Origin: Microscillaceae bacterium | Lineage (GTDB): Bacteria > Bacteroidota > Bacteroidia > Cytophagales > Microscillaceae | Direction of reading: 5' to 3' | DNA: 64,000 nt | Assembly (NCBI GenBank): GCA_011390205.1 | Contig: JAABSX010000008.1 | Coordinates: 1-64,000, forward strand | In this document: piece after piece, positions 1 through 64,000 of the stretch | Position numbering within the stretch: position 1 is the first letter of the stretch | Layout: each line of letters begins with the position of its first letter | Notes under the pieces: generated by a model | The model's database searches: none | Told to the model about the DNA's origin: nothing | What the model saw: the letters and a program-made list of their open reading frames with translations, nothing else | Program-made: the position numbers and the translations under genes

Positions 1-822
1 CTCTATGCTTGCCGAAGCCGCTCCTCCCCAAGCATTGCTCATGCCTATTAGATTAAGTGTAGCAGACATCCCTTTGTCTATTCTCAGGGCAGGTGGAGAG
101 ATAATCACCGCCCCTGCGGCAGCATCACCACCATATTCTACCGAGGCTGCTCCCTTGATAAGTGTAATGTCAGTAGCCAAAAAAGGGTCTATTTCGGGTG
201 CATGCTCCATACCCCATTGCTGCCCTTCTTGCCTGATGCCACTGTTGAGTATTTGTATTCGGTTGCTGTGCATGCCTTGTATTACGGGCTTGGAGATGCC
301 CTGCCCTGTCTGCAATACGCCTACTCCTGTAATTTCTTGCAAGATACCGCCAAGATTTTTCCCTTGCAGTCGGTCAAGTTCTTTTCCAGAAAGCGCTGCT
401 GTATTTTGGGTACTGGTTTCTTCTAGAGTGATTTTATCCTCTTGGATTTCTATCTGTTCTAAGTGGATGGTTTCATCCAATAGCTCCAAATCATAAATCA
501 ATAAAGCATGCCTGCTGACCACGATGATTTTGCTTTGGGGCTGAAAACCTACCGAACGAAACAAAAGTGTGTAGCTACCTGGGCAGAGTCCTTCAAAAAT
601 ATACCGTCCTTGCAGGTCTGTGCTGGCCCCCCTTTCAAGTTCTTTGAGCCAAATAGATACTCCTGGCAGTGATTGATGCTGTGTGTCATGCACTGTACCC
701 TCTATTTTTCCATCACAATCTTGTGCAAGACGCAATGCAGAAGAGGCTGTCTGGGCGATTGCTTGGCTTGAGAAGCAGCCCATGAGCAGTAGTAGATAAT
801 ATGTTTTTTGTACTTGCAACAT
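1..822 (-). CDS. TonB-dependent outer-membrane receptor, N-terminal part (cut by window edge)
   Basis: The minus strand is open from an ATG at 822 to the window edge, giving 274 residues with no stop. Residues 1-24 form a signal peptide ending AIAQ. Residues 38-125 look like a carboxypeptidase-regulatory-like beta-sandwich (LPGVSIWLKE, DLQGRYIFEGL, PGSYTLLF). The TonB plug follows from about 145 (GKELDRLQGKNLGGILQEIT, then GVGVLQTGQG). The stretch around residues 186-215 (HSNRIQILNSGIRQEGQQWG, then EHAPEIDPF) is typical of receptors resembling metal or siderophore transporters, so a metal ligand is possible but is inference. The barrel lies outside the window. Such receptors import ligands across the outer membrane using TonB/ExbBD energy. 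A tonB gene lies at 33662-34351 but is unlinked. Confidence 0.9.
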   Translation of the reverse strand, partial: MLQVQKTYYLLLLMGCFSSQAIAQTASSALRLAQDCDGKIEGTVHDTQHQSLPGVSIWLKELERGASTDLQGRYIFEGLCPGSYTLLFRSVGFQPQSKIIVVSRHALLIYDLELLDETIHLEQIEIQEDKITLEETSTQNTAALSGKELDRLQGKNLGGILQEITGVGVLQTGQGISKPVIQGMHSNRIQILNSGIRQEGQQWGMEHAPEIDPFLATDITLIKGAASVEYGGDAAAGAVIISPPALRIDKGMSATLNLIGMSNAWGGAASASIE

Positions 823-888
823 TGTTTCACAAAGCTAATCCAAATGCAACAATATTGCAAAAATAAAATTATTTTTTTCTTATTTTCA

Positions 889-916
889 CAAAAGTACAAA
901 GCTTTTTTGTGTGCAA
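889..916 (-). promoter_or_regulatory. Bacteroidota-type promoter upstream of the left-edge receptor
   Basis: On the minus strand TTG (916-914) is followed by 17 bases and TACTTTTG (896-889), matching the Bacteroidota TTG/TAnnTTTG promoter pattern. It lies 66 bases upstream of the receptor ATG at 822. A further TAnnTTTG word at 865-858 (TATTTTTG) has no well-spaced -33 box. Confidence 0.5.
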
Positions 917-1011
917 TGTTTTAAAAGACTATAGCCTCTCACAGTGATTCATTATTTGACAAAGTAGTTTTTTGTAGCTATTTTTAAATTTGAAATTAAA
1001 AACCGTAAATT

Positions 1012-1818
1012 ATGAATTCTATGAAAACAACAGATGCAGGGCAAAAAATATTGGTAGAAAGGCAAGGAAGAGTGAAGATTATTACGCTCAATCATCCTAA
1101 AGCCAAAAATGCTGTCAGTGAAGAGGCTTCCATTGCACTCAGGCATGCCATTGCGGAGTCTTATACAGATGATACTAGGGTGATTATCTTGACAGGTGCA
1201 GAGGGTAACTTCTGCAGTGGTGCTGACTTAGGAGGAGGGGCGATGATGAACCCCAAAGAGTATGATGTAGCTGGTTATCTCAAAGAATCCGTCAATCCGA
1301 TTGTGCTGGGGCTACGCAACAGCAATATCCCTGTAATAGCAAAAGTGCGTGGTGTGGCAGCGGGCTTAGGGGCTAATTTTGCCTTGGCTTGTGATATGGT
1401 GTTTGCTACCCCTGATGTGATGTTTAGCCAAATATTTACCAATATTGGGCTGTCAAGTGATGGAGGGGGCTCTTATTTTTTGCCGAGAATCGTAGGCTAC
1501 AAAAAAGCATTTGAACTTATGGCTACAGCCGCCAAAGTAACGGCACAAGAAGCACTTCAATATGGAATGATTAATCAAATTATTGAAGATGATAAAATAG
1601 ACGATTTTGTGCTACAGCTTGCCAATCAGCTTGCCGATGGCCCTTTTGTTGCCATTCAGCAGACTAAAGCCAATCTCCGTGAAGGGGAAAAAGGCAGCCT
1701 AGAATCTACCCTTGAGCTAGAAGCAGATAACCAAGCCAATAATTTTCAGACACAAGATTTTATCGAGGGTGTAATGGCCTTTTTGCAAAAACGAAAACCT
1801 AACTTTACAGGAGAATAA
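1012..1818 (+). CDS. Enoyl-CoA hydratase/isomerase (crotonase) family, PaaG-like
   Basis: This 268-residue protein has the crotonase fold. The oxyanion-hole segments are FCSGADL (67-73) and GVAAGLGANFALACD (114-128). At the first catalytic position, where hydratases have Glu in a QPE motif, it has QIF (140-142). Instead it carries Asp150 in GLSSDGGGSYFLPR, the arrangement of PaaG, whose Asp does isomerase chemistry. The second position (Glu168 in KKAFELM) is acidic. This favours an isomerase over a classical hydratase; the acyl-CoA substrate is unknown. A second ATG four codons in (1021) is an equally good start. It appears to be monocistronic, and three inverted repeats follow it. Confidence 0.85.
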   Translation: MNSMKTTDAGQKILVERQGRVKIITLNHPKAKNAVSEEASIALRHAIAESYTDDTRVIILTGAEGNFCSGADLGGGAMMNPKEYDVAGYLKESVNPIVLGLRNSNIPVIAKVRGVAAGLGANFALACDMVFATPDVMFSQIFTNIGLSSDGGGSYFLPRIVGYKKAFELMATAAKVTAQEALQYGMINQIIEDDKIDDFVLQLANQLADGPFVAIQQTKANLREGEKGSLESTLELEADNQANNFQTQDFIEGVMAFLQKRKPNFTGE

Positions 1819-1869
1819 ATCACCTGAAAGAATTGAGGTAAAAACATACGATGCCGTGGTGGCGTAAAC

Positions 1870-1902
1870 AGTGTTTCTGTGGTCAATCCCACAGAAAACA
1901 CT
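1870..1902 (+). terminator. Hairpin downstream of the crotonase gene
   Basis: AGTGTTTCTGTGG pairs with CCACAGAAAACACT (one bulged A) across a six-base loop. There is no T-run, so it is either a weak terminator or an mRNA 3'-end hairpin. Confidence 0.45.
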
Positions 1903-1940
1903 AACCTAAATACACCACCTCCGTATAAAAATTATCAAAG

Positions 1941-1964
1941 ACAGATGAGAATACCCTCATCTGT
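1941..1964 (+). repeat. Perfect 9-bp hairpin in the 1819-2038 spacer
   Basis: ACAGATGAG and CTCATCTGT form a perfect stem around a six-base loop, 38 bases after the previous hairpin. There is no T-run. Confidence 0.45.
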
Positions 1965-1987
1965 CCGCACCCAAAATTAAAGCACAT

Positions 1988-2020
1988 CCATAAATACGGC
2001 ATTGAATGGTTTATTTATGG
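1988..2020 (+). repeat. 9-bp inverted repeat just upstream of the SpoIIE-type gene
   Basis: CCATAAATA (1988-1996) and TATTTATGG (2012-2020) are perfect inverted repeats with a 15-base centre. They end 18 bases before the ATG at 2039, so they could be an operator or a 5'-UTR hairpin of the downstream gene. Confidence 0.4.
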
Positions 2021-2038
2021 GTTAATTAACGTACAAAA

Positions 2039-3829
2039 ATGACTAGGATAACTTATTGTGTGTTTGTGATAATGCTTTGCTTATCAGGCACTTACAGCAG
2101 TCTCAATGCCCAGACATCTGAGAAAATCTATCGTGTAGGGCTTTTTCAAGACAAGCCTCTCTGCTTTCAAGACAGTGACGGAGGGCTAAAAGGCATTTAT
2201 ATAGACATCTTGGAGCATGTAGCCTTGCAGCAGGGCTGGAAATTTAAGTACATCTATAACCCCTCTTTCGAAAAAAACTTAGAAAACCTAAAGGCTGGCA
2301 AAATAGACATTATGGTTTCTATTGGTTACTCCGAAGAGCGGGCAGAGATTTTTGATTTTACCCAAGAAACCGTCATGACTAACTGGGGGGAGGTATTCGT
2401 ACATAAGGATTCTACCCTTCGCTCTATTATCAATCTGGCAGATAAAAAAGTGGCAGTCATGAAAGGAAATATCTACTATGAAGGCAGCCACGGACTCAAA
2501 AATACTGCAGAGCAGTTTAACCTTAATATCAATTTTGTAGAAACTACTTCTTATGAAGAAGTAATGAAAATGATAGATGAGCAAAGTGTGGACGCAGGGC
2601 TTATCAGTGTGCTATACGGAGATATGCACAAATCAGAATACGAAGTAGAAGGCACACCCATTGTATTTCATCCAATAGAATTACGGTTTGCACTTGCAAA
2701 GGGAAACCCTGACAACGCTTCTATCATCAAAGCATTGGACTCCGAAATGCGTAAAATGGTGGCTGATGAAAATTCTGTCTATTATCAATCACAAGCACGC
2801 TGGCTCAACCGCACCTCTAGCACAACCAATTACAAGTGGCTCATCATGGGTCTGGGCATCGTGGCCGGTATTGCTGTTTTATTCGTGGTTTTGAGCTTTG
2901 TGCTCAATCAGCAAGTAAAAAAACGCACTGTGGAGCTGGTCAAGCGTAACTTAGAGATTGAAGACCTCAATACCAATCTTGAATTTAAAGTACAAGCACG
3001 GACAATGGAGGTCATCCAGCAAAAGGAAGAGATAGAAGCAAAAAGACAGGCATTGGAGACCGCCAACAAGCATATGCGGGATAGCATCAATTATGCCCGT
3101 AATATTCAAGAAGCTATTTTGCCGAAGCAAACCAAAATCACAAATTATATCCCTGAGCATTTTGTATTTTCACTGCCAAGAGATATTGTAAGTGGTGATT
3201 TTCACTGGTTTGCCCATGATGAAAACACAGGAAAAGCATTGCTGGCTGTGGCAGATTGCACAGGGCATGGTGTGCCTGGGGCGTTTATGTCTATGCTTGG
3301 TAAATCTTCTTTAGATTACATCATTCACGAAAAAGCCGCTGCTCGCCCTGCTGATATTCTTACACACTTGCAGGCAGATGTTTATCGTGCCTTAGAAAAC
3401 CAAGCCAAAGACGGTATGGACATTGCCATCTGTAGCTTTGATTTTAAGAATCTACTTGTAGAGTTTTCAGGTGCGCAAAGTGCCCTCTTTTTGGTGAGAG
3501 GAGGCAAAGTAACGACCATCAAAGGCAATAAATTTCCCATTGGGGGCAGTGTAAAGCATTACAAAGCCGAACGTAACTATGAGCAGCACAGCATAGCATT
3601 ACGCCCTGATGATGTACTTTATATGAGTTCGGATGGATTTTCAGACCAATTTGGAGGCCCTGAGAATAGAAAATATGGAGCGAAACAATTTAGGGAATTG
3701 CTGGAGAGAATCCATCACTTGCCTATGGAAGCGCAGAAAGAGGCTTTTTATGAAGAACACAAAAACTGGAAAATGTCTCAAAAGCAAATAGATGACATTC
3801 TCGTAACGGGTGTAAGAGTAACCGCCTAG
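2039..3829 (+). CDS. Periplasmic-binding-domain sensor with a SpoIIE-type PP2C phosphatase
   Basis: 596 residues. A signal peptide (1-24, ending LNAQ) precedes an SBP_bac_3-type binding domain (about 30-258), seen in GLFQDKPLCFQD, IDILEHVA and KIDIMVSIGYSEERAEIFDF. One membrane helix follows (about 267-289), then a coiled coil (295-345), then a SpoIIE/PP2C phosphatase domain entered through NYARNIQEAILP (351-362). Metal-binding acidic residues are visible: D387 (SGDFHW), D406 (AVADCTGHGVPG), and the C-terminal DGFSDQ and IDDILVTG motifs. The expected role is to turn periplasmic ligand binding into dephosphorylation of a cytoplasmic partner, classically an anti-sigma-factor antagonist. No such partner is nearby. 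The ligand may be an amino acid, judging from the SBP_bac_3 family. Confidence 0.9.
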   Translation: MTRITYCVFVIMLCLSGTYSSLNAQTSEKIYRVGLFQDKPLCFQDSDGGLKGIYIDILEHVALQQGWKFKYIYNPSFEKNLENLKAGKIDIMVSIGYSEERAEIFDFTQETVMTNWGEVFVHKDSTLRSIINLADKKVAVMKGNIYYEGSHGLKNTAEQFNLNINFVETTSYEEVMKMIDEQSVDAGLISVLYGDMHKSEYEVEGTPIVFHPIELRFALAKGNPDNASIIKALDSEMRKMVADENSVYYQSQARWLNRTSSTTNYKWLIMGLGIVAGIAVLFVVLSFVLNQQVKKRTVELVKRNLEIEDLNTNLEFKVQARTMEVIQQKEEIEAKRQALETANKHMRDSINYARNIQEAILPKQTKITNYIPEHFVFSLPRDIVSGDFHWFAHDENTGKALLAVADCTGHGVPGAFMSMLGKSSLDYIIHEKAAARPADILTHLQADVYRALENQAKDGMDIAICSFDFKNLLVEFSGAQSALFLVRGGKVTTIKGNKFPIGGSVKHYKAERNYEQHSIALRPDDVLYMSSDGFSDQFGGPENRKYGAKQFRELLERIHHLPMEAQKEAFYEEHKNWKMSQKQIDDILVTGVRVTA

Positions 3830-3841
3830 GGCTGCGGATTT

Positions 3842-4570
3842 TTAGTTTTTGGGGAGGATAAAAGCAAGTATGATGTACAGGGGGACTGGAGAGCCTGCCC
3901 CAAAAAATGTACTGACGATGAATGCCACTCGAATCCAAGTAGGGTCTATCCCAAAATATTCTGCAATGCCTCCGCATACACCGAATATTTTTTTATCTCG
4001 GTTTGATTTTTTTAGCCGTCTATTGCCATCAAATTTCAATGCTTCTTGCAGAAAAGGGTCTTTAGCTTTGACATCATTCTTTATTTTCTCGAATTCTTTG
4101 TTGATTCCCTTAAAATTAGAAAAGGGGTCTGTAGTGCGGTATTTGCTCAGTCCTTTGTTAAGTTCGCTTGCCAATCGAAAAGAGGCATCGTGGTGAGGAT
4201 TGACTTGCAAGGCTTTTTTAGCATATAATTTTGCTTGGTTAAAATCTTCTTTGTCTCCTTTGCTGAGCCACCTGTGTTTGTAGGCATTGGCTATCCCGAA
4301 GAGTGCATCCAGATGATTGGGAGAAAGTGAGAGTGCATGTCTAAATTCTTCTATGGCACTTTCCCAGTCTTCATAGCGACTGTAGCCTTTGCCCCTTGCT
4401 ACATAGTCAGACATTTTTTTATGGATAAGATGGATATCCTCCTCATCCATGCCTAAATCATACGCAATACGCTTCATTTCTTGCTCATCAAGAGGTCTTT
4501 CTTTCTGCTCTTCTTGTATTCGGAGCAGTGTCTGTATGTAGGCCTCAATCATGTTTTCTGATTCACTCAT
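3842..4570 (-). CDS. TPR-like protein with a C-terminal PspC membrane domain
   Basis: 242 residues. The N-terminal 80 residues are helical and charged. Residues 85-165 look like TPR repeats (YEDWESAIEEFRHALSLSPN, HLDALFGIANAYKHR, AKLYAKKALQVNPHHDASF). The C-terminal 60 residues (about 183-242) are a PspC domain: RDKKIFGVCGGIAEYFGIDP, then TWIRVAFIVSTFFGAG and a hydrophobic end PLYIILAFILPK. PspC domains sit in the inner membrane and are associated with envelope-stress responses, while TPRs recruit partners, so a membrane stress adaptor is a reasonable inference. The gene converges on the SpoIIE-type gene with a 12-bp gap and no visible terminator. Confidence 0.85.
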   Translation of the reverse strand: MSESENMIEAYIQTLLRIQEEQKERPLDEQEMKRIAYDLGMDEEDIHLIHKKMSDYVARGKGYSRYEDWESAIEEFRHALSLSPNHLDALFGIANAYKHRWLSKGDKEDFNQAKLYAKKALQVNPHHDASFRLASELNKGLSKYRTTDPFSNFKGINKEFEKIKNDVKAKDPFLQEALKFDGNRRLKKSNRDKKIFGVCGGIAEYFGIDPTWIRVAFIVSTFFGAGSPVPLYIILAFILPKN

Positions 4571-4969
4571 GCCTTTTTTATGGTATATTTTACAAATAAA
4601 GGTAATTAAAAAATTTTGTGCAAATTGCGTCTGTCTTATTTATGGGCTATTTTTATGTGTCTTAATTTATTGGAGAATTGGCAGATGCCTTGCTTTCTAA
4701 AATTTATTTTAAAAATGAATATTTTTTGATGCGTATCGTACCTCCAGAGGAATTTTATTTTTGTAGAAATACCTGATATGCTCAAACCTGAACGCTACAA
4801 GGGTGAGATAATTTGTCATACATATTTCATTCTCACAGGGTAGTTACAATGGGTTTTCCAAATCTCCGATTAACTTATTTAGCAGTGTATTTGGCACAAG
4901 TATTATTTTTGCTGCCTTGTATTCATAAAAATAAATCGTTTGGTGGATTGTTTTGGGGAGTAGTCAGAT
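4571..4969. other. Intergenic stretch without a supported gene
   Basis: About 400 AT-rich bases between two minus-strand genes. A TAnnTTTG word (4756-4763, plus strand) has no -33 partner and no recognisable gene behind it. An open frame at 4813-5022 has no family features and runs antisense into the hydrolase end. Confidence 0.5.
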
Positions 4970-5764
4970 TTATTTCACAAATTCAGATGGATTGGCCAAA
5001 AAAGCCAATGATATTCTGTTAAACTCTTCGGTTTGGTCTATATTGACTACGTGCCCTGAGTTTTTGACTATCTCTAAAGCGGAGTACTGATGTACTTTGA
5101 CGATTTGCTGCACTTGCGGCAAGAACATGTGGTCTTCCTCCCCCATGATGTATAGTGTAGGAATGTTAAGTTCTTTTTCATTAAAATACCTGAGCAGGGG
5201 ATTTACCTCGCTTGTAAGCTGATACCAGCGCAAAAATTCTTTTTGGTAGAGGCGCTTGGCTTGCTCTATAAACATTAGCCTAGAGTGTCTGTGCCTACTT
5301 CGGGGCATAATGACCCATGCAAAGAAACTATATATCCACATATAAGGCACATATCTTTTGAGTTTGTTGCCCAGATACATCAATATTTTGGAGCGTACAT
5401 TGAGCCTAATGATGGCACCACCGAGTGTCATCGTTTTGATTCGCTCGGGCTCTAGCTCGGCGATGGTTCGGATGATGATGCTCGCCAGTGAGATTCCTAC
5501 AAAGTGAGCCGATTGGATGTTGTTATGATTCATCACCTCTAAAATGTCTTTGCTTACATCCTTAAAAGTGTATTGATTCTTTAAATACCCTTGCAAAAAG
5601 TGTTTAGAACGCCCATGCCCTCTGAGGTCTAGCAGTAAGACATTGTATTTTGCCTTGAATGCACGGATTTGTCTGTGCCAAATAGAAGAACTTCCTCCTG
5701 CACCGTGCACAAAAATAACCCAATCTTTGTCAGGGCCAAGTTCATATTTTTTATGATAAAGCAT
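4970..5764 (-). CDS. Alpha/beta-fold hydrolase
   Basis: 264 residues, a typical single-domain alpha/beta hydrolase. Visible are the oxyanion segment VIFVHGAGGSS, the strand LLLDLRGHGRS, a nucleophile elbow GISLAS (Gly-x-Ser-x-Ala, where the usual last residue is Gly), the acid loop IMGEEDHMF and the histidine in NSGHVVNIDQ. No signal peptide is visible, so it is probably cytoplasmic. The substrate cannot be told from sequence; the helical cap region (about 130-190) is basic and aromatic. It stands alone, with long AT-rich spacers on both sides. Confidence 0.85.
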   Translation of the reverse strand: MLYHKKYELGPDKDWVIFVHGAGGSSSIWHRQIRAFKAKYNVLLLDLRGHGRSKHFLQGYLKNQYTFKDVSKDILEVMNHNNIQSAHFVGISLASIIIRTIAELEPERIKTMTLGGAIIRLNVRSKILMYLGNKLKRYVPYMWIYSFFAWVIMPRSRHRHSRLMFIEQAKRLYQKEFLRWYQLTSEVNPLLRYFNEKELNIPTLYIMGEEDHMFLPQVQQIVKVHQYSALEIVKNSGHVVNIDQTEEFNRISLAFLANPSEFVK

Positions 5765-6048
5765 ATTTGAGTTTCTGTTTAATTAAAAGCCTTTGTTTTG
5801 TAGATGCTGTCTAAAAATAATGAAACGTATGGGTGATGCCAATTCGTTCAACACCGTAACTTTATCTTTAAATGATAAAGCGCAAGTAACTGCTCAAAAC
5901 CAGCCTACAGCAAATTAGCCATGTAAATAAATGATAATCAGCACGTTAAGCACTCTTTGAGCATCAATTTTAAATTATCTGTTTACTTATACATTCAAAG
6001 CTTTGTTATTAAAACAAATTTAGTGAATTAGCTACAGAAATCAGCATT

Positions 6049-6588
6049 TTAATAGGTTTTTATATAGTGCATACACACTTTTTTATTTTCTATCATTCTT
6101 CTAATCTCTTCTATGTTTGCACTCTGTGCCTGTGCTTGGCTACCGATGATGAGTATGAGGAGCTGCTGATGTGTATATTTTCGCTCTAGATACAGGTCTA
6201 TTTGCCCTAAAAGCCTGTTTCTTTCATTGCTTTTTCGGAGCATCTCAGCGAGTTTGATTTCTATGCCGAGTTTTCCCTCTGCCAGGTCTATGTCTATGCG
6301 TTCTCTTGCGTAAGCTTTTCCACCTACGAGTGCTTGTGTCTGCACTTGCTGAAATTTACTTTGGAGTATCTTGGCTACTCTTTCTTCGGCTTCGCTTTCA
6401 CTAGATTCTTGGCTGATTCTGAGCAAATGCTGTTTTTTGTCGAGGTGTCTAATCACATTGGCTATAATGGGCAGACGCTGGTACTGGCTATACCAAGTGA
6501 GTGCATAATGTACCAAAAGTGCAGCTGCTATGAGCAGAGCAAGATAAACCAACAGATGAAATAGGAAATAAGCCAAAAGTATGTTCAT
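6049..6588 (-). CDS. Membrane-anchored protein with a PD-(D/E)XK nuclease-like domain
   Basis: Starting at the ATG at 6588 gives 179 residues; an upstream ATG at 6666 would add 26 basic residues. From 6588 the N-terminus is a hydrophobic segment (MNILLAYFLFHLLVYLALLI), probably one or two membrane helices. The soluble part has the order of a PD-(D/E)XK fold: a helix with a Glu (SEAEERVAKIL), a strand with Asp (RERIDIDLAEG), then GIEIKLA giving E-x-K nine residues on, and a later helix with LLGQIDLYL matching the Q motif. No family name was recognised. Nuclease activity is inferred from motifs only. It has no obvious operon partner; the divergent neighbour is a CPBP-type protein. Confidence 0.7.
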   Translation of the reverse strand: MNILLAYFLFHLLVYLALLIAAALLVHYALTWYSQYQRLPIIANVIRHLDKKQHLLRISQESSESEAEERVAKILQSKFQQVQTQALVGGKAYARERIDIDLAEGKLGIEIKLAEMLRKSNERNRLLGQIDLYLERKYTHQQLLILIIGSQAQAQSANIEEIRRMIENKKVCMHYIKTY

Positions 6589-6764
6589 TATGAATGCGTG
6601 AATTATATACCATTTTTTGATAGTTTTGCCTCCTGAAAAAAGCCTAAAAATCACTCTTAGGTACATCTAGTAAAAAAGTGCAACATTCCTTTGAGTGATT
6701 TAAAAAAACATGCTTGTAAGGTCAAGTAGTTAATTTAACTTAGCAATTTATAATTTTTTAACGA

Positions 6765-7694
6765 TTGAAGCAAATTATTGAATTTCTTTCTGTTTATTTA
6801 AGAGCTTACAAAGCTCTTGGTTTTTGGCTTGGGTGGCTTTTTTTTCTGGCTTTATCGTTATTTTTGCGTTATGCAGGCGTATTTGACCCAGACTTTGTAG
6901 GGTATTCTTATCCTTTTTGGGGGCAATTATTTTTTTATGTAATTCCTTATTTTTTTTCGGTTTGCTGGTGGTATTTTTGGTATGGTGAAGGAAAGATTTT
7001 CGGAAATGCTGGATTTTGGCTTGTCAGTCTGTTGATTCTGGGGGTGCTCTACAGCAATAATTTTTCACTTTCTTATGAATTTTATTTACCTGCACCTGAG
7101 GAAGGGCGTTTTTGGCTTAAGAAAATAGGATTTAACCTTCACAGTATATTCTTTTATTTATCTGCTCCATTGCTGTATGGATTTGTTAAGAATGAGCTAG
7201 GCAGCACTCGTTTTTATGGCTGCACACGCCGTCATTTTGATTTTTCGCCTTATTTCTGGATGCTTATTTTGATGTTTCCCTTGTTGTTTTGGAGTTCTTT
7301 TCAGCCTAGTTTTTGGGTGGCTTATCCTCGCTATCGCCCTGATGTCTGGGAGGCAAGTCAGGGAATCTCACCGTGGCTCACTGTGGGGCTTTATGAGCTA
7401 AGCTATGTGCTGCAGTTTGTGGCTCTTGAGATATTTTTTAGGGGTTTTATCGTGTTCGGATTGGGCAAATATATGGGCAAGGCATCCGTTTTTCCGATGG
7501 TGGCCGTATATACTTTCTTGCATTTTTACAAGCCCTTGCCAGAGACGCTTGGGTCTATCTTTGGGGGCTTTGTTTTGGGGGTGGTTGCTTGGAAATCTCG
7601 CAGCGTGCTGGGCGGGGTAATCGTGCACATAGGCATTGCTCTGATGATGGAGCTGCTGGCCTTTTTGCAGTTGTATTTTCGAGCTTTGCTCTGA
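6765..7694 (+). CDS. CPBP-family intramembrane protein (Rce1/Abi-like), TTG start
   Basis: 309 residues, very rich in aromatic and aliphatic residues, with about eight membrane segments. The C-terminal third matches the CPBP family: ALEIFFRGF (220-228) is motif 1, FLHFYKPLPE (251-260) is motif 2, and GGVIVHIG (283-290) is the second-histidine motif. Family proteases usually have EExxxR and HxxxN. Here the first Glu is Leu221 and the final Asn is Ala292, while E222, R226, H253 and H288 remain. It may therefore be a variant or non-proteolytic member. An in-frame TAA lies directly before codon 1 and the next ATG is far inside the gene, so TTG at 6765 is the probable start. Confidence 0.8.
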   Translation: MKQIIEFLSVYLRAYKALGFWLGWLFFLALSLFLRYAGVFDPDFVGYSYPFWGQLFFYVIPYFFSVCWWYFWYGEGKIFGNAGFWLVSLLILGVLYSNNFSLSYEFYLPAPEEGRFWLKKIGFNLHSIFFYLSAPLLYGFVKNELGSTRFYGCTRRHFDFSPYFWMLILMFPLLFWSSFQPSFWVAYPRYRPDVWEASQGISPWLTVGLYELSYVLQFVALEIFFRGFIVFGLGKYMGKASVFPMVAVYTFLHFYKPLPETLGSIFGGFVLGVVAWKSRSVLGGVIVHIGIALMMELLAFLQLYFRALL

Positions 7695-7703
7695 ATTTAT
7701 TTT

Positions 7704-8036
7704 TTATAAAAATACAATATTTTTGATACGCTCTTGTGCTATTTTATGGTTAATATCTTTGATAATCTGTGTTTTAGACATCATCAGTTCATTTTTGAGT
7801 GAAGCAGAAGCCAGTTTCACAAAAAGTTTGTCTTCTTGCATAAATATTTTTTTGGTACGCTTGCTGACCAGCTCTCCGAGTGTGCTTTCCCAAGCTTCTA
7901 GGATTTCTACTTCCGTGAATTTTTTTTCTAGTTGGTAGGTTTTGACCAGTTCATTGACCACATTTTTAATGCTAGAAGCCTCTGTTTGTGGAGCTTTGGA
8001 GTGCCGCTCTAGGTCAAGGTTATATTGTTTTTGCAC
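7704..8036 (-). CDS. DUF721 (DciA-like) protein
   Basis: 110 residues matching the small DUF721 family: SIKNVVNELVKTYQLEKKF, then VEILEAWESTLGELVSKRT and the C-terminal LFVKLASASLKNELMMSKTQ. DciA-type relatives load the replicative helicase in many bacteria lacking DnaC, so a replication role is likely but not proven for this short form. It lies 14 bp downstream of recF and is almost certainly co-transcribed, a pairing frequent in Bacteroidota. It converges on the CPBP gene with a 9-bp gap. Confidence 0.88.
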   Translation of the reverse strand: MQKQYNLDLERHSKAPQTEASSIKNVVNELVKTYQLEKKFTEVEILEAWESTLGELVSKRTKKIFMQEDKLFVKLASASLKNELMMSKTQIIKDINHKIAQERIKNIVFL

Positions 8037-8050
8037 AGTTTATGGGTAGT

Positions 8051-9169
8051 TTAATTGACTTCTTGGATGCTTTTGATTTTTCCTGCCTCTAAGGTAATAA
8101 TTCTATGCTGAATTGGCATCATTTTCAGTATTTTTTGTGTTCGCTCGGGCCTTGCATCTGTCAAGAATATTTGCCCGAAGGTATTGCTAGAGACCATTTC
8201 TATGAGTTTTTGGATGCGTTTTTCGTCTAATTTATCAAAAATATCATCTAGCAGCAAAATGGGTTTTTCTCCTTTGTGCTGCTGCATGATTTCAAATTGA
8301 GCAAGTTTGAGTGCTACTAAGAAAGATTTTTGTTGCCCCTGTGAGCCAAATTTTTTCAGCGGATACTCTCCTATCCTAAACGCAAGGTCATCTCGGTGTA
8401 TGCCTACACTCGTGCGCTGCAATATTCTGTCCTTTTCATGTGCTTGGAGGAGTAAATCTTTAAAATCTCCCTTGTCAAAATCAGATTTATACGTGATGCT
8501 TGTCGCTTCTTTTGCCTGAGACAGATACTGGTAATGCCTCTGAAAGATGGGCTGAAAATCCTGGGTAAATGCCTTTCTTCGCACATGGATTTTTTCGCCA
8601 AATGTATGAATGCCCCAGTCATAGCTTACGAGTAGGTCTTTGTCCCACCTATTTTGCTCATAAGCTTGCTTTAAATACGCATTTCGCTGGCTTAAGAATC
8701 GGTTATATTGCAGCAGGTTATCCAGATACTCACCCTCTAGCTGGCAGAGCAAGTTATCTAGAAAGCGTCTTCTCATCTCGCTTCCTTCTGCTATCAGGCT
8801 TTGGTCTTGGGGGGCTATCATCACTACCATAAACTTGCCGATGTGCTCGCTGATTTTGTCGTATTCTTTTTGGTTAAGTTTTAATATTTTTTTTTGCCCT
8901 TTGGGCAGCCCACAAAAGACCTCCTCTCTCTGAAAATCTTTCCGCTCAAAGTTTCCCTTAATCGTAAAATAATCTTGCCCATGCCTGATATTTTGCTGGT
9001 CTATGGGGTTCAAAGCACTTTTACTCAATACCAAATAATAAATTGCGTCTAAAAGGTTGGTTTTGCCGCTGCCATTTTCTCCCACAATGCCTTGTATCCC
9101 CTCACAAAAATCTAGTTTGAGGGATTCATAATTTTTAAAGTTTTGTAACTCAATCTGATATAAAAACAT
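8051..9169 (-). CDS. recF: DNA replication and repair protein RecF
   Basis: 372 residues, the usual RecF length. The N-terminus LQNFKNYESLKLDF leads to Walker A GENGSGKT (30-37). Further RecF features are IAPQDQSLIAEGSEMRRRFL, the signature-like KKFGSQGQQKSFLVALKLAQ and the Walker B/D-loop LLLDDIFDKLD. RecF binds ATP and double-stranded DNA and works with RecO and RecR to load RecA at gapped forks. It is the first gene of a pair with DUF721. No dnaA or dnaN neighbour is seen, as is usual in this phylum. Confidence 0.96.
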   Translation of the reverse strand: MFLYQIELQNFKNYESLKLDFCEGIQGIVGENGSGKTNLLDAIYYLVLSKSALNPIDQQNIRHGQDYFTIKGNFERKDFQREEVFCGLPKGQKKILKLNQKEYDKISEHIGKFMVVMIAPQDQSLIAEGSEMRRRFLDNLLCQLEGEYLDNLLQYNRFLSQRNAYLKQAYEQNRWDKDLLVSYDWGIHTFGEKIHVRRKAFTQDFQPIFQRHYQYLSQAKEATSITYKSDFDKGDFKDLLLQAHEKDRILQRTSVGIHRDDLAFRIGEYPLKKFGSQGQQKSFLVALKLAQFEIMQQHKGEKPILLLDDIFDKLDEKRIQKLIEMVSSNTFGQIFLTDARPERTQKILKMMPIQHRIITLEAGKIKSIQEVN

Positions 9170-9669
9170 AGTATTTCATTCCATTTAACACAAACCTGTA
9201 ATACGACCTTTACTTAGTAAAAATAGAATTAAACCATTGATAGCCGAACACTCAAGTAAATCCTAAGATTTTTACTCTACAGATTAATAAGCCTGTTTGA
9301 AGATGTTAGCTTTGCTATTCTTTGTATTACCCTAGGATGTGTGAAATTAGGCTAAATTCTAAAAAAATTTGATACTCTATTAGGTTTAGCTTTATTTTTG
9401 GGATAGTCTTCCTCAAAATTAAGATTCAGTATCTAGCCAAAACTATAAACGCCTAAAAATTGAATAAAAATAAAGTTTTGTCTATTTTTGAAAAGATATT
9501 TGCCAAAAGTAAGATGTTTTATGATGTAAACATACCTGATTTGCAGCAAAGCCTGTTTTATGAACTTACTCAATGTGCTGCTATAAACATCAGCAAACTC
9601 ATTGGTTCTAAATTAGTTGGTAAGTGTGTTTCTTAGCAATAGTGCTAAAATTAAAATTATAGTTTTATA
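9170..9669. other. 500-bp intergenic stretch between recF and the antiporter
   Basis: AT-rich DNA between divergent genes. No tRNA, convincing terminator or paired promoter boxes were seen. The only coding-like signal is a short plus-strand frame at 9460-9636, listed separately. Confidence 0.5.
9460..9636 (+). CDS. Possible small protein upstream of the antiporter
   Basis: From a TTG at 9460 the frame codes for 58 residues, or for 40 from the ATG at 9514. It ends at TAG 9634-9636, 33 bp before the antiporter ATG. The composition is protein-like rather than low-complexity (MFYDVNIPDLQQSLFYELTQ, then CAAINISKLIGSKLVGK). No family was recognised. It could be a small gene co-transcribed with the antiporter, a gene remnant, or chance. 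Confidence 0.25.
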   Translation: MNKNKVLSIFEKIFAKSKMFYDVNIPDLQQSLFYELTQCAAINISKLIGSKLVGKCVS

Positions 9670-10959
9670 ATGACAGCAACCATTATCATTACATTTTGTG
9701 CGTTATTGCTGGTCGCCTATTTATTTGACCTGACTTCGGCAAAAAGCAAAATACCCTCAGTCATACTTTTGCTCATCTTGGGCTGGGTAGTACGCCAGAC
9801 GACGAACTTATTTGATTTAGACCTTCCTGATATTTCTTCTGTATTGCCTGTTTTGGGCACTGTGGGGATTATCCTCATCGTATTGGAGGGTTCTTTGATG
9901 CTTGAGTTTAACCGTTCTAAATTTGGGCTCATCCGTCAGTCATTTATAGGTGCGTTTTTGCCTATGCTTGGGCTTGCACTTTCTTTGGGCTTTTTATTCA
10001 GTTATTTTGGGGGGTTTGGCTTCAAAAATAGCCTTGCCAATGTGATACCGCTTTGTATTATTAGCAGTGCAATAGCGATTCCGAGCGTGAGTAATTTATC
10101 TAAAGATAACCGTGAATTTGTGATTTATGAGAGTAGTATGTCTGATATTTTGGGGGTTTTATTGTTCAACTTCATAGCCCTCAACAAGATTATTGATTTG
10201 CACTCTTTTGGTTACTTTGGGCTGCAGTTGCTTATCATCTTTGTGGTGTCATTTGTGGCTACCATTGCCCTTTCTGTGCTACTCAATGAAATAGAGCACC
10301 ACGTCAAATTTGTACCTATTATCCTGCTTATCATATTAATTTATGAAATATCCAAGCTTTATCATCTTCCTGGACTTATTTTTATTTTGCTTTTTGGCTT
10401 GTTCATCGGCAATCTAGATGAGCTAAGGCACATCCGCTGGATTGAACGCTTCAAGCCTGTAGAGTTTAACAAAGAAGTGCTTAAATTTAGAGACCTCACT
10501 ATGGAGGCGGCTTTTTTGGTCAGGGCATTGTTTTTTCTTTTGTTTGGTTATTTGATAGAAACCTCTGAGATTCTCAATGCAGATACACTCCTCTGGGCTG
10601 TTGTCATTGTAGTGCTTATTTTTGGATTCAGGGCAATACAGCTTAAGATTTCTAAAATCCCGATCAGTCCCTTGCTTTTTGTGGCTCCTCGAGGCCTGAT
10701 TACGATTCTTCTCTTCCTCTCTATTGACCCTGAGCAAAGCATAGCGATCGTCAATAGGTCTCTTATCATTCAGGTAATCGCTATGACGGCACTCCTGATG
10801 ATGTTTGGGCTAATGATTAGTAAATCTACCGAAGAAAGCGAAGCCAAAAAGGCTAAAGCAGAAAAAGAAAAAAGCAAAGAAAAAGAGAAAGCAACCACCC
10901 AAGCAGAAGATGCCAAGCCACAAGATATAAAAAACCAAGAAAATGAAATCGATGGCTAG
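9670..10959 (+). CDS. Cation:proton antiporter (CPA family)
   Basis: 429 residues with about 12 hydrophobic segments, beginning IIITFCALLLVAYLFDLTSA. The core motif YESSMSDILGVLLFNF carries an acidic SD pair in a membrane segment, as in Na+/H+ exchangers, and APRGLITILLFLS near the end matches the conserved Arg-containing helix. The last 45 residues are an extremely charged Lys/Glu tail (EESEAKKAKAEKEKSKEKEK and beyond), predicted cytoplasmic and disordered, possibly regulatory. The likely role is exchange of Na+ or K+ for H+ across the inner membrane. A strong terminator follows, so it ends its transcription unit. Confidence 0.88.
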   Translation: MTATIIITFCALLLVAYLFDLTSAKSKIPSVILLLILGWVVRQTTNLFDLDLPDISSVLPVLGTVGIILIVLEGSLMLEFNRSKFGLIRQSFIGAFLPMLGLALSLGFLFSYFGGFGFKNSLANVIPLCIISSAIAIPSVSNLSKDNREFVIYESSMSDILGVLLFNFIALNKIIDLHSFGYFGLQLLIIFVVSFVATIALSVLLNEIEHHVKFVPIILLIILIYEISKLYHLPGLIFILLFGLFIGNLDELRHIRWIERFKPVEFNKEVLKFRDLTMEAAFLVRALFFLLFGYLIETSEILNADTLLWAVVIVVLIFGFRAIQLKISKIPISPLLFVAPRGLITILLFLSIDPEQSIAIVNRSLIIQVIAMTALLMMFGLMISKSTEESEAKKAKAEKEKSKEKEKATTQAEDAKPQDIKNQENEIDG

Positions 10960-11016
10960 ACAGTCATCAAACATCGCTTCCGAAGCCAAGGCATCACAGC
11001 CATAGAAGTATTCAGA

Positions 11017-11050
11017 CCTTTTAAGTTTTAGAACTTAAAAGGCTTTTTTT
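11017..11050 (+). terminator. Rho-independent terminator after the antiporter
   Basis: CCTTTTAAGTT and AACTTAAAAGG form a perfect 11-bp stem with a TTAG loop, followed by C and seven T. Confidence 0.9.
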
Positions 11051-11167
11051 ATAAAAAATAGCTGCAAAATAGCTTGTTAAAAGGATGACAAATAAACCTT
11101 CTCAGTCTTACAAATCGTTTAACAATTATTATTTTTAGCTTTTCATTCAAAAATAAATCACTACTCT

Positions 11168-13147
11168 ATGAAATTTATTAAAGTAGGTGCTGCCGTCTTA
11201 AACCAAACTCCCCTAGATTGGGAAGGTAATAAACACAATATCATCGCTGCCATCACCGAAGCCAAAGCTCAAGCCGTAAGCATCCTCTGCTTGCCTGAGC
11301 TGTGCATTCCTGGCTATGGCTGCGAAGATGCATTCTATGCCCCTAGTTTGCATCAAACTTCTCTAGAAGTCTTGCAAGAAATCTTACCAAGCACCAAGGG
11401 AATCATCGTGGCTTTAGGTTTGCCGTTGGTACTCCAAAACAAACTTTTTAATACAGTCTGCCTCGTAGCTGATGGCAAAATTATCGGTTTTGTTGCCAAG
11501 CGATTTCTGGCAGGCAATGGGGTCTATTATGAGCCTCGTTGGTTTATGCCTTGGAAGCAAGGCGAGACAAGCTGGATAGAAATCTCAGGACAAAAATACC
11601 CCGTAGGAGATTATTATTTTAACATTGGCGGAGTCAAGATTGGTTTTGAAATCTGTGAAGATGCTTGGGTAGCCAACCGCCCTGGACGTTTTCTGTATGA
11701 ATCAGGCATTGATTTAATCCTCAATCCGAGTGCAAGTCACTTTGCATTTAACAAGCTAGACATTCGCAAGCGATTTGTACTAGAAGGCTCTAGGGCTTTT
11801 GGGGTGGGTTATGTCTATGCCAATCTTTTGGGCAACGAATCGGGCAGACTGATTTTTGATGGAGGGGCGATGATTGCTTCTAATGGGCAGATGATTGCCG
11901 TGGGAGAACGTCTTTCCTTCGAAAACTGGCAAGTAACCACTGCTGTGATGGATTTGGAACTGAATCGATTGGTGCAGATTACCAACAGAGTTCCTTTTGA
12001 GAAGGCAGCCAATGAAGATTATTGCTTGTTTGCTTCCTTTGATTTTCCTGAGATGAATCCTGAATTTCAAAAACCAATACTCAAAGAATGGGAAACCTCC
12101 CCTACGCTGCAAGAAGAAGAGTTTGCCCGTGCGGTAGCTCTAGCTTTGTTTGATTATCTCCGCAAAAGCTATTCTAGTGGTTTTGTGATTTCGCTCAGTG
12201 GTGGAGCAGATTCTGCTGCTGTTTCTGTGCTTTGCCGTCTGGCGATAGACTTAGGCATAGAAAGCATCGGCTGGGAAGCTTTCACAGACAAACTGGGCTT
12301 TATCCCTGACATCAAAGAACACAAAAGCCCCGAGGCACTCGCCAAACGCTTGATTACTTGTGCTTACCAAGCCTCTGACAACAGCGGAGACATCACCCGA
12401 AATGCTGCCGAGCAGCTTGCAAAAGCCATTCATGCTACATATGATTTCTTGTATGTGGGTGATTTGATAGAAACCTACGAAAAAATTATCTCCGAAGCCC
12501 TCGGGCGTGCCCTGACTTGGGAGCAAGATGACATCGCCAAACAAAATATACAAGCCAGGGTACGTGCCCCAAGTGTTTGGATGCTTGCCAACATTAAAAA
12601 TGCCTTGCTCCTCTCTACCAGTAACCGCTCAGAGGCTGCCGTAGGCTATGCCACCATGGATGGCGATACGAGTGGCGGACTTAGCCCAATTGCGGGCATA
12701 GACAAGGCTTTTCTTAGACAGTGGCTCAAATGGATGGAAACCCAAGGCGTGGCAGGCACATGGAAAATACCCGCACTGAGCTTCGTCAATGACCAACAAC
12801 CCACTGCCGAGCTTCGCCCCCAATCTTCTAACCAAACCGATGAGGGTGATTTGATGCCTTATGACATCTTGGATGAAATAGAAGAACACGCCATCAGAGA
12901 TAAAAAACCACCCAAAGAATGCTTCTGGCTGCTCAAAGCCAAGCACCAAGAAAACTACTCAGATGCACAGCTCAGACAATGGACGGATAAATTCTTCAAA
13001 CTCTGGAGCAGAAACCAATGGAAAAGAGAGCGTTATGCCCCTTCCTTCCATGTAGATGATAAAAACCTTGACCCTAAGACTTGGTGTCGATATCCGATTC
13101 TCTCAGGTGGTTTTCAGCGAGAATTAAAAGATTTGTGGAAAGAATAG
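11168..13147 (+). CDS. nadE: Glutamine-dependent NAD+ synthetase
   Basis: 659 residues, the two-domain form. The N-terminal nitrilase-type glutaminase has the Glu-Lys-Cys triad: E44 (CLPELCIPGYGCED), K111 (FVAKRFLAGNGVYYEPRWF) and C163 (GFEICEDAW). The C-terminal synthetase has the PP-loop SGGADS (344-349) and LLSTSNRSEAAVGYATMDGD. It amidates deamido-NAD+ with glutamine nitrogen, the last step of NAD synthesis, in the cytosol. It lies between the antiporter terminator and ahcY and appears to be its own unit, with an 84-bp gap to ahcY. Confidence 0.96.
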   Translation: MKFIKVGAAVLNQTPLDWEGNKHNIIAAITEAKAQAVSILCLPELCIPGYGCEDAFYAPSLHQTSLEVLQEILPSTKGIIVALGLPLVLQNKLFNTVCLVADGKIIGFVAKRFLAGNGVYYEPRWFMPWKQGETSWIEISGQKYPVGDYYFNIGGVKIGFEICEDAWVANRPGRFLYESGIDLILNPSASHFAFNKLDIRKRFVLEGSRAFGVGYVYANLLGNESGRLIFDGGAMIASNGQMIAVGERLSFENWQVTTAVMDLELNRLVQITNRVPFEKAANEDYCLFASFDFPEMNPEFQKPILKEWETSPTLQEEEFARAVALALFDYLRKSYSSGFVISLSGGADSAAVSVLCRLAIDLGIESIGWEAFTDKLGFIPDIKEHKSPEALAKRLITCAYQASDNSGDITRNAAEQLAKAIHATYDFLYVGDLIETYEKIISEALGRALTWEQDDIAKQNIQARVRAPSVWMLANIKNALLLSTSNRSEAAVGYATMDGDTSGGLSPIAGIDKAFLRQWLKWMETQGVAGTWKIPALSFVNDQQPTAELRPQSSNQTDEGDLMPYDILDEIEEHAIRDKKPPKECFWLLKAKHQENYSDAQLRQWTDKFFKLWSRNQWKRERYAPSFHVDDKNLDPKTWCRYPILSGGFQRELKDLWKE

Positions 13148-13190
13148 ACAAAGCCCCCTTATTTCAATTTTATTTTAGAAGAAAATAAGC

Positions 13191-13198
13191 TATTTTTG
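13191..13198 (+). promoter_or_regulatory. Candidate -7 box for ahcY
   Basis: TATTTTTG matches TAnnTTTG and ends 33 bases before the ahcY ATG. No clear TTG is present at the -33 spacing, so support is weak. Confidence 0.3.
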
Positions 13199-13231
13199 TA
13201 AATAATTGCTCACTTAATAAATAATTCAGTA

Positions 13232-14542
13232 ATGATTGATACAGACAAATCAAATTACAAAGTAAAAGACATCTCCTTAGCCGATTGGGGACGCAAAGAA
13301 ATTCAACTAGCAGAAGCAGAAATGCCAGGTTTGATGGCATTAAGAGAAGAGTATGGCGCATCAAAGCCACTCAAAGGTGCTCGTATCGCTGGTTGCCTAC
13401 ACATGACTATTCAGACAGCTGTGTTAATTGAGACACTCGTGGCACTAGGTGCAGAAGTAACATGGTCTTCTTGTAATATATTTTCTACTCAAGACCAAGC
13501 TGCCGCTGCCATTGCTGCCGCTGGCATCCCTGTGTTTGCTTGGAAAGGCATGACAGAGGAAGAATACGAATGGTGTATTGAGCAGACTTTATTTGCTTTT
13601 GAAGGAGGTAAAGGGCTAAATATCATCCTAGATGATGGTGGAGACTTGACCAATGTAATCCTAGACAAACACCCTGAACTGGCCGCTGACATCAAAGGAG
13701 TTTCTGAAGAAACTACCACGGGAGTTCACCGCTTGTATGAGCGCATGAAAAAAGGAACACTTCCTTTCCCTGCCATCAACGTAAATGATTCTGTAACGAA
13801 GTCAAAATTTGACAACAAATACGGCTGTAAAGAATCATTGGTAGATGCTATCCGCCGTGCCACTGATGTAATGATGGCTGGCAAAGTAGCCGTAGTAGCT
13901 GGATATGGTGATGTAGGTAAAGGCTCTGCTGCTTCATTGGCAGGTGCAGGTGCTCGTGTCATCGTAACCGAAATAGACCCTATCTGTGCATTGCAAGCTG
14001 CTATGGATGGCTTCGAAGTGAAGAGAATGGTCAATGCCATACCTCGTGCTGACATCATCGTAACTGCCACTGGCAACAAAGACATTGTGTCAGGTGAGCA
14101 CTTCAAGCTAATGAAAGACAAAGCCATTCTTTGTAACATCGGTCACTTCGATAATGAAATCGATATGGCTTGGTTAAAGAAAAACTACGGCAGCACTCGC
14201 AATACTGTGAAGCCTCAAGTAGATATTTATAACATTGATGGCAATGACATCATTGTATTGGCAGAAGGACGATTGGTAAACCTAGGCTGTGCCACAGGAC
14301 ACCCTTCTTTCGTAATGTCTAACTCCTTCACTAACCAAACTCTTGCACAAATAGAGCTTTGGAAAAATGCTGGTGATTACAAAAACGAAGTATATGTATT
14401 GCCTAAGCATCTTGACGAAAAAGTGGCTGCACTTCACCTTTCTAAAATCGGTGTAGAGCTAGATACCCTAAGTACTGAGCAGGCTGAGTACATCGGCGTA
14501 ACTCCACAAGGGCCATTCAAGTCTGATGCTTACCGCTACTAA
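13232..14542 (+). CDS. ahcY: Adenosylhomocysteinase
   Basis: 436 residues of S-adenosylhomocysteine hydrolase. The N-terminal [20 protein letters not shown] and [17 protein letters not shown] are the substrate-binding signatures, and [20 protein letters not shown] is the NAD-binding glycine-rich loop. Also present are [14 protein letters not shown] and the C-terminal KSDAYRY. The enzyme splits S-adenosylhomocysteine into adenosine and homocysteine and so relieves product inhibition of methyltransferases. It is a stand-alone cytosolic gene with its own terminator. Alignable residues are intact. Confidence 0.97.
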
Positions 14543-14588
14543 TCAAGTGAAAACTAAGACACTCGACTGAGTTTTTTCATAAGAAAAC

Positions 14589-14624
14589 AAACCCACAGCA
14601 GTTTCGCTGTGGGTTTTGTTTTTT
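14589..14624 (+). terminator. Rho-independent terminator after ahcY
   Basis: AAACCCACAGC and GCTGTGGGTTT form an 11-bp stem around AGTTTC, followed by TGTTTTTT. The A-rich left flank could make it work in both directions, serving the convergent LD-carboxypeptidase gene as well. Confidence 0.88.
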
Positions 14625-14654
14625 AGCCCTCTCCTCTCTCTCTACAGAGATGTA

Positions 14655-15548
14655 TCAAAAGTTTAACAAGACTTCTTCTTTGCTCACAGTCAGCTTGGCA
14701 CTGCGGCCACAAACCATTGTGAGGTTATGAATCTCATGCCCCACAGGAAAATCAAAGCAGACAGGGTAATCAAACTCCTGCACCAGCTCAGAGATAATCT
14801 CATTGATGTTGGGCCCGAAGGCTATTTCATTGTCTTTAATCTCCGTAAACTGCCCTATCACTAGCCCAGCTAGGTGAGAAAGTTTGCCTGCCCTGTAGAG
14901 GTGAATCATCATTCTGTCTAGGTGATAAACATACTCATTGACATCTTCTAAAAACAAAATCTTTCCTTTGGTATCTACTTCAGACACTGTGCCGATGGTG
15001 TTGGCAAAGAGAGACAGATTCCCCCCTATCAGCTCACCTTGAGCTACACCCAGTCGGTTAAGTGCCGCAGGCCTGACTTCAAGGTGAGAGTCATTTCCAA
15101 AAAGCACCTGATGCAGGCTTTCTATAGTTTGCTCGGTCTGTTTGGGAAAGAGCAAAGGCATCACTCCGTGAATACTCTCCACACCTAGATTGTATAAATG
15201 ACAGTGCAATACTGTGATATCACTAAAACCCACAAGCCATTTGGGTGATTTTAAAAATCCTTGGAAGTCTAGTTTATCCACGATTCGGATAGTGCCGTAG
15301 CCTCCCCTTGCACAAATAATGGCCTGAATATCAGGTCTATCTAGCATGCTTTGTAGATCTTCTCTACGCTCTGCATCTGTGCCTGAGAATTGGTTATGGC
15401 TATTGAATAAATGTTTGCCTAAGACCACCTCAAGCCCCCAACCTTCTAATATTTGTATTGCCATCTCGAGGTCTTGTCGGCTTACTTTTTTGGCAGGTGC
15501 GATGATACCTACTTTGCTTCCTTCTTCTAATTTTTTGGGACAAATCAT
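14655..15548 (-). CDS. ldcA: Muramoyl-tetrapeptide LD-carboxypeptidase (peptidase S66)
   Basis: 297 residues, typical S66 length. The N-terminal VGIIAPAKKV, ICARGGYGTIRIVDKLD and the nucleophile Ser109 in LVGFSDITVLHCH are characteristic. E201 (LFLEDVNEYVYHLDRM) and H271 (VGHEIHN) complete the Ser-Glu-His triad. The family removes the terminal D-Ala from peptidoglycan tetrapeptides during wall recycling, in the cytosol. Some S66 members act on other substrates such as microcin C, so the wall-recycling role is the default reading. A terminator lies between this gene and the upstream OmpH-repeat gene. Confidence 0.92.
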   Translation of the reverse strand: MICPKKLEEGSKVGIIAPAKKVSRQDLEMAIQILEGWGLEVVLGKHLFNSHNQFSGTDAERREDLQSMLDRPDIQAIICARGGYGTIRIVDKLDFQGFLKSPKWLVGFSDITVLHCHLYNLGVESIHGVMPLLFPKQTEQTIESLHQVLFGNDSHLEVRPAALNRLGVAQGELIGGNLSLFANTIGTVSEVDTKGKILFLEDVNEYVYHLDRMMIHLYRAGKLSHLAGLVIGQFTEIKDNEIAFGPNINEIISELVQEFDYPVCFDFPVGHEIHNLTMVCGRSAKLTVSKEEVLLNF

Positions 15549-15564
15549 TTTTATTGTTTTGATA

Positions 15565-15605
15565 TGAAAAAAGCCAATTTAAGATTTAATCTCAAATTGG
15601 CTTTT
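15565..15605 (-). terminator. Terminator after the triple-OmpH gene
   Basis: AAAAGCCAATTT (15569-15580) pairs with AAATTGGCTTTT (15594-15605), with a smaller AGAT/ATCT stem inside the loop. Read on the minus strand the stem ends in a run of T, just downstream of the stop at 15635. Confidence 0.85.
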
Positions 15606-15634
15606 AATTTACAGAAAAATAACTGTGTATTTAC

Positions 15635-17107
15635 TTAATTTTTTGGGGTGATGCCCATTTTGCGCAATACACGGTCAGAGATATTTTCTGTCTTTGGTGA
15701 AGCATAGCAAGCTTCTGCTCTCAGGACAAAAGTGTAGTTTCCTTCTTTGGCTACTTCATCTAGGGCTTTTTGTACTTTTTCATAGATAGGTGCCATTAGC
15801 TTGGCTTCTTGGCCCTGTGCATCTTGTTGTACACCTTGCTGAAAACGCTCAAACTGCTGCTGTAGAGTCTGTAACTCTCTTTCTTTACTTGCTTTGAGGG
15901 CAGGCGAGAGTGTGCCTGCTTCTGACCTAGTCTGATAATCTTTGAGTTTCATCTGAAACTCATCTTGCTTGCTTTTGAGTTCGTCTTGGATTTGTTTGGC
16001 ATAGACGGTCATCTCAGCCTCTGCACTTTTGTATTCGGGTAGCTGTGGGAGAATATATTGCAAATCAAAATGCCCTATTTTATTTTGGGTTTGAGAAGTA
16101 CTTGCACTTGTGGCTGTAGAATCAGCTACACCTAGTTTTTTGCCTACCAAGCCAGAGAGATTACTATCATTAGGCTCATAAAGAATCGTTTCTACTTTAA
16201 ATACATACGTATGTCCATTTTCCTTCGCTACCTGCTCTATGGTAGTTTGCACTTTTTCTAAGATAGGATTAATGAGTTCTGTATATTTTTTTTGGGCTTT
16301 AGTTTGTGCTTCTTGTGCTGCGTTTTGTAGGGCAGCCTGCAGGGTTTGTATTTCATCACGGAGGCGTTTTTTTGCATCGGCAGAGGCCGTTGCACTTTGC
16401 TCCATTTGCTCTAGCTGCTGTGCTTTTTGCTCTATGGTACTTTTTTGTGATTCTAGGTTTTCTTGCAGTTTGCCATTGTAGGTTTCTATCTGTTTTTGGG
16501 CTTGCTTGTATTCAGGGATTTGAGGAATTATCTGATTGCTATTAAAATAGCCCAATTTATTGGTAGATTTGAGTGAACCTCTATTGGCAGGAGAATCTGT
16601 TGGAGAGATTCCAAGTTTGCGAAGTACGGCATCCGATACATTGTTTTCTTCTAACTCAAAGAGCAAGGATTCACGTCGCAAAATATACATTCCACCCTTT
16701 TCGGCAGAGATATCATCTACGGCTTTCTGGAATTTCTCTTCTACTGGCACGAGTTTTTTGTTAAGCTCATCGCTGTATTCTTGCTGTAAAGACTGCTGTA
16801 GCTCCTGCATTTGTTTTTCCATTTCCTGAAGTTCTGAGTATCTGACTTGTAGGAGAGATTCATTAGGGTTGGTGGCTTTTGCCATTTCTTCTAATTCTTT
16901 GACCTTTTTCTGAAATTCTTCTTCTTTTGACTTAATCTCAGTGGAGGCAGTTTCTTCATAGGTTTTCATTTCTTCTTGTACTTTTTTGTACTCGGGCATT
17001 TTGCCCAGTACATATTCAGCATCTACATAGCCTATTTGTTGTGCTTGTGCCGTTAGGGAGGCAAAGAAGCCTAGGCATACCATCCAAAAAAAATAACTTG
17101 TTTTCAT
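15635..17107 (-). CDS. Three tandem OmpH/Skp domains in one periplasmic protein
   Basis: 490 residues: a signal peptide (1-22, ending AQA) followed by three Skp-like units at about 24-169, 184-329 and 343-488, offset by 160 and 159 residues. Each opens with a matching strand and helix start (QIGYVDAEYVLGKMPEYKK, KLGYFNSNQIIPQIPEYKQ, KIGHFDLQYILPQLPEYKS). Each continues as an 80-residue Glu/Gln/Lys-rich coiled coil and closes with a strand and a final short motif (VLRKLGISP, VGKKLGVAD, VLRKMGITP). Linkers are 13-15 residues rich in Ser, Thr and Asn. Ordinary Skp is a single unit of about 160 residues acting as a homotrimer that holds unfolded outer-membrane proteins. One chain here could supply all three arms. 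It is last in the bamA-ompH series, 33 bp after the single-unit ompH. Confidence 0.93.
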   Translation of the reverse strand: MKTSYFFWMVCLGFFASLTAQAQQIGYVDAEYVLGKMPEYKKVQEEMKTYEETASTEIKSKEEEFQKKVKELEEMAKATNPNESLLQVRYSELQEMEKQMQELQQSLQQEYSDELNKKLVPVEEKFQKAVDDISAEKGGMYILRRESLLFELEENNVSDAVLRKLGISPTDSPANRGSLKSTNKLGYFNSNQIIPQIPEYKQAQKQIETYNGKLQENLESQKSTIEQKAQQLEQMEQSATASADAKKRLRDEIQTLQAALQNAAQEAQTKAQKKYTELINPILEKVQTTIEQVAKENGHTYVFKVETILYEPNDSNLSGLVGKKLGVADSTATSASTSQTQNKIGHFDLQYILPQLPEYKSAEAEMTVYAKQIQDELKSKQDEFQMKLKDYQTRSEAGTLSPALKASKERELQTLQQQFERFQQGVQQDAQGQEAKLMAPIYEKVQKALDEVAKEGNYTFVLRAEACYASPKTENISDRVLRKMGITPKN

Positions 17108-17140
17108 TTGTTCTTTCTTTTTCTTTTTAATCGTGTTTAT

Positions 17141-17683
17141 TTAATCTTTATTTTCAGGGTTTTCGGGGTCTTCTGCGAGTCCAAGCTCTTCGAGTACTTC
17201 TTCTGTATAATCGTGTTTGGGCTCTGCATAGATAATCGTCAATCCTTGTGAGTTGGTAAATATGAATTGCAAGCTTTTTTTACGTGCCACTTTTTGTACA
17301 GCTTTGTAGAGTTCTTCTTGTGCAGGTTTGATGAGTTCTTGCTGTCTTGAGAAGAAAAGCCCTTCATAGCCAAAGATTTGCTGCTGCATATCCTCTACTT
17401 TTTTAGCATCCTCTTCTAATTCTTTTTCTCTTTCCTCTATCATTTCGGGGGTGAGCAGTAGTTTTTCTGCTTCATAGGCACCTCTTTTTTCTTGTAAGAC
17501 GTTGTTTCTCTCTTGAATGTCTTCTCTCCACTTTGCGGCAGCCCCTAAGATTTCTTGTTGGGCTTTTTGATAAGAAGGCATTTGCTTCAAAATAAAATCA
17601 GCATCTACATACCCGAATGTCTGTGCAAAAGACAAGGTAGTGGAGCAAAAGACCAAAAAGTATATAAGAGCTATTTTTTTCAT
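17141..17683 (-). CDS. ompH: OmpH/Skp-family periplasmic chaperone, single unit
   Basis: I place the start at the ATG at 17683, giving 180 residues that begin MKKIALIYFLVF, a clean signal peptide ending SFAQ. An ATG at 17713 would add ten residues and spoil it. The mature part is one Skp unit: TFGYVDADFILKQMPSYQKA, a long charged coiled coil, then LQFIFTNSQGLTIIYA and EEVLEELGL. Skp-like proteins escort unfolded outer-membrane proteins to BamA. An acidic Asn/Pro/Glu tail (LAEDPENPENKD) ends it. It lies between bamA and the triple-unit gene, so one OmpH transcript probably delivers both chaperone forms. Confidence 0.9.
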   Translation of the reverse strand: MKKIALIYFLVFCSTTLSFAQTFGYVDADFILKQMPSYQKAQQEILGAAAKWREDIQERNNVLQEKRGAYEAEKLLLTPEMIEEREKELEEDAKKVEDMQQQIFGYEGLFFSRQQELIKPAQEELYKAVQKVARKKSLQFIFTNSQGLTIIYAEPKHDYTEEVLEELGLAEDPENPENKD

Positions 17684-17807
17684 TTTCAAAAAATCAAGTG
17701 CTTGCATACGCATACAAAACTGCTTTTGGTCTAAATAATTTTAATTTTCTCAAAGTCATAAGTCCAAAAAGAGTGCTTTAACTTACTATTAACGCCCTAA
17801 ATCTTTC

Positions 17808-20276
17808 TTAGCGAAGCTGCTGACCTATAGTAAAGTGAAACTGCCCTCCGCTGAAGTCATTGCCCTGCCCAGGCACACTGTCAAAGCCGTAGCCCCAGTC
17901 AATGCCTATCATCCCGAAGGCTGGCATAAATATCCTTGCACCCACACCTGCCGAGCGTTTCATATCAAAAGGATTGTATTCGGCATAGTTTCCAAAGTTA
18001 TTTCCTCCTTCCAAAAAGCTCAACACAAAGATAGTAGCTGCAGGGTTCAATGATATAGGATAACGAAGTTCCATCACAAACTTATTATAAATCACACCAC
18101 CTGCTTGTCCTACAGGCGTGATAGAGTTGTTGGGGTATCCTCTTAGGCCTATGATTTCAAGACCTAGCAAAAAGTTTTGCCCCGTAAGCCCATCACCACC
18201 TAGCACAAAACGCTCAAAGGGTCCTGCTTCTAGCTGTGAGTTATAGACTCCGATGTATCCAAAGTGTGCCCGAGTATGCAAGACCAAATCACCGACAAGG
18301 CGTGTAAACCACGAGTTGTCAAACATCCACTTGTGGTATTCTATGTATTTAAACCTCTCTGCATCCAAGGTGCTAAAGCTTCCATCTCTAAACAATGAGT
18401 AAGGAGGTGTTACATTGACACTTAGGGTCAGGTTAGAGCCACTTCTTGGGAAGGTAGGGCTGTCTATACTGCTTCGGTTGATGGTAGTATTGAAAGAGAA
18501 GTTTTGGAAAGTTCCGTTTCTTAATGTCTGTGTAATGGGATAATCATCCAAGCCATACCTCAGGTATGAGAGTGAATTAGAGAGTGTAAAGTAATTATCA
18601 GGCCATTTAAGTCTTCTTCCTAAGCTGATGGTAGCTCCTGATACTTGGAGAGAGCCTAGCACATCTCCACTGAAGGTGATGGTTCTCTGCACTGAGTGGC
18701 TTAGGTTAATGCTAAAAGAGTTGGGTTTACGCCCACCAAGCCAAGGTTCAGTAAATGTAAGAGAGTAGGTCTGAAATCTTCGTCCATTGGCTTGTAATCG
18801 GAGTGCGAGTCTTTGTCCATCACCTGAGGGTAAGATTCCGCCCCATTCTTTTACTTTGAGAAGTTTTTTGATAGAGAAGTTATTAAAGACTAGCCCCAGA
18901 GTACCCACAAAACCGAAAGCTCCTCCCCAACCTCCTGAGAGTTCTATTTGGTCGCTTGGTTTTTCTACAAGGTCATATTCTATGTCCACAGTTCCGTCTT
19001 GCATATTCGGGATAGGGTTAATGCCTACCTGCTCAGGGTCAAAATACCCAAGCGTAGAGAGTTCTCTTTGAGAGCGGATAAGGTCAGTGCGGCTAAACTT
19101 CTGCCCAGGCACGGTTCTGATTTCCCTCATTACTACTTTGTCACTGGTTTTGGTATTTCCATTAATGACTACCTTATTAATGTTTGCTTGTGAGCCTTCA
19201 TAGATACGCATTTCTATATCTACCGAATCTCCCACGATGGCAATTTCTACGGGGTCAATGCTAAAAAACAAATAGCCATCATCCATATAAAGTGAGGTAA
19301 TGTCTAGGTCGGTAGGGCTAAAATTGAGTCTTTTTTCTAGGTTTTCGAGGTCATAGACATCTCCTTTTTCTATGCCCAAGACACGTCTGAGGGTGGCATC
19401 GTCATAGACATAGTTACCATGCCAAGTGATATTTCGGTAATAATATTTCTGACCTTCGTCTATATTCACGATGATTCCGATGCTTTCACTGTCAATGTTG
19501 TAGATGCTATCTCCTGTGATTTTAGCATCTCTGTATCCTTGTGATTGATAGTACTGGACTAGTTTTTCTTTGTCTGTTTCATATTTTGATTTTACGAATT
19601 TAGAAGAGGCAAAGAGTCTAAATTTCTTTTTAGACTTGGTTTTTGATTTTTTGGTAAGTTTTTTATCAGTGATGGCTTCATTTCCCTTAAAGATGAGGTC
19701 AGCAACTTTTACTTTTTTGCCTTTATTGACATTGATTTTGAGTAAGACACTGTTAGAGATGAGTGTATCTTGTACCTGTACGATATTTACGTTGGTATTG
19801 AGGAAGCCCTTTTCCTGAAAGTGTGTCTCGATTCTTTTTTTGGTATTTTTGAGCAGGCTTTGGGTTACAATTCTTCCTACGATGAGGGATGTTTGGTCTT
19901 TGACGGTCTGTGTTTCTCCTTTTCTGATGCCATTGATGAAGTATCGGCTGAGCTTGGGGCGTTCGGTGAGTTGTATATTGAGATAGACCTTGTCTCCTTC
20001 AAATTTAGTGGCATTGATGCCGACATCTCCAAGGATGCCTTGTTTCCATAGTTTTTTGATGGCATCGCTGATTTTGGGGTCTCCTGGCAGCTTCACCTTG
20101 TCTCCTACTTTTAGTCCTGAGAGAGAGGTAAGTGCTACAGGGTCTAAGTATTGCACTCCTGAGACGGTAATTCCTGCTATTTCGTATTCTTTAGGTGTGC
20201 CGTCATTGTTTGTTCTTTGGGCATTTGCACTGAGTGCTAGACACATTAAGATAGATAAAATCCAATATTTTTTCAT
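17808..20276 (-). CDS. bamA: Outer-membrane protein assembly factor BamA (Omp85)
   Basis: 822 residues with signal peptide (1-19, ending ANAQ), about five POTRA repeats (25-450), then a 16-strand barrel. POTRA features include YEIAGITVSGVQYLDPVAL, RNITWHGNYVYDDATLRRV and INKVVINGNTKTSDKVVMRE. The barrel start IELSGGWGGAFGFVGTLGL and the lid-lock motif in IIGLRGYPNNS are diagnostic; the protein ends in an aromatic/basic strand (FHFTIGQQLR). A lysine-rich insertion (KKLTKKSKTKSKKKFRLF) lies in a middle POTRA. It folds beta-barrel proteins into the outer membrane. It follows uppS by 8 bp. Confidence 0.95.
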   Translation of the reverse strand: MKKYWILSILMCLALSANAQRTNNDGTPKEYEIAGITVSGVQYLDPVALTSLSGLKVGDKVKLPGDPKISDAIKKLWKQGILGDVGINATKFEGDKVYLNIQLTERPKLSRYFINGIRKGETQTVKDQTSLIVGRIVTQSLLKNTKKRIETHFQEKGFLNTNVNIVQVQDTLISNSVLLKINVNKGKKVKVADLIFKGNEAITDKKLTKKSKTKSKKKFRLFASSKFVKSKYETDKEKLVQYYQSQGYRDAKITGDSIYNIDSESIGIIVNIDEGQKYYYRNITWHGNYVYDDATLRRVLGIEKGDVYDLENLEKRLNFSPTDLDITSLYMDDGYLFFSIDPVEIAIVGDSVDIEMRIYEGSQANINKVVINGNTKTSDKVVMREIRTVPGQKFSRTDLIRSQRELSTLGYFDPEQVGINPIPNMQDGTVDIEYDLVEKPSDQIELSGGWGGAFGFVGTLGLVFNNFSIKKLLKVKEWGGILPSGDGQRLALRLQANGRRFQTYSLTFTEPWLGGRKPNSFSINLSHSVQRTITFSGDVLGSLQVSGATISLGRRLKWPDNYFTLSNSLSYLRYGLDDYPITQTLRNGTFQNFSFNTTINRSSIDSPTFPRSGSNLTLSVNVTPPYSLFRDGSFSTLDAERFKYIEYHKWMFDNSWFTRLVGDLVLHTRAHFGYIGVYNSQLEAGPFERFVLGGDGLTGQNFLLGLEIIGLRGYPNNSITPVGQAGGVIYNKFVMELRYPISLNPAATIFVLSFLEGGNNFGNYAEYNPFDMKRSAGVGARIFMPAFGMIGIDWGYGFDSVPGQGNDFSGGQFHFTIGQQLR

Positions 20277-20284
20277 GGTAATTA

Positions 20285-21034
20285 TTAAGGCTTTACTTGT
20301 TCGCTTGTGAGTCCGAATCTTCTTTCTCGGTGTTGGTAATCTAAGATGGCTTCATATAAATGTTCTCTTCTAAAGTCTGGCCACAAGATAGGAGAGATAA
20401 ATATTTCAGAGTAGGCGATTTGCCAGAGTAAAAAGTTACTAATCCTCATTTCTCCACTTGTACGTATGATTAGTTCGGGGTCAGGGATGTCTTTAGTATC
20501 AAGGTATGTCTCGAAATAATCTGCATCAATCTCTTCTGGCTGCACTGTACCTTTTTGTATATCTTGGGCTATTTTTTGGGTAGCTCTAATGATTTCACTT
20601 CTTCCGCTGTAGCTCAGTGCCAAGATAAGGTTTAGCCCTGTATTATTTTTGGTAAATTCTATCGCTTTTTCTAGTCCTTTTTGGCACTCAGAGGGCAGTG
20701 TATTAACCTCCCCGATGCTAGAGAGGCGTACATTGTTTTGGTGTAGGTTTTTTACTTCTTTGTTGATGGTGCTGACGAGCAGCTGCATCAGGGTATTTAC
20801 TTCATACTGGGGTCTTTTCCAATTTTCGGTAGAGAAAGCATACAATGTCAAGTGCTTTATGCCAAGCTCTCCAGCGGCTTCTATGGTATCACGGACTGCT
20901 TTGATGGCACTTTTATGCCCAAAGACTCGCATTGCTCCCTGTTTTTTTGCCCATCTTCCGTTTCCATCCATAATGATTGCAATGTGTTGTGGAAGTTTAT
21001 TTGGGTCAATTAAATCTTTCTTGACTACATCCAT
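20285..21034 (-). CDS. uppS: Isoprenyl transferase (undecaprenyl diphosphate synthase)
   Basis: 249 residues, the usual length. The signature IAIIMDGNGRWAKKQG holds the catalytic Asp and the diphosphate-binding loop. LTLYAFSTENWKRP, LILALSYSGRSEI and LIIRTSGEMRISNFLLWQIA are the other conserved blocks. The enzyme adds isopentenyl units in cis to make the C55 lipid carrier for peptidoglycan and surface polysaccharides. It is the first gene of the uppS-bamA-ompH run, with a well-formed promoter about 80 bases upstream. Confidence 0.95.
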   Translation of the reverse strand: MDVVKKDLIDPNKLPQHIAIIMDGNGRWAKKQGAMRVFGHKSAIKAVRDTIEAAGELGIKHLTLYAFSTENWKRPQYEVNTLMQLLVSTINKEVKNLHQNNVRLSSIGEVNTLPSECQKGLEKAIEFTKNNTGLNLILALSYSGRSEIIRATQKIAQDIQKGTVQPEEIDADYFETYLDTKDIPDPELIIRTSGEMRISNFLLWQIAYSEIFISPILWPDFRREHLYEAILDYQHRERRFGLTSEQVKP

Positions 21035-21113
21035 GATGACTTGATTCGTACTTAGTAAGTGTATAGCTTGGCTTTTTATTGATTTTTAAGGCAGCTTTTG
21101 CTATACAACTCTG

Positions 21114-21144
21114 CAAAAGTAATGATAAGAACCCGACAAACAAA
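21114..21144 (-). promoter_or_regulatory. Promoter for the uppS-bamA-ompH cluster
   Basis: Minus strand TTTG (21144-21141), 19 bases, then TACTTTTG (21121-21114): both boxes of the Bacteroidota promoter with good spacing. The 5'-UTR to the uppS ATG would be about 75 bases. Confidence 0.55.
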
Positions 21145-21371
21145 AAATTTGTGATTTAGTACTTGCCACATAGACGCATAAATAAGGATGTAGGGTTGCT
21201 TCACATTAATAAGATGGCATAGAATAAACAATTTCCTCATACGTAATAACACTATAAATTGTTCATTCTCAATGGCTTAAATGTATCTCGGGGTTTTGTA
21301 TAAAGAAAATAATGCCTTCTATCAAGTTTTTACTTTCAGATAGATTTTCCATATTTTTCGGCTCTGGCACA
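21145..21371. other. Spacer between uppS promoter and porG
   Basis: AT-rich DNA with an AACAATTT/AAATTGTT inverted repeat around 21220-21265 and no gene. It separates the porG and uppS transcription units, so porG is unlikely to be on the uppS transcript. Confidence 0.4.
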
Positions 21372-22088
21372 TCAATATACTTTAATCGGGCAGCTTTTAT
21401 TAGGGTCAGGCACTACATAGCTCAGACAAAAGCTCGTAAAAAAGTACATATCATTTTGATTGGGATTGCCTGTATAAAACTTAGGATTTCCCCTTCCGAG
21501 TGCATTGGCATCTGCTCCGAGGTCATCTAAGTAATCTGTAAATGCAAATCTGGCTCCAAACTCCAGCCCTATGTTCCAGCGTTCGCCGAGGATGGTTTTC
21601 AAGCCCAGCCCCATAGAAAGCAGTGGATTGATGGTTTTGTATTGGGGCTGTGGGTTGAGCCTTGCCTCCATTTTATAGACCCCAAAGCCTGCAAATAAGT
21701 AGGGAGTCCAGTCTTGGGGGTCTGTACGAATGCTCTGCCTAAAATCCAAAAAATTATACTCAATCTGCCCACTTAGCTCCCAGATATTGGTCTGAAAACG
21801 GTAATCTCTTGCTACTGCAAAGGCATCTTGGCTATTTTGGTCATCGGCTGATATTTGTGAGAAGCTGCCTCCTATCTTTAAGGCAATCTCTGAGCTAGGG
21901 TTATAACGGTAAAAAATCCCTGCGTGTAGCCCTGGCGTTATTATATTAAACATGGGTGCAAGTTCGCCTCTGTAGTTGGCAAGCCCTGCCCTCAGCCCCA
22001 CCTCATGGGTCTGTGCCTGTAGGCACACAGGGAGCAATGATATTAAAGTGAATAGACAGTAGTATAGGTGGGTTTTGGTATATTTCAT
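21372..22088 (-). CDS. porG: DUF6089 outer-membrane protein, PorG-like (type IX secretion)
   Basis: 238 residues: signal peptide (1-25, ending CLQAQ), then a small beta-barrel pattern of alternating strands (HEVGLRAGLANYRGELAP, IALKIGGSFSQISADD, YLFAGFGVYKMEAR, NIGLEFGARFAFTDYLDD, MYFFTSFCLSYV). Length and motifs fit the DUF6089/PorG family. In Porphyromonas gingivalis porG sits beside uppS, bamA and two ompH genes, and the same order is kept here, which supports the name. PorG is an outer-membrane part of the type IX secretion machinery. The other core T9SS genes are not in this window. Confidence 0.78.
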   Translation of the reverse strand: MKYTKTHLYYCLFTLISLLPVCLQAQTHEVGLRAGLANYRGELAPMFNIITPGLHAGIFYRYNPSSEIALKIGGSFSQISADDQNSQDAFAVARDYRFQTNIWELSGQIEYNFLDFRQSIRTDPQDWTPYLFAGFGVYKMEARLNPQPQYKTINPLLSMGLGLKTILGERWNIGLEFGARFAFTDYLDDLGADANALGRGNPKFYTGNPNQNDMYFFTSFCLSYVVPDPNKSCPIKVY

Positions 22089-22204
22089 TTCTTATATTGA
22101 TTAATCAGCAAAGCTACAACGCAGGCTTTGAGGCTAAAATTATCTCTTATTTTGTGGATCTATCTACTTTGTATGCTTGGCAAGGGATATATTGTGTGTA
22201 AAAC

Positions 22205-22786
22205 TTATGGATTAAGCACTTGATTGAGTTCTTTCATATCTAGTTCAAAGATAAGCTGTTTTTTTTGGAAATGGATGACCCATATTCCTTCGGGCTTTCC
22301 AGCCAAAATAATGGGTGCTGTATAGATAAGCACAGAATCCCCTTCTAAAAAAGCAGACTGTAGGGCTAGGTTAATCTTGCCCTCTTGGTATTGCTTCATA
22401 AATGTCTTGGCTTTGTCTGGCAGTGTGTTTTGGGCTGTCTCAAAGGCATATTTGTCTATTTTAAGAATAGGCAACTTCACCAGGGTATCTAAGTCGGCAA
22501 TGCTTTTTGAGATAAATGAAGCCCCCACGGTGCTGTCTGGTTCCGTTTCTTGTGTTTTGATGAGTGCCCTATTGAGCATTTTTTGGGTGATTCGCGTTAC
22601 TTGCTGGCCCTTATGGTCTGTCCATTTGAGGAGTTGGTCATCTGTGATAAATTTAATTTCTCTAGCTTTCATCTCATCTGCGATGGATTCTCTGTTTTTG
22701 ATGCTTTGCTCTAAATCACCACAGGCTGTCAAGAGTATAAAAAGGGCTAGATACAGCCCTGGCATTGTATATTTAGGATTTTGCAT
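22205..22786 (-). CDS. Lipoprotein resembling DUF3365/Tll0287-like sensors
   Basis: Starting at the ATG at 22786 gives 193 residues beginning MQNPKYTMPGLYLALFILLT, followed by the lipobox cysteine in LLTACGD. An ATG at 22798 is also possible. The mature part has IADEMKAREIKFITDDQLLK, a central LVKLPILKID and YEFDL-like C-terminal strands (WVIHFQKKQLIFELDM). This resembles the Tll0287-like/DUF3365 ligand domains often found beside sensor kinases; that assignment is tentative. No CxxCH haem motif is present. It overlaps the 3' end of the GAF/PAS sensor gene, so the two are translationally linked and probably work together in the envelope. Confidence 0.65.
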   Translation of the reverse strand: MQNPKYTMPGLYLALFILLTACGDLEQSIKNRESIADEMKAREIKFITDDQLLKWTDHKGQQVTRITQKMLNRALIKTQETEPDSTVGASFISKSIADLDTLVKLPILKIDKYAFETAQNTLPDKAKTFMKQYQEGKINLALQSAFLEGDSVLIYTAPIILAGKPEGIWVIHFQKKQLIFELDMKELNQVLNP

Positions 22787-24746
22787 CACTGATGTCATCT
22801 ATGATAAAAAGATATTTGGATATATCACTGCTTTCACCTCTTACTGGGGAGGCTACTACTTTTGTGAATATTTTTTGATTGTGTTTTGTTTTGAGATAGA
22901 CAAAATCTACCCAAGTACTTCCTGTTTTTAGGATTTCGATGCCTGTTTCTATTTTAGAATAATCTACAAACAAAAACTCAATAGACATTTCATTGAAGTC
23001 AGCCTTGTCATAGTGCAGCTTGTGTTCACTAAAATCATTGAATGACTGTATGATAAATTCCTTATTTACTTGCAACACGATGTTGGTAGATTCTAGCAGT
23101 GTTTCTTTGGCTTTGGCATCTCTTTGTGAGCGTTCTATGTGCTCTTGGGCAGCTTCTAGCTCTTCCATGTTTTGTCTCATCTCTTCTTCTTGACTTTTCA
23201 TTTGTTCGGTCATGTTGGTAGATTCAGAGAGAAGATTTCGGGTGCGTTCGTTGATTCTTACAGAGGCAACTGTGGATGCAATGCTTTCCGCAATTTTTTC
23301 TACAAACTCGATCTCATAGTATTCGAGTTCGTTGAAAGAGGCCAACTCCATCACGCCATAGACCTGCTCATTGTGGATGAGAGGCACGATAAGCACACTT
23401 TTGGGGTTTGCCTCTCCTAATCCAGAGGTAATCATGACATAATCTTGGGGCACTTCATCAAGATATATTTTTCCTTTTTCTTGCCAAGCTTGCCCTAGCA
23501 GCCCATCTCCTAAATATACTTTTTGTTCTAAGAATTTCTTTTTATCCCAAGCATAGCAAGCCACCATAGAGAGATAAGGTTCTTCTCGATTTGCGTTCAG
23601 TTTACTTCCTAGATTTTCTACCATAAACAAAGCTCCTTGATTGGCTTTGAGGTACTTGACCATTTTTGAGATAACTTTGTCGGATATTTTCAGAATATCT
23701 TCAGAATTTTCTTTTAGGATTTCACTAAACTGCACTTGCCCTTCAGTGGACCAAGCCCTTTTTCTTTCTTCTTCGCTGGCTGTTGCCAAGTTGTTACGCA
23801 TTTCTAGCAGTGCCGAGCCTAAGATATCTTGTTCACTGAGAGGTGTATAACTTGCTTTGTATTCTCCTCTACCTATTTTTTGGGCAAACTGTGAGGTTTC
23901 TTTGAGATTATAAATCAATCTATCTGCTGAGGCTGCCATCTCTCCGATTTCATCATTGTTGAAGGGGAAATGTCTATCATCAGGCAAGATACCGCTTCCT
24001 AAGCGTACGAACACACTGTTGATATACTTGATAGGGCGTACTATCTGTCGGCGGGTCCACCAAGAGACCAAAAAGCCCATAAAAATAAGAATCACGGCCA
24101 TCGTAAAGATAAAGTAAAGCAAGTCCTGAAAATTAGCGAGTAATTCAGATTGTTGGCTGGCACGGACTTTTTTCTTTTGGATAGAGAGCTGGTTGAGTCT
24201 TTCTAATAGCTTCTGAGAAGCAGGTGCTACTTGTGTCTCAAGGATTCTTTCGGCATCAAAAAGGCGAAGAGGGTCTTCATCTTCTGCGGAGAGTTTTTCT
24301 ATGATGGCTCTTTGTGCATCTATGATACGTTCAAACTGGTTGATGCTTGAGTCAATCTGCACACTGAGGGCATTTTCTTTTGCGGTGTTGTCCTCTTCCC
24401 AAGCCTTCATGAGTGCTGTGAGATCATCTTTAAACTCAGGAAAATCCAAGTGAATTTTTTGTATGTTGCGTCTGTTGTCTGGTTTTTTATCTCCTCCTTG
24501 CTGCACCCACATAAAAGTATAGAGTTGTGATTCTACGACCATTTGCCTGAAATCGTCTATCTTGTCTATACCAGGATTGACTACATCAGCAAACCTCTCG
24601 ATACTCCCTGCACCATTTTGTATAGTGATGGTGGTATTGATGGCATTGGCAATAAAAAAAATATAAATGACAATGAAGCCAATTGTAATTTTTTGACTGA
24701 TACTAATAAACCCGAAAAGCCCCCAGAAACCCTTTCGTTCTTCCAT
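22773..24746 (-). CDS. Membrane sensor with HAMP, GAF and PAS domains but no output domain
   Basis: 657 residues. The first membrane helix is at about 19-41, and a periplasmic four-helix sensor follows (about 42-210: ERFADVVNPGIDKIDDFRQM). The second helix is at about 212-232, then HAMP (QIVRPIKYINSVFVRLGSG), a linker, and a GAF domain (about 350-500: GDGLLGQAWQEKGKIYLDEV, SVLIVPLIHNEQVYGVMELA). A coiled coil (EEEMRQNMEELEAAQEHIER) leads to a C-terminal PAS fold (ESTNIVLQVNKEFIIQSFND to SKYLFIIDDISD). There is no histidine-kinase, cyclase or MCP signalling domain, so the signal must pass to another protein. Its 3' end overlaps the downstream lipoprotein gene. Confidence 0.88.
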   Translation of the reverse strand: MEERKGFWGLFGFISISQKITIGFIVIYIFFIANAINTTITIQNGAGSIERFADVVNPGIDKIDDFRQMVVESQLYTFMWVQQGGDKKPDNRRNIQKIHLDFPEFKDDLTALMKAWEEDNTAKENALSVQIDSSINQFERIIDAQRAIIEKLSAEDEDPLRLFDAERILETQVAPASQKLLERLNQLSIQKKKVRASQQSELLANFQDLLYFIFTMAVILIFMGFLVSWWTRRQIVRPIKYINSVFVRLGSGILPDDRHFPFNNDEIGEMAASADRLIYNLKETSQFAQKIGRGEYKASYTPLSEQDILGSALLEMRNNLATASEEERKRAWSTEGQVQFSEILKENSEDILKISDKVISKMVKYLKANQGALFMVENLGSKLNANREEPYLSMVACYAWDKKKFLEQKVYLGDGLLGQAWQEKGKIYLDEVPQDYVMITSGLGEANPKSVLIVPLIHNEQVYGVMELASFNELEYYEIEFVEKIAESIASTVASVRINERTRNLLSESTNMTEQMKSQEEEMRQNMEELEAAQEHIERSQRDAKAKETLLESTNIVLQVNKEFIIQSFNDFSEHKLHYDKADFNEMSIEFLFVDYSKIETGIEILKTGSTWVDFVYLKTKHNQKIFTKVVASPVRGESSDISKYLFIIDDISDAKS

Positions 24747-24887
24747 AATGTATTTCTTTGTTAGATTCTCAAAGCAAAATTACAAAATTAATACCACTCA
24801 CACATAAATTCTAAACTGAAAGCAATAAAATAAAACTCGGCTTGCTTAGATTTTCAAAAAAAAGACTATTATAGAATCTCAAAAAAC

Positions 24888-25697
24888 ATGAAAAACATGA
24901 AAAAAACACTCTTTTATCTACAGCAAGGAAGTGGTCAGGATGTCCTCTTAGTGCATGGCTTTGGTGAGTCAAAAGAAATGTGGCAAGGCTTTATAGACAG
25001 GCTTGCAGCTCATTTTAGGGTTACTGCCATTGACCTAGGAGGCTTTGGAGAAAGTTACGGGCTTTTGCCGCAGCCCACCAGCATCCGAGCCTTGGCAACA
25101 CAAGTGAATGAGCTGATGGAAGATTTAAACATCAAAAATTTTGCGTGGGTAGGGCATTCATTGGGTGGCTATGTGGGGCTAGAGTATGCCCAGCACTATG
25201 AAAAAAAACTGTGGGCTTTGTCGCTTTTTCACTCCACAGCTCTGCCCGACAGCCCTGAGAAAAAGAAAATACGTGAAAATGTCATTGCTTTTATCCAAAA
25301 AAATGGCACATTTCCTTTTATAGAAAACTTTGTGCAGCCTCTTTTTTATGAAAAAAATCTTGGAGATTTAAAAACAGAGATTGAATTTGTAAAATCTATG
25401 GCAAGAAAAATCCCCCAAGATACCTTTATAGAGGTAAGCAAGGCAATGCGTGACAGGGCAAGCCACCTCAGCACACTGCAAAATGCTGCCTTTCCTGTGC
25501 AGTTTATCATCGGCAGACAAGATAACGCTGTGGCCTTTGAAGATTATGCCGCTCAAATCACACTCCCTAAGGATGTAGATGTTCAGATTCTGAACCATAT
25601 GGGGCACATGGGCATGTTTGAGCGTCCTGATTTTACGCTCAATTTATTGACTAATTTTTTGAGAAACTGGGCCAATAATACAAGTACTTCATGCTGA
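24888..25697 (+). CDS. Alpha/beta-fold hydrolase
   Basis: 269 residues. Features are VLLVHGFGESKEMWQGF, the strand VTAIDLGGFGES, a classical elbow GHSLGGYVGLEYA, the acid loop IGRQDNAVAFED and the histidine in NHMGHMGMFERPD. The arrangement is that of small carboxylesterase/BioH-like hydrolases, but the substrate is unknown. There is no signal peptide; two ATGs (24888 and 24897) are possible starts. It converges on the GtrA gene with an 11-bp gap and has no operon partner. Confidence 0.87.
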   Translation: MKNMKKTLFYLQQGSGQDVLLVHGFGESKEMWQGFIDRLAAHFRVTAIDLGGFGESYGLLPQPTSIRALATQVNELMEDLNIKNFAWVGHSLGGYVGLEYAQHYEKKLWALSLFHSTALPDSPEKKKIRENVIAFIQKNGTFPFIENFVQPLFYEKNLGDLKTEIEFVKSMARKIPQDTFIEVSKAMRDRASHLSTLQNAAFPVQFIIGRQDNAVAFEDYAAQITLPKDVDVQILNHMGHMGMFERPDFTLNLLTNFLRNWANNTSTSC

Positions 25698-25708
25698 TAA
25701 TCAAACCA

Positions 25709-26137
25709 TTACCTTCGCTCAAAAGCAAAACGCTTGGTATAAAAATTATACAAAAAAATCAAACCCGTAGCGAGTAACTTGGTGATAGACTGGTATGTAG
25801 CAAAAAAATCAATCTTGTTTAGATAAGAGATTAACAAGGTGCTGATGCCTATGCCAATCAAAGAAAAAGTGATAGACAGCAGCAAAGCCGAACTTGCACG
25901 CCGCTGCAATGAAAAAATAAAACGCTTCTGAAGCACAAAATTAATCACCATTCCGCAAGATGCTGAGATTAAATTAGAAATCTCTGGACTAAACATATAC
26001 GTAACCAAAAACATATAAAGCACATAATCTACTCCAGTAGCCACAGTCGAAGTAGTCGCAAATTTGAGCTTGGGCAGTATAAAACCCTTGGCTTTCTCAA
26101 ATAAATTTTGCTTGGGGCTTTGTGAAGGGCTAGACAT
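25709..26137 (-). CDS. GtrA-family membrane protein
   Basis: 142 residues with four membrane helices and the GtrA pattern: LKFATTSTVATGVDYVLYMF, NLISASCGMVINFVLQKRFI, then LITFSLIGIGISTLLISY-like helices and a C-terminal LIFLYNFYTKRFAFER. GtrA proteins are thought to help flip or present lipid-linked sugars in polysaccharide or O-antigen modification. A glycosyltransferase is 0.6 kb away (26771) on the other strand, but no direct link is shown. It stands alone. Confidence 0.85.
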   Translation of the reverse strand: MSSPSQSPKQNLFEKAKGFILPKLKFATTSTVATGVDYVLYMFLVTYMFSPEISNLISASCGMVINFVLQKRFIFSLQRRASSALLLSITFSLIGIGISTLLISYLNKIDFFATYQSITKLLATGLIFLYNFYTKRFAFERR

Positions 26138-26315
26138 AAGTTATCTTTTCGTAAAAGTACAATAAAAGAATAGACACGTAAAAGTACAAAACACAAAATT
26201 ACTAAGAATGCTCCAAATCTATTTAGAAAAATAAAAAATCACAGTGATTTATTTCTACCTGATATTTTATCATTAAATTGCTACACGATTTTTAAACCTT
26301 TTATTTCTAATCCTA

Positions 26316-26756
26316 ATGACTAAAAAATATACACTCTACACTGCTTGCCTACTCTACATTTTTATCTTTATCTCGGCTTGCTCTTCTCAAAATGAAAAAC
26401 AAAAAAACAGCACCGAAACTACTGAGACCACTGAAACTATACCAACACAAGTGCTGCAAACGGAGCTTAGCCCTGCTGCCATCAAAGGAAAAAGAATCTT
26501 TATGGCAAACTGCTCGGCTTGCCATCTTATGAGCAATGAAAAACTTGTGGGCCCTGGCATGAAAGGTGTAACAGAGAAATACGACAAAGAATGGCTCATC
26601 AAGTTTATCAGCAACTCTCAAAAAATGATTGCAGAAGGTGATGAAAAAGCCGTGAAAGTCTATCAGGAATATAACCAAACAGTCATGAGCAACTTCCAGT
26701 TTACGGACGAGCAATATGACTTCCTGTTGGCTTATCTCAAAGAAGGAGGAAAATAA
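26316..26756 (+). CDS. Cytochrome c lipoprotein
   Basis: 146 residues. A lipoprotein signal peptide ends at Cys22 (IFISAC), followed by a Ser/Thr/Glu-rich linker (30-50). The class I cytochrome c domain has the haem motif CSACH (67-71), the GPGMKGV segment after it, and a probable axial Met125 in the TVMSNF context. It is likely tethered to a membrane face exposed to the periplasm and carries electrons. The next gene (a glycosyltransferase) begins 14 bp later, so both may share a transcript though functions differ. Confidence 0.93.
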   Translation: MTKKYTLYTACLLYIFIFISACSSQNEKQKNSTETTETTETIPTQVLQTELSPAAIKGKRIFMANCSACHLMSNEKLVGPGMKGVTEKYDKEWLIKFISNSQKMIAEGDEKAVKVYQEYNQTVMSNFQFTDEQYDFLLAYLKEGGK

Positions 26757-26770
26757 AATAGCACACGTAC

Positions 26771-27928
26771 ATGAAAGCTCCCCAAAACAGCCATTTTAGA
26801 GTACTTTGGATTACCCAAAATTACCCTCCAAGCAAGGGAGGAATGGCAGAATCTTGTGATAGGATTGTCTATCATCTTCGTCAGGCAGGACTACAGATTG
26901 ATGTGCTGCATCTTTTTGAGCGTGCCACACACCCCAAAGTAAGAAATACACAAGGCGGCAGAGAGTTTATCTTCCCGATAGATGCCGACATAGCCCATAC
27001 TTTTAACCTTGTCTGGAATTTTTTGGAAGAACAGCAAAAGGAAAGTCAATGGACGCATTTGGTCGCTTTTGGGGGCTATTTGCCTCTGCTTGCTGCCCCC
27101 GTTCTGTGCTCTTGGCTCAACATCCCTTTAATGACCTGCATCAGAGGCAATGATTTTGATGCAGCTATTTTTTCACCCAAAAGAAGGGAAGTACTCTATG
27201 AAGCCCTGCGAAACTCCGCAGCAGTAGGATCTGTAAGCCAAGACAAGTCCCAAAAAATCAAAGCGCTTTTTCCAGAAGTCCCGACTTACTTCACCCCCAA
27301 TGGCATAGACTGTAGCACTTGGCAAGCACAAGGAAGTGACCAACAAGCAGCCCAAAAGTGGAGGGAAACACACTTACAAGAAGGGCGAAAATTGGTAGGG
27401 CTTTTTGGACATTTAAAAGAGAAAAAAGGCGTGGTCTTTTTCTTAAAAGCACTTGGCTTGGCGCAAAAGAACCACCAAGTGCACCTGCTTTTTGTAGGTG
27501 AATTTGCCGAAGATGTCAAAGATTTTTTGAGAACACATGGGGAGGCTTTTCATTATACACACTACCCTTTTATGGATAGATTTACGCTGCTGCCTTATTA
27601 TTTGGCCTGTGATGCTGTGGCAGTTCCTTCTTTTTATGACGGAATGCCCAATGTATTGCTAGAGGCAGGAGCCCTGGGCTTGCCCTTGATTGCTGCCAAG
27701 GTGGCAGGCATGAAAGATGTGCTAGAAGATGAAAAACACGGGTTTTTGTTTGCACCCAATGATACAAAAGCCGCTATGGAAGCCATTTTTCATTTTGCAG
27801 AATCAGACAGTGAAAAACTGAAAAACATGGGGCAACACCTTCAGCAACACTTGAAAAGCCAGTTTAGCATAGAATCAGAAACAAAAAACTACCAAAAAAT
27901 ATTTCAAGAAATGTCTGCTAAAAAGTAG
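26771..27928 (+). CDS. Glycosyltransferase, family 4 type
   Basis: 385 residues with the GT-B fold. The N-terminal WITQNYPPSKGGMAESCDRI is the usual GT4 glycine-rich start. C-terminal motifs are LVGLFGHLKEKKGVVFFLKA, a nucleotide-binding VPSFYDGMPNVLLEAGALG with the E-x7-E type pattern, and DVLEDEKHGFLFAPND. A retaining transfer from a nucleotide sugar to a lipid or polysaccharide acceptor is expected in the cytosol at the inner membrane. Sugar and acceptor are unknown. It follows the cytochrome c gene by 14 bp and ends before a hairpin. Confidence 0.9.
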   Translation: MKAPQNSHFRVLWITQNYPPSKGGMAESCDRIVYHLRQAGLQIDVLHLFERATHPKVRNTQGGREFIFPIDADIAHTFNLVWNFLEEQQKESQWTHLVAFGGYLPLLAAPVLCSWLNIPLMTCIRGNDFDAAIFSPKRREVLYEALRNSAAVGSVSQDKSQKIKALFPEVPTYFTPNGIDCSTWQAQGSDQQAAQKWRETHLQEGRKLVGLFGHLKEKKGVVFFLKALGLAQKNHQVHLLFVGEFAEDVKDFLRTHGEAFHYTHYPFMDRFTLLPYYLACDAVAVPSFYDGMPNVLLEAGALGLPLIAAKVAGMKDVLEDEKHGFLFAPNDTKAAMEAIFHFAESDSEKLKNMGQHLQQHLKSQFSIESETKNYQKIFQEMSAKK

Positions 27929-27940
27929 TGTGATTCGTGA

Positions 27941-27963
27941 AGACACCTCCCCGTAAGGTGTCT
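27941..27963 (+). terminator. Hairpin after the glycosyltransferase
   Basis: AGACACCT and AGGTGTCT form an 8-bp stem around CCCCGTA, 12 bases after the stop. No T-run follows, so it may be a weak terminator or a protective 3' hairpin. Confidence 0.5.
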
Positions 27964-28025
27964 CACCTACGGAAACTTTGGTATCTCACCAAAATTAGAC
28001 TAAAGAAAATAGATTACTTTTGTTT

Positions 28026-28991
28026 ATGAAAAAAAAATCTCGTGTCCATCAAGAATTAGAGGCAGAACTTCAAAAAATGCGATTTTATCCCTTGCGTAGT
28101 TTGCTTGTCTGGCAAAAGGGTGAATTTATCTTCGAGTATGATGCTTACGGAAAAAATGACCATGTGCTACATGAAGCACAATCTACCAGTAAAAGTATTC
28201 AGACGCTTTTGCTTGGAGCAATCCAAAAAGAGGGCTATCTCAAAGATTTAGACCAAAAAATCGCCCCTTTTTTCAAAGAATATAACTACCTAGACTGGAG
28301 CAATGCCAAGGCAGACATCACACTCAGGCACTTAATCACGATGCAGGCAGGGCTTGACTGGAACGAAGGACGAGTTTCTTATAATTTAATCTACGAAAAT
28401 CATAGCAATCTACTCTCAGAATCTGACAACTGGATTGAGTTTGCACTCAATAGACCTATGCTTCACCCACCTGGTAAGGGTTTTCAGTATAGCAGTGCCG
28501 CCCCGATTATGCTCTCCAAGGTCATCAAAGAGGCTACTCAAAAAACAAATAAATATTGGCTAGAGAAGTGTCTTTTTACCCCATTAGGGATTGAGTTTTA
28601 TGAAGTAGCTACTTGCCCCCATGAGCCTGAGGTGCTCGGCGATTTAGAGATTTGCCCAAGAGATTTGCTCAAGATAGGGCAGCTTGTGTTACAAAAAGGA
28701 ATGTGGGAAGGCAAAGAACTCGTTCCAGCTGCTTGGATAGATTATATCAGCGCACCCATCCTAAAAATAGATGCTCTCCGCAGCTACGGAGCTATGTGGT
28801 GGCGCGGCAAGCCGCCCCTTACTTTTTACGAGATGGTCTATGCTTGGGGCATTGGGGGGCAGCACATCTTTTTGTTGCCTGAGTTTGAGGCGGTGGTAGT
28901 TACTATGGGTAGATTTTATGAAATAGATTTTGACCTGACCGCTTTTCATTTATTGAACCAATGGGTACTGCCCCTTCTTAAAAAATCATAA
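28026..28991 (+). CDS. Serine beta-lactamase-fold hydrolase
   Basis: The ATG at 28026 gives 321 residues starting MKKKSRVHQ. The fold is that of class C beta-lactamases and penicillin-binding-protein-like esterases: S-x-x-K in QSTSKSIQTLLLG, a Tyr-Ser motif in FQYSSAAPIMLSKV, and WGIGGQHIFLLPEFEAVVV where the KTG box would be. There is no signal peptide or lipobox, which suggests a cytoplasmic esterase or peptidase rather than a resistance enzyme. TACTTTTG lies only four bases before the ATG; if it is a promoter -7 box, the mRNA would be leaderless. Confidence 0.82.
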   Translation: MKKKSRVHQELEAELQKMRFYPLRSLLVWQKGEFIFEYDAYGKNDHVLHEAQSTSKSIQTLLLGAIQKEGYLKDLDQKIAPFFKEYNYLDWSNAKADITLRHLITMQAGLDWNEGRVSYNLIYENHSNLLSESDNWIEFALNRPMLHPPGKGFQYSSAAPIMLSKVIKEATQKTNKYWLEKCLFTPLGIEFYEVATCPHEPEVLGDLEICPRDLLKIGQLVLQKGMWEGKELVPAAWIDYISAPILKIDALRSYGAMWWRGKPPLTFYEMVYAWGIGGQHIFLLPEFEAVVVTMGRFYEIDFDLTAFHLLNQWVLPLLKKS

Positions 28992-28993
28992 AA

Positions 28994-29054
28994 ACCGAAG
29001 CTAAAAAAAGCACTTAGAGGTTGTCTTTTGATAGATTACTTTCTGGGCTTCGGT
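28994..29054 (+). repeat. Long-loop inverted repeat after the beta-lactamase-fold gene
   Basis: ACCGAAGC (28994-29001) and GCTTCGGT (29047-29054) could close a 45-base loop between convergent genes. It may be part of a terminator, but the long loop makes this uncertain. Confidence 0.3.
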
Positions 29055-29116
29055 GGCGGAAAAAAGAAAGTCTCAAAGATTTAAAAAAAAGCCTACAATG
29101 GTGAGGTTTTTCAGTT

Positions 29117-29518
29117 TTATCCTCGGCTTTTCTCGTATTCTGCCACGGCCTCTCTTGATACATTGAGTTTTTCTAATGATTCAGCATAGACTTTCATTTC
29201 ATCCTGATTATTGCCAAAGGCATCTTCATCACTGCTTCTGTCTGTGCGGATAAGCTCTAAAAGCCAGTAAAGTGCCTTTATTCGCTCAAACTCAGTCTGC
29301 TTGTTTAGGGTATCATAGACATCTTGGGCAAATTCCTCCCCACTTTTTTGTTTTGCTTGCTGAATAATGTTCTTGTATTCGTCTGCGGTGAGGTGATGCT
29401 CTTCACTGCTTAGCTCTACGAGTAAGTGTTTTTCGCTGTCTTGAAGTTTGCCATCGGCTTTTGCACCTAATAGCATGAGCCCAAATACGGCTTGGTTGTA
29501 AGTGAGTGATTCGTTCAT
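29117..29518 (-). CDS. TerB-like small cytoplasmic protein
   Basis: 133 residues, all helical and acidic. The N-terminal AVFGLMLLGAKADGKLQDSE resembles the TerB fold, whose hallmark is an ADG-x-x-x-x-E turn that can bind metal. The rest (LTADEYKNIIQQAKQKSGEE, FERIKALYWLLELIRTD) keeps a helical-bundle pattern. TerB-like proteins occur in tellurite and stress operons and as scaffolds; no other ter gene is present. The assignment is by pattern only. It is a single gene, 131 bp downstream of the response regulator. Confidence 0.55.
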   Translation of the reverse strand: MNESLTYNQAVFGLMLLGAKADGKLQDSEKHLLVELSSEEHHLTADEYKNIIQQAKQKSGEEFAQDVYDTLNKQTEFERIKALYWLLELIRTDRSSDEDAFGNNQDEMKVYAESLEKLNVSREAVAEYEKSRG

Positions 29519-29649
29519 TTTTAGATTCTCTAAATGTTTAGGACTTCATTTGGCCTTGCAAAAATGGTAAATTCATTTTTTTAAACAAACCATCTGTGCT
29601 AAAAACATCGATTTATTGTCTATTTATTTTACATAAATCTTCCAAAAAA

Positions 29650-30066
29650 TCAAGGTCTATCACTATAAGCAACGAGGGCTATGTTCATGATTTTATCTAG
29701 CTTTTCTTCATCAATGGGTTTGAAAAAATACCCTTTGATGAGTTTATACTGCTTAGATTTTTTAATATCATCTTGGTCAATGGAAGATGTCAGCATGATG
29801 ATAGGTATTGTAAAATTGAGTGATACACGGGGCAGATTATCCAAGAACTCCCAGCCGTTCATGATAGGCATGTTGATGTCTAGCAATATCAGACTCACAG
29901 GGGCTTGTGTATTGCTTTGTGCTTGCTTCATAAAGTTGAGTGCGGCCTCTCCATCTTTGAAAGTAGATATGTAACAGTTGGGGGATTTTCTCTCTATTAG
30001 TTTTTTGATAATGAGTGTAGTGATAGGGTCATCTTCTATCAGCACAATGTGCTTAATTTGGTGCAT
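29650..30066 (-). CDS. Single-domain response regulator
   Basis: 138 residues forming one receiver domain: acidic pocket IEDD (10-13), phospho-acceptor D63 in ILLDINMP, T93 in MLTSS and K116 in YFFKPID. No DNA-binding or enzymatic output is present. It is most like the Rcp1/CheY-type regulators paired with phytochrome-like or PAS kinases. The start overlaps the stop of the upstream histidine-kinase gene by 14 bp, so it is very likely that kinase's partner. Confidence 0.93.
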   Translation of the reverse strand: MHQIKHIVLIEDDPITTLIIKKLIERKSPNCYISTFKDGEAALNFMKQAQSNTQAPVSLILLDINMPIMNGWEFLDNLPRVSLNFTIPIIMLTSSIDQDDIKKSKQYKLIKGYFFKPIDEEKLDKIMNIALVAYSDRP

Positions 30067-33000
30067 AAAAGTATATTTTGAATGTTGAACCTATGCCTGG
30101 CTGGCTTTCTACCTCTATTTTGCCACCCATAGCATCTATTTGTGTTTTGGTGATGTAAAGCCCGAAGCCCCTTGCATCTTCATTGTTATGAAATGTTTTA
30201 TACATTCCAAAAAGTTTATCTTTGTGTCTTTCTAGGTCTATTCCTAATCCATTGTCTTTTACATACATCGACACGCAGTTCTTGGTTTTTTCTGCACTGA
30301 TGTCAATAAGTGGGTTTTTCTCTAAATCGTGGTATTTAATGGCATTGCTGAGTATATTTATAAGAATACTATCTAAATAGGCAGGGATGGCCTCAATATT
30401 GATTTCATCTGCTACATCTATGTTGATTTTTATTTTATGCTTTAAGATTTCACCAGCCAAGATATCAAGTGTATGGTTAATGGCCTTTTTTAGATTAATG
30501 GCATATCTAGGCCTAGATAGATTTTCATTGATAGTAACAATTTCATTAAGATTGTAGATGGTTTGGTCTAGTTGTGTAGCACTGGTATCAAGCATATCTA
30601 GGTAGAATGTTTGCTCTTCTTTGCTTTCAGCTCCTTTCATCAGTCCTATCAGCCCTGTAAAATTGGCAGCATGTGTGCGGATGTTATGTGATACAATGTA
30701 TGCAAAACTTTTGAGTTTTGTATTTTGCTCACTGCTGATGTCTAGCAGTTTCTGGGTCTGGATTAAGTTATCCAGTTGCTCGGTGATGTCAAAACCCACA
30801 CAAAGAATTTCACAGACTTCTCCACTTTCATCAAGCACCCCTCTAAACTCCCATTTTGAGCCTTTGATGCTGTCATCTTTAGCTCTTTTTCGGAGGATGA
30901 CTGCATGTGGTTTTTCTGGCTCTCGGATACACTCGACTACGATTGCTTTGCAGATTTCTTGGTCTTCTTCGATGATATTGGTAAGTGCCGAAGCACCGAT
31001 GAATGTTGTACCTTTGCCAAATAGCTGGTAAAAATACCCATTGATATAGCTATAATTGCCATTCATATCTATTTTGACGACATATACAGACTGGCTGTCT
31101 AAGACAGATTGGTATTGCCTTGCTATTCTGAGGGCTTTCTCTTTTGACTCTTTAAGTGCCAGTGCGGCAGATTTGTATTCGGTGATGTCTTGGTGAATGC
31201 CGATAGCTCTGAGTCCTTTGCCATTTTCTGTTTTTGAGATGACCTTTCCCGTATCCAGTATCCACCTCCACTTGCCTTCTTTGGTTTTTATTCTAAACTC
31301 TTCTTGAAAAAAGTCAGATCTGCCTTCTTTTTGGTCATCTACTAAAATCTTCGCTTTGGCTACATCATCGGGGTGCAGTAGTTCAAAAAAAGCACTGTCA
31401 CTTTTAGTTACCTCTTCTAAACTATATCCTAGCATCTGTGCCCATTGTTCGTTGTATGTAGTATGGCCTTTCTGTATGTCCCAATCCCAAGCCCCTAATT
31501 TGGCAGCACTGAATATGAGCAATAGCTGCATTTTCTGATCTTCGAGTACTTGTTTTGCTTTGGTAAGTTCCTCGAGATTTGCTCTGAGTTCTTCTTGTGA
31601 TACTCTGAGTTCTTCTTCGATGGCCCTGAGTTCTTGGTTTGTTTCTGACAAAAGATTTTCACTATTTTTCCTTTCTGTGATGTCCACAGCTGTCAGCACA
31701 AAAGCCTCCATTTGTTTTTCTTCATTCAGTACGGCTTGTATGGTATTGAGGTAGGTCATAGATTGGTAATTTACCTCAAAACTGTGCTTCATTTCTTTTT
31801 CTAAATCTGGTAAAACTTCTATAATAACCTCATACACCTCCTCGGTCAGGCTATGTTTGATAGGCTGACCAATGAGTATGTTTGGGTCTATTCCATGTTT
31901 TTCGTAGCCCTTTCCCCCTGTGTATAAGAAGTGTAGATTTCTATCAATCAAGCTGATAGAACCTTCGGGAAAGTTATCTACGATGATACGAAGGTGTTTT
32001 TGTAGTTCTTTTAGTCTTAGTTCTGTTTGTCTTTTGGGCGTAATATCCCTTGATATGGCGATGACATACTCTTTACCATCAATTTTTTTTAGATTTACAG
32101 TTACTTCTACTTGAGTTATTTTGCCTGTTTTTTGGTGTTTATTTTCACTTTCTAATACGATTCTTTTGTGCATTCTTAGATTCTGAATATGTGCCTCCCA
32201 AGCCTCTTCATTTTTGAATAGTACCTCAAAGTCTTTCACCCTGTATTTCTGAGCATCTTTGGGAGAGACACCCAACCTTACGGATGCTGCCTCATTCAGG
32301 TAAATAAGCCGCCCATCGGTATCACTTACTTGGATGGCATCATGGCTATGGTTTACAAATTTTTCTAGCAGTATCAGTTGTTTTTTACTCCTCAGCTCTG
32401 CTTGCCGTGCGATGACTCTTTCTGTAGTATCTATGGCGATAAATGCAACGCCCACAATATCTCCTTCAGGCTTTCTGATGGGATTGTAATGTACTTCATA
32501 ATACCTTTGCTCTAGGTCTTCATTGCCGTAGATAGTTTCTTGTAGGAGATATTCTCCATGGAGTGCTTTCTGAAAGTTTTCATTGGCAAGTTCTCTGTCT
32601 TTTTCATTGCTGATAAATGAGAAAGCATTTAATCCTATTTTTATATCCGTGCCGTAGATATTTTTCATAGCTTGGCGGTGTGCTTCATTAAAACTGGTAT
32701 AGCAGTGATTCAAATCCAAAGAAAACATGGCATTTTGGTAGCTTTCTTGGATACATTTCAGGATGTTGTATTGGTTTTGTAGTTTTTGGATAAATGTCTG
32801 TGTATCTGAGCTGTTTTTGTGCTGATTTTTGGAGGTTTGTGGGTCTTTTTGGTGAGGTGTTTCCGAGGTGATTTGATAATTTTTGAGCAAAAACTGAGGC
32901 TGTTTACTCTTCTGGTCTTTAATAATTCTAGCCTCACAATTTACCCATACATAATATCCCCTCTGGCATCTAATTTCTAGCAGTGCGATACAACAGGAAG

Positions 33001-33262
33001 CATCTCCACTGAGGTATTTTTGCTGTTGCTGTGTCCAGCTATTTTGAGAATCTTCACTTAAAAGGTCTTCTAGAGTAATGCCTTTACTATCTTCTATCCC
33101 AAAGTAGCCGAGTTTTTCTAACAATTTTGGCTGAAACCATTCTTGGTTTGCCTCCCCAATACTTGAAATACTGCATCCATCTGAACTGCGTTCTAAAGCG
33201 AAACTGAGCAAATCATCATGCTCTTTTATTGCTTGGTAAAGCTGTCTTTTAAGATAACTCAT
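30053..33262 (-). CDS. Large PAS-rich sensor histidine kinase
   Basis: 1069 residues without membrane segments. About six PAS/PAC units can be counted; examples are NAMFSLDLNHCYTSFNEAHR, DAIQVSDTDGRLIYLNEAAS, SAAKLGAWDWDIQKGHTTYN and YVVKIDMNGNYSYINGYFYQ. Two coiled-coil linkers separate some of them. The kinase core begins at about 840 with the H-box IVSHNIRTHAANFTGLIGL. The ATPase follows: N-box NILSNAIKYHD, G1 DNGLGIDLERHKD and G2 DARGFGLYITK. It senses a cytosolic signal of unknown kind and phosphorylates the overlapping receiver gene. A TAnnTTTG word lies at 33331-33324 upstream. Confidence 0.93.
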   Translation of the reverse strand: MSYLKRQLYQAIKEHDDLLSFALERSSDGCSISSIGEANQEWFQPKLLEKLGYFGIEDSKGITLEDLLSEDSQNSWTQQQQKYLSGDASCCIALLEIRCQRGYYVWVNCEARIIKDQKSKQPQFLLKNYQITSETPHQKDPQTSKNQHKNSSDTQTFIQKLQNQYNILKCIQESYQNAMFSLDLNHCYTSFNEAHRQAMKNIYGTDIKIGLNAFSFISNEKDRELANENFQKALHGEYLLQETIYGNEDLEQRYYEVHYNPIRKPEGDIVGVAFIAIDTTERVIARQAELRSKKQLILLEKFVNHSHDAIQVSDTDGRLIYLNEAASVRLGVSPKDAQKYRVKDFEVLFKNEEAWEAHIQNLRMHKRIVLESENKHQKTGKITQVEVTVNLKKIDGKEYVIAISRDITPKRQTELRLKELQKHLRIIVDNFPEGSISLIDRNLHFLYTGGKGYEKHGIDPNILIGQPIKHSLTEEVYEVIIEVLPDLEKEMKHSFEVNYQSMTYLNTIQAVLNEEKQMEAFVLTAVDITERKNSENLLSETNQELRAIEEELRVSQEELRANLEELTKAKQVLEDQKMQLLLIFSAAKLGAWDWDIQKGHTTYNEQWAQMLGYSLEEVTKSDSAFFELLHPDDVAKAKILVDDQKEGRSDFFQEEFRIKTKEGKWRWILDTGKVISKTENGKGLRAIGIHQDITEYKSAALALKESKEKALRIARQYQSVLDSQSVYVVKIDMNGNYSYINGYFYQLFGKGTTFIGASALTNIIEEDQEICKAIVVECIREPEKPHAVILRKRAKDDSIKGSKWEFRGVLDESGEVCEILCVGFDITEQLDNLIQTQKLLDISSEQNTKLKSFAYIVSHNIRTHAANFTGLIGLMKGAESKEEQTFYLDMLDTSATQLDQTIYNLNEIVTINENLSRPRYAINLKKAINHTLDILAGEILKHKIKINIDVADEINIEAIPAYLDSILINILSNAIKYHDLEKNPLIDISAEKTKNCVSMYVKDNGLGIDLERHKDKLFGMYKTFHNNEDARGFGLYITKTQIDAMGGKIEVESQPGIGSTFKIYFYAPN

Positions 33263-33587
33263 ACAGACCCATCCCCTTGTTTATGTGGTAAATTTAATAA
33301 CAGCGTCCTGTACAGAACACAAACAAATGTAGTTGATTATATCGAATAATCTGTGTTTGTACTATTAAGGTTAAATATTTTATATGTATTATTTTGCACT
33401 TAAATTTATATTATTCAGTATTGTCTACGATTTTTTATCCTCAAATGTATGTATCTTAGTCTGTTACGCAACAATGAATTTTTAGTTATTTATCAATCAA
33501 AAATGTTTGATATTTCTTTCTGACATTGGTTTTTGAAATAAAATATTCTTTATACTCTACTGACCCTATTATTTGCCCCAAATCGAC
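33263..33587. other. Intergenic stretch between tonB and the PAS kinase
   Basis: AT-rich DNA upstream of the kinase gene. It holds a candidate -7 box TACATTTG (33331-33324, minus) and just behind it a GATTAT/ATAATC inverted repeat (33334-33350) that could be an operator. No coding frame is convincing. Confidence 0.35.
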
Positions 33588-33626
33588 AAAAAAACGACTC
33601 ACAAGTCTTGTAACTTATGAGTCGTT
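33588..33626 (-). terminator. Rho-independent terminator after tonB
   Basis: AACGACTCA and TGAGTCGTT form a 9-bp stem, extended by AAGT/ACTT after one mismatch, around CTTGTA. Read on the minus strand it ends in seven T. Confidence 0.9.
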
Positions 33627-33661
33627 ATATTGTTTATGACCTGTTATATGCTTCCCCTGTT

Positions 33662-34351
33662 TTAGCTGAGTTTGAAAGCGATTGGCACGGTCATTTTTTG
33701 CTTGACGGCACGCCCTCGCTGCTTACCTGGTGACCATTTGGGAGATTCTTTGATGACCCTTATTGCTTCTTCATCGCATCCTGAGCCTATTCCTTTCAGT
33801 ACTTTGATATCAGTCAGTGCGCCATCCTTCCCTACCACAAACTGCACAATCACTTTGCCCTCTACACCCATTCGGCGGGCTTGCTTGGGATACTGAATGT
33901 TTTTGCCCACATATTTGTAAAATTCAGGAAAACCTCCCTGCGGCTGGGCTGACTCTTCTACCACCAAGAATATCTCATCTTCTTGCTCTTCTACCTGTGG
34001 GGGGGGTGGGGGTGCATCTATTTTGATGGGCTTCACCACTGCTTTTTCTTCTTTGACTTCTACATCCAAGTCCATTTCCACTTCTTGCTCTATCTCCTCT
34101 TCATCGGGTACTTCTATAATCTCAGGCTGCTGAAGCACAGGCGGCGGCGGTGGGGGCATCTCCGTGATAGGAATATCTAAGATTTCAGTTTCTTCTGACT
34201 CTAGAGTGCCAAGGCTTACGACCTCCAAGTCGTCATAAAATTTCCACTCAAAGGCACTAATTACCAATAAAAGACTGAAAATCAAACCTACAAAAAAGAG
34301 TGGGGAGCTGAGTCTGTAAACATCGGCCTTGGGGTTTTTCTTTTGTTCCAT
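33662..34351 (-). CDS. tonB: Energy-transducing protein TonB
   Basis: 229 residues: a short basic N-terminus, one membrane helix (about 17-34, LFFVGLIFSLLLVISAF), a periplasmic spacer with two proline stretches (MPPPPPPV and APPPPPQV) separated by a very acidic segment, and the C-terminal TonB domain (about 140-229: GKNIQYPKQARRMGVEGKVI, GIGSGCDEEAIRVIKESPKW, MTVPIAFKL). It couples inner-membrane proton flow to TonB-dependent receptors. No exbB or exbD is adjacent. It has its own terminator and is probably monocistronic. Confidence 0.92.
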   Translation of the reverse strand: MEQKKNPKADVYRLSSPLFFVGLIFSLLLVISAFEWKFYDDLEVVSLGTLESEETEILDIPITEMPPPPPPVLQQPEIIEVPDEEEIEQEVEMDLDVEVKEEKAVVKPIKIDAPPPPPQVEEQEDEIFLVVEESAQPQGGFPEFYKYVGKNIQYPKQARRMGVEGKVIVQFVVGKDGALTDIKVLKGIGSGCDEEAIRVIKESPKWSPGKQRGRAVKQKMTVPIAFKLS

Positions 34352-34711
34352 GGTTTATGGGGGTTTTTAGGGTTTATAAGTTTTCCTTGTAATTGTTTAA
34401 TTTCATCACAGAAAAATATAAAAAAAATTAACTTTACATGTACAAACGTAAGAAATCAAGCTAAGTTACAGTAAAACTAAAAAAATAGTTGTGGATGTAT
34501 GTTAATATTTATTTTCTATGACAGTGCGAAATTAATCTAAAAGTTACTCAGGCAGTTTTTCCGAAGATTATCAAATGATGAAGTTTTTTGACACAATATA
34601 TCCGAAAAACACTAAAAAATAAATACTTGACAACCAATCACTTAGCATTTAATTATAAAATGAAAAAGAAGATAACTTGGATAACTCTGAAAAAAAAACC
34701 TAAATTTAAGC
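34352..34711. other. Divergent spacer between tonB and the PLP enzyme
   Basis: 360 AT-rich bases. TACGTTTG (34450-34443, minus) is a possible -7 box for tonB with no -33 partner. I found no conserved SAM-riboswitch core ahead of the sulphur-amino-acid gene. Confidence 0.35.
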
Positions 34712-35881
34712 ATGGATATTTCTTACATCATCAATGAATTGGGCGAAGACCGAGCGTCTTACCTCAATTCGGTAGCACCGCCTATTTTTCAGACGGCCAT
34801 GTTTAGCTCTAACACAGTGGCAGAGATGCGTGAGCTACTTCAATACGAAGCAGAGCGGCCTTTTTATACAAGAGGCAATAACCCTACTACAGATTTACTT
34901 CGCAAAAAAATGGCAGCACTAGAAAAAGCCGAAGATGCACTCATCTTTGGCAGTGGCAGTGCAGCCATTGCAGCAGCCGTATTGGCTCAGCTACAGACAG
35001 GAGACCACGTGGTCTGTGTAAAAAAACCTTATAGCTGGACCAACAAGCTCATGACCGTCTTCTTGCCTAGGTTCGGGATAGAGACCACCCTCGTGGATGG
35101 TACTGATGCCGCTAATTACGAAAGAGCCATCCGCCCCAGTACCAAAGTACTCTACCTCGAAAGCCCCAACTCTTGGACTTATGAGCTGCAAGACATAGAA
35201 GCCGTGGTCAAAATCGCTAAAAAACACGGACTAGTTACGGTCATGGACAATAGCTGGGCTACTCCGCTTTACCAGACCCCCATCGAGATGGGGATAGACT
35301 TGGTGGCACACTCAGGCACGAAATACATCGCAGGGCACAGTGATGCCGTGGCGGGTATTTTATGTGGCTCACAGGCAATGATGCGTAAAATATTCGCCTC
35401 TGAATATATGGCATTGGGTGGCATCATCTCTCCTTTTAATGCTTGGCTACTCCTGAGAGGGCTACGTACCCTGCCCACACGCATGGAGAGGGTAAGCCAG
35501 ACCACAGAAAAAGTGGTAGCATTTTTAGACCAGCATCCACTTGTGGAGAAGGTATATTTCCCGTTTTTGGAGCATCACCCACAATACGAGCTTGCCAAAA
35601 AACAAATGAAAAAACCCTCAGGTCTGTTTAGCATCCAAGTAAAAGCCGATACAATAGAACAAGCAGAGGCTTTTTGCAATCATTTGAATAGATTTTTGCT
35701 GGCTGTCTCTTGGGGAGCCTATGAATCTCTCATCTTCCCTGCATGCACGCTGTATGCCTCTGAAATCTACAAAAGCCCTGATTTGCCTTGGAATATGGTC
35801 AGAATCAGCATAGGGCTAGACGAGCCTGATGTACTCATCAATGACTTGGCACAAGCCCTAGAAGCCATGCAAAAGGCCTAG
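34712..35881 (+). CDS. PLP-dependent trans-sulfuration enzyme (Cys/Met metabolism family)
   Basis: 389 residues of the cystathionine gamma-synthase/lyase fold. Conserved are VAPPIFQTAMFSS, the cofactor-phosphate loop PFYTRGNNPTTDLLRKKMAA, FGSGSAAIAAAVLA, VMDNSWATP with the ring-binding Asp179, and the Schiff-base Lys204 in AHSGTKYIAGHSDAV. It could be cystathionine beta- or gamma-lyase, gamma-synthase or methionine gamma-lyase; sequence alone does not decide. It makes or breaks C-S bonds of homocysteine/cysteine metabolites. A good terminator follows. Confidence 0.88.
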   Translation: MDISYIINELGEDRASYLNSVAPPIFQTAMFSSNTVAEMRELLQYEAERPFYTRGNNPTTDLLRKKMAALEKAEDALIFGSGSAAIAAAVLAQLQTGDHVVCVKKPYSWTNKLMTVFLPRFGIETTLVDGTDAANYERAIRPSTKVLYLESPNSWTYELQDIEAVVKIAKKHGLVTVMDNSWATPLYQTPIEMGIDLVAHSGTKYIAGHSDAVAGILCGSQAMMRKIFASEYMALGGIISPFNAWLLLRGLRTLPTRMERVSQTTEKVVAFLDQHPLVEKVYFPFLEHHPQYELAKKQMKKPSGLFSIQVKADTIEQAEAFCNHLNRFLLAVSWGAYESLIFPACTLYASEIYKSPDLPWNMVRISIGLDEPDVLINDLAQALEAMQKA

Positions 35882-35907
35882 CCTTCTACACCAAAAGGGC
35901 CAACAGA

Positions 35908-35954
35908 AAAGGTTTCGCTTTCTTAGCAAATAGGAGTTAGCGAAGCCTTTTTTT
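35908..35954 (+). terminator. Rho-independent terminator after the PLP enzyme
   Basis: AAAGGTTTCGCT and AGCGAAGCCTTT form a 12-bp stem with one G-T pair, followed by a T-run (35948-35954). Confidence 0.88.
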
Positions 35955-36116
35955 ATGCTGCCTACAACAGCTTATGCATTGCTTTCTGGGCAATAATTTT
36001 CAAAACATTTTGAGTTATTTTTGACTTTATAAAGCATCTAGTAAAAAATAAAAATATACAATCAATGCTGTAAAATCATTCGAAACACATCCATTAATTT
36101 AGAAAAATTAAAATAT

Positions 36117-36590
36117 ATGATTCAATTAAATTCCATCGGTCTTGATTCAGAAAAATCAGCCGAACTCGCCCACAAGCTCAAAGAACTACTTGCCAACTAT
36201 TCTGTATTTTACCAAAACACCAGAGGCTACCACTGGAATATCAAGGGACAAAAGTTCTTTGAACTACACCTAAAGTTTGAAGAGCTTTACACTGACTTGC
36301 TCGTCAAAATAGACGAAATCGCAGAGAGAATCCTCACACTAGGGCATACACCCAGCCACCGCTACACAGATTATCTCAAAAACTCTAGCATTACAGAAAG
36401 CTCAGAGGTCTCAGATGGCACCAAAGCAGTCCAGAATATCCTAGATTCATTTAAAGTACTCATCACCCTAGAGCGGGCGCTGCTCAGCCTCTCAGGTGAA
36501 GCCAATGACGAAGGCACCAATGCCCTGATGAGTGATTATATCAGAGAACAAGAAAAATTGGTCTGGATGTATTCTGCATTTTTAGGTTAA
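36117..36590 (+). CDS. dps: Dps-family ferritin-like DNA-protection protein
   Basis: 157 residues, the normal Dps length. Ferroxidase-site residues are spaced as in the family: H39 (YHWNIKG), H51, D66 and E70 (HLKFEELYTDLLVKIDEIAE). The start MIQLNSIGLD lacks the Lys-rich tail some Dps use to bind DNA, so it may act mainly in iron storage and peroxide removal. It forms a 12-subunit cytosolic shell. A TAnnTTTG word at 36016-36023 is a weak promoter candidate. The next gene (DUF2256) begins 21 bp later, hinting at co-expression with the photolyase-like gene. Confidence 0.93.
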   Translation: MIQLNSIGLDSEKSAELAHKLKELLANYSVFYQNTRGYHWNIKGQKFFELHLKFEELYTDLLVKIDEIAERILTLGHTPSHRYTDYLKNSSITESSEVSDGTKAVQNILDSFKVLITLERALLSLSGEANDEGTNALMSDYIREQEKLVWMYSAFLG

Positions 36591-36611
36591 TTAACGAACC
36601 TCTGTGTCGGA

Positions 36612-36767
36612 ATGCCTAAAGTCAAAAAAGAAAACCTGCCCTCGAAGACTTGTCCCGTCTGTAAGTTGCCCTTTTCGTGGAGAAAAAAATGGGCAAAAGA
36701 CTGGGAATCAGTAGCTTATTGTAGTGAACGATGCAGACGAAATAAATCAAAAGCAACAAATGATTGA
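36612..36767 (+). CDS. DUF2256 zinc-ribbon-like mini-protein
   Basis: 51 residues, from the ATG at 36612 to TGA 36765-36767. It matches the short DUF2256 family: [38 protein letters not shown]. Four cysteines (C14, C17, C37, C41) in two pairs suggest a zinc site. Its function is unknown, but in many genomes it is found beside or fused to photolyase/cryptochrome-related proteins. Here its stop codon lies inside the start of the photolyase-like gene (ATGATTGA overlap), which strongly links the two. It is short enough to be missed by length-filtered gene callers. Confidence 0.88.
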
Positions 36768-38265
36768 AAAATCTCAGAGTCTCAATACAAGTGTAGTAGG
36801 GATATTGTTCCCGCACCAACTCTTCGAGAAGCACTCTCTGCTGCAAAGCTGCGAAAAAATATACCTCGTAGAAGAGTATTTATTTTTCAGGCAATTTAAC
36901 TTCCACAAAGTCAAAATAGCTTACCACAGGGCTTCTATGCAGGCTTTTTTTCAAAAATTAAAAGCCCTCAAAATCAATGTGAGATACATAGACAGCACCG
37001 AATCTATCTCAGACATCCGAAAGCTACTGCCTTGGCTGGCAGAAAACAACGAAAAGCAAGTTGAAATCATCAATCCTACAGATTTTTGGCTAGAAAAAAG
37101 ACTCCGAGAAGGAGCAGCCCAACACGGCATCCGACTTAAAGAATATGAAAATGCTCTTTTCCTCAATGAAAGAGAAGACCTAAAACATTTCTTTAAGCCT
37201 GAAAAGAAATCCTTTTTTCAGACTACTTTTTACAAACAAGAAAGAATCAAAAGAAATATCCTCTTAGAAGACGAAGACAAGCCAAGCGGTGGGAAATGGA
37301 CTTTTGATACAGAAAACAGAAAAAAATACCCGAAAAATGCTGTTCCTCCAGCAGTGCATCCTCCAGAAAATAACGCCCTCTGGAAAGAAGCCCTCGAATA
37401 TACCAGAAATACATTTCCTGACAATCTAGGCAAGCTGCCCAAAGAACCCCTGTACCCCTTCACACAAGAAAGTGCGGCAGTGTGGCTTGAGCAATTTTTA
37501 TCCCAGCGTTTTGAGCAATTTGGAGACTATGAGGATGCCATCGTAGGCCAAGAGCTGATTTTGCACCACAGTTTGCTCACGCCTATGCTCAACACAGGAT
37601 TGATTTCGCCTCAAGAAATCCTTCAAAAATCACTGCAATACGCCCTCAAAAACAATGTGCCACTCAACTCTACTGAGGGTTTTGTACGCCAAATCATCGG
37701 CTGGCGAGAATTTATGCGTGGGATGTATGAATGCAAGGGAGTCTATGCCCGCAACAAAAATTTTTGGGGCTTTGAGCGAGAAATACCCAATAGCTTCTAT
37801 GATGGCACTACGGGCATCCCGCCTATAGATAAAACAATTAAAAAAATACTCCAGACAGGCTACTGCCACCACATAGAGCGGCTCATGGTCTTGGGCAATT
37901 TTATGCTTTTGTGCGAATTTAAGCCCGATGCGGTTTATCGCTGGTTTATGGAATTGTTCATAGATGCCTATGACTGGGTGATGGTGCCCAATGTCTATGG
38001 AATGAGCCAATTTGCAGATGGCGGGACTCTCTCTACCAAGCCTTACATCAGTGGCTCTAATTACCTGATGAAGATGAGCAACTATGAAAAAGGTGACTGG
38101 CAAAAATACTGGGACGGACTTTTTTGGAGATTTTTAGACAAGCATCGCTCCTTCTTTTTGCAGAATCCTAGACTTTCTATGCTTGTGCGGACTTTTGATA
38201 AAATGAAACCCGAAAAGCAGCAAGAGCACCTGAAAAATGCACGGCTTTTTTTAGATAAATTGTGA
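36760..38265 (+). CDS. Photolyase/cryptochrome-related flavoprotein (COG3046 type) lacking the Fe-S cysteines
   Basis: I use the ATG at 36760 (501 residues), which overlaps the DUF2256 stop; a GTG at 36724 would run inside that gene. The N-terminal half has the alpha/beta antenna domain ([20 protein letters not shown]). The C-terminal FAD domain has [54 protein letters not shown] and [20 protein letters not shown]. This is the class of bacterial (6-4) photolyases and CryB, which normally carry a 4Fe-4S cluster. Here the usual C-x-x-C...C stretch after MSNY reads [17 protein letters not shown], with no cysteine. DNA repair or light sensing without a cluster is inferred. Confidence 0.88.
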
Positions 38266-38269
38266 TTTT

Positions 38270-39523
38270 TTATACCAAATCACAGCGAACAGCCGCAGAA
38301 AGCCCTGCCAAATGACCCGTAGCCCAAGCCGCCTGAAAATTAAAACCTCCCGTAATGCCATCAATGTCTAGCACTTCCCCCGCAAAAAACAACTGAGGCA
38401 CGGCTTTGCTCTCCATTGTCTGAGGGTTTACGCCCGCAAGGTCTATCCCTCCGCAGGTTACAAACTCCTCCTTAAAAGTCGTCTTTCCTTGCACAGGATA
38501 AACGTCATTGCAGAGGATGCCCGCAAGGCGGTTAATGTCTGTTTTACTGACAGATTGCATGTTTTTCTCGGCATCAATCTGTGCCCTGTCTAGCAAAAAA
38601 AGCCACAGACGCTTGGGAAGTTCTAGGTCAAAGTTTTTGATTTTCTTTTGGGTAGCATTCATTTTAAAATCTAGCAAGGCTTGTCTGATTTTTTCCTCAT
38701 TTTTATCTAGCAGCCAGTTTATCTGCACCTTAAAAGCATAGGCTGATTCTTCTAAAAGCCTCGCCCCCCAAGCCGAAAGTTTAAGAATGGCAGGCCCACT
38801 CATGCCCCAGTGTGTAATCAATACAGGCCCAGATTGGGAGAGTTTTGTGTTGAGTATCTTTGCAGAAGCCGAAGTAGCTACCACACCCATGAGTTCGGTA
38901 ATCGCCTCTTTGGGCATGTTAAATGTAAACAGAGAAGGCACAGGGGGCAGCACCTCATGGCCCAAAGCATGCAGCCAATCAAAATGCCTGCGCTGAGTGC
39001 CGCCGCCCGTAGCCACGATGAGTTTATCAGCCTCTAGGCTTTCTTCTGGATGAATCTTCAATAAAAAACTGCCATTCTCTTGTCGGGTGATTTGCTTGAC
39101 ATCTTGCTGCGTCAGAATCTCCACACCGAGTTTTTGGGCTTCTCGGAGCAGGCAGTCTATGATACTCTGTGAACTGTCTGATACGGGAAAAATCCGCCCG
39201 TCAGGCTCTGTCTTCAGAGCTACGCCCCTTTGCTCAAACCAAGCTACAGTATCTTGGGGCATAAAATGTGGCAAGACATGCTTTAAAAATTTAGCACCTC
39301 TGGGATAATTTTTTAACAATGTGCCCACAGAAAAACAAGCATGGCTTACGTTGCAACGCCCTCCTCCCGAAATCCGAACTTTAGAAAGCAATTTATTGCT
39401 TTTTTCGAGGATACTTACTTTTGCACTTGGATTGTGAGCGGCACAGCTCAGTGCAGCAAAAAAACCTGCTGCCCCCCCTCCTATGATGATGATTTTTTGA
39501 AATTTATTTGGCAATTCTCCCAT
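38270..39523 (-). CDS. BaiN/HI0933-family flavoprotein (NAD(P)/FAD-dependent oxidoreductase)
   Basis: The ATG at 39523 gives 417 residues starting MGELPNKFQKIIIIGGGAAG; an ATG 13 codons upstream (39562) is less likely. Features: FAD-binding GGGAAGFFAALSCAA, ILEKSNKLLSKVRISGGGRCN, LIVATGGGTQRRHFDW, ITHWGMSGPAILKLS and the C-terminal FAGEVLDIDGITGGFNFQAA. The family has a conserved fold but poorly known substrates; names include BaiN and aminoacetone oxidase. It converges on the photolyase-like gene with only four bases between stops. Confidence 0.9.
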   Translation of the reverse strand: MGELPNKFQKIIIIGGGAAGFFAALSCAAHNPSAKVSILEKSNKLLSKVRISGGGRCNVSHACFSVGTLLKNYPRGAKFLKHVLPHFMPQDTVAWFEQRGVALKTEPDGRIFPVSDSSQSIIDCLLREAQKLGVEILTQQDVKQITRQENGSFLLKIHPEESLEADKLIVATGGGTQRRHFDWLHALGHEVLPPVPSLFTFNMPKEAITELMGVVATSASAKILNTKLSQSGPVLITHWGMSGPAILKLSAWGARLLEESAYAFKVQINWLLDKNEEKIRQALLDFKMNATQKKIKNFDLELPKRLWLFLLDRAQIDAEKNMQSVSKTDINRLAGILCNDVYPVQGKTTFKEEFVTCGGIDLAGVNPQTMESKAVPQLFFAGEVLDIDGITGGFNFQAAWATGHLAGLSAAVRCDLV

Positions 39524-39646
39524 AATTTTAAGTCTATTCGTAAAATTAATACAAAATATCACATTTTTAAGAATTTATCCACATACTAAATCTCAAAAAT
39601 GGCTGTTTTATGGAGCAACAACATTGCTTGGATTCGCTGATTAAAA

Positions 39647-39677
39647 TATTCCGAAAAAAAAATCTTTTTTCGGAATA
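39647..39677. repeat. 13-bp perfect hairpin with A/T-rich arms
   Basis: TATTCCGAAAAAA and TTTTTTCGGAATA flank an AAATC loop. It belongs to no recognised gene, as the nearest gene starts at 39523 and reads away. Confidence 0.6.
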
Positions 39678-39704
39678 AAAAAGCACTCCAAAAAAAATAG
39701 TAAT

Positions 39705-39726
39705 TTAGTGGGAAAATAGCCACTAA
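39705..39726. repeat. 7-bp hairpin in the non-coding stretch
   Basis: TTAGTGG and CCACTAA flank an eight-base loop, 28 bases after the previous hairpin. Confidence 0.4.
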
Positions 39727-39808
39727 GACGGGCAGAAATTATTTCATAGAATTGGTCTAATAATTGAACTTTATTACATGTGATGTTAAAACATCTTATT
39801 AAAATTTG

Positions 39809-39934
39809 TATATTTGAAAAATTTGCTAATTTTACAATATGTAAACCTTTACATACAAAAATTAGTATTTAGGTTTTTCATGGTTATATGGTTTGGAAAC
39901 CTTGCGGGCCTCTGTTGCTTGCAAGGTTTTTTTT
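39809..39934 (+). ncRNA. Candidate small RNA or leader transcript ending at an orphan terminator
   Basis: TATATTTG (39809-39816) matches the -7 box, though no clear -33 box is present. A palindrome TATGTAAA-CC-TTTACATA follows (39838-39855). A strong terminator closes the unit: AAACCTTGC (39897-39905) pairs with GCAAGGTTT (39921-39929), followed by a T-run to 39934. A transcript of about 110 bases is predicted. No protein-coding gene lies upstream on this strand to need this terminator. It could instead be an attenuated leader for bcp, 280 bp downstream. Confidence 0.4.
39897..39934 (+). terminator. Orphan rho-independent terminator
   Basis: A 9-bp stem with a 15-base loop and eight T at its end, with no plus-strand gene upstream between 38265 and here. 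Confidence 0.75.
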
Positions 39935-40215
39935 GTTGGGAGACATCCTATTTTTGGGCTGTTTCTCAGCGTCTATTTAAAAAAGCAAAACTAAGCAGGA
40001 ATAATCCTACTGCCTCAGCTATGTATCAGTTATTTTTTTTATTTTTACGCCTTCATGAAGTTCATACAAAACAGTGAGTGTGTCTTCTAAACAATTATAC
40101 AAGATTGATTATCGTGATTAATTTAGTGTAAACCACTGATAATCAAGGCATTAAATAATTTTAAATTGTTCATTTACTTATTCATTTTTATTACACCCAT
40201 ATACTTAATATACAC

Positions 40216-40674
40216 ATGATTGAATTAAAAGTAGGCGATAAAGCACCTCTATTTGAGGGAATAGACCAAAACGGAGAATCCATACGATTGACTGACTTTG
40301 CTGGCAAGAAAGTCGTGCTTTATTTTTATCCAAAAGATGATACCAAGGGCTGCACAGCACAGGCTTGCAACCTCCGTGACAACTATGCCGCACTGCAAGA
40401 GGCTGGTTATCAAATCATAGGTGTGAGCAAAGACAATGAAAAATCACACCAAAAATTTATCACTAAATACGAGCTTCCTTTCCCATTGATTGCAGATACA
40501 GACACAAGCATCAATCAACAATATGGCGTCTGGAAAGAAAAATCTATGTATGGCAAAACCTACATGGGCACACAAAGAACGACCTTTGTGATAGATGAGC
40601 AAGGGCTTATTAGTGGTATTATTGACAAAGTAAAAACGGCAGAGCATACTGCCCAAATATTAAAAAATGTGTAA
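40216..40674 (+). CDS. bcp: Thioredoxin-dependent peroxiredoxin, Bcp/PrxQ type
   Basis: 152 residues. The thioredoxin fold carries the peroxidatic Cys46 and resolving Cys51 in KGCTAQAC, the five-residue spacing of the atypical two-cysteine PrxQ group. VVLYFYPKDDTKGCTAQACN, IIGVSKDNEKSHQKFITKY and GTQRTTFVIDEQG are the conserved blocks. The enzyme removes hydrogen peroxide and organic peroxides in the cytosol using thioredoxin. It is preceded by a long spacer and followed by a 184-bp gap with a promoter for the next gene, so it is likely monocistronic. Confidence 0.95.
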   Translation: MIELKVGDKAPLFEGIDQNGESIRLTDFAGKKVVLYFYPKDDTKGCTAQACNLRDNYAALQEAGYQIIGVSKDNEKSHQKFITKYELPFPLIADTDTSINQQYGVWKEKSMYGKTYMGTQRTTFVIDEQGLISGIIDKVKTAEHTAQILKNV

Positions 40675-40772
40675 ATTGCACTGTGATTCTTTAAAACATT
40701 GTTAAACCCAATAAAAAGACAAAGCCTGGCCTGCACTCAACAGATAGGGACATGCCCTGAATTTTAAAGTGC

Positions 40773-40801
40773 TTGGTCTTCATTAGTTTATATTATTTTT
40801 G
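40773..40801 (+). promoter_or_regulatory. Promoter for the transketolase N-terminal subunit gene
   Basis: TTG (40773-40775), 18 bases, then TATTTTTG (40794-40801): both boxes of the Bacteroidota promoter with good spacing. The 5'-UTR would be about 50 bases. Confidence 0.55.
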
Positions 40802-40858
40802 GTGCTAAGTATCTCATACACAAAAACTTATCTCTAAAAATTCATAACTCATAACTTC

Positions 40859-41698
40859 ATGGAAATAGAAAAACTCAAAGAACTTACTTCGCAAATACGA
40901 AGAGATATTTTAAGGATGGTGCATCAGGTACAGTCAGGACACCCTGGGGCTTCGCTTGGCTGCACAGAGCTGTTTGTGGCACTGTATTTTGAAATATTGC
41001 GCCAAAAAAAACCATTTGATATGAATGGCAAAGATGAGGATATTTTCTTCTTGTCAAACGGGCATATTTCTCCTGTTTGGTACAGCACCTTGGCAAGGGC
41101 TGGATATTTTGAAGTGAATGAACTGGCTACCTTTCGCAAAATCAACTCACGCTTGCAAGGACACCCTGCCACAGAAGAAGGCTTAGAAGGCATCAGAGTG
41201 GCATCTGGCTCACTCGGCCAAGGGCTTTCGGTGGGCATAGGGGCGGCTCTCTCCAAAAAACTAGCCAAGGATGAGCATCTTGTCTATGTGCTGATGGGTG
41301 ATGGAGAGCAGCAAGAGGGGCAAGTCTGGGAGGCTGCCATGTTTGCAGCACACCACAAAATAGATAACCTCATCGCTGTCATAGATGTCAATGGGCAGCA
41401 GATAGATGGTCCCGTGAGTGTCGTCATGGATTTAAAGGATTTGGCAGCCAAATGGAAAGCCTTCGGTTGGCAGATATTAGAAGTAGATGGCAATGACCTA
41501 GAAGAGGTCATCCGAACACTCAAACTCGCCAAAGGGCTGACCAACAGAGCACAGCCCATCCTTATTTTGATGAAAACTGAAATGGGCTTTGGGGTAGATT
41601 TTATGGTAGGTACGCACAAATGGCATGGCATCGCCCCTAGTGATGAGCAGCTATCAAACGCCTTGGCACAGCTACCCGAAACCGTAGGGGATTACTAA
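40859..41698 (+). CDS. Transketolase, N-terminal subunit
   Basis: 279 residues covering only the thiamine-diphosphate/PP half of transketolase. SGHPGASLGCTELFVALYFE, LSNGHISPVWYSTLARAG, GSLGQGLSVGIGAALSKKL and VLMGDGEQQEGQVWEAAMFA (metal-diphosphate GDG motif) are present, as is VIDVNGQQIDG. Split transketolases work with a C-terminal subunit that is usually the next gene. Here a terminator-like hairpin and a polysaccharide deacetylase follow, so the partner must be elsewhere. The enzyme moves two-carbon units in the pentose phosphate pathway. Confidence 0.93.
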   Translation: MEIEKLKELTSQIRRDILRMVHQVQSGHPGASLGCTELFVALYFEILRQKKPFDMNGKDEDIFFLSNGHISPVWYSTLARAGYFEVNELATFRKINSRLQGHPATEEGLEGIRVASGSLGQGLSVGIGAALSKKLAKDEHLVYVLMGDGEQQEGQVWEAAMFAAHHKIDNLIAVIDVNGQQIDGPVSVVMDLKDLAAKWKAFGWQILEVDGNDLEEVIRTLKLAKGLTNRAQPILILMKTEMGFGVDFMVGTHKWHGIAPSDEQLSNALAQLPETVGDY

Positions 41699-41718
41699 AT
41701 CAATATAAAAAACCTCCA

Positions 41719-41754
41719 AAAGAGTAATTTATCAAATTTGGTAAATTACTCTTT
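41719..41754 (+). terminator. Hairpin after the transketolase subunit gene
   Basis: AAAGAGTAATTTA and TAAATTACTCTTT form a perfect 13-bp stem with a ten-base loop, 20 bases after the stop. Only three T end the arm, so it is a probable rather than certain terminator. Confidence 0.65.
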
Positions 41755-41792
41755 CCCTATATCTTGCTTCCCCCTTAGACAAAAACATACCC

Positions 41793-42443
41793 ATGCGCAT
41801 CTATCAAACGCCCGCTTTTGTGGAGCAACTATGGCAAAAATACCTCTGGAAAGTCTGCACAGAAGAGCATCAAAAAAGCCTTTTTCTTACCTTTGATGAT
41901 GGGCCTATCCCTGTGCTGACCGAGTATGTGCTTGATACACTGCAAGAGTTTGAGGCAAAGGCTACTTTTTTTTGTGTGGGAGACAATGTACGCAAACACC
42001 CCGAAATCTTCCAGAGAATCTCAAGCGAAGGGCACCAAACAGGCAATCATACTTACCATCACCTGAATAGCTACAACACCAAAACGGCAGATTATCTCAA
42101 AGACATCCAAGAATGTGAGAAAGTACTTGCCCAAAATCACCTTACTCTCCCCCAAAAAAGCCCTACACTGCCCCTGTTTAGACCGCCCTACGGCAGACTC
42201 AGGCAAAGAGCTGCAAACATCTTGCACTCCCAGTACCAAATCGTGATGTGGTCTGTGCTTACCTATGATTTTGACCAAAACCTCAGGCCCGAAGTATGCT
42301 ATCAAAAAGCAAAAGCAGCAACACAAGATGGGGCCATCATCGTGTTTCACGACAACTGGAAAGCCGAACGAAACCTACGCTATACACTGCCAAGATATTT
42401 GGCTCATTTTGCCCAAAAAGGATATAAATTTAAAACGCTATGA
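41793..42443 (+). CDS. Polysaccharide deacetylase (NodB homology domain)
   Basis: 216 residues, essentially one NodB domain (CE4). The motifs are complete: LTFDDGP (metal Asp), GNHTYHHLN (H-x-x-x-H), FRPPYGRLRQ, the MWSVLTYDFD segment and the final VFHDN histidine. There is no signal peptide. It removes acetyl groups from N-acetylated sugars, e.g. peptidoglycan or exopolysaccharide. Its stop overlaps the start of the next glycosyltransferase (ATGA), so it heads a three-gene operon for a surface glycan. Confidence 0.93.
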   Translation: MRIYQTPAFVEQLWQKYLWKVCTEEHQKSLFLTFDDGPIPVLTEYVLDTLQEFEAKATFFCVGDNVRKHPEIFQRISSEGHQTGNHTYHHLNSYNTKTADYLKDIQECEKVLAQNHLTLPQKSPTLPLFRPPYGRLRQRAANILHSQYQIVMWSVLTYDFDQNLRPEVCYQKAKAATQDGAIIVFHDNWKAERNLRYTLPRYLAHFAQKGYKFKTL

Positions 42444-43441
42444 AATCTACCCTCCCGCCCTTCGTGTCTGTGCTGCTGGCAGTACGCAATGAAGAAGACA
42501 ATATCCTTGGATGTCTGGAAGCACTTGCAGCCCTCGAATATACAGACACACGCCTAGAAGTGCTGATAGGAGATGATGCCTCCGAAGACAGTACTGCGGC
42601 ACTGGTCAATGATTTTATACAAAACAAGCCTAATTTTCATTATTTTTTGATTCAAGAAAATTTAGGAAATGCAAGAGGCAAGGCAAATGTACTGGCTCAA
42701 CTGGCTCACCACGCAGAGGGTGATTATTTGTTTTTTACGGATGCAGATGTGGCAGTAGCAGCAGATTGGCTAGAGGGTATTTCTTATTTTAAAGATAAAA
42801 AGGTGGGGGTTTTGAATGGATTTACGCTGGTAGAAGCAAAAAATCTTTTTGAAAAAATGCAGTGCCTAGACTGGGTGCTGATGCAAGAACTTATCTATAT
42901 CTTGGCTCAATTTAAAATCCCGCTGACCGCCATGGGCAATAACATGGCAGTCAGCCGAGAGGCCTACGAAGCCTCACAAGGCTATGAACACCTGCCCTTC
43001 TCACTGACAGAAGATTTTGCACTCTTTCAGGCAATCATTCAGAAGGGCTTTGAATTTAGGGTAAACCACCAAGCAGCACATGTGGCTTATACGCTGGGCG
43101 TTAAAAATATCTCAGACTGGCTACAGCAACGCAAGCGATGGATGCAGGGGGCCATTCGTCTGCCTTGGTATGTAGTGAGTTTGCTTTTTATTCAGTCTTT
43201 TTTCTTTCCTATACTTTTATCCATAGGTTATTTTAACATAAGACTTGCGCTGGGGCTGGGCTTGCTCAGTGTGGTGGTGCAGGCTGTTGTGCTGGCAGGG
43301 GCACTCTCTAGAGTGGGCAGGATAGATTTGATTAAATATGTATTATTTTATCAGATATTTCACTGGGGAATGGGTATCCTCTCCGTTTTTTATTATTTTT
43401 CACCCATCAAAATTAAATGGAAGGGAAGAGTCTATGATTAA
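42440..43441 (+). CDS. Family 2 glycosyltransferase with C-terminal membrane helices
   Basis: 333 residues. The GT-A domain has VSVLLAVRNEEDNILGCLEA, IGDDASEDSTAALV, the metal-binding DxD in FFTDADVAVAADWL, the acid SLTEDFALF and the Q-x-x-R-W motif in QQRKRWMQG, which marks processive or inverting enzymes of the cellulose/hyaluronan type. Three hydrophobic segments follow (about 240-325). It probably polymerises or adds sugars at the inner membrane. It starts in the stop of the deacetylase, and its own stop overlaps the next ATG (ATGATTAA). Confidence 0.92.
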   Translation: MKSTLPPFVSVLLAVRNEEDNILGCLEALAALEYTDTRLEVLIGDDASEDSTAALVNDFIQNKPNFHYFLIQENLGNARGKANVLAQLAHHAEGDYLFFTDADVAVAADWLEGISYFKDKKVGVLNGFTLVEAKNLFEKMQCLDWVLMQELIYILAQFKIPLTAMGNNMAVSREAYEASQGYEHLPFSLTEDFALFQAIIQKGFEFRVNHQAAHVAYTLGVKNISDWLQQRKRWMQGAIRLPWYVVSLLFIQSFFFPILLSIGYFNIRLALGLGLLSVVVQAVVLAGALSRVGRIDLIKYVLFYQIFHWGMGILSVFYYFSPIKIKWKGRVYD

Positions 43442-44300
43442 TCTAAATATTTATCTGGCTGGTATGGCATTGCTTGGTATGATTGCTTGCCAAAATACTC
43501 AAACAGATACCCAGAAAAGCACAAGCAAAATAGATCAATCAAACACAACGCAGGCAAAATATACGCCCAGCACAAATGACAAAGAATCTATCAAAGAACC
43601 CATGCCCACAAAACCAACAGAATACATCCTCAGCATAGACTCCAGCTCGCAGGTGCTTCCTATAAAGGAATATCCTCATTCGAAAGAAAACCTTGAATCT
43701 ATCTTGGCAGCTTTCCAAAACAAAGATACCCTGAAAATCATCTGTTATGGCAATAGCATCACCAATGGCTACAAAGTAGGCTCTTCGGGGCGTGTGGCTC
43801 AGCCATACCCCGAGACACTAGAGAAACTCCTCAAAGCCCATTATCAAAACCCTTATATAAAGGTCATTAATCAAGGACACAATGGGTGGAGAAGTGCCGA
43901 AGCCCTCAAAAATGTCCAAAGTCTAGTCATCAATGAAAGACCTCACCTTGTCATCCTAAAATTTGGCATCAATGATGTCTATAGCAACCTAAGCCCTGCA
44001 CGCTTTGAGCAGAATATGCGGCAACTTATTGGGAAAATCAAAAATGAAAACATCAAAATATTACTACTTCTCCCTACACCCATACAGACCGTTTATGAAG
44101 AGAAAGTACAGCAATATGCCCCTGTGCTGCAAAAAATCACCCAAGATGAAAAAATTGCTTTCTTTGATTTGCATACAGCCATGTTGCAGCGAGCAGATAA
44201 AGAAAACGTAGTACTTGGTAAGTTATTGCCTGATAATATACATCTCAATGACCCTTACTACCCTTGGATAGCAGAGGAAATTCTACATTTTTTAAAATAA
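43434..44300 (+). CDS. SGNH/GDSL-type lipoprotein hydrolase
   Basis: The ATG at 43434 gives 288 residues beginning MINLNIYLAGMALLGMIAC, a lipoprotein signal with the lipidated Cys; upstream ATGs fall inside the glycosyltransferase gene. A Thr/Ser/Lys-rich linker follows. The SGNH hydrolase blocks are ICYGNSITNGYK (block I Ser), NQGHNGWRS (Gly), LKFGINDVYS (Asn) and PDNIHLND (Asp/His). Such enzymes remove O-acetyl groups from glycans or lipids. Given the deacetylase and glycosyltransferase it overlaps with, it likely trims a surface polysaccharide in the periplasm or on the outer membrane. Confidence 0.9.
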   Translation: MINLNIYLAGMALLGMIACQNTQTDTQKSTSKIDQSNTTQAKYTPSTNDKESIKEPMPTKPTEYILSIDSSSQVLPIKEYPHSKENLESILAAFQNKDTLKIICYGNSITNGYKVGSSGRVAQPYPETLEKLLKAHYQNPYIKVINQGHNGWRSAEALKNVQSLVINERPHLVILKFGINDVYSNLSPARFEQNMRQLIGKIKNENIKILLLLPTPIQTVYEEKVQQYAPVLQKITQDEKIAFFDLHTAMLQRADKENVVLGKLLPDNIHLNDPYYPWIAEEILHFLK

Positions 44301-44394
44301 ATTACAAACGATAAATCAAAACTTGCGTTATCAAACTAAATAGCAACATTCTATCTATCTATTTTTCCTTCAATCTCAAAACTTGTGGCTTTTG

Positions 44395-46029
44395 ATGTGT
44401 TTTAAATCCATATCCTTGACTACCTTTACTCTGTGTGTGATGCTTCTTGCAGTAGGCATCCCAAACTGTGCCTCTGCCCAGAAGCCTCAAAAGATTTCAC
44501 TGAGCAATGATGCCTCTTCAGATATTTTTTACACTACCTCTTTTATTAAATTTTACGATTTTAATACCTCCTCCGACACATACACGCGGTTCATCCTTGA
44601 CAAAGAAAAATACCCCTACCAAAAATTTGCAAAACTCATCATCCAAAATAACAGTCCAAGAAAGAGAGAAGTATGCATCAACTGGGGCATCCTAGCGAAA
44701 ATAACCATGTATCAAACTAGTTCTTCTGACAGAGACCTACAAAAAACGGGCTTTGCCGTACCACATGCCGAAAAATCTATCACCTCACCTGTCATCACCA
44801 AAAACTACAGCAAGCATACCCTGCTCCCGCATGGTTCTATAGAGTTATCCCTTTATTTAGAAGACATCCAAGTGCTGCCTGACATCCTTGAAATACACGT
44901 CTCGGATAGCCATCACTGGCGCAATGATTTTGTGCTGCATCGCTTTTTGCAGGGCTTGTTTCTTGGGTTTATGAGTGTCTTTATACTTTTGTCTTTGGTG
45001 CTGTATCTCAGCAATTTTGTTTTGGCATATTTTTATTTATTCTTATACATTCTCGGAATGTTTATGCGTTTTTTGGCGTTCTATGGGTTTTTGGATGGGC
45101 TTACCCTGACCCAGACCGAAGATTATTTCATCTGGATTAGCTTCAGTCAGATAGGGGCTATTTTTTTCATCCTCTTCATAAGAGATGTTTTACTCATCAA
45201 GACGACCCACCAGACCTTCAACTACCTACTTTTGTTTTTGATTCTTTCTAGATTTTTTGTCTTTTTGGTCATTACTGCACTTTATTTCTCATCTTATTCA
45301 GTAGATTTATTGGGCAAGATAATCGGCTTTTTAGATTTGTTTACACTTCCTTTAGCCCTTTGGGTGCTGGCTTATTTTAGTAAGAAAGGATTGTTTGCAA
45401 GGTATTTATTACTCTCCACTATGTGTCTTCTTTTGGGGCTTTTGCTAGGAGTTATCTCTAGATTTGATGTTTTTTATCTCCCTGGAGGGATGTATAGTTT
45501 TCAGATAGGCATCACGGGGCAGCTACTTTTTATATGTCTTGGAATGGGTGTTCAGATTAAAAACCAAATCAAAAAAGAAAGAAAATCACAAGACCAAGTA
45601 CTGGTGCTACAAAAAGAAATCAACACTCGATTGGAGTTAAAAGTAGAAGAAAGAACCGAAGCCCTCCAAAAGGCTTACCAAGAAATCACCTTCCAAAACC
45701 AAGAGCTACACAAACGCGAAAAAGAGTATCTCCACATCAATGACCACTTGGGCACACTGGTAGAAATCAGAACTGCAGAGATTGTCAAACAAAACGAACT
45801 ACTCCGAAACTATGCCTACTTCAATGCACACAAAGTCAGAGGGCCTCTTGCGCGTATTCTGGGGCTTATTTATTTAATCAGATTAGAGCCCACCATCAGT
45901 GAAGATGATTTTTCTTTGTTTATCCAAAGACTTTCTTTGTGTGCCAATGAACTCGACAAAACCATCAAAGAAATCAACCAAATACTCTCGGATGATGATG
46001 AGGAGGAGGATGACGAAAACCATACATAA
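44395..46029 (+). CDS. 7TMR-DISM membrane sensor with a kinase dimerization helix but no ATPase
   Basis: The ATG at 44395 gives 544 residues, MCFKSISLTTFTLCVMLLAV; a TTG at 44383 is also open. The extracytoplasmic beta-domain is about residues 30-175, followed by seven membrane helices (about 185-385), a coiled coil (LVLQKEINTRLELKVEERTE) and a histidine-bearing helix LLRNYAYFNAHKVRGPLARI that resembles a kinase phospho-acceptor region. The gene then ends in an acidic tail (LSDDDEEEDDENHT). No HATPase domain follows. It may be phosphorylated by, or pair with, another kinase, or act as a phosphotransfer module. It converges on the next gene with a 17-bp gap. Confidence 0.85.
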   Translation: MCFKSISLTTFTLCVMLLAVGIPNCASAQKPQKISLSNDASSDIFYTTSFIKFYDFNTSSDTYTRFILDKEKYPYQKFAKLIIQNNSPRKREVCINWGILAKITMYQTSSSDRDLQKTGFAVPHAEKSITSPVITKNYSKHTLLPHGSIELSLYLEDIQVLPDILEIHVSDSHHWRNDFVLHRFLQGLFLGFMSVFILLSLVLYLSNFVLAYFYLFLYILGMFMRFLAFYGFLDGLTLTQTEDYFIWISFSQIGAIFFILFIRDVLLIKTTHQTFNYLLLFLILSRFFVFLVITALYFSSYSVDLLGKIIGFLDLFTLPLALWVLAYFSKKGLFARYLLLSTMCLLLGLLLGVISRFDVFYLPGGMYSFQIGITGQLLFICLGMGVQIKNQIKKERKSQDQVLVLQKEINTRLELKVEERTEALQKAYQEITFQNQELHKREKEYLHINDHLGTLVEIRTAEIVKQNELLRNYAYFNAHKVRGPLARILGLIYLIRLEPTISEDDFSLFIQRLSLCANELDKTIKEINQILSDDDEEEDDENHT

Positions 46030-46046
46030 AACATACTGCACACACA

Positions 46047-47150
46047 CTAAACCACCTCTAGCACATAGCACAGCTCTGCACCTAAGCCCAAGCCCTGCTG
46101 CAGCTCGTACTCTAAGCTCCTGAGCACATACGCAATGTGAGGCTCCAAGATATTGGCTCGTCTATCTCCGTAAGCAATCCAATCTGTGTCGCTGCAAAGG
46201 CGGTCTAGGGTCATCAGCCCAAACTGTAGGCTAGAAGGCAGGCTCTCCCAGTTTTGAATATCTTTATAAGAAATATCCTTCTCTAGCCTTTGTGTGGCAT
46301 ATTCTAAGAAAAGATTCCAACTTCCTAGCAGCTGCTCATAGCTATCTTCAAGTGTGCTGTTTTTGTGTGTTGCCCTGCGTTGGTCTTCCTGTATTTTTAG
46401 CTTTTGGAGGTCTGTGCGGGTATCTTTCTGAAAAAGCTGGTTTAGGTATTTTCGCTTCAAAGGAGTAAAAATACATCTATCCACTTTGTTGAGTATTTTA
46501 AGAGAAATGCCTGTGGACTCACTCACCTCTTTGATGATTTTGAGAAGCTGCGCCTCCTCCCAGTAATACCTCTCCGAATCATGGACAAGCCCTGTCTGTC
46601 TTGAATTCAAATCAAGCACAATGACACTGCCCAACTTGGCGTGTGTGCAAGTCTCTGAAAGTAAGTTGCTAAGCTGTGAGGGTGATAACTTAGATAGTAC
46701 AGCATATTTTGAAAAATAAATATCAAAAGGAGGCTCTGCTTTCCCGATAATGCCTAACCCTTGTGCATAGTTGTGGCGGATAAATCTTACTTTTTTTTCT
46801 AAGCGATACTGTTCATTATTACTTTCCACTTGCTCATACTCTGTAGCCAAGCCCATAAACAGGGCGACGTCTTTCTCCGAAAGAAGTGCTGTTCTTTTGA
46901 GCCCTGTCTGCTCAGGGTGCTGGTAGATGTGAGAGAGTAAATGATAGCCAGGCACAGCCCCTACCCCAAACTCTAAGATACGCAGTCCTTTTGTATTTAC
47001 AGGATTTTGGAGAAATTTTCTCAAAATTGGGCGCATCGTAAATTGAATTAACTCTTGCTCCCAGTATTTTCTAACTAAGTCTTTTTCGTGGTTTTGCTGG
47101 TTTTTAGTGATGGTCGTGAAGTGGATTTTTTCCATTTTTTGAATCTCCAA
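46047..47150 (-). CDS. SAM-dependent methyltransferase-like protein, unknown substrate
   Basis: 367 residues. Residues 55-75 (KGLRILEFGVGAVPGYHLLS) fit the glycine-rich SAM-binding motif I of class I methyltransferases, and PFDIYFSKYAVLSKL could be motif IV. SVIVLDLNSRQTGL would be a later strand. The C-terminal 170 residues are mostly helical and match nothing I recognise. Starts at 47150 and five codons later (47135) are both possible. No signal peptide or membrane segments are seen. It shares no operon and lies between convergent and co-directional neighbours. Confidence 0.6.
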   Translation of the reverse strand: MEIQKMEKIHFTTITKNQQNHEKDLVRKYWEQELIQFTMRPILRKFLQNPVNTKGLRILEFGVGAVPGYHLLSHIYQHPEQTGLKRTALLSEKDVALFMGLATEYEQVESNNEQYRLEKKVRFIRHNYAQGLGIIGKAEPPFDIYFSKYAVLSKLSPSQLSNLLSETCTHAKLGSVIVLDLNSRQTGLVHDSERYYWEEAQLLKIIKEVSESTGISLKILNKVDRCIFTPLKRKYLNQLFQKDTRTDLQKLKIQEDQRRATHKNSTLEDSYEQLLGSWNLFLEYATQRLEKDISYKDIQNWESLPSSLQFGLMTLDRLCSDTDWIAYGDRRANILEPHIAYVLRSLEYELQQGLGLGAELCYVLEVV

Positions 47151-47262
47151 ATATTTATTGTGTCCTTAGGTGTCATTTGTCCAAACTGGCTGCAAAACTA
47201 AGTGATTCTTCAAGAAATATAGAGAGATTTCCTGAAGAATCACCCATTGAATGTATTGTAAA

Positions 47263-48642
47263 TCAACGAGTACCGTATTCTGAAAGTAGATACACAAAGC
47301 TTGCCATTGCAGCTGCCCCTAGCTGTAGCTCTCTTTGGTTAATCTGCTCAAAAGTATCTATTTCTGTATGATGCACATCAAAATAACGCTGTGAGTCAGG
47401 GCTGAGCGAGATTTGCACAGTCCCTTGATTTCTGAGTGGGCTAATATCTGCCCCTCCTCCGCCTTCTCTTATTTCTAGTTCGTAGGGTTTCAGCAATGCG
47501 TTCCATTTCAGGTATGAGTCCATGCCATTTGCATCATCTGTAACACCGATGCCTCTGGGCGTAAAGCCACCCGCATCAGATTCTAGGGCAGCAATGTGTT
47601 TTTCTTTGGCAGCTTCTGCTTCTTCGGCGTATTTTTTACCACCCCGAAGCCCGTTTTCTTCATTCATAAACATCACAGCACGGACGGTGCGTTTCGGTTT
47701 GATGTTGAGTGATTTCAGAATCCGAAGTACATCCATAGATTGCACGACTCCTGCCCCGTCATCGTGGGCACCATCTCCAGTATCCCAAGAATCTAAATGC
47801 CCTCCTACCACGATGATTTCATCAGGAAAAGCACTTCCCTTTATCTCTCCGATTACATTGTAAGACAGTACATCTTCTAGCATTTGGCAGTGTGTCTCCA
47901 TATAAAACAATAGATTTTTGTCTTGCTTTAAGCGCAGGCTGAGCTCCTCTGCCCCATTGGTGCTGATGGCGATAGCAGGGATTTGAGCCACATTGAGCTG
48001 ATAACCAAGACTACCCGTATGCGGATAATCATCTAAGCGAGTGGTAAGCGAACGCATAATCGTGCCTACAGCACCTAGCTTTGCTGCCTCCGAAGGACCG
48101 CTAAATCTGTATTTTGCACTCTCTCCATAAGCCTGAAAAGTACGTACATAAGAGGGGTTCATTGGTGTATTGTAAAAAACAATCTTCCCTTCTATCTGTC
48201 CTCTTCCCAGTTCTTTGAGTTGCTCAAAACTGCTCACCTCTATGACCTGTGCTAAAAGCCCTTCTGCACCAGTGCCTACTGAGTTGCCGAGTGCACAAAC
48301 GGGAAACTCTTTAGTGCCTAACTTTGAAGAAATCATTTTGCCGACTTCTTTTTTACCTCTTACCCAGTGAGGCACCATGACCTCTTGCAAAAACACACGG
48401 TCTAGCCCCAATGTGTCCATGACTTGCTTGGTAAAGGCTACGGCAGCAGCGGCTTGTGGGGAGCCTGACAAACGCCCTCCTATTTGGTTGCTCAAAAAAT
48501 CTAGCCACTCATAGGCAGCAGGTTTTTGGAGGGCTTCATCGTATATTTTACGGATAATCAATGAATCTTTAGAGTTTTGTGCATTGATACTCTGAAAAGA
48601 CATCCATAGACTGATAAGTAAAAAAGGATATATTTTTTTCAT
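47263..48642 (-). CDS. M28-family zinc aminopeptidase, secreted
   Basis: 459 residues with signal peptide (1-21, ending INAQ). A PA-type insert (about 120-245) precedes the catalytic domain with all metal ligands: VVGGHLDSWD (His, Asp), AHDDGAG (Asp), MNEENGLRG (Glu catalytic pair), ALESDAGG (Asp) and the last VHHTEIDTFE (His). It is a periplasmic or exported aminopeptidase or carboxypeptidase cutting small peptides. No outer-membrane anchor or T9SS C-terminal domain is visible. It stands alone, with an AT-rich spacer on both sides. Confidence 0.92.
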   Translation of the reverse strand: MKKIYPFLLISLWMSFQSINAQNSKDSLIIRKIYDEALQKPAAYEWLDFLSNQIGGRLSGSPQAAAAVAFTKQVMDTLGLDRVFLQEVMVPHWVRGKKEVGKMISSKLGTKEFPVCALGNSVGTGAEGLLAQVIEVSSFEQLKELGRGQIEGKIVFYNTPMNPSYVRTFQAYGESAKYRFSGPSEAAKLGAVGTIMRSLTTRLDDYPHTGSLGYQLNVAQIPAIAISTNGAEELSLRLKQDKNLLFYMETHCQMLEDVLSYNVIGEIKGSAFPDEIIVVGGHLDSWDTGDGAHDDGAGVVQSMDVLRILKSLNIKPKRTVRAVMFMNEENGLRGGKKYAEEAEAAKEKHIAALESDAGGFTPRGIGVTDDANGMDSYLKWNALLKPYELEIREGGGGADISPLRNQGTVQISLSPDSQRYFDVHHTEIDTFEQINQRELQLGAAAMASFVYLLSEYGTR

Positions 48643-48687
48643 GTATTATATAGTATTTTATGAGTGAATGTAATCCAAGGGGTTTTG

Positions 48688-48739
48688 ATAAAAAATAAAA
48701 GCGTGTAATTTTAGAGTTTATCTAAAAAATCTTACACGC
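48688..48739 (-). terminator. Terminator after the esterase-like lipoprotein gene
   Basis: GCGTGTAA (48701-48708) pairs with TTACACGC (48732-48739), with an inner TTTTAGA/TCTAAAA stem. Read on the minus strand it runs into a T-rich stretch. Confidence 0.75.
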
Positions 48740-48851
48740 CTCATCACACAAAGAACGAGTTATAAATTAGGCTACGCATTACATTTTACAATATTAAAAA
48801 AAACCTTAGATTTAAACAAACCCAAGTGTCCTAATGCGATTGTAATAAAAA

Positions 48852-49745
48852 TCATTCTGCTTCAAAAAAATCTAGCATATTCTCTACCTCCGAATCCCAA
48901 TAGATGTAGTCATGCCCTGCCTCTGTCAGGTGTAAATGAATGCGAAGTGAAGGGTTTGCTTTTTTTAGAGCTCCATAAAATAGCTCAGTCTGTGCTACAG
49001 GGACTATTTTATCTTGCTTGCCATGCCCTAGATAAAGCGGTGTTTTGAAGTTTTTTGCCTGAAACACAGGGTTATCCTCTCCTTCCCACCTGCTTTTAAA
49101 TTGTACATAGCTGCCATAAAAGCCAATCATCAGACGGTCAGCGGGCATTTGAGTCTGCTCATAATCTCCTGAAAGTGCTGCCCCTGCTCTAAACAATGCA
49201 GGCTTTGCCAAAGCAATCAAGGCTACCCCTCTTGCCCCTGTAGAAAGCCCTAGCACAAAATTAGCTTGCTCGGGCTGCATCACACCCAGTGAATCTTGCA
49301 GATAAGGCAACATTTCTTCTACCACCCATGCTTTAGTAGGAAAAACACGCCAATCGCTGCGGGTTTCGGGGTATAGCCGAGATGCGTAGATGCTTCTGCC
49401 CATCTCAGGCATCAGCAGTCGGTATCCTCTTTGAAGTGCTTTTTGGCAAAGGCTTGACTTTTCGCACCAGTCATTTCGTGAAAAATCCCAGCCTGGTAAG
49501 ACCAAGATATTGCCTTTGATTTTTTGATTTTTAGGAGATAAAATACTCACCCAATGCCCTTTTATCTTTATATCTACTGCCGTATCTAAGATTGGATAGA
49601 TGATTTTATCGGTCTGATTGTCAGTTTTTTGTATCACCGTAGCTTTCTGCTCTTTAGTTTCTTGTTTTTCAAAAGAAGATTGGCAAGCTACTAGCCCAGA
49701 AAGTGCGGAGATAGAGATACATAAAAATATTTTTTTCATATTCAT
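48852..49745 (-). CDS. Esterase-like alpha/beta hydrolase lipoprotein
   Basis: 297 residues. A lipoprotein signal ends SGLVAC (Cys21); a Lys/Glu/Gln-rich linker follows. The hydrolase core has ILVLPGWDFSRNDW (oxyanion region), a nucleophile elbow GLSTGARGVALIA, the acid in GHGKQDKIVPVAQT and the histidine in TEAGHDYIYW. That makes it an extracytoplasmic esterase or peptidase, resembling dienelactone-hydrolase-like enzymes. The substrate is unknown. A start two codons in (ATG at 49739) is equally plausible. Confidence 0.85.
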   Translation of the reverse strand: MNMKKIFLCISISALSGLVACQSSFEKQETKEQKATVIQKTDNQTDKIIYPILDTAVDIKIKGHWVSILSPKNQKIKGNILVLPGWDFSRNDWCEKSSLCQKALQRGYRLLMPEMGRSIYASRLYPETRSDWRVFPTKAWVVEEMLPYLQDSLGVMQPEQANFVLGLSTGARGVALIALAKPALFRAGAALSGDYEQTQMPADRLMIGFYGSYVQFKSRWEGEDNPVFQAKNFKTPLYLGHGKQDKIVPVAQTELFYGALKKANPSLRIHLHLTEAGHDYIYWDSEVENMLDFFEAE

Positions 49746-50004
49746 TTCATCATTTGCTTTTGCGAAAATAAACTATTTTTGAGAATATTTCTTGATATAG
49801 AGAGGGGTAGCATTTTCTTTCTGATATCAAATAGCTATTTTGATGAATCAAAAGTGAAAATCGTCTCAAAATAAATCTAAATAGTGATTATTTTTTAGTG
49901 ATAATTCATCGGTCTCTTTATTTTTTGTTTTTCAGTGACTTATCTCCTAAAATAATATCCACTCATTTGGCCTAAATACTTACACTAAAATACCACAGCA
50001 CAAT

Positions 50005-50012
50005 AAAGGAGG
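50005..50012 (+). promoter_or_regulatory. Strong Shine-Dalgarno sequence of mgtE
   Basis: AAAGGAGG lies six bases before the ATG at 50019. Such a near-perfect anti-16S match is unusual here, where other genes show none. Confidence 0.75.
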
Positions 50013-50018
50013 AATTGA

Positions 50019-51371
50019 ATGTCTTTTGAAATTACCCAAGAATTTTATGAGGAACTCATAGAAGCCATAGAGCAAGAAAACACAGAAAAAATACAGAAAA
50101 GTCTCCATAATCTCCGCCCCGCTGACATCTCCTCTATGATGGATGAAATGGACACAGAGCAGTGTATCTTTCTGATTCATTTACTGCCCTTTGAGGTCAG
50201 TGCCGAGATACTCAGCAACCTAGATGAAGATACACGCACAGAGTTTTTGAGAAACTTTCGTGCCGATGAAATCGCTCAATGGATTGACTACACTGACTCC
50301 GATGATGCTGCCGATTTGCTCAACGAAATGCCCCTCAAACTCAGAGAAGAGATACTGGCACACGTAGATTTCGAGAAAGCAGGCTACATCACTGACCTTC
50401 TACATTATGAAGAAGACAGTGCAGGAGGGCTTATGGCAAAAGAGCTTATCCGTGCCAATGTAAACTGGACAGTGGTGCAGGCCATAGATGAAATACGCCG
50501 ACAAGCCGAAAAGGTAGAGAAAATCTACTCCCTCTATGTGGTCAATGACCGAAATGTGCTGCTAGGACGTGTTTCACTCAAAAAAATAATCCTTGCCAGT
50601 GATGGTGTCAGGATTAAAGACATCTATGATGAAAGCGTCATTTCAGTCAAAACGTATGAAGATGAGGATGACATCGCAGACCTGATGCGAAAATATGACC
50701 TAGAAGCCGTGCCTGTAGTGAATGCACGCCAAGAACTTATGGGCAGAATCACGATTGATGACATCGTGGATGTCATCACAGAAAAAGCCGAGCTAGACAG
50801 GCAGCTCATGGCAGGTATCTCCGAAGACATCGAAGAGGATGATAGTGTATGGACACTCACCCGTGCCCGCTTGCCTTGGCTGATAGTAGGGATGGCTGGG
50901 GGATTGTTGGGGGCTAGATTCATTGGTTTTTTTGAGGCTGATTTGGCGATGCTCCCCGCGATGGCTTTTTTTATACCGCTCATCACTGCCACAGGAGGGA
51001 ATGTGGGCATTCAGTCTTCTTCCATTATTTTGCAGAGCCTTGCCACCAAATCTTCTTTCATGAGGGATAATTACCTCTCAAGAATGATAAAAGTACTCTT
51101 AGTGGCCATTATCAATGGTTTGGTGATAGGGCTGATTGTTTTTGCTTTTACCTTTGTGCTTGATATTAGCATTAAATTGGCTTTTACGGTTTCGGCTGCA
51201 CTCTTTTTTGTAGTTTTGTTGGCTTCTTTTATGGGTACGATTACGCCTTTGATTCTGGATAAAATGAATATCAACCCTGCCGTAGCCTCAGGCCCCTTCA
51301 TCACCACTGCCAATGATTTGCTAGGCTTGGCTGTCTATTTTACGATTGCACACTTCTTATTTGGGTTTTAA
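50019..51371 (+). CDS. mgtE: Magnesium transporter MgtE
   Basis: 450 residues in family order: an N-domain of helical repeats (about 1-130, SLHNLRPADISSMMDEMDTE), two CBS domains (about 135-255; ELMGRITIDDIVDVITEKAE), a plug helix, then five membrane helices (about 285-450). The pore motif ITATGGNVGIQSSSIILQSL and the SGPFITTANDLLGLAVYF helix are characteristic. The cytosolic domains sense Mg2+ and close the channel when it is plentiful. It is preceded by a strong ribosome-binding site and is likely monocistronic. A perfect palindrome follows it. Confidence 0.96.
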   Translation: MSFEITQEFYEELIEAIEQENTEKIQKSLHNLRPADISSMMDEMDTEQCIFLIHLLPFEVSAEILSNLDEDTRTEFLRNFRADEIAQWIDYTDSDDAADLLNEMPLKLREEILAHVDFEKAGYITDLLHYEEDSAGGLMAKELIRANVNWTVVQAIDEIRRQAEKVEKIYSLYVVNDRNVLLGRVSLKKIILASDGVRIKDIYDESVISVKTYEDEDDIADLMRKYDLEAVPVVNARQELMGRITIDDIVDVITEKAELDRQLMAGISEDIEEDDSVWTLTRARLPWLIVGMAGGLLGARFIGFFEADLAMLPAMAFFIPLITATGGNVGIQSSSIILQSLATKSSFMRDNYLSRMIKVLLVAIINGLVIGLIVFAFTFVLDISIKLAFTVSAALFFVVLLASFMGTITPLILDKMNINPAVASGPFITTANDLLGLAVYFTIAHFLFGF

Positions 51372-51382
51372 TCTTTTGTCTC

Positions 51383-51415
51383 AGACGTTCCACTTTTTAA
51401 AAAAGTGGAACGTCT
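51383..51415. repeat. 33-base palindrome, copy 1 of 2
   Basis: AGACGTTCCACTTTTT and its exact complement arm AAAAAGTGGAACGTCT surround a single A, 11 bases after the mgtE stop. No T-run lies beyond the arms on either strand. A partial copy of the right arm (GAAAGTGGAACATTT) follows at once. A near-identical palindrome lies at 57095-57127. Confidence 0.85.
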
Positions 51416-51440
51416 AGAAAGTGGAACATTTAAAAAAAGG

Positions 51441-52631
51441 CTAAGCCTTTTGTAAACAATCCATATTCACTTCTGCCCAGCTTGTGCAGCCTGTCAGGCC
51501 TAGTGTGAGGTCAGCGTCAGCCATGAGGTTGGCGAGGGTATGTTTTACGCCTTCTTCCCCTGCCAATGCCAATCCATAGGGGTAAGGTCGCCCAAAAAGA
51601 ACAGCTTTTGCCCCTAGTGCAATGGCTTTAAATACATCCCCTCCTTTGCGGATTCCGCTATCAAAAAGCACTGTACCTTTATCACCTACTACTTCTGCAA
51701 TGCGGGGAAGCATCTCAATGGCACTCACCGAGCCTTCTACTTGTCTGCCTCCGTGGTTGGAGACCACTAAGCCATCTGCACCATATTTTATGGCAAGTTT
51801 GGCATCTTCGGGGTGTAAGATTCCTTTGAGAAGAATGGGCATATCAGTGTGTTCACGCAGTATTTTGAAATCTTCCCAAGTCAAAGAAGGATTGGTAAAG
51901 ACTTGCCCAAAAAGCATGATGGCTTCCATCGGATTCTTTTCGGGAGGCTCTTTGAGCATAGAGCGAAACACAGGGTCAGAGAAGTAATTTGCCAAGCCTT
52001 CACCATACAAAAAGGGCAAATAAGCCTGTTCAATGTCTAAATCACGCCATGCCAGCGTGCGGGTATCCACCGTTACGATGAGGGCAGAGTAACCAGATTT
52101 TTCGGCACGTGTGATAAGACTCTTCATAAATTCAGGATTTCGCCCCCAATAGAGCTGAAAAAACCGAGTAGCATCTCCCATAGCTTCCGCTACTTCTTCC
52201 ATAGATTTGGAAGAAACCGTACTAAGCGTCATTGGGATATTGAGCGAAGCTGCTGCTTTTCCTACGGCTATCTCCGCATCAGGATGTGCAATGGAAAGCA
52301 CTCCCACAGGAGCAAGGGCAATCGGAGCGGCAATTGTATGCCCAAAAAGTTTTATTTCGGAAGTAGCTTGAGAGACATCACGCAGCATACGAGGCACGAT
52401 GTTCCATTTTTGGAAAGCTTGGGCATTGGTCTGCATCGTAGTACCTGAGCCTGCACCCCCTGCAATGTAAGCAAAGGCTTCGGGCTTCATCACTTCTTTT
52501 GCTTTTTGCTCAAGAGCTTGGGCAGAGATAGGCAAAGCTGGTTTTTTTTGCTGCATCCGCCCTTCTATGTAGATTTGCATTTGCCGCTTCATTCCTAGTG
52601 ATTGGGTTTGTATTCCGAGATTTTCTTGCAT
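51441..52631 (-). CDS. FMN-dependent alpha-hydroxyacid oxidase/dehydrogenase
   Basis: 396 residues of the TIM-barrel family that includes lactate oxidase and glycolate oxidase. KPEAFAYIAGGAGSGTTMQT (FMN and substrate Tyr), PIALAPVGVLSIAHPDAEIA, ILLKGILHPEDAKLAIKYGA (FMN Lys), VSNHGGRQVEGS (catalytic His and Arg) and VLFDSGIRKGGDVFKAIALG are all present. It probably oxidises L-lactate or a related hydroxyacid in the cytosol. Whether it passes electrons to oxygen or to a quinone cannot be told. The next gene upstream is far away and on the other strand, so it is alone. Confidence 0.93.
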   Translation of the reverse strand: MQENLGIQTQSLGMKRQMQIYIEGRMQQKKPALPISAQALEQKAKEVMKPEAFAYIAGGAGSGTTMQTNAQAFQKWNIVPRMLRDVSQATSEIKLFGHTIAAPIALAPVGVLSIAHPDAEIAVGKAAASLNIPMTLSTVSSKSMEEVAEAMGDATRFFQLYWGRNPEFMKSLITRAEKSGYSALIVTVDTRTLAWRDLDIEQAYLPFLYGEGLANYFSDPVFRSMLKEPPEKNPMEAIMLFGQVFTNPSLTWEDFKILREHTDMPILLKGILHPEDAKLAIKYGADGLVVSNHGGRQVEGSVSAIEMLPRIAEVVGDKGTVLFDSGIRKGGDVFKAIALGAKAVLFGRPYPYGLALAGEEGVKHTLANLMADADLTLGLTGCTSWAEVNMDCLQKA

Positions 52632-52965
52632 AGTATTGTTGTTTGATTTATATTCTAAATTATTTGGTTCTCTGACGATTTTTGTGGGAGAAAAGCACTA
52701 GAACAGTCCTCAAAGCATTTTGAAGGCTAAACTTGGCAGACTAAAATCCAACGTTGCGGACTTATCACAAGGTCTGTCAGACAAACAATTATCCTTACGC
52801 AAATTAGTAAAAAGTCTGCAGCTTGCAAAATACAGACTCACGCAATCTGCCGATAAAAAATAGTTTATAATCTATACTATTTTCTGTTTTATTACGTGTA
52901 TGAAAAATTAGGCTATGTCTTGTAAGACAAAAGCAAATTACTAATTCTTCTAAAACAATTTCAAA
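52632..52965. other. Divergent spacer upstream of a small outer-membrane protein gene
   Basis: 334 AT-rich bases. AAAATAGT/ACTATTTT (52857-52883) can form an 8-bp hairpin about 80 bases before the ATG at 52966. GTCTGTCAGAC-like short palindromes occur near 52771. No coding frame is supported. Confidence 0.35.
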
Positions 52966-53481
52966 ATGAAAAAACTATTATTAATCACATTCTTCATTTC
53001 TTGTGTGTTCTGTGCTACGCAATCTATGGCACAGACTAAAGATTGGGCTGTAGGAGCCAGATTCGGAGAGCCTACAGGCATCAACCTAAAAAAGCACTTC
53101 GGTGGAAATGCCCTAGACATTACACTTGGGTTTACGGGCTATGGCTACAATAATGGTAAAAAGTACTGGCGTGGTGAATACCGCCGCAGTACCGTGCTGA
53201 CCATCAATTACCTTTGGCAAAAACCTATCTCAGGAGTGAATGGGCTGGATATCTACTACGGATTGGGAGGGCAAGTAGGCAACAGGCGTTATTTTGATGA
53301 TGACTTTGATGATGAACGTAGCTCACTTAACCTAGGGCTTACGGGTGTTTTGGGGGTAGAGTGGTTCATTCCTCAAACACCTATCTCGCTGTTTGTTGAT
53401 TTTGGCCCATATATAGAGCTTGTGCCTAGTAGCCTATGGCTTTGGTTTGATTCAGGCTTGGGTATAAGGGTAAATTTCTAA
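52966..53481 (+). CDS. Small outer-membrane beta-barrel protein, unknown function
   Basis: 171 residues with signal peptide (1-22, ending MAQ), then alternating strands rich in Gly and aromatic residues (WAVGARFGEPTGINLKKHFG, ALDITLGFTGYGYNNGKKYW, NGLDIYYGLGGQVGNRRYFD, FDSGLGIRVNF). The C-terminal Phe is the usual signal for BamA. It fits an eight-strand barrel of the kind common in Bacteroidota, but no family name is certain. A strong terminator follows, so it is a one-gene unit. Confidence 0.8.
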   Translation: MKKLLLITFFISCVFCATQSMAQTKDWAVGARFGEPTGINLKKHFGGNALDITLGFTGYGYNNGKKYWRGEYRRSTVLTINYLWQKPISGVNGLDIYYGLGGQVGNRRYFDDDFDDERSSLNLGLTGVLGVEWFIPQTPISLFVDFGPYIELVPSSLWLWFDSGLGIRVNF

Positions 53482-53515
53482 ATACGCTGGTCATCGTGTT
53501 TACGAAACGCTGATA

Positions 53516-53551
53516 AAAGGGGGGCTTCGCTTGCGAAGCCTCCCTTTTTTT
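53516..53551 (+). terminator. Rho-independent terminator after the small barrel gene
   Basis: AAAGGGGGGCTTCGC and GCGAAGCCTCCCTTT form a 15-bp stem with one G-T pair, closed by TT and followed by a run of T. Confidence 0.92.
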
Positions 53552-53697
53552 GATGGGCAAAAGCAGCAGGTGTTTTGACTTCTTAAAAGCCTGGCTTCCT
53601 CTAAAGCTTTTGGAAAATAGGGTAACAAATACTTGGTTTTCGAGGTTAGGTAGATTGCAATCTTAAACTTATAGCAAATCACCACAATACATTAAAT

Positions 53698-55242
53698 ATG
53701 CTCATTAGAGAAAAAGTAGAAAAAATTTTAGATTTTGTAGGCAAAGGAGTCTATGAAAAAAGTGAAGTCATTCGCTTGGCTTTGCTCAGTGCCATTGCAG
53801 GTGAGAGTATCTTTTTGTTAGGCCCTCCTGGTGTAGCCAAAAGCTTGATAGCCCGAAGATTAAAATATGCTTTCAGAGACGGGAAGTCTTTTGAATACCT
53901 GATGAATAAGTTTAGCACGCCCGATGAAATCTTTGGGCCTGTCTCTATCAAAAAACTCAAAGATGAAGATAAATACGAACGGCTCACCGACAAATATCTT
54001 CCTGGAGCAAATATCATCTTCTTGGATGAAATCTGGAAAGCTGGCCCTGCCATTCAGAATGCCTTGCTTACCATTCTGAACGAAAAAGTATATCGCAATG
54101 GGGAGCAAGAAGTGGAGGTAAATATCAGGGGGATTATCTCTGCCTCTAACGAAGTGCCCTACCAAGGAGAAGGAGTAGATGCCCTCTGGGATAGATTTTT
54201 GCTGAGATATTTTATCAAAGAAATTAAAAATAGCAATAATTTCTTAAAAATGATTACCGCCACAGACAATGTCTATGAAGATGAAGTGCCCCAAGATGCC
54301 AAAATATCAGACGAAGAATATGAGGAATGGAGCAAAGAAATAGACCAAGTGCTGCTACCCCCCGAAGTGCTCAATACGATTCAATTAATCAAACATAAAC
54401 TAGCAGAACATAACGAGGGGCAAACCTCCCCAGATGCCAAAATAGAAGTCTATGACCGCCGCTGGAAAAAAATAGTGCGGCTGATGCGCTCCGCCGCTTT
54501 CTTAAACGGACGCAAAAAAGTGGATTTGATGGATTGCTTCCTCATCGCTCATTGCCTCTGGAGCAGACCCGAGCAGGTAGATAAAGTCATGGACTTGGTC
54601 AGCGAAACCATCCGAAAGCACGGCTATACACTGGCACTCAACCTACAAGTTACCAAACAAGAAATCAAAGATTTTGAAGAAGAGGTCTATCAAGAAACCA
54701 AAATTCAAAACAAAGTATTTAAAAATGAGCTCATCAGTGTAGAGCAAGATTACTATGAAGTGCTCGAAATCAAACAATTTTTTGATGGATTTCTGATTAA
54801 AAAAGCAGACTTTGCCAAGCTAAACCGTGAAGAAGATAGCTCTATCAGCCTCTATGACCAAGACCTTGCCCTCACCAACCGACTCAACGCAAGGCTCTCT
54901 AGTGATGAAAATAGCATAGAAATTCTCTACAATTCTAAGACGACACGCTACCCACTCAAAACACAAAAGGTAGAAAAAACAGAAATTATCCTCAAAAAAC
55001 CACATCCTGTGATTCTCAAATATTGGGATGAACGCATCCAAACCTTAGAAAAATACATTCAGACACAAAAACAAAAACTGGAGGAAGAACGACCCGAAGA
55101 AATCTCACACCTGCAGCAAAATTTGTTTGTGCACCCTAAACTCAGCGAAATCGTCAGGGCAAACCTGCAAGATGTCATCAAAACCCTCGATACGCTGGAA
55201 CTAAGAGTAGAAAAATTGGCTTTCTATTATCAGAATTTGTAA
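53698..55242 (+). CDS. RavA-like MoxR-family AAA+ ATPase
   Basis: 514 residues. Walker A is GPPGVAKS (42-49) and Walker B is IIFLDEIWKA (D110, E111). Sensor 1 is in IISASNEVPYQGEGVDALWD, with an arginine finger in RFLLRYFIKE. After the AAA+ core come a sensor 2 helix region and a 200-residue C-terminal part with a long coiled coil (EKYIQTQKQKLEEERPEEIS). This matches RavA, which usually works with a von Willebrand factor A partner (ViaA). None follows here: the next gene is a small protein then lepB. A role as a metal- or complex-assembly ATPase is inferred. Confidence 0.88.
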   Translation: MLIREKVEKILDFVGKGVYEKSEVIRLALLSAIAGESIFLLGPPGVAKSLIARRLKYAFRDGKSFEYLMNKFSTPDEIFGPVSIKKLKDEDKYERLTDKYLPGANIIFLDEIWKAGPAIQNALLTILNEKVYRNGEQEVEVNIRGIISASNEVPYQGEGVDALWDRFLLRYFIKEIKNSNNFLKMITATDNVYEDEVPQDAKISDEEYEEWSKEIDQVLLPPEVLNTIQLIKHKLAEHNEGQTSPDAKIEVYDRRWKKIVRLMRSAAFLNGRKKVDLMDCFLIAHCLWSRPEQVDKVMDLVSETIRKHGYTLALNLQVTKQEIKDFEEEVYQETKIQNKVFKNELISVEQDYYEVLEIKQFFDGFLIKKADFAKLNREEDSSISLYDQDLALTNRLNARLSSDENSIEILYNSKTTRYPLKTQKVEKTEIILKKPHPVILKYWDERIQTLEKYIQTQKQKLEEERPEEISHLQQNLFVHPKLSEIVRANLQDVIKTLDTLELRVEKLAFYYQNL

Positions 55243-55279
55243 GCCTGATTATCCAAAAAAAATTATACCCTCTAACAAA

Positions 55280-55771
55280 ATGTATATTCCATTTGAAGAA
55301 ATGCCTGCTCAAGCAAGAGTATGGATTTACCAAGCCGACCGCAGCCTAAGCCCAGAAGATATGGCAACATTACAAGCCAAAAGCAAGGCTTTCTTGGAAC
55401 AATGGGCAGCACACCAGCAAGCACTCAAGGCATCCTCTGCCGTTTTTTATGAGCGATTCTTGGTGATAGCCCTAGATGAGTCTTTCAATGCAGCCAGTGG
55501 ATGCTCGATAGATGCCTCCGTACATTTTGTAAAGTCATTAGAGCAGCAGCTTCATCTTAATTTCTTTGACAGAACAAAAGTCGCTTTCTTTAATCAAGAA
55601 GACAAGACTGTATTCACGGAAGACCTCAAAAACCTAAAGCAAAAAATAGCAGAAGGCATCATCAGGGCAGATACACTCGTATTTAATCCTCTTATCAATG
55701 ACTTAGGCACGCTTCAAAAAGAATGGCAGAAGCCCGCACAGTCTTCGTGGCTGGCAAGGTACTTTTCATAA
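55280..55771 (+). CDS. Conserved small protein upstream of lepB, unknown function
   Basis: 163 residues: MYIPFEEMPAQARVWIYQAD at the start, FLEQWAAHQQALKASSAVFY, SGCSIDASVHFVKSLEQQLH in the centre and SSWLARYFS at the end. I recognise this as a small family widely annotated in Bacteroidota (sometimes as 'ABC transporter ATPase', with no Walker motif visible), so I do not accept that name. It has no membrane segment. It begins 37 bp after the RavA-like stop and 166 bp before lepB, so an operon with either is possible. Confidence 0.75.
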   Translation: MYIPFEEMPAQARVWIYQADRSLSPEDMATLQAKSKAFLEQWAAHQQALKASSAVFYERFLVIALDESFNAASGCSIDASVHFVKSLEQQLHLNFFDRTKVAFFNQEDKTVFTEDLKNLKQKIAEGIIRADTLVFNPLINDLGTLQKEWQKPAQSSWLARYFS

Positions 55772-55937
55772 AAAAATGCTTATTTTTTCTTGACAAAGGC
55801 TTTTTTAAAAAAAATAAAGTTTTTCTGCATGATAAACCTTATTTTTGGAGTTTAAAAGATTGTCAGATAAAGACGGGCATAGAGTGTGCCATCCAAAAAA
55901 GCCACTTGCTCCCAAACACTAGATTAATAAACAGCCC

Positions 55938-57062
55938 ATGAAGTTAGCCATGTTTAAGCGAAAAAGCAAAGAAGAAAAACCAAAAAAGAAAAAAAGTGTA
56001 CTCAGAGAATGGATTGATGCCATTATATTCGCAGTGATTGCTGCCACCATCATCCGATGGGCATTGATTTCGGCTTATACCATCCCGACCTCTTCTATGG
56101 AAGGTACGCAGCTTGTGGGTGATTTTTTGTTTGTAAACAAACTCAGCTACGGCCCTCGTACACCCATTACCTTGCTCAGACTGCCACTCACAGATAATAA
56201 AATATGGGGAACTAACACGCCCTCTTATCTTGATTGGATTCAGTTGCCTTTCTTTAGAGTCCCAGGTTATTCTAGTGTACATCGTGGAGATGTAGTCGTG
56301 TTTAACTGGCCCGAAGACCAAGGGCCGATTGATATGAAAACCCACTACATCAAACGCTGTGTAGCAGAAGCAGGTGATAAATTAGAAATCAAAGCTGGGC
56401 AAGTCTATATCAACGGAGAGGCCTCCAAAGTGCCCGAAGACATGCAATTCAAATACCTCATGAGCCTCAAAGAAGGCACGATGCTCAGCGAAAGACTGTA
56501 TGAAAGGTATGATTTAGACAAGTATTTTATGCCCTCAGAGATGCAAGCCACAATGAACGGAGGAGATTTTTACGTCTATACCAGCCCTACAAAAGCCAAA
56601 GAACTTGCGAAAATACCCGTCATCAAATCATTGGAACTGCAAATGAACCAAGAGAACGAATCTCACACGGGCATGTTTCCATCAGGCAATTTGCTAGACT
56701 GGAATGAAGATTTCTTTGGACCATTGGTAGTTCCTTCCAAAGGTATGGAAATAGACATCAATCCTAAAAATTTGGCGATTTATGGCAAAAACATAAAACG
56801 ATTTGAATACAATCAGGATGTCAAAATAGAAGGTGATAAGCTATTCATAGACGGCAAGGAGGTAAAAAAATATACTTTCAAGCAAGATTATTACTTTATG
56901 ATGGGTGATAACCGCCACAACTCTCTAGATTCTCGTTTTTGGGGTTTTGTGCCTGCTGACCACATCGTGGGTGAAGCACTCATTACTTGGCTTTCACTAG
57001 ATTACAGCAAATCCCTCTTCAGCAGAGTCCGCTGGGGGCGTGTGTTTAAAATGATTGAGTAA
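55938..57062 (+). CDS. lepB: Signal peptidase I
   Basis: 374 residues, longer than the E. coli enzyme and typical of Bacteroidota. A very basic N-terminus leads to one membrane helix (about 26-45), then the catalytic Ser53 in IPTSSMEGT and Lys139 in HYIKRCVAEAGD. FLFVNKLSYG and the last-box MGDNRHNSLDSRFWG complete the motifs. A Bacteroidota-type insertion of about 140 residues separates the second and last boxes. It cleaves signal peptides at the outer face of the inner membrane. An in-frame ATG at 55950 is an alternative start. Confidence 0.95.
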   Translation: MKLAMFKRKSKEEKPKKKKSVLREWIDAIIFAVIAATIIRWALISAYTIPTSSMEGTQLVGDFLFVNKLSYGPRTPITLLRLPLTDNKIWGTNTPSYLDWIQLPFFRVPGYSSVHRGDVVVFNWPEDQGPIDMKTHYIKRCVAEAGDKLEIKAGQVYINGEASKVPEDMQFKYLMSLKEGTMLSERLYERYDLDKYFMPSEMQATMNGGDFYVYTSPTKAKELAKIPVIKSLELQMNQENESHTGMFPSGNLLDWNEDFFGPLVVPSKGMEIDINPKNLAIYGKNIKRFEYNQDVKIEGDKLFIDGKEVKKYTFKQDYYFMMGDNRHNSLDSRFWGFVPADHIVGEALITWLSLDYSKSLFSRVRWGRVFKMIE

Positions 57063-57094
57063 ACTCGGATTTCATACCCAAGATTCATTATACT

Positions 57095-57127
57095 AGGCGT
57101 TCTACTTTTTAAAAAAGTGGAACGCCT
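57095..57127. repeat. 33-base palindrome, copy 2 of 2
   Basis: AGGCGTTCTACTTTTT and AAAAAGTGGAACGCCT flank a single A, 33 bases after the lepB stop. Five T follow on the plus strand, so this copy may end lepB transcription. Compared with copy 1 (51383-51415), one outer pair changed A-T to G-C and one pair became T-G. Confidence 0.85.
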
Positions 57128-57169
57128 GTTTTTATCTCCCCATTTTGTGTCTTCATAAAGCAAAATATA

Positions 57170-58390
57170 CTAAGGAGTTTCCTTCGGATTCTGAAATTTA
57201 TTAACCCCTACCAAGATTGATTTTTGGGCATCAAAATCTGCCCTACGTTGCTGAGCAGTGGCCTGTATCTGAGCAAGGATAAAATCTTTTGCCTTCACAA
57301 AGCCACCTTTTCGCTCTATGTCTAAGAACATCTCCCAGCTTTTGTCTAGCAAAGATTGGCTCAAATACTCAATATAATATGCTCCTGCTGCCATGTCTTT
57401 GACCTTGTCAAAGTGAGATTCTAGCTCCAATACAGTTGAAATATTACGGGCTATTCTACGTGAAAAATCATCACTTTCTCTGAAAGAAGCATCGTAAGGC
57501 TGCACTGTGATGCTAGTAACCCCACCTACGATGGCAGACATCGCCTCTGTAGTAGCCCTGAGCATATTGTTATAAGCATCTTTTTCACTTTTATTTCGGA
57601 GGGAAGTCTGGGCGTGAATCTCACAGACAGAATGAGGCACTCGATAGGCAAGTCCAAGTCTTTTCCAGAGTAACCTCATGACCCTAAACTTGGCTATTTC
57701 CATAAAATAATTGGCACCGATGCTAAAAGTAAAATGACTCTGAGCAAAAAGCTTTTCAGCAGAGATATTCTGTGCCGTCAGTTGGTCTAGGTATTCTACA
57801 AAAAGAGAGACAGCAAACCCCAGCTCCTGAACGGCATTCGCCCCTGCATTCCCGAAGGTTTGTGCATTGATACAGAGGGCTTTGTGCGTAGATTTTTGGA
57901 TTAAGTAAGTAAGATTTGCGGCATTTTTATCTAGTGTTTGGTCTGCCATAGCCCATCGAGAGAGGTAGTCAGCATCTATAGAGGCTGCTCCTTCATAGCT
58001 TGCTAGTGAGCCCATATCTTCAAAACCAGCCGAGAGTACAAAGTGAACAGGTGTTTTTTCTAATGCCTTGGGGAGGTGCTTGATGTTGGTGTTTTTGTCT
58101 AAATGAGTGCCAAAACTGTGTGTTCCTTTTTCCAAGAGTGCAGGCACTTCGTTCAGGTCTTTGATAGTTTCTCTGTTGAGCCATCTTTCGGGGAAATCAT
58201 CAGGGCTCAAATCATTCTGGATTTGTTCTTCTTTAGCATAAAAGGGCTGGAGTATAATCCCTTCGTAGGTCTGTGTCTGGAGGGCTTCTATTGACTCAAT
58301 TTTAGCTGTTTGGAGTGTTTCGGCAAGCCATTCAGCCTTATTTTGTGGGTTAAATTCATTGAATAATTTATCCTTGTCTAGTTTTGTCAT
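57170..58390 (-). CDS. mutA: Methylmalonyl-CoA mutase, small (beta) subunit
   Basis: 406 residues with the N-terminal TIM-barrel half only. Features are QPFYAKEEQIQ, FPERWLNRETIKDL, ALCINAQTFGNAGANAVQEL, AKFRVMRLLWKRLGLAYRVP and GAYYIEYLSQSLLDKSWEMF. There is no cobalamin-binding domain, so it is not the catalytic chain. In heterodimeric mutases the small chain pairs with a B12-binding large chain that is normally adjacent, but here the downstream neighbour is convergent lepB. The enzyme interconverts succinyl-CoA and methylmalonyl-CoA. Confidence 0.9.
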   Translation of the reverse strand: MTKLDKDKLFNEFNPQNKAEWLAETLQTAKIESIEALQTQTYEGIILQPFYAKEEQIQNDLSPDDFPERWLNRETIKDLNEVPALLEKGTHSFGTHLDKNTNIKHLPKALEKTPVHFVLSAGFEDMGSLASYEGAASIDADYLSRWAMADQTLDKNAANLTYLIQKSTHKALCINAQTFGNAGANAVQELGFAVSLFVEYLDQLTAQNISAEKLFAQSHFTFSIGANYFMEIAKFRVMRLLWKRLGLAYRVPHSVCEIHAQTSLRNKSEKDAYNNMLRATTEAMSAIVGGVTSITVQPYDASFRESDDFSRRIARNISTVLELESHFDKVKDMAAGAYYIEYLSQSLLDKSWEMFLDIERKGGFVKAKDFILAQIQATAQQRRADFDAQKSILVGVNKFQNPKETP

Positions 58391-58452
58391 CTCAATATAA
58401 TTTCGGTTTGGTAATATCTACACATAAAGATAATAGATTTTTGAAGAAGAAT

Positions 58453-58486
58453 AAAAAAAGACTGCCTTTTTGGGGCAGCCTCTTTT
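58453..58486 (-). terminator. Rho-independent terminator after the TonB-dependent receptor
   Basis: On the minus strand a 13-bp stem (AAAAGAGGCTGCC with GGCAGTCTTTTTT, two G-T pairs) is followed by a T-run (58459-58453). Confidence 0.9.
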
Positions 58487-58516
58487 GAGTAATTGAGAAT
58501 GATTCTGAGCCAATGA

Positions 58517-61381
58517 TTACTTTTCGAAGCCATAACTTACACCAAAGCTAAACGACTGCCCTAGCTGGTATCTCTGATAAGTGTATTCTATATTTTTGTA
58601 TTCTTGGGTAAAATTGTAAGCACTATTTAACAAGTTACTTGCTGAAAGCTTAAGTTTTAAGCGTCCGATTGCCTTGCTCACATTGAAATCTAAAAGAGGG
58701 CGAGGTTGCTCAAAAATATTGGGTGTTCCGCCTACACTTACGTAGCTCAATCTTTTTCCTTGCACATTGAAACTCAGGTTGGCTGCCCAGCCATTGTTAG
58801 GATTGGCATAAGAGAGTAAAGTATTGATGATGTAAGGTGATTGCCCAAAGAGCACACGGGTATCTTTGGCTGTAGGGTCATTCACTCTGATAAGCTGTAG
58901 CTCCCCCTCACTGATATTTACCCTTGAATGGATGATACTTAGGTTAAGTCCGAATGAAAAGTTGCTAAGGCGCTCACTGATAAAATCCAGTTTTTTCCTA
59001 AACTCCATTTCTCCACCGATTACTGTGGCTTCGGGCACATTTCGAAACTCAAACTGTATCGCAAGGTCATTGGTCAAGACATCTACGGCTCTTTCAATAG
59101 GGTTTTGGAAGTATTTGTAGAATAAACTCACCGAGAAAATCTCTTCTGGGCGAGGATAGATTTCAAAGCGTAAGTCAATATTATCTATCAAAGTACGCTC
59201 TAGGTCTGGATTACCTCTAAGCAAAAAGTCAGATAAGAAGTCAAAAGTAGTGAAGAGTGCCAACTCTCTAAAAGTAGGTCTGGCAAGTGTACGCCCATAA
59301 CCAAACCGAAGATTGGATTTATTAGATACATTATAGACCATGTTAAGGGCAGGCAAAATATCATTGCGCTCTAGATCTGCTGTGGTCTGTTCACCCACAC
59401 CAGCTTGTCTGAGCATCTCGAGGTCTATGTCAGTGCGCTCATATCTAACCCCTGTACTTAGATTCAGTTTTTTAGATATTTTACTATCTATCATGATATA
59501 AGCTGCCGTAACTTTTTCAGTAGCTGTATAAGAGCCAAGCCTAGGAATGGGTCTGAGTGTAAGCCCAAACTCAGACCTTTCAGGCTCGATAAGCCCTGAG
59601 AAGCGACTGAAAAGCTCGTTTATATTTCCATTAAATACAATAGAACTTTGTGAGAAAGGCTGGTATTCAAAGGCATCTTCTCTAAAATCTCTATTTTTTG
59701 CTAAGAATGCTCCCCCCATTTTGATTTTAGAACCATGAAGGAAATTAATCGGGATTTCAAGATTTAGTTTTGTATCAATGTTGGTTTCATCCATGTAGCG
59801 CCAGTAGTGTGCAGGTTTTTTTACGTTGTTACTCACGATGTCATAAAAAAAGCTTCCATCAGGGAGTTCTTCTACTAGAAAATCAAGGAACCTAAGGTCA
59901 GGCTCATCTTGGCGTGATTGAGTAGCTGCCACTAGCCAATCGAGTTTGATGTTTTTGCTTGATATATTATGCTCTCCCTTAAGCTGAGAAGTAAGCAGTG
60001 CCCTTTCTGTATAAAACATGGCTCTAGATTCTTGTCTGCGAGTATTATCTACCCCCCCTGCATCAAATGGAAAAAGCCCTGAGAGAAACCTTGTAGAAGC
60101 ATCTGCACTGCGGTTATACATCACATTGAGTGCTATTTTGTTATTGGGGTTTAGTTTGTAAGAGATATTCATCAAGCTTCCCCAAAGGACTGATTCGCTG
60201 CCTCGCTCATCATCAAATAGCTGGCGGGGTCTTAAATTTTGTTCTGTGGCATCTCCTGGTAAGAAATAGCGCTCAGTACGTCCATTATTATAGTACTCAT
60301 AATTTCTTTGGTAACTTGCTCCAAAAATAAACCCAAGAGGCTTACCAAATAATTTGGTTTGATTGCCCACAGAAAAAGACAAACTGTGGTTTAGAAAAGG
60401 ACTAAATCGGCTTACATCAAACTCAGACGAAGGTGTATCAGTTGCTTGGTCTAGCAGATTTCTTTGGTTGGGGTCAGCAGCAGTAGGCTCGGGAAGGCTT
60501 TGCCCAAGAATAGAGGGGAAATCCCTGCTATTTGAGCCAAATCCAAGAAAATGGCTAGCACCTAAAGTATGCGTGAGTGTATTGCTATTAAGTGTGGCAT
60601 TGAGGTTATAACCCATAGAGCCAGATAGCTGCAAAGTGAATTGCTCAGGAAAATCTTTAGTAGAGATATTAATAAATCCTCCAGAAAAACTAGCAGGCAG
60701 CTCAGGTGAAAAAGTTTTATATACTACAATGTTATCAATCAGATTAGAAGGAAACAAATCCATCTGGACAGTATTTTTATTAGGGTCTAAGCCTGGTATT
60801 TCGGCATTATTAAGAGCCGTCTTGCTGTAGCGGTCTCCTAAACCACGCACATAAATGTATTTACCCCCTTCCACAGACACTCCCGTAACACGTTTGATAG
60901 CAGAGGCTACATCTGCATCACCTGTTTTGGCGAAAGCTGAGGCAGAAAGCCCATCCAATACCACATTTGATTTTTTTTGTAGTGTAAGTAATGCAGCTTC
61001 GTTGTCTTTGATTTGCCGAGCTTCTACCACGATTTCTTCCAAGCCTAGGTCTTCTGATTTTAAGCGAATGTTAAGCAATGTAGTTTGACCTGGCTTTACT
61101 TCTATATTTTCTACTGTTTGGTTAGAATAAGAAACATAAGAAAACTGTAAATTATAACTCCCTGGTGCAAGTTTATCGAAAGTAAACTTTCCATCTATGT
61201 CAGTTGCTACCCCTTGTTGTGTATTTACTATGACCGCAGTAGCTCCGATGAGTTCCTCTCCTGTGGCATCATCAATAACTGTTCCCCTGATAGTGCCTGT
61301 CTGTGCCATCAGTGTGGAGCAAGTAAACACAACACCAAATAAAGAATACAAGACTGATTTCATAATGTATTTATATTTCAT
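58517..61381 (-). CDS. TonB-dependent receptor with carboxypeptidase-like N-terminal domain
   Basis: 954 residues. MKSVLYSLFGVVFTCSTLM (from the internal ATG at 61363) is the better signal-peptide start. A CarboxypepD_reg domain comes first (about 28-112: GTIRGTVIDDATGEELIGAT, KLAPGSYNLQFSYVSYSNQT). The plug then follows (IKRVTGVSVEGGKYIYVRGL, GDRYSKTALNNAEIPGLDP, FSGGFINISTKDFPEQFTLQ), and the barrel ends in SFSFGVSYGFEK. GLGDRYS and LDP...TVQMDLFPSNLIDNI are typical of a distinct receptor group without SusD partners. A lipoprotein gene lies just upstream. Confidence 0.93.
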   Translation of the reverse strand: MKYKYIMKSVLYSLFGVVFTCSTLMAQTGTIRGTVIDDATGEELIGATAVIVNTQQGVATDIDGKFTFDKLAPGSYNLQFSYVSYSNQTVENIEVKPGQTTLLNIRLKSEDLGLEEIVVEARQIKDNEAALLTLQKKSNVVLDGLSASAFAKTGDADVASAIKRVTGVSVEGGKYIYVRGLGDRYSKTALNNAEIPGLDPNKNTVQMDLFPSNLIDNIVVYKTFSPELPASFSGGFINISTKDFPEQFTLQLSGSMGYNLNATLNSNTLTHTLGASHFLGFGSNSRDFPSILGQSLPEPTAADPNQRNLLDQATDTPSSEFDVSRFSPFLNHSLSFSVGNQTKLFGKPLGFIFGASYQRNYEYYNNGRTERYFLPGDATEQNLRPRQLFDDERGSESVLWGSLMNISYKLNPNNKIALNVMYNRSADASTRFLSGLFPFDAGGVDNTRRQESRAMFYTERALLTSQLKGEHNISSKNIKLDWLVAATQSRQDEPDLRFLDFLVEELPDGSFFYDIVSNNVKKPAHYWRYMDETNIDTKLNLEIPINFLHGSKIKMGGAFLAKNRDFREDAFEYQPFSQSSIVFNGNINELFSRFSGLIEPERSEFGLTLRPIPRLGSYTATEKVTAAYIMIDSKISKKLNLSTGVRYERTDIDLEMLRQAGVGEQTTADLERNDILPALNMVYNVSNKSNLRFGYGRTLARPTFRELALFTTFDFLSDFLLRGNPDLERTLIDNIDLRFEIYPRPEEIFSVSLFYKYFQNPIERAVDVLTNDLAIQFEFRNVPEATVIGGEMEFRKKLDFISERLSNFSFGLNLSIIHSRVNISEGELQLIRVNDPTAKDTRVLFGQSPYIINTLLSYANPNNGWAANLSFNVQGKRLSYVSVGGTPNIFEQPRPLLDFNVSKAIGRLKLKLSASNLLNSAYNFTQEYKNIEYTYQRYQLGQSFSFGVSYGFEK

Positions 61382-61398
61382 AATGTATTATTTTTTTG

Positions 61399-61406
61399 CA
61401 AAGATA
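61399..61406 (-). promoter_or_regulatory. Candidate -7 box of the receptor gene
   Basis: TATCTTTG on the minus strand, 17 bases before the ATG at 61381. A TTG lies 14 bases upstream, shorter than the usual spacing, so support is modest. Confidence 0.35.
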
Positions 61407-61480
61407 CTCTAGCGGGTATTCAATCATAAGAATAGTATTTTAAGAAATTATTAAGAGATATCCTTGAATCCTTAACATAA

Positions 61481-61518
61481 AAAAAATACCCAAACCAGTT
61501 ATGATTCAGGTATTTTTT
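61481..61518 (-). terminator. Bidirectional-looking terminator after the beta-helix lipoprotein gene
   Basis: AAAAAATACC and GGTATTTTTT form a 10-bp stem around an 18-base loop. On the minus strand it runs into eight T, 16 bases beyond the stop at 61535. Confidence 0.85.
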
Positions 61519-61534
61519 GCATTCTTATACAAAA

Positions 61535-62986
61535 TTAGTCTAAGATACCATAAGCATCCGCAGCAGTCCAGCCTGTTAGCCAGTTGCCAGAAGTACCGAA
61601 TGCCCCAATATAATTAGCAGTAGTATATGTAAAGCCATTTACTGAAGCACTAGGCAATGCAGAACGAGTTTTGGTAGTTCCTAAGCTCCCAGCATTTAAG
61701 AGTGGGTTAAAGTTATTCACTGCCACGCTTCCTACACCAGGGTTTCCTACTTCATTGTCATTGTCTGTAAGATGTGTTTCAAATGCTGTATAAGCAGTAG
61801 TACCACCATCTGGGGAAGCTACATAAGCGATAGTTGTTGCATTTGCACCAATATTAAAGAAGATATTGTTTTTGAATACAGCATCTCCCGAAGTCAGACG
61901 GTTACGGCTAGTATTGCCCTCAGCACCGTCTTCAGTCAGGTTAATACCTCTTGCGAAGTTCATCACGATAGAGTTGTGAAGTAATACACCAGAGCCTTCG
62001 GTAAAGAACAAACAGTTGTCATTGTTGCCAGTATTTCCTTGACCTATGACAGTTGCGTTGTATATCTGAGGCTTAGAAAATACTGCAGCAGTCAGGTTTC
62101 CGCTATGTGCACCATCAGACTCAAAGCCACGGTCTGAGCCAGTAAAGCCAGGCTCTTGATAAGATACCCAGAATTGGTTTTCACCTCTCCAGCCAAAATC
62201 CCAGTCAAAAGAGTCATCTTGATTATAGATAGAAGCTAGGTGGTCAGAGTTGGCAGTACCACCAAACCATTCAAAACCATCATCATCAAAGGCAAAAGTT
62301 TCAATGTAGCTAAATATAGTGGCGTTTCCTACACCACCCATTGTCAAACCATTTATTTCATTGCCAGCACCAATGTTAGTAGCACCGTGTCGCAAAGAAA
62401 TGTACTTGAGTGAGCCACCATTATGGGCGACATTTGAGCCACCATACAAAGCACGTGTTTCAGTCGTAGGGATACCCTCAATATTGGTTTCGCTGTTGGC
62501 GTGATTGATAGGTGCATCTCCTAATACAATAAGACCACCCCAAAGACCACGGCTAGTCGCAGTTACATTGTCAGAGCCATCTACGACATCTACATCATCA
62601 GCAAAAGCAGTCATAATGATAGGTGCCGCAGCAGTACCATTTGCAATGATAGTAGCACCTTTGGCTACAATGAGTGCAGAAGCAGCTACACCAGAACCAG
62701 GCTCACCTTTGATGACAGTGCCAGGCTCAATAGTGAGCGTCTGTCCTTCGTTTACGAATACAAAACCAGACAATATATAGACCGTATCCTTATCAAAAGT
62801 GCGTGTGCCTACGCCTGCACCAAAATCAGAAATTCTGATGGCAGGATTGTCTTGTAAGTCTGTAGCCTGCTGGAATACAGTAGGAGTAACATTGCTAGTA
62901 GGTGCAGGATCATTATCATCACCACAAGAAGTGAGTGTAAATGCCAAGCCCAGAATAATAAACATTAAAAGATTTAAATTTTTCAT
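61535..62986 (-). CDS. Beta-helix-like lipoprotein linked to a TonB-dependent receptor
   Basis: 483 residues. A lipoprotein signal ends FTLTSCGD (lipidated Cys21). The mature part is Gly/Asn/Asp-rich with repeated short strands (TLTIEPGTVIKGEPGSGVAA, ALIVAKGATIIANGTAAAPI, GLWGGLIVLGDAPIN), the pattern of a right-handed parallel beta-helix. Conserved aromatic segments are DDDGFEWFGGTANSDHLASI, SFDWDFGWRGENQFWVSYQ and DRGFESDGAHSG. Related proteins occur next to TonB-dependent receptors in several phyla, but substrate and function are not established. It is 153 bp upstream of the receptor gene, with a terminator between them. Confidence 0.8.
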   Translation of the reverse strand: MKNLNLLMFIILGLAFTLTSCGDDNDPAPTSNVTPTVFQQATDLQDNPAIRISDFGAGVGTRTFDKDTVYILSGFVFVNEGQTLTIEPGTVIKGEPGSGVAASALIVAKGATIIANGTAAAPIIMTAFADDVDVVDGSDNVTATSRGLWGGLIVLGDAPINHANSETNIEGIPTTETRALYGGSNVAHNGGSLKYISLRHGATNIGAGNEINGLTMGGVGNATIFSYIETFAFDDDGFEWFGGTANSDHLASIYNQDDSFDWDFGWRGENQFWVSYQEPGFTGSDRGFESDGAHSGNLTAAVFSKPQIYNATVIGQGNTGNNDNCLFFTEGSGVLLHNSIVMNFARGINLTEDGAEGNTSRNRLTSGDAVFKNNIFFNIGANATTIAYVASPDGGTTAYTAFETHLTDNDNEVGNPGVGSVAVNNFNPLLNAGSLGTTKTRSALPSASVNGFTYTTANYIGAFGTSGNWLTGWTAADAYGILD

Positions 62987-63026
62987 AAATTTTCTTAGTT
63001 TTTTATGGATATGTATAAAACTGTTG

Positions 63027-63034
63027 CAAAGCTA
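63027..63034 (-). promoter_or_regulatory. Candidate -7 box of the beta-helix lipoprotein gene
   Basis: TAGCTTTG on the minus strand, 40 bases before the ATG at 62986. The same word lies before porG at 22116-22109. Neither has a clear -33 box. Confidence 0.35.
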
Positions 63035-63361
63035 CACAAGCAGGATAATAAAGAAGGAAAGAAACGTATTATGAAATCTTTAAAAAAAAGCACGGTTTTT
63101 AGGCTCATTTTGTCTGATTATTAATCAAATATTATGATTATGTAAAATTTAGATTCTTATAAAATAACATAATCTTACTTATACAGATGATTCGACTTTT
63201 TTAAAATATCACTTTAATTTTTTATTCTATTTTTAAATAAAAAACTGCTATGTTAAGTAGGTATATACCCAGTATGATGCAAATTAGATTAAATAATAAT
63301 ATCCTTAATTTTGCACAACTTTTCGGAAATATTAGACCCTTTTTACAAAAAAACAGAAATT
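63035..63361. other. Divergent spacer between two lipoprotein genes
   Basis: About 330 very AT-rich bases with A/T runs. No hairpin with a T-run, coding frame or paired promoter boxes stood out. Confidence 0.35.
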
Positions 63362-64000
63362 ATGAGAATTAAAAGTATAACACCTTACTGCTTCATACTA
63401 TTGACAATCAGCATATTAAGCTGCAATAAAACAGATAAGACAGCCACACAGAAGAAATACCATGACACCTTCGCTGGGATTGGCTTTGTTACGCTTAAAG
63501 ATGAAGCCCTTGCTAAAAAAAAAACACAGTTTGAGTTTTTTGAAGACAAAGCCACTACACAAGCTTTTGGAAGTTTTGACTTTAAGACAGGAAAATCGGC
63601 AAGTGAGAAAATCGTACCTGAATTTTTCAGACCTGAAGATGATGTATGCTACTTTAGGTGCATCGGCTGGGATAGAAATAGATATTATGTCTATTCTAAC
63701 ACCTTGCTAGAGTCACTCAAATACATACCTGTAGATACCAATAAGTACAGATTTGTAAAATGGGAAGACTTGATGACCCACATCCCAGAAATAACTCGCT
63801 TAAACCCCGAAACAAACCCTGTGAAAACCCGCCCCAACTTTAAAGCATCTAATGCTGAGTGGGATGATGCAAGCAGACATACATTTGTGGTAAAAGAAAT
63901 TGAAAAAAAATGGGCAAAGGTCAGCAACCCAGCAGGAAATCAAGAAGGATGGATTGTATGGGTAGATAAAGATAGAATCCAAGTAAAATTTGACAAAAAC
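63362..64000 (+). CDS. Lipoprotein with possible SH3-like end (cut by window edge)
   Basis: The frame is open from the ATG at 63362 to the window edge, 213 residues without a stop. A lipoprotein signal (residues 1-21, ISILSC) precedes a basic linker and an unknown domain (FEFFEDKATTQAFGSFDFKT, YFRCIGWDRNRYYVYSNTLL). Near the end, HTFVVKEIEKKWAKVSNPAG and QEGWIVWVDKDRIQVKF resemble the strand pattern of bacterial SH3-like domains, with a W-x-x-V...GW motif. No family name was recognised. It may continue beyond the window. Confidence 0.7.
   Translation, partial: MRIKSITPYCFILLTISILSCNKTDKTATQKKYHDTFAGIGFVTLKDEALAKKKTQFEFFEDKATTQAFGSFDFKTGKSASEKIVPEFFRPEDDVCYFRCIGWDRNRYYVYSNTLLESLKYIPVDTNKYRFVKWEDLMTHIPEITRLNPETNPVKTRPNFKASNAEWDDASRHTFVVKEIEKKWAKVSNPAGNQEGWIVWVDKDRIQVKFDKN

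Follow-up and report, generated by a model that had tools for sequence, protein, structure and literature searches.

The periplasmic chaperone Skp normally works as a homotrimer, and a gene encoding three Skp units in a single polypeptide raises the question of whether such a chain can form the trimer on its own. This gene lies in the window analyzed here, a stretch of 64,000 nucleotides from a Microscillaceae bacterium (order Cytophagales), as an open reading frame of 490 amino acids with an ATG start (Table 1). The first-pass annotation had rightly taken this frame as a gene; its strand is corrected here to minus, the plus strand over the same positions being full of stops. The OmpH/Skp domain PF03938 occurs three times in the chain (Pfam, whole-protein E-value 2.4e-85), each unit matching over its full length and far over the cut-off of 32.4 bits used in the genome-wide domain search. 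Unit starts are spaced by about 159–160 residues, in agreement with the offsets of 160 and 159 read initially, and identity among the three units is 25–36%, far beyond chance. Furthermore, the hydropathy of the chain displays one N-terminal hydrophobic segment, ending in AQA, and no later one, as expected from the single signal peptide proposed at the outset. The description of both linkers as Ser/Thr-rich holds for linker 2 only, linker 1 carrying an RGxLK motif instead.

The gene directly follows a single-unit ompH gene in the uppS–bamA cluster, as originally described, the minus-strand order being uppS, bamA, single-unit ompH, three-unit ompH, and an LD-carboxypeptidase-type gene; successive genes are separated by 8, 94, 33, and 86 bases. 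Five OmpH domains are found genome-wide, namely the three units, the single-unit neighbor, and a divergent single one, and in this search none of the three units had a further copy outside the chain. The divergent domain belongs to a lone OmpH protein of 240 amino acids (C36:204152-204583), which groups with a Rhodocytophaga protein located outside the usual ompH pair. The window units share with Escherichia coli Skp/OmpH the PF03938 domain and the strand-helix-coiled coil-strand fold, and the gene shares with it the operon with bamA and a signal peptide, predicted in the window chain; unlike canonical Skp, a homotrimer of one-unit chains, the window chain carries three different units.

Table 1. 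Positions of the three-unit gene, its parts and neighbors in the window, and of the SkpA-type two-unit chains in other genomes.
Feature	Position	Strand	Basis or remark
Three-unit OmpH/Skp (SkpB-type) gene, 490 aa	15635..17107	-	Open reading frame and profile matches
Predicted signal peptide, residues 1-22	17042..17107	-	Hydropathy; cleavage site inferred from sequence
Unit 1, OmpH domain, 91.9 bits	16613..17035	-	Profile match; unit-1 clade
Linker 1 (TDSPANRGSLKS), RGxLK motif	16559..16612	-	Motif common to two-unit relatives
Unit 2, OmpH domain, 97.8 bits	16133..16558	-	Profile match; unit-2 clade
Linker 2 (VADSTATSASTSQTQNK; STATSASTSQT...), fusion joint	16082..16132	-	Without remnant of a unit-3 signal peptide
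Unit 3, OmpH domain, 119.8 bits	15656..16081	-	Clusters with the free-standing one-unit gene in relatives
Single-unit OmpH, SkpA type	17141..17713	-	Best PDB match F. johnsoniae SkpA, E 2.5e-24
bamA (POTRA + Omp85)	17808..20276	-	Pfam
uppS	20285..21034	-	Pfam
SkpA-type two-unit chains	L139:13038-14144, L140:4060-5124, L138:11501-12541, L178:13047-14156, L254:3127-4194		Flexithrix and relatives

In Bacteroidota, this operon contains two Skp genes, and the product of the second, SkpB, is unable to replace SkpA in F. johnsoniae (PMC10994853). SkpA of this organism is a trimer built into the extended translocon of Type 9 secretion (8gl8, PMC10994853), while SkpB is apparently essential in F. johnsoniae and Porphyromonas gingivalis (PMC10994853). 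The first-pass annotation had suggested that the cell may have both an ordinary and a fused chaperone; taken as two forms of one chaperone, this is wrong, the neighbor being of SkpA type and the fused chain of SkpB type. Indeed, a 75-unit tree places the single-unit neighbor among the first ompH genes and the three units among the second; the match of the neighbor to the solved SkpA structure is far better than that of a one-unit gene related to unit 3 in another member of the family, G009 (only 5e-7); and across the order the best match of the chain is usually between unit 3 and the second ompH. Because of this tree grouping, contrast in E-values, and pattern of best matches, the fused chain occupies the place of SkpB, and the adjacent SkpA-type gene is not the source of the three units. 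Like the SkpB genes of F. johnsoniae and P. gingivalis, the window gene lies beside skpA in a conserved operon, and in the tree its units are placed on the side away from SkpA; the difference resides in the number of units per chain, one in the ordinary second gene and three here. The neighbor is the homolog of the SkpA of the Type 9 translocon, which has the same fold as the units and is a homotrimer in the solved complex, whereas the fused chain is not of SkpA type. The Type 9 marker sprA is present in the genome of the window.

The two genes are adjacent and probably cotranscribed, and one could envisage that units of the fused chain assemble with the single-unit SkpA product into hetero-oligomers. 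We consider this quite improbable, as the SkpA and SkpB types separate in the tree, F. johnsoniae SkpB does not substitute for SkpA (PMC10994853), and two relatives, described below, have skpA on another contig while their SkpB-type genes remain together.

The origin of the three units was examined in a family sample of 15 Microscillaceae genomes, arrangements being taken from those with readable loci. Two single ompH genes are found in G001, G005, G013, and G014 (UBA8158), and four in G006 and G007, both Microscilla. Six other genomes (G002, G003, G004 (Prado074), G008, G009, and G012) encode a two-unit chain followed by a one-unit gene, adjacent in all six cases; skpA lies beside this pair in four of them, whereas G008 and G012 have it on a different contig and keep the pair together. 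The fully fused three-unit chain occurs in the window genome only. In the 75-unit tree, each window unit joins its counterparts: unit 1 clusters with the first units of all six two-unit chains (support 99/94), unit 2 with their second units (99/95), and unit 3 with the free-standing one-unit genes (100/98), except that of G003, which is divergent and falls elsewhere. A local triplication, with the three window units as one clade, was rejected at a cost of 78.6 log units (p-AU 3.8e-5), as was a clade of units 1 and 2 (52.4 log units, p-AU 7.4e-5). It follows from the unit clades and these tests that the units diverged before these genera and have kept their places since. The separate clades and the rejection of triplication also show that the window gene arose by fusion of a two-unit gene with the one-unit gene next to it and is not a simple repeat. 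No simple common pattern emerged in the charge differences among the units compared.

In the last step of this fusion, the third gene lost its signal peptide and the stop codon ahead of it was lost as well, the hydropathy of the chain displaying no hydrophobic remnant at the joint of units 2 and 3. G008 is one step short of it: its two-unit and one-unit genes are in frame and parted by a TAA codon, a few further codons, and a signal peptide. This open stretch of 560 amino acids had been a candidate second three-unit chain and was discarded on account of the TAA. These observations also bear on an assembly or sequencing artifact that would have joined separate genes. Although only one genome of the family has the three-unit chain, a missed stop would have left the signal peptide of unit 3, as kept in G008, and the joint lacks it; the genome moreover has no separate unit-3 gene, which makes such an artifact very improbable. 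In Microscilla (L093:2605-4945 and L094), the four single ompH genes stand in a row and three are of SkpB type, their units being strongly basic and those of the relatives near-neutral or acidic; the tree does not settle a one-to-one match of these three genes with units 1, 2, and 3.

A search of Bacteroidota genomes for chains with several OmpH domains, already envisaged in the first-pass annotation, returned, besides the two-unit relatives, two further types of fusion. The first is a chain of 486 amino acids with three OmpH units in G210 (L101:2660-4120), from another Cytophagales family, encoded away from bamA, close to a thiL-like gene at a locus unrelated to that of the window, and whose units form their own clade in the 75-unit tree. 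A sample of 148 genomes from its family contained no second example. Full three-unit chains were thus seen in two genomes only, one of them from Microscillaceae. The second type, in Flexithrix dorotheae and relatives (5/5 genomes), is a two-unit chain of SkpA type located after a single gene of SkpA type, with units again in their own clades. Like the window chain, it is an OmpH fusion, and it makes three units in total with the adjacent single gene; it differs by its SkpA-type units, its separate origin, and its acidic linkers. This arrangement is relevant to the Type 9 translocon, in which SkpA is trimeric. Taken together, the sequences indicate that OmpH fusions arose at least three times and that like units total three at each fused locus found. 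This number is not universal for unfused paralogs, since SkpB-type duplicates totaling two occur (Flammeovirga, Bernardetia), and many Flammeovirgaceae have two SkpB-type single genes.

The wider survey covered class and phylum samples of 395 genomes each with an SkpB-heavy profile, among the matches listed, and rare multi-unit chains could be missed in it. BamA served as the query for reaching further genomes; the three-unit chain as query gave no match. Of the long tandem matches in these class and phylum samples, those inspected (G703, G112, G531, G679, G912, G1132, G881, and G1112) proved to be neighboring single-unit genes. Two genomes from another class of the phylum encode three consecutive single-unit ompH genes (L230:1633-3261 and L234:749-2441), which may be a further set of three paralogs. 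A literature search within an open-access library yielded no description of chains with several OmpH domains.

How the three units are arranged relative to each other was addressed by structure prediction, with an outcome only partly favorable to a single-chain trimer. In the AlphaFold2 model of the mature window chain, built from an alignment of 12 rows only (MAFFT alignments with many one-unit rows were in the wrong register and were left out of folding), each unit folds as Skp, with a mean pLDDT of 70.7 and a pTM of 0.40, and the secondary structure repeats in all three units. The good Foldseek matches of this modest-confidence model are all Skp (8gl8 SkpA, 4kqt, and 1u2m, probability 1.00). 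Because of the pTM of 0.40, the packing between units is not placed in this model. Superposition with VIA-align of the Skp rows onto this low-confidence model covers 139–146 residues at 2.3–3.8 Å over a model range from 1 to 463–465; as only about one third of the chain is aligned over this whole range, the aligner must draw together the beginning of unit 1 and the last part of unit 3. These residue ranges suggest that the chain ends meet in a closed, ring-like model, perhaps with exchanged strands. The model of the independent G210 chain reaches a pLDDT of 77.9, with about 83–94 in the head regions of unit 3, and a pTM of 0.61. A pTM nearer one third would be expected for three unrelated rods, and therefore at least two units are mutually placed in this model. 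Intramolecular packing of the three units is likely.

The positions involved in trimer contacts were also compared. In E. coli Skp, A103 and A108 lie in the trimer interface, and A108R abolishes trimers while A103R weakens them (PMC7577714). Among single-unit proteins, the A103 position is Ala in 65 of 68 of SkpA type and in 67 of 89 of the second-gene set, this sorting being automatic, by motif, with some rows misfiled. In the multi-unit set of seven related sequences, this position is Ala or Thr in unit 1, Lys in 5/7 cases and otherwise Gln or Thr in unit 2, and a mixture of small residues in unit 3; the A108 position is Ser in unit 1 (5/7) and always Ala in unit 2. Both positions were numbered along an E. 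coli Skp row used as a guide. The contact positions thus seem to differ between units in a conserved manner, as expected for fixed places, in a set of only seven related sequences.

Each unit has mostly small residues at one or both interface positions and, in the model, keeps the whole Skp fold, features also compatible with stacked heads, in which units 1, 2, and 3 of three chains would each trimerize with their own counterparts into a row of three Skp heads with nine arms, and the pTM of the window chain does not place the units. Such stacking gives no reason for a total of three, which is nonetheless seen in every fused case found, and the single G210 chain attains its pTM without partner chains; we regard it as unlikely. 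The covalent trimer suggested initially gains from the 2+1 and three-unit arrangements, the separate unit clades, and the independent fusions totaling three, while structure prediction favors it only in part. Since the fused cases total three, in one chain or as 2+1, we consider it probable that the window chain is a natural asymmetric covalent Skp trimer, a fused SkpB with one head.

According to this covalent-trimer reading, SkpB would have been duplicated into three paralogs with fixed places in one three-armed head, made as a two-unit and a one-unit chain in most relatives with extra units and as one chain in the window. After secretion, the three units would come together as a pseudo-trimer with a nine-stranded head and three different arms, and the single cavity between the arms would hold unfolded outer-membrane proteins en route to BamA; like SkpB, the chain may be essential. 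E. coli Skp monomers are disordered, half of the protein being monomeric at 1.5 µM (PMC7577714), and this monomer-trimer equilibrium is considered to govern the activity of Skp. The window chain would instead fold within one chain, independently of chain concentration and without the need for three chains to meet.

The evolutionary series described here makes the idea of a covalent trimer testable. The succession of single, 2+1, and fully fused genes amounts to a natural experiment leading from homomers to heteromers and to fused chains. If the reading is true, a single-chain trimer would show that the monomer-trimer equilibrium is dispensable, each Skp arm would become mutable on its own, and a handle would be gained on SkpB and its essential role in Bacteroidota. 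By a slight balance of the evidence, several Cytophagales lineages may have exchanged the Skp homotrimer for an obligate heterotrimer, its three different units having fixed places, and tied it together by independent gene fusions into natural chaperones of one chain or of 2+1 chains with permanently asymmetric client cavities.
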